A stretch of DNA of 42,814 nt, taken from Ruminococcus sp. (GTDB lineage: Bacteria; Bacillota; Clostridia; Oscillospirales; Ruminococcaceae). Position 1 is the stretch's first letter. Each line of letters opens with the position of its first letter. The position numbers were made by a program, and so were the translations under genes. The stretch covers positions 1 through 42,814 of the forward strand of contig JAGAQC010000065.1 in NCBI GenBank assembly GCA_017622925.1. Direction: 5' to 3'. The notes under the pieces are model-generated. The model saw nothing but the letters and a program-made list of their open reading frames with translations, made no database searches and was not told the DNA's origin. This document shows positions 1 to 42,814 of this stretch, in pieces.

Positions 1-666
1 ATGACGGCTTACAGTTTCATTCGGCAGAAGCTGAGTCCGTACAAGATAGCCAAGCTCGATCAGATAATCAAGAGCCGACTTGACAGCAGTCCTGCCTTCC
101 TTGCAGACAGCAACGATACCGTCAAGTGAAAATCTCCAACATGAGGGCAGGGACAGCGATTTTAGCATAACGCCCATTGCTTTCATGTACTTCTTCATAT
201 CGTCAGCCTTGCCCCAAAGGATTTTATTGCTGACAGAAAAATAGTTGTTTTTCTTTTCGGTACGGTAAAGAACAGCATTTTCTGCCGTGTAAGTTTCCAG
301 AACAACATCGTATTTCGTGATAGTATCGTCCTTTTCCGAATACTCATAGAAGTCATACACATACTTATATCTGCCGTTCTCAGTCTGATCGGGAGTGAGC
401 TTTCTGATAGTCAGATAGCCCCAATCTTCCAACTCACGAAGCATACGCTCCAAAGCTGTAATGCCGATCTCACAAGTAGCAGCCAGACCGCTTTTCGTAA
501 AATTCCAGCTCGGCGGCAGGCTAAGTATCTTCGCAAAAAGAAAGATAGTATCACTGCTCAGGCGAGTGGAACGGATAAAACAATTACACAGCATCGTGAA
601 ATATGCCGACTTATGGATACGGCAAATGCTGTCGGCAACCGTTTTAGGAGTTCTATTCTTCTTCAT
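1..666 (-). CDS. Rep-like tandem winged-helix protein (3' end outside window)
   Basis: An open frame of 222 codons starts at ATG 666 and runs off the left edge of the window without a stop. It shows two similar winged-helix-like units, one around residues 40-95 (motif SLPPSWNFTKSGLA) and one around 165-215 (motif SLSLPSCWRFSLDGI). Each is followed by a 'LxELxxxGYL' wing. This pattern is known from helix-turn-helix proteins at the start of firmicute plasmid and ICE replication/transfer modules. The start overlaps the end of the upstream 99-residue gene by 14 bases, so the two are translationally coupled. Iteron-like repeats lie in the leader just upstream, which supports a replication role. 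The assignment to initiator rather than regulator is inference, and the missing C-terminus prevents a firmer call. Confidence 0.55.
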   Translation of the reverse strand, partial: MKKNRTPKTVADSICRIHKSAYFTMLCNCFIRSTRLSSDTIFLFAKILSLPPSWNFTKSGLAATCEIGITALERMLRELEDWGYLTIRKLTPDQTENGRYKYVYDFYEYSEKDDTITKYDVVLETYTAENAVLYRTEKKNNYFSVSNKILWGKADDMKKYMKAMGVMLKSLSLPSCWRFSLDGIVAVCKEGRTAVKSALDYLIELGYLVRTQLLPNETVSRH

Positions 667-952
667 CGCCCACACCCCACGGATCATAGGAAAATTCCAT
701 ATTTGCAATTCTCAGCTTATTGGCAGCGTAGACCTCACGGTCATGCTTTTCGATACGGTACAGAAAATCCCTGCCGTCAAGCTCCTCAACAGCCTGCCGA
801 ACATCGTCAGCATTTCTGCCGGAGTAATGACCGATCAGCTCGTCCATTGTCGAGTAGTCAAGTTCCTTATGATTGAGCATATCTCTCAAAATTTTCTTTG
901 ACAGCTTGGACAGACCGTAATTCATCAATGTGATTCGATTTGGTGTAAGCAT
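653..952 (-). CDS. small hypothetical protein upstream of the Rep-like gene
   Basis: This encodes 99 residues beginning MLTPNRITLMNYGLSK. I chose ATG 952 because GGAGG lies 7 bases upstream; a longer frame reaching 1015 lacks such a site. The protein is mostly predicted helix, ends in an acidic tail (GDEEE), and has no membrane segment. I do not recognise the family. Its stop overlaps the start of the Rep-like gene, and both share the leader with the iterons, so it may be a small DNA-binding or copy-control partner. That role is inference from position only. Confidence 0.5.
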   Translation of the reverse strand: MLTPNRITLMNYGLSKLSKKILRDMLNHKELDYSTMDELIGHYSGRNADDVRQAVEELDGRDFLYRIEKHDREVYAANKLRIANMEFSYDPWGVGDEEE

Positions 953-1043
953 AAAAAGACCTCCCGTGACATTCATTCTGAAAAGAAAAATGCTCCTTGT
1001 TTCCAAGAAGCACATACAGCATATTTGATTTTAGGCATAAAAA

Positions 1044-1080
1044 TAGCGGACAGCACTTCGATTATGAAACACTGTCCGCT
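1044..1080 (-). promoter_or_regulatory. leader hairpin, possible attenuator
   Basis: The 9-base arms AGCGGACAG and CTGTCCGCT are perfectly complementary with a 19-base spacer. On the minus strand the stem is followed by TATTTTTAT, so it may act as a weak terminator or attenuator ahead of the 952 start. It could instead be a protein-binding dyad of the replication region. Confidence 0.4.
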
Positions 1081-1108
1081 AAGTCCACTATTCAGTTTGT
1101 CAACAGGC

Positions 1109-1238
1109 TTTCTACCAGCTTTTTTGGTTTTCTACCAACTTTGGCAGAGCGATACTTCTACCGATTTTCTACCAAGTTTTGATGATTTTGCGATTTTTTT
1201 GAGTTTGCGGTATTTCGGGGCTTTCAGGTTTTCTACCA
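1109..1238. repeat. iteron-like direct repeats, core TTTCTACCA
   Basis: Four exact copies of TTTCTACCA start at 1109, 1129, 1166 and 1230. A degenerate copy (CTTCTACCG) sits at 1155-1163. They lie in an AT-rich stretch between the promoter at 1313-1355 and the small gene at 952. Clustered direct repeats just upstream of a Rep-like gene are typical of iteron origins. The spacing is irregular, so a regulator-binding array is the alternative. Confidence 0.5.
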
Positions 1239-1268
1239 TGAAAAGTGCCGATTTTACGGTTATTTCAA

Positions 1269-1308
1269 TCCATTTAAGTCCAACTCATTCCACTTAGTTC
1301 CATTTGAC
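1269..1308. repeat. four 10-bp phased repeats, core TCCA
   Basis: TCCA recurs at 1269, 1279, 1289 and 1299, exactly one helical turn apart. The decamers are TCCATTTAAG, TCCAACTCAT, TCCACTTAGT and TCCATTTGAC. All four cores lie on the same DNA face, which suits cooperative binding by a protein. The array begins 5 bp downstream of the -10 box of the minus-strand promoter at 1313-1355. Confidence 0.5.
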
Positions 1309-1312
1309 TTAA

Positions 1313-1355
1313 TTTATATCATATTATGCTCAGAATTGCAACAGGCGCGGAAAAA
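1313..1355 (-). promoter_or_regulatory. promoter, copy A of a 43-bp promoter repeat
   Basis: On the minus strand, TTGCAA (1336-1341) and TATAAA (1313-1318) are 17 bases apart. The match to the copies at 11088-11130 and 20509-20551 covers the spacer and a TTTTTCCGC box upstream of the -35. It points into the 1269-1308 repeats and the Rep-like genes, and begins 8 bases past the stop of the DUF4132 gene. Confidence 0.6.
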
Positions 1356-1363
1356 ATTGGTCT

Positions 1364-4300
1364 TTATCCTAAAATTTCAGTCAGCTGCATGATTATTTCG
1401 CTGAAATACCGCTTATTAACATCGTTTACATGTATTGCCGAATTCATATCGGCAGCCTTATAAAAAACAAGCTCCTCAACGGTAACGTCCTCCGCTTCTT
1501 CACTGTATGCGCCGATGTACATTCCCGAAAATTTAAGCTCCGCTCCCCAGCCGTCGGGGACGGAAATGCCCTTTTCATTCTTGATTCGGCGTGAAACATC
1601 TTTCCTCGTGAACTCATAGAAGAAGCCCGCGTCCTGTGCCGTACCCTTATACCAACCGTTTTTAAGCAGTCGGCTCATAAGAGTGAGATTAACTATGGTT
1701 CTGCCCTTAAAACGAACTATCTCTGTATTTTCAAGTTCTTTATCATCGGGTCGGTACACTGTCCTTGCAAGCTGCGGAAAAGGCTGCGCTATTTCGTAAT
1801 CCGAAAGCTGTTCCGACCATGCGGCAATTTCCTCGTCCGTAAGCTCTATAGGGTGAACAAGGCTGATAACCGCATTCTTCGGAAGCTCGAACTCGTCCTC
1901 GTCGGACGTTGTAAAGCTGCCGTCGTCCATATAACGAAACGTGTTTTTCAATTCGCCGTCCTCATAAACTCCCCATATCAATCCTATCGCAAAGCTGTGC
2001 ATAACAGGATTTTTCACGAAAAGCTTTTCCCAACCCTCGGAAGTCCACTTTCTTTCGCACATGAGAGCGTATTCAAGACGCGCCTTTTGTACTGAAACAA
2101 CGTTTTTCAGCTGCTTTTTCATTTCCTTGAACTCGGCATAGGACTTTTCCGCTGTTTCCGCATCGTCATTTACTCCCGGCTTCGGAAGATTCTTCACTTT
2201 CTTTTCGCCGTTGTATATTTCAATTTCCAAAGATGGCGTAAGATATATACTGAACTTTCTGCTGCCGTAATCAAAAGTTCGGCACATTTTGTCGTCAAAG
2301 CCCATATCGGGAACTATCCTGTCCGCAAGTTCCTCGGTGGTTATGCCGAGAAATTCCGCCGCTTCTGCCATAGCCTCGTTAGCCGCCGCCTTGACCTGAT
2401 TGCTTTTGAATTTCCTTGCGAAACTGTCTACCTGCATAAGAGCTTCGGAGCTTCCGTTCAGCGCCAATGCCTTGACAGCCGCAACCGCCATAGCTCCCCT
2501 CATGTTTTCAGACCAATATTTTATATAGTGTACAAAGACGTCTATAATTTCCTTTCCTCCCCATAAAGCGGCAAAAACAAGGACCCATTTTTCTTTTGCA
2601 GCCGCTCCGCTGTCAAGCCACCTGCCCATGACCTCTGCTGCAAATACGGCAGTCTCTCCGACATTCAAGGCTTCGCAAAGCGTTTTGCCGCTTACATTGT
2701 CGCCCGAAGCATAGCAAAGAAGTATTGCCTGCATATATTTTTCCGCAGCCTCCTCCCCCGATGTAAAATGCACGGGACGATACGGGGACTGAAACAGCCA
2801 TGCAACCTTTCGGGGCTTGTTTCCTCGGGTAAGTTCCTCGGCAAGCTGAGCTGCCGAAAGTTCGCTTTTAGCTTCGCCGCCTGTTTTTTCAGCGCCTAAA
2901 AGAGAAGTTATCTTCACTCTCAGCTTATCGGATTTTTCCTTTTCAAGAGAAGCTTCAAGAATTTCCGCCCAGTCAAGTTCAGGCATATTCCTTATTATTT
3001 CAAGGGCAGTTTCACGCTTTGCGGCTTTCTTAGCGGAAAGCATTTCTTCAATATCCTTTTTGCAATCGGGTATCTTGGGAACGACCTTTGTAAGAACCGC
3101 TCTGACCGCCTTGCTTGTATCATCGGCGGCAGCAAAGAGCTTGTCCCTGAACTTATCGGGATCAGCCATGTAAAGCGTCCTGATATACAGACATCGCGCT
3201 TCGGCTGTAAGCGACTTGAAGTCTGCTTCGGCGATCCTGTCGGCATAGGGAACAAGATGATCGGGCTTCAATTCAAGCATAAGTATCTTATAGACAGGAA
3301 CGTTTTCCGTCATCAATATTTCCGCTACTCCCCTGCCCTCGTCATTGCGCGCAGGCGACAGACCCGAAATACTGTTTATGTCATAATTTATTCCCCAAGA
3401 ATCGAAATTAGAAAATACTGAAACGGCAACGCATTTTCTGACTGTTTCGTCAATACCGTAAACACAAGCATAATGCTGATCCAAACTTGTTGAATAATTG
3501 TAACGAGTATTCTTTATAGCGTCAGAGATCTCCGATAACGATTTCTGCCCCAAAAGATACTCCCGAACCTCCTTGCAGCTACCTGTACGTCTGTACACTG
3601 CATTGATAAGCTTCAATTTCTGGTTTTTTCTGAGACCGCCGTCGTTTTCTTCGCTGTACTTCGGGTTTGCTTCAATAAGAATATTTAATATATTCTTTGC
3701 CTGCCGTGCGTCGGTAAGCTCATTCATTGCGTTTACAAATAATCTCTCATAATTTTCCGCAAGATATTTAAGGTGCGGCTTGATTATGGGTACGTAATTT
3801 CCCCGTGACATATTCATAGCAGTCAATATATACTTCTGTGTGACCGCAATTTTTTCCGACTCAACAAGAGCGTACAGCGGCTTCATGTCAATGCCGAGAC
3901 CTCGTGTGTTTTCAAGAAGCAGATCGGGAAACTCCTTCATTTCTTCTCTGAAAAGCTTTCTGAATTCATCGTCATAATAAGCAGCCGTTCCATATGCTGT
4001 TGAAAGCAGCGGCATTATGTTAATATCGCCCTTGTTCGTTCTGCAAACGCTCCTTATCAGCTCAACGCATTTTTCCGTAAACGGAGTATTTTTTCCCGTT
4101 TCGCAGAGATTCAAAGCTGCAATAACAAGCTTCAAGGCAGTCGCAGGAGAATTTACCGCCGCAATTATCGCCGCAGCTAAATATTCTTCGGGCGAGACCT
4201 TTGCGATATTGCTGAGAAGGCTATGTTCCGCCTGTATCGCAAGCCATACGGCTTTAGCTGTAGTCTCCTTTTTGCTTTCATCGTCGGTAAGCTCACGAAA

Positions 4301-4690
4301 TGCAGGAATAAGATATTTGCTTCCGTCACTGTCATAATGAATGTATAAGCGCAGCATCGGTTCACACTTACAGCCTGCCAGCGCATAACTGAACAGTATG
4401 TACCTCGTACTCAGCTCGGTATCCTTTTTAAAAATACGCGATTCAATTACATCCCATAAGTAATGCGAGTAATTCCCATTATATGAGTAATACCCATTCT
4501 GTTTCCCATTCCATTTTATGTTCTCATTATTAAAATCAGAACGGGTGAGCCGCCTTAATACTTCATTGTTCCGCTCTTTGGAGATGTCCATATATTCATT
4601 AAAAACAGCAACGGCATTTTCGCTTATGCCGACTTTTCTGAAAATCTCTGTTACTTCCGATAAATCGTAAACATTACCTCCGTAGATCAT
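1364..4690 (-). CDS. DUF4132 (MolR/YehI-like) protein
   Basis: This large protein of 1108 residues is the last gene of the five-gene AAA/VWA operon. The C-terminal part, roughly residues 820-1108, carries the DUF4132 pattern: an aromatic- and charge-rich region with DAGFFYEFTRKD and a terminal DVNKRYFSEIIMQL block. The N-terminal two thirds is Leu/Ala-rich helical repeat sequence, HEAT-like by appearance. The ATG at 4690 has AAGGAGGA upstream and overlaps the end of the SWIM gene by 17 bases, so translation is coupled. E. coli YehI is the family relative, and its locus holds the same partner genes. No enzymatic motif is evident. A scaffold or substrate-recognition role for the MoxR/VWA pair is inference. 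Confidence 0.82.
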   Translation of the reverse strand: MIYGGNVYDLSEVTEIFRKVGISENAVAVFNEYMDISKERNNEVLRRLTRSDFNNENIKWNGKQNGYYSYNGNYSHYLWDVIESRIFKKDTELSTRYILFSYALAGCKCEPMLRLYIHYDSDGSKYLIPAFRELTDDESKKETTAKAVWLAIQAEHSLLSNIAKVSPEEYLAAAIIAAVNSPATALKLVIAALNLCETGKNTPFTEKCVELIRSVCRTNKGDINIMPLLSTAYGTAAYYDDEFRKLFREEMKEFPDLLLENTRGLGIDMKPLYALVESEKIAVTQKYILTAMNMSRGNYVPIIKPHLKYLAENYERLFVNAMNELTDARQAKNILNILIEANPKYSEENDGGLRKNQKLKLINAVYRRTGSCKEVREYLLGQKSLSEISDAIKNTRYNYSTSLDQHYACVYGIDETVRKCVAVSVFSNFDSWGINYDINSISGLSPARNDEGRGVAEILMTENVPVYKILMLELKPDHLVPYADRIAEADFKSLTAEARCLYIRTLYMADPDKFRDKLFAAADDTSKAVRAVLTKVVPKIPDCKKDIEEMLSAKKAAKRETALEIIRNMPELDWAEILEASLEKEKSDKLRVKITSLLGAEKTGGEAKSELSAAQLAEELTRGNKPRKVAWLFQSPYRPVHFTSGEEAAEKYMQAILLCYASGDNVSGKTLCEALNVGETAVFAAEVMGRWLDSGAAAKEKWVLVFAALWGGKEIIDVFVHYIKYWSENMRGAMAVAAVKALALNGSSEALMQVDSFARKFKSNQVKAAANEAMAEAAEFLGITTEELADRIVPDMGFDDKMCRTFDYGSRKFSIYLTPSLEIEIYNGEKKVKNLPKPGVNDDAETAEKSYAEFKEMKKQLKNVVSVQKARLEYALMCERKWTSEGWEKLFVKNPVMHSFAIGLIWGVYEDGELKNTFRYMDDGSFTTSDEDEFELPKNAVISLVHPIELTDEEIAAWSEQLSDYEIAQPFPQLARTVYRPDDKELENTEIVRFKGRTIVNLTLMSRLLKNGWYKGTAQDAGFFYEFTRKDVSRRIKNEKGISVPDGWGAELKFSGMYIGAYSEEAEDVTVEELVFYKAADMNSAIHVNDVNKRYFSEIIMQLTEILG

Positions 4691-6446
4691 TGTTATTGTC
4701 CTCCTTATTTAAAGTTAAAATTATTGACAGTCGTTCCTTTGCAGCCTTTACATAGTCGTTTATCTCAGACAGCTTATGAAGAACCGCTTTTATATCGGCA
4801 TTTGTATCATGTCGGTACGCTTCGGCAAGCTTTGAAAATTCGGCGCATAATCTGCTCAACCCTTTCAATCCATAGTTGAACGATATGTTTTCAAGCCTTG
4901 CAGACCCCGACAGCCCCGTTTGAAGTCCGCATTGAACCACAAGTTCAAGTCCTTCCTCCACTTCCTCTATAAGTTCCGAGATCACCTCAGAATAGGATAA
5001 TTCCTCTTCCGATACCGAATATTCCTCCGCCAATTCATGATCGTCGGAATACGAAGCATCTATGAAGTCGTATATCTCTATCGGATACAACTCAAACTTG
5101 TCATTCCCGATACTTCCCACAGCAAGCAAAGTATAAGTTTTATCGGGATTCTCAGCCATTTTCTCCCCTATCCGTTCAAGCTGATCCACAAATTCCCTGT
5201 TCTCTCTGCGGTACTTTATCCGAACATATGCAGGAAATCCGTTTTTGTCCTCCAATATCATCGAGTACGTCTGAGAAGCCTTGTCAAAACTCGGCGGCAT
5301 ACACCTTTTCGGCTGGAGCAGCAGCATTCTTTCAAGTTCGGTACGGGGCTTTTTTTCATAAAGATCAACCGCCGCCTGCCTGAAATCGGTATAAATTAGC
5401 TGCCGCATTTCGTTACAGTTAAGATTTGCATTCATAGTCATTGCAACTTTTGTTTCCTGCGATGACGAAATTTTTCCGCCGTTTACTTTTGCGTTCACCA
5501 GAACGAACATTTTTTTCATCATATTGCTGAGAGGAGTTGTCATTCCCCACGGGAAAGTTCCTCTGCGGCGTTTTTTAACGGTGTCGTAAAATAAGGGAGT
5601 TACGTCCGAAAGGGACATAAAGGGATTTTCGGCGTCTTCGAGGTTCAGAAAATAGTAAATTTCCCCCTCATAATCGCCACCGGCAGTATGCCGCTGACCT
5701 ATCGCCATAAGTTTAAGAGGTTCGTTTACGGGAGTATACTCCTGACGGAAAGTGCCGAGAGTCTCAGCGTTTATATCTTCCTCGGAAAGCGTTTCCATCA
5801 TTCTTATGCAATTACAGAAGCAGCGCATAAAATTTCCCATACTGAAAGCCGCTCTGCCCTCGTTATAATCGTTCAGCAGCGACCCGATACTGCGCATAGC
5901 ACGTTCGCCCTCCGCCATTTTCAGCGCATGACAGCGGACTACCGAGACCTCCGCATTATCCGAAACTGATTCGGGCAGACGTACAATACCATTCCTCAAT
6001 ATATCGCCGAGAAGCGTCAGACAATCAAGCGCGCATTCGTTTATTTTCTTTATTTCACCTGCGGTAAGCGTTTTGGTCGCCGCTTCATTCCTCTTATTTT
6101 CGGGAACTTCGGGAGCTTTTTCGGTCTCGATTCGCTCCTTTTCTTCAACGACTTTCGGAACTTCGGCTATCTCCTCGTCCGTAAGAGTACTCCTTACAAG
6201 AAGTATCGCTCCGACAATATGACGGCAAACTGTCCTCGATACACAGCTACATTTGCTGTTTTCAAGCGGTGCGGCAAGAGTTACTGTTTCCCCCGATATT
6301 TCCACGGATATACTGTCCGCAGATTCGCTGAAAATCGGCATCATTCCCTCTATGTCCTTACACGCTCGCTTGTAAATTCCCTTGTTCGCCATATTGACTA
6401 AAAAGCTCTCGTCTGCCGCCGCCAACGCTCGTTTTATCTCGTTCAT
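4674..6446 (-). CDS. SWIM zinc-finger protein (YehQ-like)
   Basis: This protein has 590 residues. Near the N-terminus is a SWIM zinc finger, C66-x-C68-x5-C74-x-H76 (KCSCVSRTVCRH), followed by a hydrophobic helix. SWIM fingers bind zinc and contact nucleic acid or protein. The remainder is mixed alpha/beta with an acidic, Glu-rich stretch around residues 485-510 and has no motif I recognise. The start has AGAGGTG upstream and follows the VWA stop by 9 bases; the end overlaps the DUF4132 gene. Position and architecture match E. coli YehQ in the yehLMPQ cluster. It is probably an adaptor of the AAA/VWA machine, which is inference. Confidence 0.85.
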   Translation of the reverse strand: MNEIKRALAAADESFLVNMANKGIYKRACKDIEGMMPIFSESADSISVEISGETVTLAAPLENSKCSCVSRTVCRHIVGAILLVRSTLTDEEIAEVPKVVEEKERIETEKAPEVPENKRNEAATKTLTAGEIKKINECALDCLTLLGDILRNGIVRLPESVSDNAEVSVVRCHALKMAEGERAMRSIGSLLNDYNEGRAAFSMGNFMRCFCNCIRMMETLSEEDINAETLGTFRQEYTPVNEPLKLMAIGQRHTAGGDYEGEIYYFLNLEDAENPFMSLSDVTPLFYDTVKKRRRGTFPWGMTTPLSNMMKKMFVLVNAKVNGGKISSSQETKVAMTMNANLNCNEMRQLIYTDFRQAAVDLYEKKPRTELERMLLLQPKRCMPPSFDKASQTYSMILEDKNGFPAYVRIKYRRENREFVDQLERIGEKMAENPDKTYTLLAVGSIGNDKFELYPIEIYDFIDASYSDDHELAEEYSVSEEELSYSEVISELIEEVEEGLELVVQCGLQTGLSGSARLENISFNYGLKGLSRLCAEFSKLAEAYRHDTNADIKAVLHKLSEINDYVKAAKERLSIILTLNKEDNNNDLRR

Positions 6447-6455
6447 ACTTCACCT

Positions 6456-7598
6456 CTAAACGACCATTCTGCAAATATAATCGCCAAGCTTATCGGGAGT
6501 CACCGCTCCGACAAACGCCCCCATATCCGCCAGTTTCTGCCCCAATCTTCGGTCGAACGCAGGATTTGCCCCTTCATCAAGAGCTGTGAGGAAATTAAGC
6601 TTAGCTCCGCTTTGAATGATATTACGGCTGACATTGAGAAGCCGATTTTCAGGCATTCCCTCATACAGATCGGTAACAACTATAACGCTTGTCTTGGCAG
6701 GCATGGCGATCAGAGTTTCGCAATAGCTTAAAGCTCCGCCTATGTCGGTACCGCCGCCAAGCTGTACGCTCATAAGCACCTGCGCGGGACGGTCAGCCTG
6801 CCCAGACAGATCGACGACCGAGGTATCAAAGATCACAAGCCTTATCTCGGCAAACGGCAGGCTCGAAATTATCTGCGCCATAACTGCGCTGTATATTACC
6901 GAACCCAGCATTGAGCCGCTTTCGTCAATTGCTATAATAACACGCTTATTATTATATTTTTTTATTCTGTTTGAAAAATATATATCCTTAATTATAAGCT
7001 GCTTTGAATCACGGTCGTAGTTTTTCAGATTTCGACGTATCGTCTTTTGAAAATCGAGATTTCTTGCCGATCTTACACGACTTGAACTGCTTCTGTCAAG
7101 CTGACCCGAAATTGCCCTTTTTACATCGTTCTCGATCTTTTTGGAAAGCTCCCTTGCGACCTTATCCGCTATCTGCTCGGCAGTTTTTAGTACGTCCCCT
7201 TTCATGAGATGTTTAAGCTGCAAGACTGTTTTCAGAAGATTGATGTCGGGAGTCATACGCTCTAAAATTTCCTTATCAGCCAAAAGTTCTGTCATGCCGA
7301 ATTTTTCCAATGCGTGACTTTCAAGCACCTCTGCGGTCTGCTTCGGAAAAAGCTCCCGTATCTTCGTTATCCACTCCGCCGCCATAAGGTTGCTTTTTCC
7401 CGTACCGCCGCTCCTTTCCTCAGTCTCACGAACATCGTCGCCCTGAGCCTTGCTGTAAAGATAATCGAGCAGTTGTTCCATATCATGAAACTGTCTGATC
7501 TCATCACCGCTTCCGCTGAATCCGAGACTGTCACCCGAATAACTGCCGAGAATAAGCCTCCAACGGTTGACGGAGATACGATCGGTTTCAGTTTTCAT
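6456..7598 (-). CDS. VWA domain protein of a MoxR/VWA system (YehP-like)
   Basis: The protein has 380 residues. The C-terminal half (about 215-380) is a von Willebrand factor A domain with an intact MIDAS metal site: D225-E-S227-G-S229, T284 in GGGTDIGG, and D310 in VVTDLYEG. The N-terminal 200 residues are helical and basic. VWA proteins partner with MoxR AAA+ ATPases, binding a target through the metal site while the ATPase remodels it. The start has AAAGGAGGT at good spacing and overlaps the DUF5682 stop by 11 bases. The intact MIDAS implies an active ligand-binding domain. The target is unknown. Confidence 0.9.
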   Translation of the reverse strand: MKTETDRISVNRWRLILGSYSGDSLGFSGSGDEIRQFHDMEQLLDYLYSKAQGDDVRETEERSGGTGKSNLMAAEWITKIRELFPKQTAEVLESHALEKFGMTELLADKEILERMTPDINLLKTVLQLKHLMKGDVLKTAEQIADKVARELSKKIENDVKRAISGQLDRSSSSRVRSARNLDFQKTIRRNLKNYDRDSKQLIIKDIYFSNRIKKYNNKRVIIAIDESGSMLGSVIYSAVMAQIISSLPFAEIRLVIFDTSVVDLSGQADRPAQVLMSVQLGGGTDIGGALSYCETLIAMPAKTSVIVVTDLYEGMPENRLLNVSRNIIQSGAKLNFLTALDEGANPAFDRRLGQKLADMGAFVGAVTPDKLGDYICRMVV

Positions 7599-9987
7599 AA
7601 AGCAGAACCTCCTTTCCTATATCTTCGCAGATACGAATATCAAATTTTTCACCAAAGCTGAACATTTTCTCATTGACCGCCTTTTTGTTCAGCAGAGCTT
7701 TATCGTCCATGCCGTGAAGCTCCGCAGCCGCCTTTGCCGTAAGCTGTAGCTCCGACGGAGTAAATCCGCTGAACGCCAATCTCAGGGACGGCAGTATTTC
7801 GAGAAAATCGTCAAATTCCATGCTTACTATAAGCTTATCCGTCATTTCAAGAAAAGAACTGTCGGTAAATACAATATCCTTTGACGTTGTGAAAAGTCCC
7901 CTCAGATAATCTGCGCCTTTTTTGCGTATCTCAAGACTTCCGGCAAGGTATCCCTTGGCAAAGCGTTCCGCCGATATACGGTGATCTTCGTTTATAGCGC
8001 AAAGCAGTCCCATAGCTGCACCGTGAACAAGCGGCTCTTTTTCCTTAGCCGACGTCATGGTCAGCAGGGCAGCTTCAAACACGCCGAGTCTGTCGGTCAA
8101 TGTGTTTACGGCGATCATGTACATCAGACGCATAACTTTTACAGTTTCCTCCGCTCTTTCAGAAGGAACGTCAGCCATTGACGGAAGTGCGGAAATCAGC
8201 CTGTCAAAGCACCTTAGAACATATTTCATTGCCGCTTCATCATCAAATTCGTAAAGCCGTTGAAGTCCCCAAAGCGTATCAAAGCTGCTCAGACCGCTGC
8301 CAATCGAGAAAAAGTCTCCGTCCTCAGTGATTATGCCGTCGATTTTTTCCTGTTCCGCCGATGTAAGAGGTATCCCCATAAGAAAACAGTCCACCGCAAT
8401 GCTTGCCGCCGTTTCACATCGTCTGCGTGCGTTGAGTAGTTTCTCCGCATATGCCGCGCACGCCTCCTCGATAGTAAAACCGTCTGTGGTATGATCTATC
8501 AGCGAAGCATCGACCTCCGGACTTCTTCGGAACTGCCATTCCTCACGTACCCTGCTCCTGTCGCGGTTATTATGTATATCAGGTCCTTTCAGAAGCTTCG
8601 CAAACCCTGTGCCGAGAAAATTCATTCGGTGCATGAATCGGCTTATAAGCTGTCCCTTTTTTGACGTGAAAAGAGCTGCCTCCACCTTTACGGGAACAGC
8701 TGTCTGATATTTCAGACCCATTTCTCCGCATTGCTTTTCAAAGTCGGCAATAAGCGGCGGAACATGCTGCGTATCGCCGATATGACCTATACCGCTGCCT
8801 GTCGCAAGCTCCGACAAAATATCCAGCGGCAGGGACGATGAAATAGTTTTCTCACCTTTTATAAAGCATGATGTCACACCGTCGAAAACCTCGCTTATAC
8901 CTGTCTCCTTTGAATTTCTGAGAGCGGCAAGTCCGCCCATCATTGTATAAGCTGCCGTTATATCGGACATTGTGACCTGCACGTCACGCTTTGAAGCCGC
9001 CTTTGCCGTCTTTGCAAGAAGCGTCATTGTTTGTTCGTTATAAACGCCCTCGGGCAGTTCGCGTTTCAGAAGCTCTTTCATGATATTGTCGTAAAATCCG
9101 GGATACATCATGCCCGAAGCGTATCCTCTGAGGGCGTCCGCCGCACGGTATGAATACGCCATTGGATAGCAGCCCTGATCCTTTTCAGCGACCTTGTGAA
9201 GCTTAGCTGCCCTGATCTCCCCCGATTCGAGGAGCTTTGCAAGTCCCGATGTGTGAAAGCCTCCCGTTACCACAAGAACCTTTTCGTACTTATTCATTGC
9301 CGCTGAAATATTGTATGCCATGTATTTTTCACGGCTGAGAGTTCCGTCCGCTTCAAGCTCCTTTTCGGAAACGTCGTTTCTGATAAGTGTACAGTAAGTC
9401 GTCATCTGCCGTACAAAATCATCGGTCGATATGTACAGTCCGCCTATCTCAAAATATTTCTCCCAAAATTCCTCAAAGCTGCGAAGTCCAGTTTTTTCAC
9501 ACAGACGTTTATAAAATTCACCGCCGATAAGACGTGAATCATCGGTATAGCTGTGTTTCTCGGTGTTTTTCCTCATGCCCCGATCTTCGGCGGTATTTAT
9601 AAGAAGTTCGCTGTAGGGCAGGTCGATAAATTCGGCAGGAACTCCCAATTTCTTTGCCTGCACAGCCGCATTGTACTCGGGAGAGGAATACTGAAACGGA
9701 TAGTAACATTTATAGTCCTCCTTATCTTCCGAAACAAGCGACTTTGAATCCTTGTAGTAACAGTAAAACGCCGCAGGAAGCTCTGTTTTTTCATCTGTGA
9801 GGACATTAATAAGATGATTTGCGTTTTCAGGACCTTCAATAAGAATTATCTCGGGTCTATACCGTTCAATGAGCTTTATAAGATGATACGAGCATATCGG
9901 ACTGTGATGACGGACGGGGTACAGTATCAGCGGCGACGAATAATCTATTATTTCAGAACTTTTGCCGCCGTATAGTATTCTTTCCAT
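7588..9987 (-). CDS. DUF5682 family protein (YehM-like)
   Basis: This protein has 799 residues. The N-terminus carries the hallmark LYPVRHHSPICSYHL followed by EIILIEGPENA, which is diagnostic of DUF5682. A later GGFHTSGLAKLL block continues the conserved core, and no transmembrane segment is obvious. The gene starts inside the end of the AAA gene (40-base overlap) and its own end overlaps the VWA start, so it is inseparable from the system. Conserved His residues (HHSP, GGFHT) suggest a metal or hydrolytic site, but no activity is established that I can name. The ribosome site is GGGGGA, weaker than those of its neighbours, so coupling may matter. Confidence 0.85.
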   Translation of the reverse strand: MERILYGGKSSEIIDYSSPLILYPVRHHSPICSYHLIKLIERYRPEIILIEGPENANHLINVLTDEKTELPAAFYCYYKDSKSLVSEDKEDYKCYYPFQYSSPEYNAAVQAKKLGVPAEFIDLPYSELLINTAEDRGMRKNTEKHSYTDDSRLIGGEFYKRLCEKTGLRSFEEFWEKYFEIGGLYISTDDFVRQMTTYCTLIRNDVSEKELEADGTLSREKYMAYNISAAMNKYEKVLVVTGGFHTSGLAKLLESGEIRAAKLHKVAEKDQGCYPMAYSYRAADALRGYASGMMYPGFYDNIMKELLKRELPEGVYNEQTMTLLAKTAKAASKRDVQVTMSDITAAYTMMGGLAALRNSKETGISEVFDGVTSCFIKGEKTISSSLPLDILSELATGSGIGHIGDTQHVPPLIADFEKQCGEMGLKYQTAVPVKVEAALFTSKKGQLISRFMHRMNFLGTGFAKLLKGPDIHNNRDRSRVREEWQFRRSPEVDASLIDHTTDGFTIEEACAAYAEKLLNARRRCETAASIAVDCFLMGIPLTSAEQEKIDGIITEDGDFFSIGSGLSSFDTLWGLQRLYEFDDEAAMKYVLRCFDRLISALPSMADVPSERAEETVKVMRLMYMIAVNTLTDRLGVFEAALLTMTSAKEKEPLVHGAAMGLLCAINEDHRISAERFAKGYLAGSLEIRKKGADYLRGLFTTSKDIVFTDSSFLEMTDKLIVSMEFDDFLEILPSLRLAFSGFTPSELQLTAKAAAELHGMDDKALLNKKAVNEKMFSFGEKFDIRICEDIGKEVLLYEN

Positions 9988-11054
9988 AATCCCCCGACCT
10001 TATTGCTTTTATTTTTTACAGATGTGCGGAAATATGCTTTAAGCTTCTCCAAATCGTCTTTATTCTCCTTGCAGACAGCGCCAAGAAGATTTTCCGTCAT
10101 GATCTTCATATCTATCTTTTGGTTTCCATAGTACCACGCATGGCTTAAAGTTTGGTAATATACCGAAACTGCCTCAGCGGTACTCATAACGGCTGTGGGA
10201 GTTTCGATCACAGTGCCTTCGCTGTCAACTCCCTCCCGAAGTTCATGATAGGTAACTGCAAGAAGTTCCGCCGCATCTGCGTCAACAGGCATGTCAATGT
10301 GACCTGTTTCGGCTAAATTCCGAGCTTCTCTCAGGATTATTTCTTTTTCGAGCCTAACGTCCCTGACAGGTTCTACCGTCTCAAAGTTAAAACGCCTTTT
10401 CAAAGCTCCCGACATCTCATTTACACCCTTATCACGAGTATTTGCCGTGCCAATTATGTTGAATCCGGGACGCGCGAAAACAAGTCCCTCATTCTCCAAT
10501 TCGGGAATGTTAAGTATCTGATCGCTCATAACGGAAATAAGACTGTCCTGAATTTCAGCAGGAGTTCTTGTGATCTCCTCGAAGCGCGCGAAAATTCCTT
10601 TTTCCATTCCGATAAGCAACGGCGACGGTACAAGAGCTTCACGGCACGGTCCTTTCGCCAAAAGCAGAGCATAATTCCAACTGTATTTTATCATATCCTC
10701 GGTCGTGCCTGCCGTTCCCTGCACCGTATTGGTGCTTATTCCGCAGCAGGCAGCGGAAAGCAGCTCAGACAGCATTGTCTTTGCAGTTCCCGGCTCGCCC
10801 ACAAGCATCAGACCTCGATTTCCTGCAAGAGTGATTATGCAGCGTTCCACAAGAGCGTCGTTTCCGTAGAATTTACGCGAAATTTCAATCGAACCACTCT
10901 CGGTCTTTATTTTTCCGCCAAGTATAAACGTGCGGACGGCTTTCGGTGAAAGTACCCAGTTTTCGGGTCTTTTACCGTCGTCGTACTTCCTGAGTGCGTC
11001 AAGTTCGTCCTTGTATCGTATTTCAACGGGTGGTTTTATAAAATTACTTTCCAT
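9948..11054 (-). CDS. MoxR-type AAA+ ATPase (YehL-like)
   Basis: The protein has 368 residues and is the first gene of the operon. Walker A is GEPGTAKT at residues 86-93. The Walker B region is IFARFEEI around 154-161, where a Glu stands at the usual Asp position. Sensor 1 is IGTANTRD with N205, and an arginine-finger region ALKRRF follows at 217-222. These features fit the MoxR/RavA branch of AAA+ chaperone-like ATPases, which act with VWA proteins. The ATG has AGGAGA upstream, and a consensus promoter (11088-11116) lies 34 bases before it. It should power remodelling by the downstream VWA, DUF5682, SWIM and DUF4132 partners, which is inference from the conserved gene set. Confidence 0.9.
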   Translation of the reverse strand: MESNFIKPPVEIRYKDELDALRKYDDGKRPENWVLSPKAVRTFILGGKIKTESGSIEISRKFYGNDALVERCIITLAGNRGLMLVGEPGTAKTMLSELLSAACCGISTNTVQGTAGTTEDMIKYSWNYALLLAKGPCREALVPSPLLIGMEKGIFARFEEITRTPAEIQDSLISVMSDQILNIPELENEGLVFARPGFNIIGTANTRDKGVNEMSGALKRRFNFETVEPVRDVRLEKEIILREARNLAETGHIDMPVDADAAELLAVTYHELREGVDSEGTVIETPTAVMSTAEAVSVYYQTLSHAWYYGNQKIDMKIMTENLLGAVCKENKDDLEKLKAYFRTSVKNKSNKVGGLWKEYYTAAKVLK

Positions 11055-11087
11055 TTATTATTCTCCTAATATGTAAATTTTTATTTT

Positions 11088-11130
11088 ATTATAGCATATT
11101 ATACTCAAAATTGCAACAGTTGCGGAAAAA
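11088..11130 (-). promoter_or_regulatory. promoter of the AAA/VWA operon, copy B of the 43-bp repeat
   Basis: On the minus strand, TTGCAA (11111-11116) and TATAAT (11088-11093) are separated by 17 bases. This copy differs from copy A (1313) at 6 of 43 positions by direct comparison. The box TTTTTCCGC upstream of the -35 is retained. Transcription would start shortly before the AAA gene at 11054. Confidence 0.75.
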
Positions 11131-11307
11131 AATTGTATTTCGTATAATTAACGAGCTTGCAAGTGGTAGCGTGAGTTGGCTGCGGCGACACGCTGCTTTT
11201 ACAATATTTTTTATCATTTACTTCTCAGACTTTTTTCATTAATAATGTTATTTCCTGTGCATTTTAACGGTAAACTGCTCCTAAATTCAAATTTTGATAA
11301 ATTTCAC

Positions 11308-11336
11308 TTGACTGCACGACGAAAAAATGGTAAAAT
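11308..11336 (+). promoter_or_regulatory. promoter of the thyX operon
   Basis: TTGACT (11308-11313) and TAAAAT (11331-11336) are spaced by 17 bases and lie 65 bases before the thyX start. The 346-base divergent gap 11055-11400 holds this promoter, the oppositely directed copy B promoter, and between them only AT-rich sequence with a short imperfect dyad near 11170-11200. I see no further gene there. Confidence 0.65.
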
Positions 11337-11400
11337 AATAATATATGCTTTGAGGCAATCTCACATATTCAGAATTTCAATAATCAATGAGGATATATTT

Positions 11401-12183
11401 ATGAAAGTCACCCTTTTAGCACACACGCCCGACCCCGAAAATCTTGTTGCCACAGCCGCTAAACTCTGCTATTCAAGCAGCGATATAGGCTCTCTCCGAG
11501 ACGGTCTTACCGAAGAAAAAACCGAAAAATTTATAGACATGCTTGTATCTGTCGGTCACGAGAGCGTTATGGAACACGTCAGCTTTACTTTCGGCATTGA
11601 GGGCATATCGCGCGCCTGTTCGCATCAGCTCGTTCGGCACAGGATAGCTTCATATTCGCAGAAAAGTCAGCGGTACGTCAATGAAAACGGCTTTGACTTC
11701 ATCACCCCTCCCGAAATATCGGCAGAACCCGAAGCAAAAGCAGAATTTGACCGCATGATAGGCGAAATAAGCGAAAGCTACTCCAAAATAGCCGATATAC
11801 TCACCGAATCCCATAAGGCACGGTTTATTTCTGAGGGCATGGACGAAAAATCGGCTGTCTCCAAAGCCCGAAAGCTTGCCAATGAGGACGCACGGTTTAT
11901 TCTGCCCAACGCCTGCGAAACGAAAATTGTCGTTACCATGAACGTCCGTTCGCTGTTCAATTTTTTCCGTCACCGCTGCTGTAACCGCGCTCAGTGGGAA
12001 ATAAGAGCGGTCGCAAATGAAATGCTTAAACTCTGCTTACAGACAGCTCCTCATATTTTCAAATATGCGGGACCCTCCTGCGTATCTTCGGGAAAATGCC
12101 CTGAGGGGAAACAAAGCTGTGGAAAAGCCTCTGAAATAAAAAAATATTTTGAACAGTTTATAAAGGACAATTCAAATGCTTGA
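11401..12183 (+). CDS. thyX: flavin-dependent thymidylate synthase ThyX
   Basis: The protein has 260 residues counted from ATG 11401, which has GAGGA upstream. The open frame extends further upstream, but that part has no ribosome site or family similarity. The ThyX signature RHRIASYSQKSQR spans residues 79-91 and binds FAD and dUMP. The enzyme makes dTMP from dUMP using methylene-THF and NAD(P)H, releasing THF. It is the first gene of a six-gene operon that also contains the folate-salvage enzyme 5-formyl-THF cyclo-ligase, a sensible pairing. The end overlaps the DUF2156 gene by 8 bases. Confidence 0.95.
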   Translation: MKVTLLAHTPDPENLVATAAKLCYSSSDIGSLRDGLTEEKTEKFIDMLVSVGHESVMEHVSFTFGIEGISRACSHQLVRHRIASYSQKSQRYVNENGFDFITPPEISAEPEAKAEFDRMIGEISESYSKIADILTESHKARFISEGMDEKSAVSKARKLANEDARFILPNACETKIVVTMNVRSLFNFFRHRCCNRAQWEIRAVANEMLKLCLQTAPHIFKYAGPSCVSSGKCPEGKQSCGKASEIKKYFEQFIKDNSNA

Positions 12184-13069
12184 ATTCAGACGAATAACCC
12201 TCGGAGACAGGGATAAAGTCAATACAGCGCTGCGTTATTCGGATTTCATGGGTTGTGAATATTCTTTTGCAAACAATCTTGCATGGTGTCGGCTTGCGGA
12301 TTCAAAAATCTGTTTCTATAAGGATTTTTATATTGTATGCGCATTCGGCGGAGAGGACGGAGTTCCAACATTTGTACTGCCCTCGGGAAAAGGCGATTAC
12401 CGTGACGTATTTGACGAAATGAAACGATTCAGCCAAAATATGGGCTGTCCCTTGCAGCTGTGCGGAGTTACGGAAAGCTCCCTGAAAATGCTTGAAGAAC
12501 TTTTTCACGGCGGCTTCACAAAAGAGCTTGATCGTGACGGCTGCGATTATATCTACCGCCGAACTGATCTTGCTGAATTTGCAGGGAAAAAATTTCACCA
12601 AAAGCGTAATCACCTCGCAAGGTTCAATCGGCTCGACAGCGAGTTCTCACTCATCGAAGAAAAAGACTTCGACGACTGCATAAGCTTCATAACAGACGAA
12701 TACAACAACAAATATCCTTACGGGACAGAGCATTCAGCCGTTGCGGAGCAGTATGCCGTGAACACGTATTTCAGTAACTTTAACGAGCTTGGATTAAAGG
12801 GCGGAATTATACGTATAGGCGGAAAGATCGCTGCCGTGACCCTTGGCGAAAGGCTCAACTCCAACACCTTCTGCGTTCATATCGAAAAGGCGGACAGGCA
12901 GTACGAGGGAATTTACACAGGCATATGCAATAATTTTGTTAAAGCCTGCACGGACGGCTTTGAATACATCAACCGTGAGGAGGATCTCGGTATAGAGGGA
13001 CTTCGCAAATCAAAGCTTTCGTATCACCCTGCTTTTCTTCTCAATAAATATATTGTTAAATTCAAATGA
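12176..13069 (+). CDS. DUF2156 (GNAT-fold) protein
   Basis: The protein has 297 residues. The C-terminal block YINREEDLGIEGLRKSKLSY is the conserved signature of DUF2156, a GNAT-like fold related to the aminoacyl-transferase part of lysyl-phosphatidylglycerol synthases. KKFHQKRNHLARF near the middle is a further conserved basic block. No membrane segments are present, so it is not MprF itself; it is probably a soluble acyl- or aminoacyl-transferase of unknown substrate. AAAGGA precedes the start, which overlaps thyX by 8 bases. Confidence 0.8.
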   Translation: MLEFRRITLGDRDKVNTALRYSDFMGCEYSFANNLAWCRLADSKICFYKDFYIVCAFGGEDGVPTFVLPSGKGDYRDVFDEMKRFSQNMGCPLQLCGVTESSLKMLEELFHGGFTKELDRDGCDYIYRRTDLAEFAGKKFHQKRNHLARFNRLDSEFSLIEEKDFDDCISFITDEYNNKYPYGTEHSAVAEQYAVNTYFSNFNELGLKGGIIRIGGKIAAVTLGERLNSNTFCVHIEKADRQYEGIYTGICNNFVKACTDGFEYINREEDLGIEGLRKSKLSYHPAFLLNKYIVKFK

Positions 13070-13084
13070 AAGGATAAAAATAAA

Positions 13085-13627
13085 ATGATATACGTTTATC
13101 TTGCACAAGGCTTCGAGGAGGTCGAGGCTATAACACCTATAGATATGCTCAGACGCGCCGAAAAAAAGGTCGTCACCGTAGGCGTTGGCGATAATATTAT
13201 CGTAAGCTCTCACGGCATTCCCGTTGTTGCCGACACTATCGCTCAGGAAGCTCCTCTTACGGACGAGCTGGAAATGATAATTCTTCCCGGAGGAATGCCC
13301 GGTACGCTCAATCTCGAAAAATCGGAATTTGTTCAGGCGGCTATCGACTTCTGTATGGAAAAAAATATAACTATCGGCGCTATCTGCGCTGCTCCGTCCA
13401 TTTTAGGTCACAAGGGACTTCTTAAAGGTCGTAAGGCTGTATGCTACACAGGATTTGAAGCTCAGCTTGAAGGCGCTGAGACAAGCAGCGATGCGGTCGC
13501 CGTTGACGGAAATATAATCACCGCAAGAGGCGCAGGTGCAGCAATGAAATTTGCGCTCGCTCTCGTTGAAAGAGCTGTTTCCAAAGCCGAGAGCGACAGA
13601 CAGTTCAAAGCCGTTCTCTGCGACTGA
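13085..13627 (+). CDS. DJ-1/PfpI family protein
   Basis: The protein has 180 residues, the usual family length. The nucleophile-elbow cysteine is C101 in GAICAAPS, and the supporting acidic residue is E14 in the FEEVEAITPID segment, equivalent to Glu18 of human DJ-1. Members include DJ-1 and YajL-like proteins linked to oxidative-stress response or glyoxal/deglycase chemistry, an assignment that is debated. ILPGGMPG is the family glycine loop. AAAGGA precedes the start. It sits between DUF2156 and the folate gene in the thyX operon. Confidence 0.9.
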   Translation: MIYVYLAQGFEEVEAITPIDMLRRAEKKVVTVGVGDNIIVSSHGIPVVADTIAQEAPLTDELEMIILPGGMPGTLNLEKSEFVQAAIDFCMEKNITIGAICAAPSILGHKGLLKGRKAVCYTGFEAQLEGAETSSDAVAVDGNIITARGAGAAMKFALALVERAVSKAESDRQFKAVLCD

Positions 13628-13642
13628 AAAAGGTGAACGGAA

Positions 13643-14200
13643 ATGACAAAAAACGAACTTCGGAAACGCTTTCTAAGTATCCGCAAAGCAGCCTCCTGCC
13701 GTGAAGCGGATATGAGCATTACCGAAAAACTGAACAATATCCCGCAGATAAACAATGCGGATACCGTACTTCTTTTTGCTTCATACGGTTCGGAGCCTTC
13801 AACATGGCTTATCGCTCCCCTGCTGCTTGAAAAAAATATCCCGACAGCTTATCCGAAATGCGGTGAGAACGGCGAAATGACTTTTTATAAAGTACACTCC
13901 ACCAAAGAACTGCACATCGGAAAATTTGGCATCGCCGAACCTGCCGGAAGTATTGCGGAAATACCGTCGATCACCGATAAGACCGTATGTATCGTACCGG
14001 GGATCGCTTTTACCGAGGACGGAAGAAGAATAGGCTACGGCGGCGGCTATTATGACCGATTCCTGTCAAAATACCCGAATCTGTACACTCTCGGGATCGC
14101 CTACGAAAAATGTATTACCGACGATCTGCCCTCTATGGAACACGACATAAAAATAAAAGCTATCGTAACAGAAGAAAGGATGGTGCTTTGCAATGAGTGA
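13643..14200 (+). CDS. fau: 5-formyltetrahydrofolate cyclo-ligase
   Basis: The protein has 185 residues, a typical length. The signature GYGGGYYDRFL near residues 132-142 and an N-terminal ELRKRFLSIRK block identify the family. The enzyme converts 5-formyl-THF plus ATP to 5,10-methenyl-THF, returning a storage folate to the active pool that ThyX in the same operon draws on. AAGGTG precedes the ATG. The end overlaps mltG by 8 bases. Confidence 0.92.
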   Translation: MTKNELRKRFLSIRKAASCREADMSITEKLNNIPQINNADTVLLFASYGSEPSTWLIAPLLLEKNIPTAYPKCGENGEMTFYKVHSTKELHIGKFGIAEPAGSIAEIPSITDKTVCIVPGIAFTEDGRRIGYGGGYYDRFLSKYPNLYTLGIAYEKCITDDLPSMEHDIKIKAIVTEERMVLCNE

Positions 14201-15572
14201 CAACAACGATATTCTCAATGACATTCTAAACGAAGCTGCAAACAATAACGACGAACCCGAAAATGAGCTTCCCCATGAAACTCATGAAGAAGTTTCCCAT
14301 GAACACGCATATCAAAATGAGACCGAAGAACCCCACACGCCGACCGCCCGCGAAGACCCCCCCGAAGCAAGACCTCCGCAGCCAAGACGCACCGTACAGG
14401 GCAGCCGACCTATAGAACGTCCGCCGCATCCGAAAAAGAAAAAGAAGAAGAAAAAGAAAAGAAGATCAAACCGTCTGCCGGGAGTTCTTATTCTGGTCAC
14501 GCTTATCTTCGGTATCTCTATAATTTCTTCATTGGTCATTATCAGTTTCGGAAAAGATATGCTTGGCATAGGAAAAAGCGAGGAAACTCACGTTATCGTT
14601 ATCCCCGACGGCGCAACTACCGAGCAAGTCGCTCTCATGCTCCTTGAGGACGAAATTATCAAGTCATCGGAGGCTTTCAAGCTTTTTGCGGAAATGCGCA
14701 ACAAGGAAATGACTTACGTTTCCGGCGAACATTTCGTGCGTCCCAATATGCCCTATGAAACGATAATCGACGAGCTTACCAAAGTTCCCACGGAAGAAAT
14801 GGGCGAGTCTATTCAGGTAACCTTCCCCGAAGGCACGACCCTCATCGACGCCGCAAACATTCTTGAAAAGAACCATATCTGCGATGCTGAGGAGTTTATC
14901 TTCTACTTTAACGCAGGCGGCTTCGGTATCGAATTCGAGGACAGACTTCCTGTTGATACTTCTATGAAATTTGAAAAAATGGAAGGCTATCTCTTCCCCG
15001 ATACCTACTTCTTCTATGAAAACAGCAAGCCCGAAGAAGTCTGCCAGAAGATCTACTACAACTTCGATACAAAAATGAACGGCGAGTTCACAGTCGGCAA
15101 AAAGCACTACGAAACACGCTATGAACGTATGGAAGACCTCGATATGAGCCTTGACGAGCTTATAACTCTTGCTTCTATCGTTCAGAAAGAGGCTGCGACC
15201 GCTGACGTTATGAACGATGTTGCGTCCGTATTCAGAAATCGTCTTGAAAATTCGGACGAGTTTCCCCTGCTTCAATCCGACCCGACATCTAACTACTCGA
15301 AGGACGTTATTCGACCGAATATCGAATATCTGAACGAAACTCTCATAGACGCTTACGATACCTACAAAACTCCCGGTCTGCCTCCCGGAGCTATATGCAA
15401 CCCCGGTATCGAGGCTATAGACGCCGTTCTCACAAATAAGAAAACAAAAAATTTCTACTTCATCGCCAACATAAATACCAACGAGACTTTCTTCTCTGAA
15501 ACTCTTGAAGAACACGAACAAAAGCAGGCTGAGATAGAACAGTCATATATCGACGCCCAGTATAACGAGTAA
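14193..15572 (+). CDS. mltG: endolytic murein transglycosylase MltG
   Basis: The protein has 459 residues. A long cytoplasmic N-terminus (1-95) is acidic and Pro-rich and ends in a run of nine lysines at 81-89. One membrane segment spans about 96-118 (LPGVLILVTLIFGISIIS). The extracellular part has a LysM-like section, then the YceG catalytic domain with EGYLFPDTY (264-272) and catalytic Glu333 in ASIVQKEA. It cleaves nascent glycan strands and sets their length. The poly-Lys tract is encoded by an A-rich run (about 14432-14460), a place to check for slippage. AAAGGA precedes the start. The order mltG then U32 peptidase resembles the yrr region of Bacillus. Confidence 0.93.
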   Translation: MSDNNDILNDILNEAANNNDEPENELPHETHEEVSHEHAYQNETEEPHTPTAREDPPEARPPQPRRTVQGSRPIERPPHPKKKKKKKKKRRSNRLPGVLILVTLIFGISIISSLVIISFGKDMLGIGKSEETHVIVIPDGATTEQVALMLLEDEIIKSSEAFKLFAEMRNKEMTYVSGEHFVRPNMPYETIIDELTKVPTEEMGESIQVTFPEGTTLIDAANILEKNHICDAEEFIFYFNAGGFGIEFEDRLPVDTSMKFEKMEGYLFPDTYFFYENSKPEEVCQKIYYNFDTKMNGEFTVGKKHYETRYERMEDLDMSLDELITLASIVQKEAATADVMNDVASVFRNRLENSDEFPLLQSDPTSNYSKDVIRPNIEYLNETLIDAYDTYKTPGLPPGAICNPGIEAIDAVLTNKKTKNFYFIANINTNETFFSETLEEHEQKQAEIEQSYIDAQYNE

Positions 15573-15583
15573 GGAGGCGGAAC

Positions 15584-16804
15584 ATGAATAAGCTCGAAGT
15601 CCTTGCTCCGGCAGGAGATGAAGAACGTCTTGCCGCCGCCCTTAATTACGGCGCAGACGCGGTATATCTCGGACGAAAGCAGTTCGGAATGCGCGCCTCG
15701 CCTATGAATTTCGACTTTGAACAGCTTGTAAACGCAGTAAAAGCGGCTCACAAAAAGAACGTCAAGGTCTATCTGACCTGCAATACCCTGCCGAGAAACA
15801 ATGAGCTTCCCTTTTTCGAGAAATTCGTAAGGGAAGCCGTTGAAGCTGAGGTCGATGCTCTCATAGTCGCCGACATCGGTCTTTTGATGCTTATTAAAAG
15901 ATATGCTCCCGATATGGAAATACATATTTCCACTCAGACAGGTATAGTCAACTATGCAACGGCGCGCGAGCTGTACGATCTCGGCGCTAAACGAATCGTC
16001 CTCGCAAGAGAGCTTTCTATCGACGAAATTGCGGAGATAAGGGCGAAAACCGACCCGAATATGGATATAGAATGCTTTGTACACGGAGCTATGTGCGTGT
16101 CCTTTTCGGGACGCTGCCTGCTTTCGCAGTACCTTGTGAACCGTGACGCCAACCGCGGCGAATGCGCTCAGCCCTGCCGTTGGGGATACCACCTTATGGA
16201 GGAAAAGCGTCCCGGGCAGTTTTTCCCGATATTCGAGGACGAAAAAGGTACATATATCCTTAATGCAAAGGATATGTGCATGATCGAACATATTGACAAG
16301 CTCGCCGAAGCAGGGGTCACAAGCCTGAAAATAGAGGGACGCGCAAAGTCCGCCTACTATGTAACGGTCGTAACAAACGCTTATCGTATGGCGGTAGACG
16401 AGTATTACAAAGCTCCGTATGATTTCAAGCTCCCCGACTGGATCAGGGACGAGGTCTACAAGGTAAGCCACCGTCAGTACTGCAAGGGTTTTTTCTTCGG
16501 AACTCCCGATAACTCTCAGTATTACGAGAACAGCGGTTATATCAGAAACTATGATATTGTGGCTGTTGTGGATAAATGCGAAAATGGCACGGTATACTGC
16601 ACACAGCGAAACCGTTTCTTCGCAGGCGATGAAGTGGAACTGCTTTCGCCTTCGGTAAGACCCGTTACAATGACCCTCGACAAGCTCTTTGACGAAAACG
16701 GCGAACAAATTGACGTTGCCAATCATGCAATGATGAAGTTTTCCTTTGAATGCGATACCGAATTTCCTACAGGTACGGTAATACGCAAAGGCACGCTTGC
16801 ATAA
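15584..16804 (+). CDS. trhP: U32 family protein, TrhP-like tRNA hydroxylation factor
   Basis: The protein has 406 residues and starts MNKLEVLAPAGDEERL, the classic U32 opening. A cysteine cluster in CVSFSGRCLLSQYL and GECAQPC (around 172-200) matches the Fe-S ligands of the YegQ/TrhP group. These proteins are now linked to prephenate-dependent hydroxylation of tRNA uridine-34 rather than to proteolysis. The C-terminal beta domain (about 310-406) is present, as in full-length YrrO/YegQ. AAGGAGG lies just before the start, 11 bases after mltG. It is the last gene of the thyX operon. No strong terminator follows. Confidence 0.85.
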   Translation: MNKLEVLAPAGDEERLAAALNYGADAVYLGRKQFGMRASPMNFDFEQLVNAVKAAHKKNVKVYLTCNTLPRNNELPFFEKFVREAVEAEVDALIVADIGLLMLIKRYAPDMEIHISTQTGIVNYATARELYDLGAKRIVLARELSIDEIAEIRAKTDPNMDIECFVHGAMCVSFSGRCLLSQYLVNRDANRGECAQPCRWGYHLMEEKRPGQFFPIFEDEKGTYILNAKDMCMIEHIDKLAEAGVTSLKIEGRAKSAYYVTVVTNAYRMAVDEYYKAPYDFKLPDWIRDEVYKVSHRQYCKGFFFGTPDNSQYYENSGYIRNYDIVAVVDKCENGTVYCTQRNRFFAGDEVELLSPSVRPVTMTLDKLFDENGEQIDVANHAMMKFSFECDTEFPTGTVIRKGTLA

Positions 16805-16875
16805 TCAAGTATATCAAAGGTCTGTACACATAAATTTCTTTATTTAGTTAAACATACAAAAATCAGAGTTTATAC

Positions 16876-16915
16876 TTTACTTTGATACGATAATGTGATA
16901 TTATATTAAAGTAAA
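16876..16915 (+). promoter_or_regulatory. promoter with flanking inverted repeat
   Basis: TTTACTTT (16876-16883) and AAAGTAAA (16908-16915) are a perfect 8-base inverted repeat, 24 bases apart. They enclose a candidate promoter: -35 TTTACT and -10 TATTAT with 17-base spacing. An operator that blocks the promoter of the amino-acid binding-protein gene is a fair reading. The dyad could otherwise be AT-rich coincidence. Confidence 0.5.
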
Positions 16916-16945
16916 ACACTATAAGTTAATTTTAGGAGATGTATT

Positions 16946-17830
16946 ATGAAAAAATCAATTTCTTTACGTTTATTCGCTTCTGTTGCAGCTTTATCCATGC
17001 TTATCGTTTCCGCAGGCTGTGGAAATGATAGTTCCTCGCAGTCTGAAAGCTCGTCGGAGAGCAGCGCCCCCGACAGCGTTTCCGATGACAGCAGCGCAGC
17101 GGACACATCAGACGATCAGTCTCTGCAAAAGGTTCTCGACAGCGGAAAGTTTGTTCTCGGTCTTGACGCAACGTTCAAGCCAATGGGTTATACCGATGAA
17201 AACGATGAAATAGTAGGCTTCGATATTGACGTTGCCGAGGAAGTATGCGCAAGAATGGGCGTTGAACTTGTTAAGGAGGGTATCAACTGGGATACCAAGG
17301 AACAGGATCTCAATGCAGGAAGAATTGACTGTATTTGGAACGGAATGTCCGTAAGTCCAAGTCGTGCGGAGGAAATGAATCTCTCCGAGCCTTATATGTC
17401 AAACGCTATGGTATTCGTTGTTCCCGCAAACAGCGATGTTACCGACATGGAACAGCTCAGCGATAAAATCATCGGCGTTCAGAACGGTTCTACCGCTGAG
17501 GAAATTCTTATGGCATCGGATATTGCTTCAACTATCACAGAACAGCCTATGGCTACAAATATCGAGGCTCTCCAGCAAATGGAGCTTGGCATTGTCGATG
17601 CTGTTTTTCTTGATTCCGTCGTTGCAAACTATGAGATCACTTCCTCGGGCAAAGATTACAAGATTCTTCCCGACGGTCTCGAAGAAGAAGAATACGCTAT
17701 CGGTTTCAGAAAAAACGATCAGGCTCTCCGTGACGAAGTTCAGAAGATCCTCAGCGAAATGAAGGCTGACGGCAAGCTCGGCGAAATTTCTACCGAATGG
17801 TTCGGCAGCGATATTACTACAGTTAAATAA
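16946..17830 (+). CDS. polar amino-acid ABC transporter substrate-binding lipoprotein
   Basis: The protein has 294 residues. A signal peptide (1-24) ends at a Cys in VSAGC, with a less usual residue at the -3 position of the lipobox. A Ser/Asp-rich linker spans about 27-60. The mature part opens KVLDSGKFVLGLDATFKPMG, the family-3 solute-binding pattern for polar amino acids. AGGAG precedes the start. The partner permease and ATPase lie nearby on the opposite strand (18978-20458), converging on this gene. The exact substrate is not decided by sequence; cystine or another polar amino acid is possible. Confidence 0.9.
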   Translation: MKKSISLRLFASVAALSMLIVSAGCGNDSSSQSESSSESSAPDSVSDDSSAADTSDDQSLQKVLDSGKFVLGLDATFKPMGYTDENDEIVGFDIDVAEEVCARMGVELVKEGINWDTKEQDLNAGRIDCIWNGMSVSPSRAEEMNLSEPYMSNAMVFVVPANSDVTDMEQLSDKIIGVQNGSTAEEILMASDIASTITEQPMATNIEALQQMELGIVDAVFLDSVVANYEITSSGKDYKILPDGLEEEEYAIGFRKNDQALRDEVQKILSEMKADGKLGEISTEWFGSDITTVK

Positions 17831-17870
17831 ATTTTCCCTAAGAGCCTATTCTGTATCTCCACATATAAAG

Positions 17871-17993
17871 ACAGGCACACATAAAGAACATTTCGCCATA
17901 GCACTTATGATTTTCAGTCAAAAGTTCTATGGCGTTTCTATTGACAATGTAATGGCTTTGATGTATAATTAATACTAAGATAAATTGGAATTT
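17871..17993 (+). repeat. 123-bp terminator-plus-promoter repeat, copy 1
   Basis: This stretch matches 36551-36673 at 112 of 123 positions with no gaps. It starts with a stem (CGCCATAGCACTT, 17894 on, pairing with AAGTTCTATGGCG; one mismatch, 15-base loop) followed by TTTCTATT. Then come TTGACA (17941-17946) and TATAAT (17964-17969) with 17-base spacing. It would end transcription of the binding-protein gene and start transcription of the phosphorylase gene. Confidence 0.8.
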
Positions 17994-18013
17994 GAAAGGC
18001 GGTCAGATTAAAG

Positions 18014-18763
18014 ATGATAACTGATTCGTATGACATCAAAAGTGATCCAATCGTAAACTTCGAGGCTTTTTATGGTGCAAAAAAGAATCTTGTTGAAATA
18101 TGCCTTATAATATTCTCTAAGGAGATCTATGAACATTTATTGTCGCAGTATGAATGCAAACAAATTTCGGAAATATGTGTCTGTAACGGAAATATACCGA
18201 TATGGTCATTTCAAAGGAATAATATCGAAATCGCATTTTATTTAACACATATTGGTTCTGCTTGTGCAGGAGAACTGACAGCAGAAGTGAATCACCTTAC
18301 AGGAGCATATAAGTTTATCATGTTTGGCTCTTGCGGAAGTCTGGATAATGGTATTACGAGCGGAAGATTTATCATTCCGTCGCAAGCATATCGTGGTGAG
18401 GGAATGTCCTATTATTTTGCTGAACCGCAGGACTATATCAACATAAAAAACGCAGATCAGCTTGAACGTATTTTTACTGAACTGAGCATTCCTTTTGTAA
18501 AGGGTAAAGTCTGGACAACAGACTGCATTTTGCGTGAAACGGTCAATCTTGTAAATCAGAGAAAAAAAGAAGGATGTATCGCTGTTGAAATGGAAGTTGC
18601 AGGAGTGCAGGCGGTTTGCGACTTTTACGGTTTTGAATTGTATGACTTCTTATCCGCAGGAGATGTTCTTGCAGAAGGGAATTATCAGATTGAAAATCTG
18701 TCTAATGCAAATCATAATCTTGACAAACTCCAGATCGCACTGCAAATCTCAGAAAGAATATAA
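18014..18763 (+). CDS. PNP/UDP-family nucleoside phosphorylase
   Basis: The protein has 249 residues. FGSCGSLDNGI around 112-122 is the phosphate/nucleoside loop, and GCIAVEMEVAGVQAV near 190-205 carries the ribose-binding EME motif. AGD near the end supplies the base-contact Asp region. Such enzymes cleave purine or uridine nucleosides with phosphate. AAAGGCGG precedes ATG 18014. The codon and base make-up looks more AT-rich than the flanking transporter genes, and a repeat promoter sits directly ahead. It may therefore be a later arrival between two halves of the ABC transporter; that is inference. Confidence 0.8.
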   Translation: MITDSYDIKSDPIVNFEAFYGAKKNLVEICLIIFSKEIYEHLLSQYECKQISEICVCNGNIPIWSFQRNNIEIAFYLTHIGSACAGELTAEVNHLTGAYKFIMFGSCGSLDNGITSGRFIIPSQAYRGEGMSYYFAEPQDYINIKNADQLERIFTELSIPFVKGKVWTTDCILRETVNLVNQRKKEGCIAVEMEVAGVQAVCDFYGFELYDFLSAGDVLAEGNYQIENLSNANHNLDKLQIALQISERI

Positions 18764-18891
18764 ACCAATATGGCAATTTTCTATAGATTCGCGGACATAA
18801 TCTACAGTTTCAGATATAATGAATCGCGAACTGCGCCTCCGCTCGCTCAGCGGCAAATTCTGATTTATGCGAATAATCAAACATTAACAAA

Positions 18892-18929
18892 AAGCCCCGA
18901 AGCAGTTATCAATAATTACTTCGGGGCTT
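18892..18929 (-). terminator. rho-independent terminator of the ABC permease/ATPase operon
   Basis: AAGCCCCGAAG (18892-18902) pairs perfectly with CTTCGGGGCTT (18919-18929). On the minus strand the stem is followed by TTTTTG. It lies 49 bases past the ATPase stop. The gap 18764-18891 has no gene; it holds a GC-rich palindromic patch near 18826-18856 and the 14-mer AAATTCTGATTTAT, which is also part of the 46-bp repeat at 37131 and 39709. Confidence 0.9.
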
Positions 18930-18977
18930 AAACTTCTTTATGAATATCGAATTAATATGCGAAGTTTTTTTACATGT

Positions 18978-19742
18978 TCAATTATTCTTGAATCTCTGCA
19001 AAAACTGTTTTGTTCTTTCAGAGGCGTTCTCTCCAAACAGCTTTTCGGGAGTTCCCTCGTCAGCTATAACTCCGCCCTCCATGAACAGGATATGATCTGC
19101 AACATCACGGGCAAAACCCATTTCGTGAGTGACTATGACCATAGTCATTCCCTCGGCTGCAAGTTCCTTTATAACCTTTAATATCTCGCCTGTAAGCTCA
19201 GGATCGAGCGCTGACGTAGGCTCGTCAAAAAAGAGCATTTCCGGATTCAAAGCCAAAGCCCTTGCTATTGAAACTCGCTGCTGCTGTCCGCCCGACAGTT
19301 CGCAGGGATAAGCTTTCGCCTTGTCCGAAAGTCCCATTTTTCCCAATAGCTCCATTGCCGTTTTTTCAGCCTCCGACCTGTTTTTTTTCAGCACTCTTAC
19401 GGGAGCTTCCGTGATATTCCGCAGTACGTTCATATGCGGAAAAAGATTGAAATTCTGAAAAACAAGCCCTATATTCAACCTTATATCACGTAAAACAGAC
19501 GGCGGTGCATAGACCGTTTTCCCTTTTTCGTTCTTAATAAGCATGTCCTTGCCGCATACCTTTATCTCTCCGCCGCTTGCCTTTTCAAGCTGATTTATAC
19601 ACCTCAGCAAAGTGGATTTTCCGCTGCCGGAAGGTCCTATTATTGCCCAGACTTCACCTTTTTCAACAGTAAAGGATATATCTTTAAGCACCTCTGTTGA
19701 ACCAAAGCTCTTGGAAAGATTTTTAACTTCAAGCATTGCCAT
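18978..19742 (-). CDS. amino-acid ABC transporter ATP-binding protein
   Basis: The protein has 254 residues. Walker A is GPSGSGKST (36-44), the ABC signature is LSGGQQQRV, and Walker B is MLFFDEPTSALDPE with the catalytic Glu. The D-loop and His switch (VTHEM) are intact. This is the GlnQ/HisP type that powers polar amino-acid import. AGGAGGG precedes the ATG, 11 bases after the permease stop. It works with the permease at 19754 and very likely the lipoprotein at 16946. Confidence 0.95.
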   Translation of the reverse strand: MAMLEVKNLSKSFGSTEVLKDISFTVEKGEVWAIIGPSGSGKSTLLRCINQLEKASGGEIKVCGKDMLIKNEKGKTVYAPPSVLRDIRLNIGLVFQNFNLFPHMNVLRNITEAPVRVLKKNRSEAEKTAMELLGKMGLSDKAKAYPCELSGGQQQRVSIARALALNPEMLFFDEPTSALDPELTGEILKVIKELAAEGMTMVIVTHEMGFARDVADHILFMEGGVIADEGTPEKLFGENASERTKQFLQRFKNN

Positions 19743-19753
19743 TTATATCCCTC

Positions 19754-20458
19754 CTACTTGTAGTAATTCAGCTTTTTCTCGACCGACGCTGATATAACGG
19801 TCAGTATCATTGCAAGTACAAAGTAGAAAAGACCTGCGATAAACAGCGGTATCAGCGAACTGTAATTCTGCATCTGCTGCTTTGCTTTCATCGTTATTTC
19901 GGCATATGCGACAACATTCGCAAGCGACGTATCCTTGACCAATGTAATTATCTCGTTGGCGCTTGCAGGAACTACTCTTTTGACTACCTGCGGCAGAATT
20001 ACATGGAAAAATGTCTGGAGCTTATTCATACTCAGGGACGCTGCCGCTTCATACTGTCCTTTCGGGATAGACTCTATGCCGCCTCTGAATATTTCCGCAA
20101 AATAAGCCGCATAATTCAGGGTAAACGCTACGATGACTGCATTAAACATGAAGCTCTCATCTTGAATATTTACAGCCGAGAGCATATTGTTAAGAAATCC
20201 GGGCAGATTTTCCGACTGCTTCAGCATGGGAACTGCGTAGTATGCCACGATTATCTGAAGCATAAGCGGAGTTCCACGCATTATAAGTATGTAGATATTC
20301 GTAATCCACGATATAAGCTTTACCCTGCACATTTTAAGCAGAGCCACGATCATTCCCAATGGGATCGAGTACAGCAACGTAAATCCGAATACTTTCAGCG
20401 TTGGCACAAGATACTTCAAAAGTATCATAAAGACCTTTCTTATTTCTTCCGCCGACAT
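19754..20458 (-). CDS. amino-acid ABC transporter permease
   Basis: The protein has 234 residues and about five membrane segments, the HisM/GlnP size. The EAA loop that docks to the ATPase is EAAASLSMNKLQTFFHVILP; the usual central Gly is replaced by Ser/Met. MRGTPLMLQ is the conserved family block ahead of it. GAGGTGG precedes ATG 20458, and a promoter of the 43-bp type (20509-20551) lies upstream. It is the first gene of a two-gene operon ending at the 18892 terminator. Confidence 0.93.
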   Translation of the reverse strand: MSAEEIRKVFMILLKYLVPTLKVFGFTLLYSIPLGMIVALLKMCRVKLISWITNIYILIMRGTPLMLQIIVAYYAVPMLKQSENLPGFLNNMLSAVNIQDESFMFNAVIVAFTLNYAAYFAEIFRGGIESIPKGQYEAAASLSMNKLQTFFHVILPQVVKRVVPASANEIITLVKDTSLANVVAYAEITMKAKQQMQNYSSLIPLFIAGLFYFVLAMILTVISASVEKKLNYYK

Positions 20459-20508
20459 AACTTTTAAACCACCTCTTTATTAATTTTCCGACAGCATATC
20501 GCAATATT

Positions 20509-20551
20509 ATTATAACATATTAAGCATCAAATTGCAATAGGCGTGGAAAAA
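20509..20551 (-). promoter_or_regulatory. promoter of the ABC permease operon, copy C of the 43-bp repeat
   Basis: On the minus strand, TTGCAA (20532-20537) and TATAAT (20509-20514) are 17 bases apart. An upstream TTTTTCCACGCCT box resembles copies A and B. The outer edge coincides with the right end of the ISLre2 remnant at 20549, so an insertion occurred just upstream of this promoter. Confidence 0.72.
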
Positions 20552-21015
20552 AAGTATGTGTCAAGTAAAAGTAGGCAGTGAATCACAAAATAGTGAAAAT
20601 GCACAAAATCAGAAGTTCAAATCGGATAAGGGCTTGGAAGCAAAAATAGTTTTTATGAAAGAGGGAGCATTTGGAATAGTAACTTTTTCATAGAACTCAT
20701 AGCCTTTACCATCGTGTTTGGGAGGCTTTGAAGCAGATAAAGGCGGCATTGAAAGAGTATCGGCGACAGATGTTTCGGAAGAAGTTGGAATTGCTGTAGA
20801 ATAGTGCCTGCACAACAGAGCCGCAAGATTATTGCCGCCATTCACACTCCAGCATGCACGTCTACCTTTCATTCTGCTGCCGATAATGGTGAATACATTG
20901 CCCTCCATACTGCCCAGTCTTGCATGATGAATCACACCCGGAATTCTTGTGGGCGGAATCTCAATACCCCTGTCATGATATCCCGCAAGAGCCTCCTTGG
21001 GATTTTGTCAATAAT
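20549..21015 (-). mobile_element. ISLre2-family transposase remnant (3' part)
   Basis: The minus-strand frame ending at 20609 reads through about 135 codons of ISLre2-like transposase C-terminus. Conserved pieces are HHARLGSMEGNVF, SRMKGRRACWSVNGGNN, KHDGKGYEFY and the terminal PLSDLNF. An in-frame stop precedes the recognisable part near 21015, and no N-terminal half is present, so it cannot be active. The outer 17 bases AAAAAGTATGTGTCAAG (20549-20565) recur, with one change, at the second remnant (28350-28366) and probably mark the element's end. A 45-codon plus-strand frame at 20556-20693 is its shadow. Confidence 0.8.
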
Positions 21016-21044
21016 ACTTAACACATACAAAATGCGCTTAATGC

Positions 21045-21073
21045 TTGAAAAATGACAATAAGTATGGTATAAT
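21045..21073 (+). promoter_or_regulatory. orphan consensus promoter
   Basis: TTGAAA (21045-21050) and TATAAT (21068-21073) with 17-base spacing point rightwards. No plus-strand gene follows before 21713. Transcription would run antisense to the small secreted protein at 21188-21577. It may be left over from the disrupted IS region, make a small RNA, or serve the 21713 gene through a long leader. Confidence 0.45.
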
Positions 21074-21187
21074 AAAAAAGGTAATCTTTAAGATAGCGAA
21101 TATAATCATGAGTGCGTTGGCAAGCATGATATACTGAGAACTCAGAAAACAAAATGATAATGAATAACTATCTGATATAATACATTA

Positions 21188-21577
21188 TCACAAATTCGGA
21201 TCATACACGATTTCCCCGGATTCATTAAATACATAGTAACCCACAGGGCAGTTATTGATCGCATTTTTCAATTCTTCATATGCACCAAGTTGACCTGTAT
21301 AGTCTTCCCATGATGTACGAACTCGATATATTCCTGCACCAGTGGAATAGTCTCCAGCCTCAGTTATAGAAGCAGCGTACTGTGTTTCATTATGAGCTTC
21401 ATTACCCAAGCTGTTACTATCAGCCGATTCTTTCAATTCATCTGCCACTTTACCTATTGCGTCTACAACCTGAGCAGGAGACGGAAGCGTAACTGATAAG
21501 GTGAGTGGTTCATTGTAATGCGCTGCACCGAAAATGCACACAATAACAGAAAGAATAGCCGCTGTCTTTAGTTTCAT
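21188..21577 (-). CDS. small secreted protein with a SPOR-like C-terminal domain
   Basis: The protein has 129 residues from ATG 21577, which has GGGAG upstream; a longer frame lacks a ribosome site. An N-terminal signal sequence (KLKTAAILSVIVCIFGAA) is followed by a low-complexity middle and a C-terminal module of about 45 residues: YRVRTSWEDYTGQLGAYEEL, then a GYYVF turn and a final acidic strand. This resembles the repeat found at the end of clostridial cell-wall amidases, similar in style to SPOR domains that bind peptidoglycan. No catalytic domain is present. It is divergent from the 21713 gene. Confidence 0.65.
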   Translation of the reverse strand: MKLKTAAILSVIVCIFGAAHYNEPLTLSVTLPSPAQVVDAIGKVADELKESADSNSLGNEAHNETQYAASITEAGDYSTGAGIYRVRTSWEDYTGQLGAYEELKNAINNCPVGYYVFNESGEIVYDPNL

Positions 21578-21712
21578 ATTGAGCACTCCCTTCAATATTT
21601 TGTGATTTACTCTATGATTCAAGTATATCACCAAACAATGCGGAGTGCAAACACACTCTGCATACAGCCAAATACAAATTTTTATACTTTTTTGTACAGA
21701 AAGGAGGCTTTT

Positions 21713-23362
21713 ATGCAATTAACGATCAATCGAATGAGAGAACTCTTATTTGCCAAAGATTCAGAGTATTGCAAGTGGAATAAAAAGGGCGGTAAATCCT
21801 CATACGATCCATTTCTTGGTGTTATCTTTGGATTCCTGGATACAAATAAGGAAACACAAAAAGCATTTCAGCAGATTCTGTATACAGAATCCTCACACGA
21901 CAACTTTTGCAGGGGAAGTCTCAGAAGCGACGGATATTATCCTGTAAAAGCTATCAACGAATGGATATACGCAGACCTTAAAGCACACAACAGTACTCCC
22001 GATAACTCGCAGATAATACAAGAGCTGCAAAGTGGATATAAATGCCTTATAGGAGAATTTATATCCGAATTGACCGATGAAAGCCGTGTGTTCACTGAAC
22101 TGATGTGCATTGAAAACTGCTTCGACTCCGGTCCGCTATATTCGCACTTACAAGAACTTATGCATAAAGAGGAATATCTGCTTGTACTTGCGTGGATGAC
22201 AGTCATTGCAGTATTTCCGCAGATCACATCTGTAACAGAGAAAAAACCGGATTATGCACAGTTATTACTGAAAGAGCTGTTTGCAGATCAGCAGTTGCCT
22301 ACTGAAGCTCCCTCTCTCCATAGCGCTTATGAAGCCTTTCTCAAAGAGAAACTCGAAATTGATGATGCGATTGAAGAGGTTATTATCGTTCACAATCACG
22401 GACTGCGTGCTTTGTTGAATCAAGTAAGACATACACTGCTCAGAACATTGATCGACCGCGCCGCAAGTGTCAAGATCCTTATAACTGAGCATGAAATAGG
22501 AGAAATATTCACCGAACATATACGCAATCAAAATATGTTGTATTTATCCAGCTATATGCCGCCTGTACTGATGTGGAGAGATTTCTGCAAACAGTTTCCG
22601 GATAAGGTAACCTTGCATCTTTCGCCAATTCCTGCAATCCATCAGTATACCGAACTAAAATTCAAAAATTCAGCTAATACTTGCTGTTTTGTTGGATTCT
22701 ATTTATACGGCGGAACAGCGTTCGATAAATCTCCTTTCATGATCATACCATACGGTTCAGCATATTACTCCAATTTTCGCACTGAATTTGAGTATACATG
22801 GAGAATCTCACATCCATATACTGACTCAATGGGTTCACACGATGCAACATCTGATACAGCAGTGCCAACTTCTGCTGAGTATGTTGACAAGGGAATAGAA
22901 CACGGTGCTAATGGCATTGATCTTGCATTCCATGCAGGTGCAGAATGGCTTATGGTTGATACCAAACTCGCTGTAATATCAAAAATAATAGATAGACATA
23001 TTCCGTGCAGAGTATTGATAAATGACGAAGAGTCGGTTCAGAATGTTATTCCGCACATGAGATCTGAAAATAAGGCTTATGTCGGACTTACTCAAAACAT
23101 CAGACAATGGAGCAATTTTCAGAAACAATATCCTGATATCATACAGGTTAAAGTATCACACATTCCCCTACTCCACGCCTACTATCATGTTCAAACAGAG
23201 AACGATCCCTCTGTTCGCCTTGCGTATTATTCATATGATAATGCAACTATGCATAAAAACTTCATCCATATTTTCGAGCGAGGATCAGCATATTATGATT
23301 TGTACACCAATGAATTTGAGTATCTGTGGAAACGAGCAGATGATATACATAACATACAATAA
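21713..23362 (+). CDS. protein with a duplicated PLD-like domain, function unknown
   Basis: The protein has 549 residues from ATG 21713 (AAAGGAGG upstream). Residues 1-195 are a helical region I do not recognise. Residues about 222-365 and 398-540 are two copies of one domain. Each has a beta/alpha opening (VKILITEHE; CRVLINDEES), a W-x2-F block, then SPIPAIHQY or SHIPLLHAY, and a closing GSAYYSNF or GSAYYDLY with EFEYTW or EFEYLW. The arrangement recalls phospholipase-D-like sensor domains without HKD catalytic residues, such as those at the C-terminus of some regulators. That comparison is tentative. A 16-codon gene with its own ribosome site follows at once. No membrane segment is visible. 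Confidence 0.55.
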   Translation: MQLTINRMRELLFAKDSEYCKWNKKGGKSSYDPFLGVIFGFLDTNKETQKAFQQILYTESSHDNFCRGSLRSDGYYPVKAINEWIYADLKAHNSTPDNSQIIQELQSGYKCLIGEFISELTDESRVFTELMCIENCFDSGPLYSHLQELMHKEEYLLVLAWMTVIAVFPQITSVTEKKPDYAQLLLKELFADQQLPTEAPSLHSAYEAFLKEKLEIDDAIEEVIIVHNHGLRALLNQVRHTLLRTLIDRAASVKILITEHEIGEIFTEHIRNQNMLYLSSYMPPVLMWRDFCKQFPDKVTLHLSPIPAIHQYTELKFKNSANTCCFVGFYLYGGTAFDKSPFMIIPYGSAYYSNFRTEFEYTWRISHPYTDSMGSHDATSDTAVPTSAEYVDKGIEHGANGIDLAFHAGAEWLMVDTKLAVISKIIDRHIPCRVLINDEESVQNVIPHMRSENKAYVGLTQNIRQWSNFQKQYPDIIQVKVSHIPLLHAYYHVQTENDPSVRLAYYSYDNATMHKNFIHIFERGSAYYDLYTNEFEYLWKRADDIHNIQ

Positions 23363-23375
23363 AGGAGACTACCGT

Positions 23376-23426
23376 ATGCCCACACAGCGATATAAACTTG
23401 ACATTCATCTTTCAAACAGAATTTGA
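23376..23426 (+). pseudogene. 16-codon ORF, probable start of a truncated gene
   Basis: MPTQRYKLDIHLSNRI follows AAAGGAG at good spacing, 13 bases after the 549-residue gene. The strong ribosome site and the tight coupling suggest a real second gene of that operon whose body was lost, since nothing continues the frame. A true 16-residue peptide is possible but less likely. Confidence 0.4.
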
Positions 23427-23481
23427 CGCCTCATCACTTCATTGACGCCTTCAGACAGCCAACATTCCAACGCAGACGGGA

Positions 23482-23664
23482 TTATATTATTACGTTTGAC
23501 TTCTTATAATGCAGCTTAGCTGCTGCAAACACCATACACATCATCGCTCTTGCATAAAGTGTAAGCTCCTTGAAGCGTTCCGCTATATGATCCAACATCT
23601 CTTTGTTCACATGCGCAAAAAATATAACAGCATTTTCAATGAATGTGTTGTTCCTTGTGGTCAT
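23482..23664 (-). CDS. hypothetical 60-residue ORF, possible remnant
   Basis: A 60-codon minus-strand frame (opening MTTRNNTFIENAVIFFAHVN) has no clear ribosome site and no family I recognise. The surrounding 23427-23767 gap is otherwise empty. It lies between a truncated gene start and a duplicated gene end, so decay of a larger gene is plausible. Confidence 0.2.
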   Translation of the reverse strand: MTTRNNTFIENAVIFFAHVNKEMLDHIAERFKELTLYARAMMCMVFAAAKLHYKKSNVII

Positions 23665-23767
23665 AAACTTGTCAACTCACTATTATTTATAGCATTTATC
23701 AAATATTTTTCTATTGCATCCTTTCGATGTCATTATTGTTTATTTTTCAGTGGGACGGAATAGTTAC

Positions 23768-23984
23768 ATTTATGCAAGAAATTTCCTGCAAGTCTCCTCC
23801 ATAATTACCCTTGCTTCTTTCGGAGGTTCGTCAAGCTCACAAACAGCAGCGTGAAAGTGTCCGCCGCCGCCATGAATTGCACAGATCTCATTTGCGGAGA
23901 CATTGCCGCTTGTCCGTGTCGAACAGCGAGAACGACCGTCCGGCAGTTCCCGTACTGTCACGCCTATCTTCATTACCTCGTACT
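23768..23984 (-). pseudogene. duplicated 3' end of the DHH phosphoesterase gene
   Basis: This 217-base stretch matches 24503-24719, inside the intact DHH gene, at 209 positions without gaps. It encodes only the last 67 or so residues (GGGGHFHAAVCELDEPP region) and is closed upstream by a TAG. The small membrane-protein gene at 24008-24490 lies between the two copies, so the arrangement is a direct repeat flanking an insert. It cannot make a working enzyme. Confidence 0.9.
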
Positions 23985-24007
23985 AAAAACAGATGATAAT
24001 TAAGCCA

Positions 24008-24490
24008 TCACTTTTCAAAATCAGTAATTATACACTTTGAACCAAGGACATAAACTGTGCATTTTTGGGTTACAGGTATCCGGTTTGTATAGGCAGTACT
24101 TAAATATGTTGAACAATCTTCAATCTCTATGACGTATTTCCAATTGAGACGAACTGCCCCTTTATGCGCATGTCTGACTTCAACTTCTGATACAATTGTC
24201 CCGTTGTGCATAGTGCCTTTACAAATAACAATTTTTTTCACACACAAATACACTAACCAATCAAGAAAAAACCTTAGATCAACAATTAATACGATCAATA
24301 ATATCGGAACGCAATATCCGTCAATCCATGATTTGGTAATTCCTTTGACAAGAGTTTCACCAATAAATAACCCTTTTATCGTGTAAAAAATACATACCAA
24401 AAAAGCAAATGCGCTAAGGAATTTTGCGTAACTAAAATATTCATCATGGACTGTTTCATAATACCGCTTTTTAGAATTATCATTCTTCAT
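24008..24490 (-). CDS. small membrane protein between DHH repeats
   Basis: The protein has 160 residues and two or three hydrophobic segments (FLSAFAFLVCIFYTIKGLF around 25-43 and VPILLIVLIVDLRFFLDWLV around 61-80). These are followed by a soluble beta-rich C-terminus of about 75 residues. I do not recognise the family. It starts 14 bases after the DHH stop, so it may be read as the last gene of that operon, but its ribosome site is weak. Its AT-rich composition and the flanking 217-bp repeats suggest acquisition with duplication of the DHH 3' end. Confidence 0.55.
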   Translation of the reverse strand: MKNDNSKKRYYETVHDEYFSYAKFLSAFAFLVCIFYTIKGLFIGETLVKGITKSWIDGYCVPILLIVLIVDLRFFLDWLVYLCVKKIVICKGTMHNGTIVSEVEVRHAHKGAVRLNWKYVIEIEDCSTYLSTAYTNRIPVTQKCTVYVLGSKCIITDFEK

Positions 24491-24504
24491 ATTGCTTTAC
24501 TTAT

Positions 24505-25443
24505 TTATGCAAGAAATTTCCTGCAAGTCTCCTCCATAATTACCCTTGCTTCTTTCGGAGGTTCGTCAAGCTCGCAAACAGCAGCGTGAAAGTGTCCGCC
24601 GCCGCCATGAATTGCACAGATCTCATTTGCGGAAATATTACCGCTTGTCCGTGTCGAACAGCGAGAACGACCGTCCGGCAGTTCCCGTACTGTCACGCCG
24701 ATCATCATTTCCTCATACTGCTCTATATAAGAATTTATGCCCTCCAGCTCCGAATCTGCGATATTGGCAGCTTTCAGGTCGTCCAAAGTTATAATGCCGG
24801 TTATCAGCTTATCGTCACAAGAAAAATGCAGGCTGTTTTTCAGAAAATCTTCTATCATGCGTCTGCCTTTAGGTTTTATAAAGATGTTTCTTCTGCTTAT
24901 TTCATATGTATCCGCACCGAGTTTTGTCAGTTCAGCCGCTGTCTCAAAGCTCTGCACACCGGTATCAGACGTCTGAAAGCAGCGTGTGTCTGTCACAAGT
25001 GCGGTGTAGAGCAGGTCGGCGATCTGTTTTGTTATCGTGATATTCATTTCTTTCAACAGTTTGAAAACTACCTCGCTGCAAGCTCCGCAATCCTCCTCGA
25101 CATATTTGAAATCAGCGTCAATGGAGTTATTACAATGATGATCAATACAGAACGTGAAATGCTTGTCAGCGTAATTTCCCGTGCGCTGCGGAGAAACAGC
25201 ATCTACGGAAATAAAGATCGGGTCGGTCACGGTATCCTGCGGAACTTCATTTGTCATGAACTGATGTATCTGCGGCACAGGATCTCTGCCGACCACTTTG
25301 CAGCGTTTTCCGATAGACTGCAAACCGAGAGCTAACGCAAATGACGAGCCGATACAGTCGCCGTCGGGTCGGATATGATATACGATAGCGTATTCATCGT
25401 ATATACGTAATTTTTCAGCTATTTCTTTAATTGTTAAAATCAT
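24505..25443 (-). CDS. nrnA: DHH/DHHA1 phosphoesterase, NrnA-like
   Basis: The protein has 312 residues from ATG 25443, which has GGGAG ten bases upstream; a GTG three codons earlier is too close to that site. Motifs are H23 and D27/D29 in HIRPDGDCIGS, D81 in SVDAVSP, D101-H102-H103 in CIDHHCNNS, and the DHHA1 substrate loop GGGGHFHAA near the end. The family degrades short oligoribonucleotides (nanoRNA, pGpG) and dephosphorylates pAp. It is the fifth gene of an operon that also encodes a DnaQ-like exonuclease. Its 3' end is duplicated at 23768. Confidence 0.9.
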   Translation of the reverse strand: MILTIKEIAEKLRIYDEYAIVYHIRPDGDCIGSSFALALGLQSIGKRCKVVGRDPVPQIHQFMTNEVPQDTVTDPIFISVDAVSPQRTGNYADKHFTFCIDHHCNNSIDADFKYVEEDCGACSEVVFKLLKEMNITITKQIADLLYTALVTDTRCFQTSDTGVQSFETAAELTKLGADTYEISRRNIFIKPKGRRMIEDFLKNSLHFSCDDKLITGIITLDDLKAANIADSELEGINSYIEQYEEMMIGVTVRELPDGRSRCSTRTSGNISANEICAIHGGGGHFHAAVCELDEPPKEARVIMEETCRKFLA

Positions 25444-25448
25444 ATGGC

Positions 25449-26219
25449 TCACACTCCCAATATCTCCAAAGTTTTTTCATCTTCATTTCCACGGCAGAAC
25501 TTATCAAGCACTTTTTGGAACACTTCCTGCTCAGGTGCGGCGTGTTTGAACAGCGTCATACAGGAACGAACCTTAAATGCGTCGGGATAGCCGAATACTG
25601 CCATCGGATCGTCGGTTTCAATATCCAGCAAAGTTTCTGATATTTCTATTAATCTTGCGCCGAGGACAGGATGTGCATAGTAGTCCTTGGCTTCTGACAA
25701 ATCTTTAATAGAAAAATAGGCGGTAGTACCGCTAAGTCCTAATCCTTGAATCTGCGGAAACACATACCATATCCAATGGGAAATTTTTTCGCCCTGTTTC
25801 ATTTCTGCCAAAGCCGTCTGATATGTTTCTCCAAAGCTGTAGCCGTTATCCTGTGCATCAATAAACTTTTGCAGATCTGTCAATCTCAGTTCAATGCCAA
25901 GAACGCCGTACTGCTCCTGTTTCTCACGAGGATAGTATTCGTCCATGTGATCGGGATCGGGAGTTTCAGATGCAGCGTAGCCGAACTTCTCTTTTGGCAG
26001 AGAACTATACAACTCTGCAAAAGAACTAAAACGGTGCAGTGCAGTCACTCTCACGGTCAGCTTGTCATTATTATTATTACTTTCAAGCTGCGAAAATTCA
26101 ATAAAATCACCGATATGTATCTGCTGCCGCTTTTCATCGTTCAGGCGCAGTTCTATTGTTTTTCTGCCGTTCTTGATTTTCTCAAACGGCTCTTTCTTTA
26201 AGTGCATTTTGTGCAGCAT
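25449..26219 (-). CDS. ASCH-DUF1810 fusion protein
   Basis: The protein has 256 residues from ATG 26219 (AAAGGG upstream; a GTG at 26228 would be too close). The N-terminal 105 residues are an ASCH/PUA-like domain (KKEPFEKIKNGRKTIELRL and IHIGDFIEF), a fold that binds RNA or nucleotides. The C-terminal 145 residues are DUF1810, with LQKFIDAQ, HWIWYVFPQIQGLGLS and HPVLGARL. The two domains are usually separate proteins, so their fusion suggests a common substrate. It sits 22 bases after DUF5131 and 5 bases before the NrnA start. The function is unknown. Confidence 0.85.
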   Translation of the reverse strand: MLHKMHLKKEPFEKIKNGRKTIELRLNDEKRQQIHIGDFIEFSQLESNNNNDKLTVRVTALHRFSSFAELYSSLPKEKFGYAASETPDPDHMDEYYPREKQEQYGVLGIELRLTDLQKFIDAQDNGYSFGETYQTALAEMKQGEKISHWIWYVFPQIQGLGLSGTTAYFSIKDLSEAKDYYAHPVLGARLIEISETLLDIETDDPMAVFGYPDAFKVRSCMTLFKHAAPEQEVFQKVLDKFCRGNEDEKTLEILGV

Positions 26220-26241
26220 TTTTATCACCCTTTCATATATC

Positions 26242-27351
26242 CTATCTGCCGCATTCGCCTGTGAGCCACTCTATCAGCACATCTACGATATAGGACTGTT
26301 CCTCTTGGTTTAACGCCTTTCCTGTCGGAATGTGATGCCACTTTTCCAAACAGCTCCTACAGCAGCAGGCGGTTGCGTGCTGGGCGATAAACACGGGATG
26401 TCCTTTCATCGGAGTCTGCTTTCCATCGTTTTCGGGATTCTCCGCTGACAGCCGTTTCGACACGAAATCCTGCGCATGTCTGCGGATCGTTTCAATTCCC
26501 TTTTCCGCAATATACACCTTTTCCTTGTCTGACAAATGAAATCGGCTTCTGAAATCAGACTTGCGCAGCCGTTCAAATAATGTCCTTCGCTCCGGCAGCT
26601 TATACACGATCTTCTCTGCCATTCCCATGCCCGGAATGTAGCTGTATGCGGACTTTTTCGCCTGCTGAATCTGGAGTTTTCGTTCAAGATGATAAACCTT
26701 ACCGTCCTTTACAAAAACTGCTCCTGTCTGCTTGAAAGTAAAGGGAACACCGCAGCGGATACACTCTCTGCGAACCTCCTGTATCCACCGAAAATCGCAT
26801 GGCCTTGCATTGTTTCCCGATTCGCCGCCGCAAGTGACGTGCGCGATCAAACCCGTTCCGAGATACTTCTCCATGTTGATCTCGCCAAGCATCGGCTCAC
26901 AGATTACCTCACGATGCCTGATTGGAAGATCGAGCAAAATTGGCAGCCGATAGTCTGTCCTTTCTTGATTCTCGCACGTAGCGCATATCGTCACATGATC
27001 CCAACCGTTTCCCCAGTCCGTCGGAATACACTGTGCAAAGCGGTCGATGCGTTTGGTGATAATATAAAATTGAAGATCACGCCGTTCCCGTATCATGTCC
27101 CAACAGCCCTGCCGCCATTCGTCCGCATCTTCTAAAAAGAAGTCAGATGTCATACAGGTGAACACAACGCCGTCCTCTGCGGTCAGCTTATAATCTCCCT
27201 GCCGATTCTTTTTCATCGGCAAATTGTAATCGCCGGTCTTTTTGACAATAGACGCGTCCTTACCGATGCTTTCGTCCCGTCGGTAAACATAGCAATTTAC
27301 ACATCCGGGACTGATTTTGTGGCAGCCGTGCCACGGATTCCAGATTGCCAT
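26242..27351 (-). CDS. DUF5131 (phage Gp37/Gp68-like) protein
   Basis: The protein has 369 residues, starting MAIWNPWHGCHKISPGCVNC. Three cysteines at C10, C17 and C20, followed by Y, recall a radical-SAM-like Fe-S site, as in the phage Gp37/Gp68 family to which this N-terminus belongs. Further family blocks are FYIITKRIDRF and VTCGGESGNNARPCDFRW. A C-terminal extension past about residue 240 is basic and contains another CCCRSC cysteine cluster near 335. Members are common on phages and mobile elements. The reaction is not known. AGGAG precedes the start. Confidence 0.85.
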   Translation of the reverse strand: MAIWNPWHGCHKISPGCVNCYVYRRDESIGKDASIVKKTGDYNLPMKKNRQGDYKLTAEDGVVFTCMTSDFFLEDADEWRQGCWDMIRERRDLQFYIITKRIDRFAQCIPTDWGNGWDHVTICATCENQERTDYRLPILLDLPIRHREVICEPMLGEINMEKYLGTGLIAHVTCGGESGNNARPCDFRWIQEVRRECIRCGVPFTFKQTGAVFVKDGKVYHLERKLQIQQAKKSAYSYIPGMGMAEKIVYKLPERRTLFERLRKSDFRSRFHLSDKEKVYIAEKGIETIRRHAQDFVSKRLSAENPENDGKQTPMKGHPVFIAQHATACCCRSCLEKWHHIPTGKALNQEEQSYIVDVLIEWLTGECGR

Positions 27352-27372
27352 AGATAGTCTCCTAAGACCTGT

Positions 27373-27906
27373 TCAGACAAGCCGATATGTGCGGATAAAC
27401 GAATTTACATCCGCACCGCTTTTTATGTACCGCAGCAAAATTTCCGCACAAGCACGACTGTCGCTGTCTGCCTGATGATGATCGAGCGCAATTCCGTAAT
27501 GCTCGCACATCACATTCAGCTTGTGACTCATACCGGGCAAAAGCCGTCTTCCTGCCTGTACTGTGCATATATATTTCGCACTGTTTTTCCATGTAATACC
27601 GTAATCGTGCAGGCACTTTTTCAGCACGCCCATATCGAATACCGCATTGTGTGCAACAAGAATGCCGCTGCTCATGATCGGCTCGATTTTATTCCAAAGT
27701 ACAGCGAAATTAGGCGCGCCCTGCACGGTTTTTTCGCTGATGCCGGTGAGTTGTGTGTTGAAATAATCAAAGTGCGTTTCGGGATCGACCAATGAGAAAA
27801 ACGAGTCTGCAATTCTACCGTCCTCTATCACGGTAATACCTATCGCGCTCATTCGATCATTTGCACGATTGGGCGTTTCTACGTCAAATACAATATAACT
27901 GTTCAT
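27373..27906 (-). CDS. DnaQ-like DEDDh 3'-5' exonuclease
   Basis: The protein has 177 residues. Exo I is D8 and E10 in YIVFDVETPN; the middle motif is LVAHNAVFDMGVL; Exo III is HQADSDSRACAEILL, giving the DEDDh His and Asp. The length fits a stand-alone exonuclease domain as in RNase T, DNA polymerase epsilon-like subunits or ExoX. AAGGA precedes ATG 27906. It is the second gene of the minus-strand operon, between the 108-residue protein and DUF5131. The substrate (DNA or RNA) is not fixed by sequence. Confidence 0.92.
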   Translation of the reverse strand: MNSYIVFDVETPNRANDRMSAIGITVIEDGRIADSFFSLVDPETHFDYFNTQLTGISEKTVQGAPNFAVLWNKIEPIMSSGILVAHNAVFDMGVLKKCLHDYGITWKNSAKYICTVQAGRRLLPGMSHKLNVMCEHYGIALDHHQADSDSRACAEILLRYIKSGADVNSFIRTYRLV

Positions 27907-27942
27907 ATCATTATTTCCTTATGTAAATGTGAATATAGCCTT

Positions 27943-28269
27943 TTACCAATTTTCATATAAAAACTTCACTCGTCCAATCAGTTCATCACTGAATCCGTCT
28001 AAATCCTCATATGTTATTGCGCCTTCCTGCAACAAATTAAGGATATTGTGAATCATAGACGAGCGTGCGTTTCTTGCGATCACGCCTGTTTTGGTACTGT
28101 CCTCTTTGATTCTGTCGTGAAGCTCCCAGAATCGTTCGGACGGCAGTTTTCCAGTGTTTATGATAGCCATGTATTCATCAAGCAGCTTTCCCATAAATGC
28201 TTCCTGCCATTCAGCAACTCGGCTGCGATACAGCTTCCAATCTTTTTCCTTGATTTCTATGCGCTCCAT
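27943..28269 (-). CDS. conserved small helical protein, function unknown
   Basis: The protein has 108 residues from ATG 28269 (GGGAG upstream). It is entirely helical and charged, with KDWKLYRSRVAEWQEAFM at the start and EDLDGFSDELIGRVKFL at the end. This pattern is common among small firmicute proteins sometimes mislabelled as multidrug transporters; there is no membrane segment here. It is the first gene of the operon, and the promoter at 28310-28338 lies directly upstream. Confidence 0.7.
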   Translation of the reverse strand: MERIEIKEKDWKLYRSRVAEWQEAFMGKLLDEYMAIINTGKLPSERFWELHDRIKEDSTKTGVIARNARSSMIHNILNLLQEGAITYEDLDGFSDELIGRVKFLYENW

Positions 28270-28309
28270 AGTGTTATTTGCTCCCTGCATTGAGATATTG
28301 GTTATCTCT

Positions 28310-28338
28310 ATTATAACATACTTGCTATTGTTTTTCAA
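28310..28338 (-). promoter_or_regulatory. promoter of the DnaQ/DUF5131/DHH operon
   Basis: On the minus strand, TTGAAA (28333-28338) and TATAAT (28310-28315) are spaced by 17 bases. The second ISLre2 remnant begins 12 bases upstream of the -35, so the insertion stopped short of disrupting it. Confidence 0.7.
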
Positions 28339-28349
28339 GCTATATACAG

Positions 28350-28469
28350 AAAAAGTATGTATCAAGGCAACATCTAAAACCTCTTTTGACAAAAATCAGA
28401 AGTTCAAATCGGCTATGGATTCAGAAGCGAAAATAGCTTTTATGAAAGAGAGAGCATTTGGAATTGTAT
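28350..28469 (-). mobile_element. ISLre2-family 3'-end remnant
   Basis: The last 25 codons of an ISLre2 transposase (IPNALSFIKAIFASESIADL and stop at 28396) are followed by the same terminal sequence as the remnant at 20549, AAAAAGTATGTATCAAG. The rest of the element is gone. Its inner edge falls exactly at the stop codon of the neighbouring membrane-protein gene (28469). Confidence 0.75.
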
Positions 28470-29044
28470 CAATCAAAAAAATAGGTTATCTTATTTTCAT
28501 GGTATTCACTACCTTCATTCCGTTTATATCGCATTGTCAATACACCTGTTTTTTCATTATAATTTAGTATCATGTTTTTTGGATCTGAAAGTGAGTGGTT
28601 AAGTTCAACTCGATATTTTGTTTCTATAAGTTTTAAATAGAAAATATCATTTATTTTAATGCATAACATTCCTTCGTTTGATCTAAAATGTGGATATTCG
28701 TACAAATAGATTTCATTATCAGATGGCAAGTTTTCAACAGAAACTGCGTGTAATTCACCTGAACCGAAAAACATATCATCAACACCTAATACATAAAAAC
28801 AACAGACAAATGCACACAAAGCAATTGAAGAACTAATAATTACTTGCTTTATCCTGTTCAAATTGACTTTTCTTATTATTTCAATAATCAACAGGAAAGC
28901 TATTGAAAATATCGCTCCAAATAAAGGATACAATAATGAGAAACCTCTTATTAAGTATTTTTGAGATATTATCAATGCAATTATCCAAATTACTATGGAT
29001 AACATAAAAGTACAAACGAAAATATTTCTAACCTTTTTTAACAT
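28469..29044 (-). CDS. hypothetical membrane protein, possibly C-truncated
   Basis: The protein has 191 residues. Three hydrophobic segments fill the first 90 residues (IFVCTFMLSIVIWIIALII; LLYPLFGAIFSIAFLLII; VIISSSIALCAFVCCFYVLG). A soluble C-terminus of about 100 residues follows. AAAGGAAATGT precedes the ATG. The stop coincides with the edge of the ISLre2 remnant, so the natural C-terminus may have been lost. I do not recognise the family. Its base composition is AT-rich. Confidence 0.55.
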   Translation of the reverse strand: MLKKVRNIFVCTFMLSIVIWIIALIISQKYLIRGFSLLYPLFGAIFSIAFLLIIEIIRKVNLNRIKQVIISSSIALCAFVCCFYVLGVDDMFFGSGELHAVSVENLPSDNEIYLYEYPHFRSNEGMLCIKINDIFYLKLIETKYRVELNHSLSDPKNMILNYNEKTGVLTMRYKRNEGSEYHENKITYFFD

Positions 29045-29104
29045 TACATTTCCTTTCTGCTAAATGATAATAGTGATTTATAATTATAGTAAACGACGTA
29101 AAAT

Positions 29105-29140
29105 AGACCTCATCGGGAACTGAGAATTGCTGTATTTTGT
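29105..29140. repeat. half copy of the 161-bp palindromic element
   Basis: AGACCTCATCGGGAACTG (29105-29122) matches the left arm of the palindrome at 32363 (AGACCTCCTCGGGAACTG) with one change. Weaker similarity continues through TGCTGT. No partner arm follows within 200 bases, so it looks like a decayed copy. Confidence 0.5.
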
Positions 29141-29168
29141 CTTTATTACAGACGACTTTTCTTCCATT

Positions 29169-30278
29169 TCATAATTTAACAGAATCTGAATCGATCTCAT
29201 TACTTTTCATTGATTTGCGTACACAAGTAATGACCGTTATAATGAGGAAAGAGATATACGGAATGAACACATATATAACGCTCCACACAGAAACGTCCTT
29301 TAAGTTAAAAAATTGAGCAAGCGCAGCATCATGCGTAAGAGTTGATTTTACTGCGTCGTCATATCTTACTGCGAGGTAAACGGTAAGCGGAAGAGTCATA
29401 GCTGCTGATCCGATGATACTGTAAGGAAAACCGAGAATTTTCACTTTTTTAAAAATTATAACAGCAGGAAGCAGTTCTATCGCCCAGACAGGCATCAAAA
29501 GCATAACGGCTTCCACGATAAACAGCCAGAACCTCCATTTGCCATGCCTTATGTATATCGGGGATAATACGTTATTTACAGGGTCGTAATCAATATCGTT
29601 GTCGAGGAAATATTCTTCACTTGACTTAAACGGATATTCCTCGGAAATATTCAGGATTTCTCCATTCTTGCCTACAACTGCTATGCGAAAAGTTTTATAC
29701 CTTTCGCATAACTGCATATACTTGTCTTTGCTGTTTAAATATATGGACATTTTGATCTTGTTATCCTCTAAAGAACCCTTTGAAAAACCCTCTGTGCGGA
29801 AATGACAGAGCATACTTCTGTAGCCGTTTTCATTATATCTGTAAATTTCAGTTTTTTTCAATTCTTTTTCAGCATTTTCTTCAATGTAACTTTCCTGATA
29901 CTGCTTGTATTTACTAAATGCTTCATAATATTCGATTACCGAATCAATGTAATTTTCATCGTTTTCGCTGATAGGAATAAGAATATCTATAGTCTTATCG
30001 GTCATATAAGAGCCGTCTGTTTCAATATCAATAGAATACATTGAATGACAGCCGCAGAGAAAGACCGTGAACAACAATACGACCGCAGCATACAGGGAAT
30101 ATTTATACTTGCTTCTATTACAAAATATACAATATCTTTCGGAATAAATTCCGTCTGTCTTCGTTGTCCTCCTCACCGTGCGACAGCACGCTTTCGTCGT
30201 CCGCCTTGTCAGACAGAATTTCTTCTCGAAATCTTTTGCACATTTTGCAATAGAGTCAAGTATGACGGCTTTTTTCAT
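29169..30278 (-). CDS. hypothetical membrane protein with extracytoplasmic domain
   Basis: The protein has 369 residues from ATG 30278 (GGAGG eight bases upstream); the frame extends further but without a start signal. A basic N-terminus (1-62) leads into a membrane segment with a CGC at its end (LFTVFLCGCHS). A soluble domain of about 200 residues rich in Glu/Lys/Tyr follows, then three or four membrane segments to the C-terminus. The CGC could be a lipidation site or chance. No family is recognised. A consensus promoter lies at 30313-30341. Confidence 0.6.
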   Translation of the reverse strand: MKKAVILDSIAKCAKDFEKKFCLTRRTTKACCRTVRRTTKTDGIYSERYCIFCNRSKYKYSLYAAVVLLFTVFLCGCHSMYSIDIETDGSYMTDKTIDILIPISENDENYIDSVIEYYEAFSKYKQYQESYIEENAEKELKKTEIYRYNENGYRSMLCHFRTEGFSKGSLEDNKIKMSIYLNSKDKYMQLCERYKTFRIAVVGKNGEILNISEEYPFKSSEEYFLDNDIDYDPVNNVLSPIYIRHGKWRFWLFIVEAVMLLMPVWAIELLPAVIIFKKVKILGFPYSIIGSAAMTLPLTVYLAVRYDDAVKSTLTHDAALAQFFNLKDVSVWSVIYVFIPYISFLIITVITCVRKSMKSNEIDSDSVKL

Positions 30279-30312
30279 ATAATGACCTCCACTGATAATT
30301 TTTGTCACTTTT

Positions 30313-30341
30313 ATTTTAGCACATTGTACAGTTCGTGTCAA
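30313..30341 (-). promoter_or_regulatory. promoter for the 369-residue membrane protein
   Basis: On the minus strand, TTGACA (30336-30341) and TAAAAT (30313-30318) are spaced by 17 bases, 35 bases before ATG 30278. It gives this gene its own transcript, separate from the GGDEF gene upstream. Confidence 0.7.
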
Positions 30342-30418
30342 CGAAGCTGACTGTATATTAAATAAATTGTAAATTTCTTGTAACAAAAATCGCTTGTTTT
30401 TAACGGCATACTTTACGC

Positions 30419-32185
30419 TTATATGAAAGCCTGCTTTTTCAGAATAGATGTGATTATCCTGCCCAATACAGCCAAATAATTCATGTCGGAGACCGCCCAT
30501 TTCTTGAAACGTCCGATATAGCAGAATGAGATAACGCCCTTTATCATGCTGTCGTCTGTCATGAGATACTGCACCGCTCCCCCGATGTTTTCCGAAGTAA
30601 GCTGCGCAAACGCCCTGTCGTCCCGTCCCTCAAGCTCGTTCACGTTGTCAATGGCGAATATGCCGTCCCCGGAAAAACGTTCTGTATAGCCGTTTTCGAG
30701 AAGATATGCCGCATTTCTTGACGCAGCGTTTCCGCAGCTTAATATCAGGCTCATGTCCTTGCCCGCAAATACGCATATATCGTCGATTCTGAACTCCGAG
30801 CGTATTTGTTCCAACAAAACTGAAATATCTGGAATACGTCCGAAAACAAGACTTTCCGAAAGGTTAGCAGCAAAGGTAAGCTTATCGTTGGAATCCTTTC
30901 CGCCGCTCAGATAGGCTATTTTATTTTCAATATCACGCTCAACGCTGCCGTGCTTGTTTATGTCGTAAATAACATAACGGTTTTTGCCTTTTTGCTGAGC
31001 GATGTACAGAGCCTTATCCGCCTGCATGAAAAGCTCGTCATAGTCGGAGCTGTCAACGGGGTATGTGGAAATTCCCATAGAGCAGGTCAGACGGAAATTC
31101 TCAAAACGGTCATTGAACGCAAGTTCCGTATTGGTACGTATCGCCCTGAGAATGCCCCTGAGATCTTCCTCGTCACGGGTATTTTCAATGACTATGAGAA
31201 AACCGCCGCCGCTTATTCTTCCTGCGATGCCGCGTGTGCCAAGCTCTTTTTTGACAATTCCGGCAATGGTATATATTACCTCGTCACCGAAAAGATGTCC
31301 GTAGCTTGTATTTATATCCGTAAAATTATCAATGTCAAGAATAACTATATTTACATTGTTTGCAGGCTTTGCGGCAAGTATATCCATTGCAAAATCAGTC
31401 ACGGCGCGCTTGTTGAGAAGTCCCGAAAGAGAATCCTTATTCGCCTCCAAAGCAAGGTTTATATCCTTTGACTTCTGACGCGAGCTTACGACCGAGATAA
31501 GTCCGCTGACCTTACGGGTCTTAGGGTCGTCATATCTCGTAATACCACGGAAAAGACACATTTCCCTTGTTTTTCCCTCGGTAAGTATAGAGGCTTCAAG
31601 CTCGTAATCGAAACGGTACACGCCGTTTTTTATGTCGCGGCAAAGCGTATTGAATGTTTCAATATATCTCGACAATACCCAGCCTAAACTAATAGAACGG
31701 TTCTGCCACTTTTCAAGTTCCTCGTCAACGAGAACGTTTTCACGGCAGCAATCAGGCATATAAATACGTATGCGGCGCGTCTCAAAGCTGTACTCAAAGG
31801 CTATATCCGTGGAAAGGCTTAATATATAGCGGTATTCGGACAATTTACGCTCATTATCCGAGGCTATTTTGTTCAATGATAAAATGTCGCTGAAATCAAT
31901 TATGTACAACGGTTCGGGTTCGTTTTCCATAATGCGGACGGAAGCCAATATCCACCTGAGCTGTCCGTTTATGCCTTTCATACGGATAACCGTTCTTTTG
32001 ATAGCTCCCGATACCGACTCCGACACGCATTCTGCAAGTCTGGGAAAATCGTCATCATCTATAGTCCGCCGTATGGAGTAAATCACATCGTTTCCGAAAT
32101 AGCTGAAAAAACGCTCGTTTCCGCTTTGCGTATGAAAGCTCTTATCGACTATTACTCTGCCTACGCTGTATATTTCCGTATCCAA
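30419..32185 (-). CDS. PAS-GGDEF family protein with degenerate active site
   Basis: The protein has 588 residues. The N-terminal 110 residues are a PAS-like fold (GQLRWILASVRI and LYIIDFSDI). A second sensor-like region covers about 115-235, the GGDEF domain about 245-415, and a C-terminal GAF-like region 430-588. The GGDEF core is otherwise well kept (DSLSGLLNKRA; ILDIDNFTDINTSYGH; SMGISTYP; ADKALYIAQQKGKNRYV). The signature, however, reads SGGGF (325-329), so the Asp and Glu needed for cyclic-di-GMP synthesis are Gly. It is probably a nucleotide-binding regulator, not a cyclase. The start is TTG 32185, with AAGGCGG upstream and no better codon. Confidence 0.85.
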   Translation of the reverse strand: MDTEIYSVGRVIVDKSFHTQSGNERFFSYFGNDVIYSIRRTIDDDDFPRLAECVSESVSGAIKRTVIRMKGINGQLRWILASVRIMENEPEPLYIIDFSDILSLNKIASDNERKLSEYRYILSLSTDIAFEYSFETRRIRIYMPDCCRENVLVDEELEKWQNRSISLGWVLSRYIETFNTLCRDIKNGVYRFDYELEASILTEGKTREMCLFRGITRYDDPKTRKVSGLISVVSSRQKSKDINLALEANKDSLSGLLNKRAVTDFAMDILAAKPANNVNIVILDIDNFTDINTSYGHLFGDEVIYTIAGIVKKELGTRGIAGRISGGGFLIVIENTRDEEDLRGILRAIRTNTELAFNDRFENFRLTCSMGISTYPVDSSDYDELFMQADKALYIAQQKGKNRYVIYDINKHGSVERDIENKIAYLSGGKDSNDKLTFAANLSESLVFGRIPDISVLLEQIRSEFRIDDICVFAGKDMSLILSCGNAASRNAAYLLENGYTERFSGDGIFAIDNVNELEGRDDRAFAQLTSENIGGAVQYLMTDDSMIKGVISFCYIGRFKKWAVSDMNYLAVLGRIITSILKKQAFI

Positions 32186-32236
32186 AACGATCGCCGCCTT
32201 TTAGTTTTATTAATGCCTGTTCAATGTAGTGATTTT

Positions 32237-32265
32237 ATTATACCATGTATTTGATTTTCCGTCAA
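32237..32265 (-). promoter_or_regulatory. promoter of the GGDEF-family gene
   Basis: On the minus strand, TTGACG (32260-32265) and TATAAT (32237-32242) are spaced by 17 bases, about 50 bases before the TTG start. The 359-base gap 32186-32544 holds this promoter, an AT-rich centre with a TATAAT near 32344 pointing to the permease gene, and the palindromic element at 32363. Confidence 0.7.
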
Positions 32266-32362
32266 CTTTATTATAATGTTAAGATTTAAATATTGTTAAT
32301 AATAAATTCAACATTTAAACATCATATATACACATACAAATTGTATAATAAATCTGTATGAT

Positions 32363-32523
32363 AGACCTCCTCGGGAACTGAAAAGCACTGTCTGACTTGT
32401 CTTTTTTGCGCTGTGCTTTGCCAGCTTTCCTTGCAATACATACAGTATTCCTGCGGAAACCTGACTTTGCACAGCACAAAAAATCCTGCGCCATACAGCA
32501 CTTCCCAGTTTCCGAGGAGGTCT
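32363..32523. repeat. 161-bp nested palindromic element (MITE-like or structured leader)
   Basis: The ends AGACCTCCTCGGGAACTG (32363-32380) and CAGTTTCCGAGGAGGTCT (32506-32523) are inverted repeats with 17 of 18 positions matching. Inside lies a second inverted pair (TTTTTTGCGCTGTGC and GCACAGCACAAAAAA, 14 of 15). A third is AGCTTTCC with GGAAACCT, and a small AATAC/GTATT hairpin sits at the centre. The whole element folds as one long imperfect hairpin. A decayed half copy at 29105 argues for mobility. It lies directly upstream of the AI-2E permease ribosome site, so it also forms that gene's leader. Confidence 0.7.
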
Positions 32524-32544
32524 CGTTAATTATTGGAGGATTTT

Positions 32545-33807
32545 ATGGAAAAAAAGGAAATCAAACGATATGGCATCATAGCGCTACTTATAGTGGCTGT
32601 TTGTTTTGTCGTGAAACATTTCAGCCTGTTCGGAAAGCTGCTTTCGGTGGCTTACAGCGCAGTATATCCGCTGCTGCTCGGAGCGGTTATAGCGTATATT
32701 TTTAACATTATACTGAGCGCGCTTGAAAAGCATTACTTTCCCAAAACAGACACAAAAGCAGTACGGCTTACAAGGCGACCCGTCTGCATAATACTTTCAT
32801 TTTTATGTGCGGCGGCTATAATCGCTCTTATACTGAAAATAGTAATACCCGAAATGATAAACGCCGTAAAGCTTATTTCGGGAGAAATACCGCCGCTTCT
32901 CGATCAGCTCAGCGGAAACATCATAAAAAAGCTTGCCGAATATCCCGATATTCAGCAAGAGGCTATGGAGCTTTTCGAGGAGTTCGATGTAAAGTCGCTT
33001 GACTGGGCGTCTATAACAGAAAAAGCTGCCGACGTGATACAAAACGGCGTTATGGGCATAATCACCTCAGCGGTAGGCATAGTAGGTACTGTAACAGGCT
33101 TTGTGACAAACGCTGTGCTGGCTGTGATCTTCGCTATATATCTGCTTTTGCGCAAGGATAAGCTCCGCCGCGACGTAAAACGTATGCAAAAAGCCTTTAT
33201 AAGCGACAAGATAAACAGCAAGGTAAACAAAGTATTCAAAACCGCCGATACAACCTTTAAAAGCTTTTTTATAGGACAATTTTTAGAAGCTATCCTTTTG
33301 GGCTGTTTCTGCTATATCGGAATGAAGATATTGAAGCTCCCGTATGCTGCCATGAGTTCGGTTCTTGTGGGAGTTACCGCTCTCATTCCCGTTGTCGGAG
33401 CATTCATCGGTGCGGGCGTAAGCGCATTTATAATTTTTACGGAAAGTCCCATGCAGACGCTTATTTTCCTCATATTCCTCGTTATTTTACAGCAGCTTGA
33501 GGGAAACGTAGTCTACCCGAAGGTCGTCGGAAACTCTATAGGACTTCCGGGTATATGGGTTCTTGCCGCAGTTACGGTCGGCGGAGGTCTTTGGGGCGTT
33601 GTCGGAATGCTTATCGGCGTTCCGTTGGCGGCTACAGCATATAAATTGTTCTTTGAGCATTTGGAAAATAAAGAAAAGCAGCTCGGAATAAAATCCAATA
33701 ATAATGAAGTTCCCAAAAAATCCGAAAAAAAGCTTTTCAATTTCAAGAAAAAAAATAATTCTTCCCCCGAGAAAAACAAAAAAACCGATAAACCTAAAAA
33801 CAAATAA
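32545..33807 (+). CDS. AI-2E/PerM family membrane transporter
   Basis: The protein has 420 residues from ATG 32545 (GGAGG upstream; an in-frame TTG four codons earlier is unneeded). About eight membrane segments are seen. The family block LEGNVVYPKVVGNSIGLPGI and the loop VGGGLWGVVGMLIGVPLAA lie near the C-terminus. Members were named for autoinducer-2 export, but many have other or unknown substrates, including Na+/H+ exchange. The C-terminal 50 residues are very Lys/Asn-rich and probably cytoplasmic. The gene has a terminator-like hairpin after it and a palindromic leader before it. Confidence 0.9.
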   Translation: MEKKEIKRYGIIALLIVAVCFVVKHFSLFGKLLSVAYSAVYPLLLGAVIAYIFNIILSALEKHYFPKTDTKAVRLTRRPVCIILSFLCAAAIIALILKIVIPEMINAVKLISGEIPPLLDQLSGNIIKKLAEYPDIQQEAMELFEEFDVKSLDWASITEKAADVIQNGVMGIITSAVGIVGTVTGFVTNAVLAVIFAIYLLLRKDKLRRDVKRMQKAFISDKINSKVNKVFKTADTTFKSFFIGQFLEAILLGCFCYIGMKILKLPYAAMSSVLVGVTALIPVVGAFIGAGVSAFIIFTESPMQTLIFLIFLVILQQLEGNVVYPKVVGNSIGLPGIWVLAAVTVGGGLWGVVGMLIGVPLAATAYKLFFEHLENKEKQLGIKSNNNEVPKKSEKKLFNFKKKNNSSPEKNKKTDKPKNK

Positions 33808-33814
33808 TATTTAT

Positions 33815-33850
33815 CCCCCGACTAAAATAATAACAAGGTTTAGTCGGGGG
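33815..33850 (+). terminator. hairpin after the AI-2E gene
   Basis: CCCCCGACTAAA (33815-33826) and TTTAGTCGGGGG (33839-33850) form a perfect 12-bp stem with a 12-base loop, 8 bases past the stop codon. The following sequence is TAAAATATAT rather than a clean T run, so termination may be modest. It separates this gene from the pyruvate formate-lyase cluster. Confidence 0.7.
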
Positions 33851-33931
33851 TAAAATATATGCAGTATTTACATTGAATCTTTTTTTAACAAATACACATA
33901 ATTATATAATAAAAAATCTTATATTCAGAGA

Positions 33932-33960
33932 TTGACAAATTATAAACAATGTGTTATACT
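33932..33960 (+). promoter_or_regulatory. promoter of the pyruvate formate-lyase cluster
   Basis: TTGACA (33932-33937) and TATACT (33955-33960) are spaced by 17 bases, just upstream of the first possible start at 33980. The leader is therefore very short, and no redox or Fnr-like dyad is obvious in the AT-rich upstream 80 bases. Confidence 0.75.
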
Positions 33961-33979
33961 AAAAGAGTAAAATAAATAG

Positions 33980-36067
33980 ATGGGATCTGATACAATGCTT
34001 CATTTAATTACTGAATACCCCCGTGAATGGGACGAATTTAAACAGGGTCGCTGGTGTACCACTTCCGTTAATGTCCGTGACTTCATTAAGAAGAACTACA
34101 CCCCATACGACGGAGACGAAAGTTTCCTCGCCGCTCCGACAGAAGCTACAAAGCAGCTTTGGGAACAGATAACCGAACTCAGCAGACAGGAACGTGAAGC
34201 GGGCGGTGTTCTCGATATGGATACTAAAATCGTTTCCACTATTACTTCTCATGAGGCAGGCTATCTTAATAAAGACCTTGAACAGATAGTCGGACTTCAG
34301 ACCGATAAGCCTTTCAAGCGTTCACTTCAGCCCTTTGGCGGAATACGTATGGCTCAGAACGCCTGCTCTCAATACGGCTATGAAGTTGACCCTGAAATCG
34401 TAAAAATTTTCACCAAATACAGAAAGACCCACAATCAAGGCGTTTTTGACGCTTATACTCCAGAAATGAGAATGGCGAGAAAATCCGCTATTATTACGGG
34501 ACTTCCCGACGCTTACGGCAGAGGACGTATTATAGGCGATTACAGACGTGTGGCTCTTTACGGCGTTGATATGCTTATCGCCGATAAGAAGCATCAAATA
34601 GATACCTCACTCGTCCGCATGACTTCAAAAAATATCCGTCTACGTGAGGAACTTGCCGAGCAGGTTCGCGCATTGGAGGAGCTTAAAGAACTCGGACACA
34701 TTTACGGCTTCGATATTTCACGCCCTGCATCTAACGCTAAGGAAGCTGTTCAATGGCTTTATTTCGGCTATCTCGCTGCTGTCAAGGAGCAGAACGGCGC
34801 AGCTATGTCATTGGGACGTACATCGACTTTCCTTGACATCTACATTCAGCGTGACCTCGAAAAAGGTCTTATCACCGAAGAACAGGCTCAGGAGCTTATC
34901 GACCACTTCATTATGAAGCTGCGTATCGTGAAGTTTGCGCGTACTCCCGAATATAACGAGCTTTTCTCGGGCGACCCCACTTGGATAACCGAGTCTATCG
35001 GCGGAGTTGACGTTGACGGTCACCACCTCGTAACCAAAAACAGCTTCCGCTATCTGCATACTCTTGACAACCTCGGTACAGCTCCCGAACCTAACATGAC
35101 CGTTCTCTGGTCACAGAAGCTGCCCCGAAAGTTCAAGGAATACTGTGCAAAAATGTCTATAAAGACCTCGTCAATACAGTATGAAAACGACGATATGATG
35201 CGAGTTATCCACGGCGATGACTATGCTATCGCCTGCTGTGTATCGTCAATGCGTGTAGGCAAGGAAATGCAGTTCTTCGGCGCAAGAGCCAACCTTGCTA
35301 AATGTCTGCTTTATGCTATAAACGGCGGTGTCGATGAAAGAATGAAGGTTCAGGTCGGTCCGAAGTTCCGTCCTGTTGAAGGCGATTACCTTGATTTTGA
35401 CGATGTATGGGACAAATATGAAGCCATGATGGAATGGCTTGCCGGACTTTATGTTAATACCTTGAACGTTATCCACTATATGCACGATAAATACTGCTAC
35501 GAAAAGCTGCAAATGGCTCTCCATGACAGAGATGTCAAGCGTTATTTTGCTACGGGTATCGCAGGACTTTCAGTTGTTGCCGACTCGCTTTCAGCTATAA
35601 AATACGCTAAAGTCAAGGTGATACGCGACGAGGACGGAATCGTTACCGATTATGAGGTCGAGGGAGATTTCCCGAAATACGGCAACAACGACGACAGAGT
35701 TGACGATCTTGCCGTTACGGTCGTTCGTAAATTTATGGACTGCGTGAGAAAGCACCACACTTACCGTGACGGAGTTCCCACTATGTCCATACTCACGATA
35801 ACTTCAAATGTTGTATACGGCAAAAAAACGGGCAACACTCCCGACGGCAGAAAAATGGGCGTACCTCTTGCTCCCGGAGCTAACCCGATGCACGGCAGAG
35901 ATACTCACGGTGCGGCAGCTTCTCTTGCTTCTGTTGCAAAGCTTCCGTTCCGCCACGCTCAGGACGGTATCTCAAATACGTTCTCGATCGTCCCCGACGC
36001 TCTCGGCAAGGATATGCAGGTATTTGTCGGAGATATTGATCTTGATAAGCTTAGAAACGAGGACTGA
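33980..36067 (+). CDS. pflB: pyruvate formate-lyase body lacking its glycyl-radical domain
   Basis: This encodes 695 residues, about 65 fewer than E. coli PflB (759-760). The match to the E. coli type is close throughout. Catalytic cysteines are C419-C420 in [12 protein letters not shown], followed by the conserved [12 protein letters not shown] and [14 protein letters not shown]. The protein ends shortly after [12 protein letters not shown], the point where other PFLs continue into the C-terminal domain with the RVSGYAV radical glycine. That domain is encoded separately at 36278-36517. The enzyme converts pyruvate and CoA to formate and acetyl-CoA. ATG 33995 is an alternative start, as neither has a strong ribosome site. 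No activating-enzyme gene (pflA) is in the window. Confidence 0.92.
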
Positions 36068-36069
36068 TC

Positions 36070-36273
36070 ATGATAGATACCAAGAATCCCGAGGAACTCG
36101 CAAAGCTTATAGATTCGCTTATGGCAGGCGGAAGCGGTCATGTTAATATAATTGCAGATACAGACAGCTCGGAGGTAAAGGTCAATGTTGTGAACAGCGC
36201 CGAATTCTGCGGAAAAGGCGCATGCTGTCAGCCAACCGAGAACTCTGTTGACTATAATGATCAGGAGGAATAG
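36070..36273 (+). CDS. small Cys-containing protein of the split PFL cluster
   Basis: The protein has 67 residues, with GAGG seven bases before the ATG, and lies 2 bases past the PFL stop. The first half ([17 protein letters not shown], about 12-28) resembles the start of the separate radical domain ([20 protein letters not shown]). Aligned L, D, G, H and N residues agree. The radical glycine segment is absent; instead there is a Cys motif FCGKGACCQ (C47, C52, C53) and an acidic tail. Small accessory subunits with Cys are known for other glycyl-radical enzymes, such as 4-hydroxyphenylacetate decarboxylase. It may be a partial paralogue acting as subunit or chaperone. The family is not recognised. 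Confidence 0.7.
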
Positions 36274-36277
36274 TTTT

Positions 36278-36517
36278 ATGGACAATCAGAAACAGGTCGA
36301 TAACCTTATCGAATTACTGGACGGCTACGTTGAAAAAGGCGGTCATCATCTTAATGTAAACGTATTTACCAAAGAGACGCTCCTTGACGCTCAGGCTCAC
36401 CCCGAAAAGTATCCTCAGCTTACAGTGCGCGTTTCGGGCTATGCCGTTAATTTTGTAAAGCTTACAAAAGAGCAACAGGACGACGTAATTTCACGTACAT
36501 TCCACAGCACTTTATAA
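36278..36517 (+). CDS. stand-alone glycyl-radical domain of pyruvate formate-lyase
   Basis: The protein has 79 residues from ATG 36278, with AGGAGG eight bases upstream. It corresponds to the last part of a normal [19 protein letters not shown], then [17 protein letters not shown] with the radical Gly54, then [14 protein letters not shown] at the end. E. coli YfiD/GrcA is a comparable free domain that rescues oxygen-damaged PFL. Here, though, the main PFL lacks its own domain, so this protein should be required for activity. It is the third gene of the cluster, with a stem-type terminator in the repeat at 36551 after it. Confidence 0.93.
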
Positions 36518-36550
36518 TTACTTCTGTAAAAAATATCGGTTTGAATAAAA

Positions 36551-36673
36551 ACAGGTACTCATAAAGAAGTTTTCGCCATAGCACTTATGATTTTTAGTCA
36601 AAAGTGTTATGGCGTTTCTATTGACAATGTAACAGCTTTGATGTATAATTATTACTAAGATAAATCGGAATTT
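36551..36673 (+). repeat. 123-bp terminator-plus-promoter repeat, copy 2
   Basis: This is a gap-free match to 17871-17993 (112 of 123). The stem here is CGCCATAGCACTT with AAGTGTTATGGCG: the pair that mismatches in copy 1 is a C-G pair, and a G-C pair becomes G-U, so differences preserve the fold. TTGACA (36621-36626) and TATAAT (36644-36649) follow. It ends the PFL cluster and drives the small lipoprotein gene. Confidence 0.8.
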
Positions 36674-36688
36674 ATGGAGGAAAATACT

Positions 36689-37087
36689 ATGAGATTCAAG
36701 ACATTATTTCTTGTGTTAGCATACTTTACAATAATGTGTTTCACTGGTTGTGATAGCAGTTCACCAAAATGCACACTGAATGTAGAAACAACATACGGCG
36801 GCTGCGGTATAGATGGAAAAAATTTAGAAAGTGGCTCTTTTTCAGAGGCTTTCGAGATTTCTGAGGGAGATAAGTTTTATGAAAATTATTCTGGTCACTG
36901 GTGTAAAGATAACTGTGACACCGAGATTATTATTTTGATAAATAAAATAGATAACAATGGTGTTACAATTCAAATTGGCGAACAAACAACCACATTATCT
37001 TACAATTCCAAGAAATATGTCGATTCACTATATACTGTATATGACGGAACGAATTATGAGTATTATATTTATTTCACGAAAGAATAA
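36689..37087 (+). CDS. small putative lipoprotein
   Basis: The protein has 132 residues from ATG 36689 (GGAGG upstream; an ATG at 36674 overlaps that site and is less likely). A signal peptide ends at a Cys in CFTGCDSSS, an acceptable lipobox. The mature part is beta-rich with four further cysteines and no family I recognise. It follows copy 2 of the 123-bp repeat and is AT-rich compared with the PFL genes, suggesting acquisition. No terminator is evident before the 46-bp repeat at 37131. Confidence 0.6.
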   Translation: MRFKTLFLVLAYFTIMCFTGCDSSSPKCTLNVETTYGGCGIDGKNLESGSFSEAFEISEGDKFYENYSGHWCKDNCDTEIIILINKIDNNGVTIQIGEQTTTLSYNSKKYVDSLYTVYDGTNYEYYIYFTKE

Positions 37088-37130
37088 AATGACTTATTTC
37101 AATCATCAAATTTCAGTTTGTTAAGCAGAT

Positions 37131-37176
37131 AAATTCTGATTTATCGCAGTAACGGAGTGAGCAAGAAGCCCACCCC
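37131..37176 (+). repeat. 46-bp intergenic repeat, copy 1
   Basis: The sequence begins AAATTCTGATTTATCGCAGT and ends AGAAGCCCACCCC. It matches 39709-39754 at 44 of 46 positions. Here it abuts the promoter of the methyltransferase gene. Its first 14 bases also occur at 18855. Confidence 0.7.
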
Positions 37177-37204
37177 TTGCTTTTCGGAATGGGTGTGTTA
37201 TAAT
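37177..37204 (+). promoter_or_regulatory. promoter of the methyltransferase gene
   Basis: TTGCTT (37177-37182) and TATAAT (37199-37204) are spaced by 16 bases. Sequence between the boxes (TCGGAATGGGTGTG) resembles the promoters at 38374 and, more loosely, 39231 and 39915, so the genes of this tract use related promoters. Confidence 0.6.
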
Positions 37205-37267
37205 TATGAGTATAAAATGTGCGCTGTTATCAAATTGAAATTACAGTACAAAAGAAGGGTTTAGAAT

Positions 37268-37879
37268 ATGGGCAGGTTTTCTGACTATCTGGCTTCTCAA
37301 TGCGGTAATCCAAGAGGAGCTATCGGAAAAACCATGACTTGGGCTATGAATCGGGTAAACGGATTCATGTATAACGGGATCGTAAAGAATCTTTATTTGT
37401 CGGAGGACACAAAAATTCTGGATATAGGCTTCGGCAATGGCTATCTGGAAAGCCTGATCTACAGAAAAGCGAAATGTTCTGTTTACGGGATTGATATTTC
37501 AGACGATATGGTTAAGGCGGCTTCTGAAAAAAATAAAAATGGAATTAAAAACGGAGATATTCATTTGTCTGTAGGCGATTGCTGCGACCTCGCATTTGAG
37601 AACCGATCTTTTGACATAGTAACCACAATGAATACGATATATTTCTGGAATGATACGCTGCGAGGCTTACAGGAAATATACAGGGTTCTGAATGATACGG
37701 GCATATTCTATAACGCTGTTCTCACCAAAGAGGGCTTGGATAAAATGTTCTACACAAAAAATGGATTTAAAAAATTTGAGAATCATGAATACGCCGAAAT
37801 GGGTCAGAAAGTTGGTTTCCAAAAAATATCCTTCAGGCATCTTGGAAAATACGGATTGCTTATCATATATGAAAAGTAA
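37268..37879 (+). CDS. class I SAM-dependent methyltransferase
   Basis: The protein has 203 residues. Motif I is ILDIGFGNGYL (50-60), motif II has the acidic residue in YGIDISDDMV, and the post-motifs SFDIVTTMNTIYFW and EIYRVLNDTGIF follow, as in the Methyltransf_11 group. The substrate is unknown; the ubiE/small-molecule type fits best. AGAAGGG precedes the ATG. The next gene (TIGR04076) starts 55 bases later in the same direction and may share the transcript. Confidence 0.88.
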   Translation: MGRFSDYLASQCGNPRGAIGKTMTWAMNRVNGFMYNGIVKNLYLSEDTKILDIGFGNGYLESLIYRKAKCSVYGIDISDDMVKAASEKNKNGIKNGDIHLSVGDCCDLAFENRSFDIVTTMNTIYFWNDTLRGLQEIYRVLNDTGIFYNAVLTKEGLDKMFYTKNGFKKFENHEYAEMGQKVGFQKISFRHLGKYGLLIIYEK

Positions 37880-37934
37880 TATGAGGTATTTTGATATTGG
37901 AGGGTGTGAAGCATAATAGAATGGAGAAAAAGTC

Positions 37935-38345
37935 ATGCAGTACGAATGTAAAATAACTGTTTTAGAAACAAAAGTGTTCCCGGAATTGCAGGCGAAATAT
38001 CTTGCAGATCCGAAATCGGGACCATGCCCCTTCTTCAAGCCCGGAGATACCTTTGTATTGAAAAGAACAGCACAGCAAGATGATTTTTATCATCTGATGA
38101 ACGGAAAGTTCTGCGGTGAAGCATGGGATGCCATCAGCAGATATGTGTATACGGCGCTGCAAGGCGGTTCCATCATGCACAAATGGACAAATGATGAACG
38201 AATGATGATCGCTTGCTGCAACGACGGAACTCGCCCGGTGATTTTTAAGATAGAACGAATCGACATTCCCGAAACAAAAGACGAGGAAGAATGGCTTGCA
38301 AAGCAAAATTTCTACAATGGGCTCGAAGATGCTTATACCGGATAA
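37935..38345 (+). CDS. TIGR04076 family protein
   Basis: The protein has 136 residues. The pattern YECKITVLETKVFPELQAKY with PCPFFKPGD, then FCGEAWDAISRYVYTALQGG and ACCNDGTRPVIFKIERI, is the TIGR04076 layout. The conserved cysteines suggest a metal or redox site. The function is not known. It follows the methyltransferase, a pairing also plausible for small-molecule modification. ATGGAG precedes the ATG. Confidence 0.8.
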   Translation: MQYECKITVLETKVFPELQAKYLADPKSGPCPFFKPGDTFVLKRTAQQDDFYHLMNGKFCGEAWDAISRYVYTALQGGSIMHKWTNDERMMIACCNDGTRPVIFKIERIDIPETKDEEEWLAKQNFYNGLEDAYTG

Positions 38346-38373
38346 CAACACATTAAGTGTTTTTACCAACTAC

Positions 38374-38402
38374 TTGTTTTTTCGGACAGAATGGTGTATA
38401 AT
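38374..38402 (+). promoter_or_regulatory. promoter of the flavin reductase-like gene
   Basis: TTGTTT (38374-38379) and TATAAT (38397-38402) are spaced by 17 bases, 49 bases ahead of ATG 38452. The spacer TTCGGACAGAATGGTG is close to that of the 37177 promoter. Confidence 0.65.
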
Positions 38403-38451
38403 AAAATCAGCAGATAAATTCCGCTAAAGACTAACATAAGGAGTGTTATTT

Positions 38452-39018
38452 ATGAGAAAGAGCATTAAAACCACAGAAGCAATTTTCCCGATGCCTGTGC
38501 TTATGATCGCAACCTACAACGAGGATGGAAGCATTGATGTTATGAACGCTGCATGGGGAACAATGGTTGAGAGAGACATTGTCGCTCTGAACCTTACGGA
38601 AACACATCAGACAGTCGCAAACATCAAGAAGAGAAAAGGTTTCACAGTTGCCATTGCCGATGCAAAGCACGTTACAGAAGCCGACTATTTCGGTGTTGTT
38701 TCCGGAAAGAATACACCTGATAAATTCGCCAACAGCGGTCTTCACGCTGAAAAATCAGAGTTGGTTGACGCTCCCATAATCACGGATTTTCCGATCGTGC
38801 TGGAGTGTGAGTTTATCGAGTATCAGGACAACACATACGGTCTCGGTGTAATCGGTAAGGTCGTCAATACGACTGTTGATGAAAGCGTCATGAAGGATGA
38901 TAAGGTTGACATTGATGCAGTGAATGCAATTGCTTTTGATCCATACACGCATGGCTACTACAAAGTTGCCGGCAGAGTTGGCGAAGCATTCAAGGATGGT
39001 ATGAAGCTAAAGAAATAA
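38452..39018 (+). CDS. flavin reductase-like FMN-binding protein
   Basis: The protein has 188 residues from ATG 38452 (AAGGAG upstream). The split-barrel flavoprotein pattern is clear: PMPVLMIATYNEDGSIDVMN at the start, NLTETHQTVANIKKRKGFTV, and ECEFIEYQDNTYGLGVIGKV. Such proteins bind FMN and either reduce it or act as small flavoproteins. The stop codon directly abuts an antisense phage tape-measure remnant (39019), the first of three such flanks in this tract. Confidence 0.88.
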   Translation: MRKSIKTTEAIFPMPVLMIATYNEDGSIDVMNAAWGTMVERDIVALNLTETHQTVANIKKRKGFTVAIADAKHVTEADYFGVVSGKNTPDKFANSGLHAEKSELVDAPIITDFPIVLECEFIEYQDNTYGLGVIGKVVNTTVDESVMKDDKVDIDAVNAIAFDPYTHGYYKVAGRVGEAFKDGMKLKK

Positions 39019-39218
39019 TTACACATTCAACGCATTTTGTGTTTGCCGATAGATCTCCAGCCGTGACAGTGATTTCGGGCTTTTATTTGTACGATTCACT
39101 GTCCGGCTGTTGCTGTTTTTACTGTTATTACTGGTTCGGAGGTCATATACTTGTTGGTGGTTGTGGTTATGTCCACCCGTTCGCCGCTTTCGTTTTCGAG
39201 AATGAGTGTGAAAAACAT
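39019..39218 (-). pseudogene. phage tail remnant 1: distal-tail N-terminus joined to tape-measure C-terminus
   Basis: On the minus strand, GGAGGTG and ATG 39218 open MFFTLILENESGERVDI then TTTNKYMTSEP, the N-terminus of a siphophage distal tail (Dit) protein. Near 39133 it passes, in another frame, into NSRTVNRTNKSPKSL then SRLEIYRQTQNALNV and TAA at 39019, a tape-measure C-terminus. In phages the order is tape measure then Dit, so this is a rearranged joint. No protein of either kind can be made. Confidence 0.75.
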
Positions 39219-39230
39219 GAGTTCACCTCC

Positions 39231-39260
39231 TTGACTTTTTCAGTGTGGGTATGCTATAAT
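39231..39260 (+). promoter_or_regulatory. promoter of the 129-residue gene
   Basis: TTGACT (39231-39236) and TATAAT (39255-39260) are spaced by 18 bases. The -35 box abuts, on the other strand, the ribosome site of the Dit remnant. The promoter therefore lies at the phage gene boundary, where morons usually carry theirs. Confidence 0.65.
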
Positions 39261-39319
39261 TATGAAAATGGAGAGTTTGAAACTCTCCGCTAAATTGGGA
39301 TTGGATTAGAAGGAGATTA

Positions 39320-39709
39320 ATGAAAAGATTAATAATTCACAGAAAGAAAAAATTTGCTTCCGCCTTAATGCCTTATTGGATTGTTACCGAAACAGATAAG
39401 AAAACATTCATGGAAAAATATAACTTAATCGGTGATTTTTGTAAAACATCTGTATTAGGACATCCGATTTCAAGGATAGATTTTAAAATTCTAAGAAAAG
39501 ACTTTACAATTGAAAATGGAGAAACAATACAAATAGAATTAAATGACAACGTCACTACCGCTTTTGCAATTACTATGGACGGATGTTTGTCAAACGAAAT
39601 TATATTAAGCGAGGGTATTTTATTAGGTGACGGCATTGAAGTTTTCAATCATTTGCTGACTACAAGAGGCGGTTTTTTCAAACCAAGTTATCCATGGTTT
39701 GAAAAGTGA
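39320..39709 (+). CDS. hypothetical protein of a phage-flanked cassette
   Basis: The protein has 129 residues, with AAGGAG before the ATG. The start MKRLIIHRKKKFASALMPYW is basic, and the rest is a soluble alpha/beta sequence with IETIQIEL-like strands and no membrane segment. I recognise a recurring firmicute pattern (KKFASALMPYW) but no function. It is flanked by Dit remnant 1 on the left and, after the 46-bp repeat, by tape-measure remnant 2 on the right. Confidence 0.65.
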   Translation: MKRLIIHRKKKFASALMPYWIVTETDKKTFMEKYNLIGDFCKTSVLGHPISRIDFKILRKDFTIENGETIQIELNDNVTTAFAITMDGCLSNEIILSEGILLGDGIEVFNHLLTTRGGFFKPSYPWFEK

Positions 39710-39754
39710 AATTCTGATTTATCGCAGTAACGGAGTGAACAAGAAGCTCACCCC
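39709..39754 (+). repeat. 46-bp intergenic repeat, copy 2
   Basis: The match to 37131-37176 has two changes in 46. Here it begins at the last base of the stop codon of the 129-residue gene and ends two bases before the tape-measure remnant at 39756. Confidence 0.7.
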
Positions 39755-39755
39755 A

Positions 39756-39902
39756 CTACACATTCAACGCATTTCGTGTCTGCCGATAAATCTCCATTTG
39801 ATGGATACAAACCATTTATTTCAGCGATCATATACTGATCGACGTCGAGGTCATTTCCACACGATCATCGTTGTATTTTTTGAAAATAAGTTGGAAAAAC
39901 AT
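39756..39902 (-). pseudogene. phage tail remnant 2: Dit N-terminus and tape-measure C-terminus
   Basis: On the minus strand, GGGGTG and ATG 39902 open MFFQLIFKKYNDDRVEMTST. After a frameshift comes DQYMIAEINGLYPSNGD, a Dit N-terminus. The last part, read in the tape-measure frame, is MEIYRQTRNALNV followed by TAG at 39756. It is diverged from remnants 1 and 3, so it probably came from a different phage. Confidence 0.7.
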
Positions 39903-39914
39903 AGGCTGCACCCC

Positions 39915-39943
39915 TTTACATTTCCATCTAAATGGTGTATAAT
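39915..39943 (+). promoter_or_regulatory. promoter of the dockerin-bearing deacetylase
   Basis: TTTACA (39915-39920) and TATAAT (39938-39943) are spaced by 17 bases, 34 bases before ATG 39978. Like the 39231 promoter, it starts just outside a Dit start codon remnant on the other strand. Confidence 0.65.
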
Positions 39944-39977
39944 AAGAACATATCATGAGCTTGTTGAGGTGATGTTT

Positions 39978-41276
39978 ATGAATAGAATAATATCTTCTGT
40001 AGTGTCAGCGGCGTTAACGGCTGCGATGCTGATACACTGCGTACCGTTTGTAAAGGTTTCTGCCGAAACAAAAGAAACAAAGCTAATCGCTCTGACTTTT
40101 GATGATGGTCCCAATACCACCACGACTAATGATGTTTTGGACATTTTGGAGAAATATGATGCAAAAGCATCCTTTTTCCTGATTGGTACCAACATCAATG
40201 AAGAAAGTGCACAGTCTGTCAAACGTGCTTACGACATGGGAATGGAAATTGACAACCATTCTAAAACGCACAGCAATATGTCAAAAATGTCAGCAGAGGA
40301 GATAAAAGTGGAGATCTCCTATGTTGATGATAAAGTAACAGAAATCACCGGTGAGCCGACCAAATTCTTCCGACCGCCATTCATTGATGTCAGTGAAAGT
40401 CTTTATGATGCTGTGGATCTACCGTTTATCTGCGGAATTGATTGCCAGGACTATATGGAAAATGTCACCGCACAAGAACGTGCTGATTATATTATGAACG
40501 GTGCGAAGGACGGTGTGATTGTCTTGCTGCACGATGCTGCCGGAAATCAGCAGACGGTGGATGCCTTAAAAATTGTTATGCCGCAGCTCGTGGAACAAGG
40601 CTATGAATTTGTCACGTTGACCGAATTGTTTGAACGGCAGGGAGAAACTCCGAAGGACAATATTCTCTATTCCAATGTCGCAAAATATCCTTGTGCGGAT
40701 TATCAGCAAAAACTGGAAATTTCATCCGAAACGCCTGACCGCATCCCTCTCGATCAAACCCTGCTGAGTGATCTTGGAGATGATTATGCGATAGAGCTGA
40801 ATTATACAAGTGGGACAGGCTATCCACCTGTGATTGCACTGCAAAGGTGGTCTTCCACGCCATCGATTTGGCATACGATACAGCCATTCTATTTTAACGG
40901 AGAGAAAGCCGTTTTTTTAGCGGAAGATATTCGTTCAGCGTTAAAACAACTCGACATCGGCTATAGCGATCTTGACGGAATCGCAGTCGCAGCGTACAGT
41001 GGAGAAATCATTTTGAGTCATGCAAAAATTCTCACAAAAACTGAAAATTCTGAAGATTTAATGGGTGATGTAAACAACGACAGAGCATTTAATGTTGCAG
41101 ATGTTGTTGCATTTCAAAAATGGCTACTTGCTGTACCGAATGTCAAACTTGAAGACTGGAAAGCTGCAGATTTTCGTAAGGACAACAAACTAAATGTTTT
41201 TGATCTATGTCTTATGAAGAGAGCTTTGCTCGCAAAAATGAATATAGCCGAAACGAATAGAGATGGACAGGCTTAA
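39978..41276 (+). CDS. secreted polysaccharide deacetylase with type I dockerin
   Basis: The protein has 432 residues from ATG 39978 (GAGGTG upstream). A signal peptide covers 1-29. The NodB deacetylase domain (about 35-220) has D42-D43 in TFDDGPN, H94 and H98 in HSKTH, R132 in FRPPF and H185 in LLHD, so metal and catalytic residues are intact. A beta-rich module (about 255-355) may bind carbohydrate. A type I dockerin (361-420) has two Ca-binding repeats, GDVNNDRAFNVADVVAFQKW and ADFRKDNKLNVFDLCLMK. The enzyme probably removes acetyl groups from xylan, chitin or peptidoglycan while docked to a cellulosome-like scaffold. Phage tail remnants lie on both sides. Confidence 0.93.
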   Translation: MNRIISSVVSAALTAAMLIHCVPFVKVSAETKETKLIALTFDDGPNTTTTNDVLDILEKYDAKASFFLIGTNINEESAQSVKRAYDMGMEIDNHSKTHSNMSKMSAEEIKVEISYVDDKVTEITGEPTKFFRPPFIDVSESLYDAVDLPFICGIDCQDYMENVTAQERADYIMNGAKDGVIVLLHDAAGNQQTVDALKIVMPQLVEQGYEFVTLTELFERQGETPKDNILYSNVAKYPCADYQQKLEISSETPDRIPLDQTLLSDLGDDYAIELNYTSGTGYPPVIALQRWSSTPSIWHTIQPFYFNGEKAVFLAEDIRSALKQLDIGYSDLDGIAVAAYSGEIILSHAKILTKTENSEDLMGDVNNDRAFNVADVVAFQKWLLAVPNVKLEDWKAADFRKDNKLNVFDLCLMKRALLAKMNIAETNRDGQA

Positions 41277-41299
41277 AAGAGAAAACTGAAAACCTTATG

Positions 41300-41328
41300 A
41301 AGGGTGAGTTGAGGATACTCACCCTTTT
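41300..41328 (+). terminator. terminator of the deacetylase gene
   Basis: AAGGGTGAGT (41300-41309) and ACTCACCCTT (41317-41326) form a perfect 10-bp stem with a 7-base loop, followed by two more Ts, 23 bases after the stop. Confidence 0.8.
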
Positions 41329-41332
41329 CACA

Positions 41333-41721
41333 CACACTCAATGCATTCCGTGTCTGCCGATAAATTTCCAGCCGTGACAGCGATTTAGGCGAATTATTCG
41401 TCTGATTCACCGTCCGGCTGTTATCGTAATTATTGATAACCGTTCCGGCAGGATTTCCGTCTTCATGGAAGAAGAAATTCCGTAAAGGCTCAGACCGATA
41501 TTAGAATCCAGCGTCATCTGCATGGCATTTGCAACGCCCTCAACAGCTTTTGAAATCAGCTTTTTGCTCTTGTTGATTCCCTCTGCAAGACCGCCGATGA
41601 AGTCCGGCATTCAGCTTTCAAAATCCGTCAGAGGATCTTCATCCGGCACGGAGAAGTGCAGGAAACTTTTGATTTTATCCGCTACGCCCGTAACAGCATC
41701 AGCAACAGCCGGCAGTATAAA
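41333..41721 (-). pseudogene. phage tail remnant 3: tape-measure C-terminus, broken
   Basis: On the minus strand the frame reads VADAVTGVADKIKSFLHFSV, PDEDPLTDFES, then TGA where Trp is usual, then MPDFIGGLAEGINKSKKLIS and GVANAMQM. After a frameshift it continues TVINNYDNSRTVNQTNNS and SRLEIYRQTRNALSV. This is the end of a siphophage tape-measure protein with one nonsense and one frameshift lesion. It is the longest of the three remnants and lies directly beyond the deacetylase terminator. Confidence 0.82.
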
Positions 41722-41866
41722 TTTACTGCTTGACACATACAATTACGTTGCCGAATGCGGTTTAGATGTGTTTGACCTTGAACGTGGTGAACGGCTTCAC
41801 TGCGAGAAATTATGGAGCAGTCTTGTAGGCTTTGCCGGGCGTGTATTGGATTTTGAAAATCGGTGA
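41722..41866 (+). pseudogene. unidentified gene tail
   Basis: After the tape-measure homology stops, a plus-strand frame reads DTYNYVAECGLDVFDLERGE then LHCEKLWSSLVGFAGRVLDF to a TGA. It looks like protein sequence but has no start of its own, so it is probably the 3' end of a lost gene. The family is not recognised, and no gene lies in the rest of 41277-41999. Confidence 0.3.
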
Positions 41867-41896
41867 TAGATCTAATGCAAACCTCTTTATAAAAAC

Positions 41897-41978
41897 GCAA
41901 AGAAAACTTTGCAAAAAACTCTTGACAAGTACGCTTGTTAGTGACATAATATATTTGCAATTGCAAAGAAAACTTGTC
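41897..41978 (+). promoter_or_regulatory. promoter with three dyad operators
   Basis: TTGACA (41922-41927) and CATAAT (41945-41950) with 17-base spacing drive the DUF6442/XRE pair. Three sites share a 6-4-6 dyad: GCAAAG-AAAA-CTTTGC (41897-41912), GACAAG-TACG-CTTGTT (41924-41939) and GCAAAG-AAAA-CTTGTC (41963-41978). The middle site covers the -35 box and the last lies just past the -10, so binding would repress. The XRE protein at 42316 is the likely ligand. Confidence 0.65.
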
Positions 41979-41999
41979 AAAGAATAAGGAGGAACAGTT

Positions 42000-42311
42000 A
42001 TGAACAAGGAAGAAATTTTATCAAAGAGCAGAGCAGAAGAAAATGATGAGGGACTTAGAGACGCTGAAAACAATGGACGCAAAATAGGAATAACTGCATT
42101 TTAAATTGTAGAAGCTATTATTATAATATTTAACTGGTGTGCAAATCAGCCGAATTATGTTCCATTCTCAATGCTTTGGGCATTCACTGCGGCGGAAGCG
42201 TATCCAAAATATAAATTTACAGGAAAAAAATCATTTTTAGCCACTACAATCGTTGGTGAATTTGTGGCGATACTTTTTCTGAGTGCACATATCATAAACG
42301 TGTTAAGGTGA
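42000..42311 (+). pseudogene. DUF6442-like membrane protein interrupted by one stop
   Basis: AAGGAGG precedes ATG 42000. The frame opens MNKEEILSKSRAEENDEG, as in DUF6442 proteins, and after 34 codons meets TAA (42102-42104). It then continues in the same frame with two hydrophobic segments (IVEAIIIIFNWC and FLATTIVGEFVAILFLSA) to TGA 42311. A single substitution would restore a 103-residue protein of the usual size and layout. Such genes are normally paired with an XRE regulator, as here (start 4 bases later). A sequencing error is possible. Confidence 0.75.
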
Positions 42312-42315
42312 TGAT

Positions 42316-42522
42316 ATGGACGATAAATTAGTATTAAAAAACAATTTGAAAAAAGTAAGGTTAGAATTGAATATGTCACAATCACAGCTTGCCGAAATGG
42401 TTGGAGTATCACGTAATACTATCAGTTCCATTGAAACGGGACAATTTAATCCCACGGCAAAACTGGCTCTTATTCTTTGTATTGCATTAGATAAGAAATT
42501 TGAGGATTTATTTTACTTTTAA
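42316..42522 (+). CDS. XRE-family HTH regulator
   Basis: The protein has 68 residues, a bare Cro/C1-type helix-turn-helix (LNMSQSQLAEMVGVSRNTIS, about 18-37, then IETGQFNPTAKLALILCIAL). It has the small size of regulators paired with short membrane proteins. AAGGTG precedes the ATG. It is very likely autoregulatory through the dyads at 41897-41978. Confidence 0.9.
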   Translation: MDDKLVLKNNLKKVRLELNMSQSQLAEMVGVSRNTISSIETGQFNPTAKLALILCIALDKKFEDLFYF

Positions 42523-42569
42523 ACCCGATATAAAATTTAGGATAATTTTTTCTTTGTTGAATTAAATAC

Positions 42570-42602
42570 AAGGAGCAACCGTAAAACTGACGCTCCTTTT
42601 TT
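42570..42602 (+). terminator. terminator of the XRE gene
   Basis: AAGGAGC (42570-42576) pairs with GCTCCTT (42592-42598), and the T run extends to six. It lies 47 bases after the XRE stop. Confidence 0.75.
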
Positions 42603-42620
42603 CATACTTGAAAGGAAGTA

Positions 42621-42794
42621 ATGCGTATACAGGAAGAAATCAACAGAAAAACTATTGTATTAGCCGTAAGTGCGGGACTGAAAAATAAACTGTGTAAATG
42701 CAATAAACACCAAAATTCTGACAATACTAAAAATGCAGTCAAACAGGGCAACGCTGAGGAGCGACCCGACGCAGGCTGTGAAATAAAACGATGA
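42621..42794 (+). CDS. small ORF, possibly a truncated PcfB-like mobile-element protein
   Basis: The ORF has 57 codons with AAAGGAAG before the ATG, opening MRIQEEINRKTIVLAVSAGL. The first 17 residues resemble the start of PcfB/DUF3801 proteins of conjugative elements. The rest (KCNKHQNSDNTKNA) does not and is rich in Cys, Asn and Lys, so it may be frameshifted or unrelated. Its stop overlaps the next start (ATGA). The identification is weak. Confidence 0.35.
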   Translation: MRIQEEINRKTIVLAVSAGLKNKLCKCNKHQNSDNTKNAVKQGNAEERPDAGCEIKR

Positions 42795-42814
42795 AAGACA
42801 GCGGCAGAAAAAAT
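42791..42814 (+). CDS. start of a gene cut by the window end
   Basis: ATG 42791 overlaps the preceding stop as ATGA, and eight codons (MKDSGRKN) are visible. Coupled translation with the upstream ORF is the only support, so nothing can be said of its function. Confidence 0.3.

Follow-up and report, generated by a model that had tools for sequence, protein, structure and literature searches.

Pyruvate formate-lyase (PFL) is a textbook example of a one-chain glycyl radical enzyme; free radical domains are known as spare parts for its emergency repair. In benzylsuccinate synthase and 4-hydroxyphenylacetate decarboxylase, the catalytic subunit is accompanied by small cysteine-bearing proteins, and the radical domain remains on the large chain. 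The reference points for the enzyme considered here are the one-chain PflB (TIGR01255; E. coli structures 1H16 and 2PFL), which has the same cysteine pair and the same invariant PFL residues; the free glycyl radical domains GrcA/YfiD and T4 Y06I (TIGR04365); and a laboratory-made E. coli enzyme of two chains cut at residue 695, tPFL:truncYfiD, which is reported to be catalytically competent in vitro once activated (PMC8683613).

We analyzed a stretch of 42,814 nucleotides from Ruminococcus sp. (GenBank assembly GCA_017622925.1, contig JAGAQC010000065.1; hereinafter, the window), which is contig C44 of a 2.5-Mb metagenome-assembled genome (MAG) consisting of 76 contigs, 87.77% complete and 2.98% contaminated. 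Three consecutive genes of the window encode a PFL body of 695 amino acids, a middle open reading frame (ORF) of 67 amino acids, and a radical domain of 79 amino acids. Unlike PflB, the radical domain here resides on its own polypeptide, the tail of the body is non-homologous, and a third protein is present. Unlike YfiD, the free domain has no disordered N-terminus of about 60 residues, and there is no full-length PFL for it to repair. The locus resembles the small-subunit glycyl radical enzymes in having a small cysteine-bearing protein, and differs from them in that the radical domain is off the large chain. Judging from sequence, we consider it likely (a probability of about 0.8) that these genes encode an obligate multi-chain PFL.

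Organization of the three-gene locus

Residues 15–681 of the PFL body (33980..36067, plus strand) align to residues 9–680 of E. coli PFL and are followed, after ALGK, by the non-homologous tail; the true start may be ATG 33995 (M6), because a close relative aligns from there. The catalytic pair C419–C420 (codons 35234..35239, plus strand; motif IACCVSS) is invariant in an alignment of 16 PFL sequences, and all conserved PFL residues of this alignment are kept in the body. In the profile search, the body alone passes the curated cut-off of TIGR01255 (1134.8 bits vs. 994.2), matching positions 2–667 of 744; the remaining part of the model is matched by the radical domain. Hence, the body does end before the radical domain, as had been claimed in the earlier note.

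The radical domain gene (36278..36517, plus strand) starts with ATG 36278, 210 nt after the stop of the body, and is preceded by its own AGGAGG ribosome-binding site (36263..36268, plus strand), which overlaps the end of the middle gene; the motif RVSGYAV contains Gly54 (codon 36437..36439, plus strand), predicted to carry the glycyl radical. The earlier description of this gene is thus confirmed. Its product aligns by residues 2–77 to residues 677–757 of E. coli PFL, so that the body and the domain together make up one PFL cut near residue 680; its alignment to YfiD covers YfiD residues 67–126. It passes the cut-off of the NCBIfam family NF038360 (rad_fix_GrcA3; 166.4 vs. 158), the comparison with this family being by name and score only, and remains under the cut-offs of the spare-part families TIGR04365 (95.2 vs. 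170) and GrcA2 (107.5 vs. 145). Below we refer to it as GrcA3.

The gene in between (36070..36273, plus strand) encodes a protein composed of half a radical domain without the glycine (residues 8–30, 36091..36159, plus strand, identified by profile comparison and by the profile search of genomes), a cysteine motif CGKGACC (C47, C52, C53; 36208..36228, plus strand), and an acidic tail. The earlier suggestion of a two- or three-subunit PFL had allowed for three subunits but left this ORF undescribed, yet it is a conserved third component.

For structure modeling, the parts were joined into an artificial single chain, with fused PFLs in the alignment as a guide; the model has pLDDT of 29–63 at the end of the body (601–690), 23–40 in the middle protein, and 26–73 in GrcA3. 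A first model, obtained from a shallow alignment, was discarded (pLDDT 45.1, pTM 0.44).

PFL chains without the radical domain are present in PDB (38la_A and 38lb_A, “Formate acetyltransferase,” 687 and 739 amino acids). The window GrcA3 matches no chain of these two entries at E 0.001, and neither PFL chain is included in the fold library (to 2026-04-08). As GrcA3 is a named NCBIfam family and such chains are found in PDB, bodies of this kind are known to others. Among the papers listed in our searches of the open literature, we found neither an account of a split PFL nor a paper using the name GrcA3; nor did we find there a description of the middle protein with its cysteine module, of the transfer of this module to the tail of the body, or of the viral split PFLs. 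In annotation, these PFLs read as truncated.

Recurrence of the split

The named loci are the best 80 of 579 encoding stretches; they were selected by similarity, which favors split relatives, and therefore the locus counts show consistency rather than frequency. According to their titles, these best 80 loci come mostly from Ruminococcus, with a few from Alistipes, Clostridiales, Clostridia, and Oscillospiraceae. Among them, the radical domain is absent from the body in all 80; GrcA3 lies downstream of the body in all 79 loci that continue, L100 stopping at a contig edge; and the middle gene is present in 78 of these 79, so the three-gene order, which the earlier note had proposed to look for in relatives, does recur. 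The exception is L075 from R. flavefaciens MA2007, whose genome has a second, complete three-gene copy (L264). Within the same best 80 of 579, the middle gene overlaps the stop region of the body in 58 of 78 loci, and GGAGG or AGGAG is found at most 22 nt before GrcA3 in 75 of 79. The split is also seen in cultured R. flavefaciens strains, namely, FD-1, 007c, ATCC 19208, YAD2003, and ND2009.

In a sample of the order, GrcA3 scores over the cut-off in 20 out of 295 genomes (148 genera), the 20 spanning nine GTDB families, and in each case it is an open frame of 81–152 codons stop to stop; among 398 genomes of the phylum, only the genome of the window and G549, from another order of the same class, have it. 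A two-gene arrangement is observed in 16 of the 20 GrcA3 genomes of the order, and the other four (the window, G028, G226, and G123) have the middle protein, as does G549. The pflA gene is downstream of GrcA3 in all 19 split loci retrieved outside the genus; of the 63 named loci whose flank exceeds 1200 nt (best 80 of 579), 14 have it there, 13 of them within 285 nt. One candidate, a radical domain of 79 amino acids in G236, was rejected as a split because of a contig edge. The split arrangement is old and widespread.

The genome of the window contains one PFL body and one free radical domain, with no second PFL over the TIGR01255 cut-off in this 87.8% complete MAG. A gene for a PFL activase lies apart from this locus, on contig C71 (TIGR02493, 296 bits vs. 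231.75). The matches to PF01228 are GrcA3, the end of the body, and NrdD (anaerobic ribonucleotide reductase) beside NrdG; with NrdD as the sole other Gly_radical match, the claim that the separate domain is the only radical source is borne out for PFL-type enzymes. When 55 genomes were searched with TIGR01255, 51 proved to be split (three in fragments), two were fused (G298, G270), and in two no PFL was found at all (G011, 96% complete, and G022, 64% complete, both from the same genus). All 51 split genomes have a separate radical domain, 28 of them with completeness of 90% or more and contamination of 5% or less. In none of the 51 does TIGR01255 give another hit over the cut-off; the scores of other glycyl radical enzymes are 18–210 bits. 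Thus, the search for a full-length PFL that a spare part could repair returned none, both in the window's own genome and in the 51 further split genomes; the spare part here appears to be the only part.

Could the pieces nevertheless be a single gene, broken or joined at translation? Seven stop codons lie in the frame of the body ahead of GrcA3, from its own TGA 36065 to TGA 36191, and GrcA3 is out of frame relative to the body in 48 of 79 loci (best 80 of 579 matching stretches); the split can thus be attributed neither to a single sequencing error nor to read-through of a stop. A sequencing error fusing the frames, the objection anticipated in the earlier note, is ruled out by the stops, the frame differences, and the recurrence in related loci. 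Joining of the pieces into one chain by read-through or frameshift is hardly conceivable: in the window, the frame of GrcA3 is coincidentally that of the body, but the seven stops separate them, most related loci listed above have them in different frames, and the spacing is variable, from −32 to 17 nt between the body and the middle gene and from 2 to 245 nt between the middle gene and GrcA3. It is very unlikely, too, that we are dealing with a PFL in decay, no longer functional and left with a spare part, formate being produced via another route. Such decay would fit an incomplete MAG holding no other PFL and a genus in which PFL appears dispensable, none having been found in two out of 35 genomes; at the same time, it is opposed by strong purifying selection on all three genes, the intact catalytic residues, the ribosome-binding sites, the overlap of starts, the recurrence of the split in 80 out of 80 loci (best 80 of 579), and its spread over nine families in the order sample. 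Rough dN/dS values (ratio of medians, seven genomes, 21 pairs) are 0.021 for the body, 0.147 for the middle gene, and 0.020 for GrcA3, with dS at 1.4–1.7 and undefined in 3, 10, and 6 pairs, respectively. By this measure, all three genes behave as protein-coding, the middle protein being less conserved than its neighbors.

The middle protein and its cysteine motif

The N-terminal half of the middle protein matches the N-terminal half of GrcA3 with probability 85.3 (E 6e-6, 31 columns; one profile comparison); in the radical domain, its counterpart is the helix and strand that precede the glycine loop. The middle profile, run over the 295 whole genomes, has full matches in only four, all split; partial matches (model positions 3–36, 20–25 bits) fall on GrcA3 in 19 of the 20 GrcA3 genomes and on the ends of two full-length PFLs (G163, G304). 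Since these matches are limited to the N-terminal half of the radical domain, the middle protein can be described as half a radical domain without the glycine loop and with a new cysteine end. It has no match in Pfam up to E 1 (including PF01228) or in PHROGs up to 0.01, and no acceptable match to any solved chain among PDB sequences; in NCBIfam, it matches just a HAD model, far under the cut-off. The Fe–S small subunits of benzylsuccinate synthase and 4-hydroxyphenylacetate decarboxylase, in particular, gave no match to it in Pfam or PDB sequences. Matches to rat RAP (E 0.00085 for the whole sequence, but a best domain i-E of 4.4) and to troponin C were taken as chance, and a likeness, noted by eye, between the cysteine motif and ACC of the PFL active site was dropped as chance as well.

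Residues A51 and C52 are invariant among 28 middle proteins. In a larger set of 86 (85 distinct), each with two to four cysteines, the pattern [APS]C..P[TNV] is found in 85 proteins and C-x(2-6)-[APS]C in 83; the first cysteine of the motif is missing in L039, L096, and L101. In the two-gene relatives outside Ruminococcus, the cysteine motif forms the tail of the body (16 out of 16), approximately DC-xx-GAC-xSPTLFEGLD, with both cysteines and PTLF invariant in all 16; a profile of this tail matched just the part common to PFLs. In G123 and G549, the C-terminus of the middle protein reads ACxxPTLHEG(L/I)D, a form that connects the Ruminococcus motif to the body-tail motif.

Quite possibly, although we lean the other way, the middle protein stands outside the working complex, being a separate regulator, chaperone, or activase adaptor: half of the radical domain is all that its sequence retains, confidence in its model is low, and one operon (L075) and the viral versions do without it. 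However, the middle gene lies between the body and GrcA3 in all but one Ruminococcus-type operon (best 80 of 579 loci), and the fusion of the cysteine motif to the body in all 16 two-gene relatives points to the body itself. The L075 operon lacks the middle protein, and the viral splits have neither this protein nor the tail; hence, splitting as such is possible without it.

Proposed mechanism, viral forms, and history

The obligate multi-chain enzyme probably works as an assembly, the oxygen-sensitive part of which could be swapped. The body terminates at a position matching E. coli residue ~680, and the equivalent of residues 677–757 with the radical glycine is a separate downstream gene; GrcA3 would dock in the barrel of the body as the native C-terminus does, the PFL activase would place the radical on Gly54, the radical would move from there to C420, and pyruvate and CoA would be converted to acetyl-CoA and formate. 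The middle protein, or the cysteine tail of the body in relatives, may act at the joint of the body and GrcA3, although we are less sure of this step. Upon cleavage of the radical domain by oxygen, the body would be kept and supplied with a new small subunit; the benefit of such a quick swap, put forward in the earlier note, is plausible in view of the E. coli YfiD work (PMC8683613).

In that work, the tPFL pairs are poorly activated, with 0.5 and 2.7 μM radical vs. 15.9 for cPFL:YfiD (PMC8683613), which suggests that a natural split needs something more; compared with the engineered tPFL:truncYfiD, the natural split lies near residue 680 and comes with a cysteine module. Residues 696–733 of E. 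coli PFL are described there as needed for recruiting the spare part YfiD (PMC8683613). As the N-terminal half of the middle protein is the counterpart of this recruiting region, the protein may be a detached recruiting element, or a placeholder for the empty barrel, and its cysteines may provide a thiol guard, or a redox switch, close to where the radical resides. The locus therefore bears on the role of residues 696–733, the counterpart of which seemingly sits on its own gene, and also on formate production by rumen and gut Ruminococcus; it provides a natural system to study docking of the radical domain, its activation, and its exchange after oxygen damage.

Three large IMG/VR contigs (110, 79, and 73 kb; L240, L219, and L220, the latter two near-identical) carry a two-gene split PFL (L240, 2977–5270; L219/L257, 506–9260; L220/L253). 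The viral body ends in SLGK(D/E)ED and is adjoined by a free radical domain of 77 amino acids; the viral radical domains score just below the GrcA3 cut-off (156.7 and 157.1 vs. 158), and the cysteine module, either as a middle protein or as a body tail, was not found with these three split PFLs. In L219/L257, TGA codes for Trp, and the genes follow one another in the order NrdD, NrdG-like, free radical domain, PFL body, ThyX-like (assigned by eye), and GyrB-like. Eighteen viral contigs (L246–L263) encode a free radical domain similar to GrcA3, and three of them have a body within the flank of up to 8 kb; in the other 15, the radical domain is alone within that flank, and these body-less domains are possibly spare parts for the PFL of the host, as T4 Y06I.

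The history of the split was addressed with quick trees of PFL bodies without the radical part, having SH-aLRT support only; the first two trees omit 15 full-length PFLs in which the pattern used did not recognize the cut site, some duplicates, and the fragments L130, L178, L199, and L218, and the second one, with viral rows, was also thinned by hand. The bacterial split forms, both three-gene and two-gene, constitute one clade (99% SH-aLRT), inside which 38lb groups as well, along with two fused full-length PFLs (genomes G298 and G270; loci L180 and L181) that may be re-fusions or unsplit relatives. In the second tree, all split rows and the two fused PFLs fall in one clade (96). In the extended tree, with 16 full-length rows added, the fused L119, L187, L190, and L199 are placed beside the viral pair, and the 40-row bacterial clade still has support of 99. 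In the first tree, three-gene forms occur on both sides of the first fork of the clade, and 15 two-gene forms make up one subclade (99; the fragment L178 left out), hence the middle gene probably predates the body tail. When all split rows, both PDB chains, and L180/L181 were held together, the tree was 21.8 log units above the free search (p-AU 0.778); with the split rows alone held together, it was 48.2 log units worse and not rejected (p-AU 0.086; 0.125 in a smaller set). One origin for the bacterial and viral split forms is thus favored by the tree comparison, rather than shown.

A joint reading, which we propose only tentatively and would call doubtful as a whole, is that the radical-domain split is an old design common to a clade of gut bacteria and to large phages; that the bacteria then made a third component from a duplicated half of the radical domain by losing the glycine and gaining the cysteine motif, which later became the body tail in one branch; and that this component would reversibly plug the empty radical site, guard it with thiols, and recruit the radical subunit, which would be replaceable. 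If so, the enzyme would be built for repair, not repaired by exception.

A separate observation concerns L216 (1458–4117), which encodes a PFL2-type glycyl radical enzyme (770-codon frame) and then a radical domain in another frame (110 codons, RVAGYSAYF); this is either another split enzyme or a frameshift.
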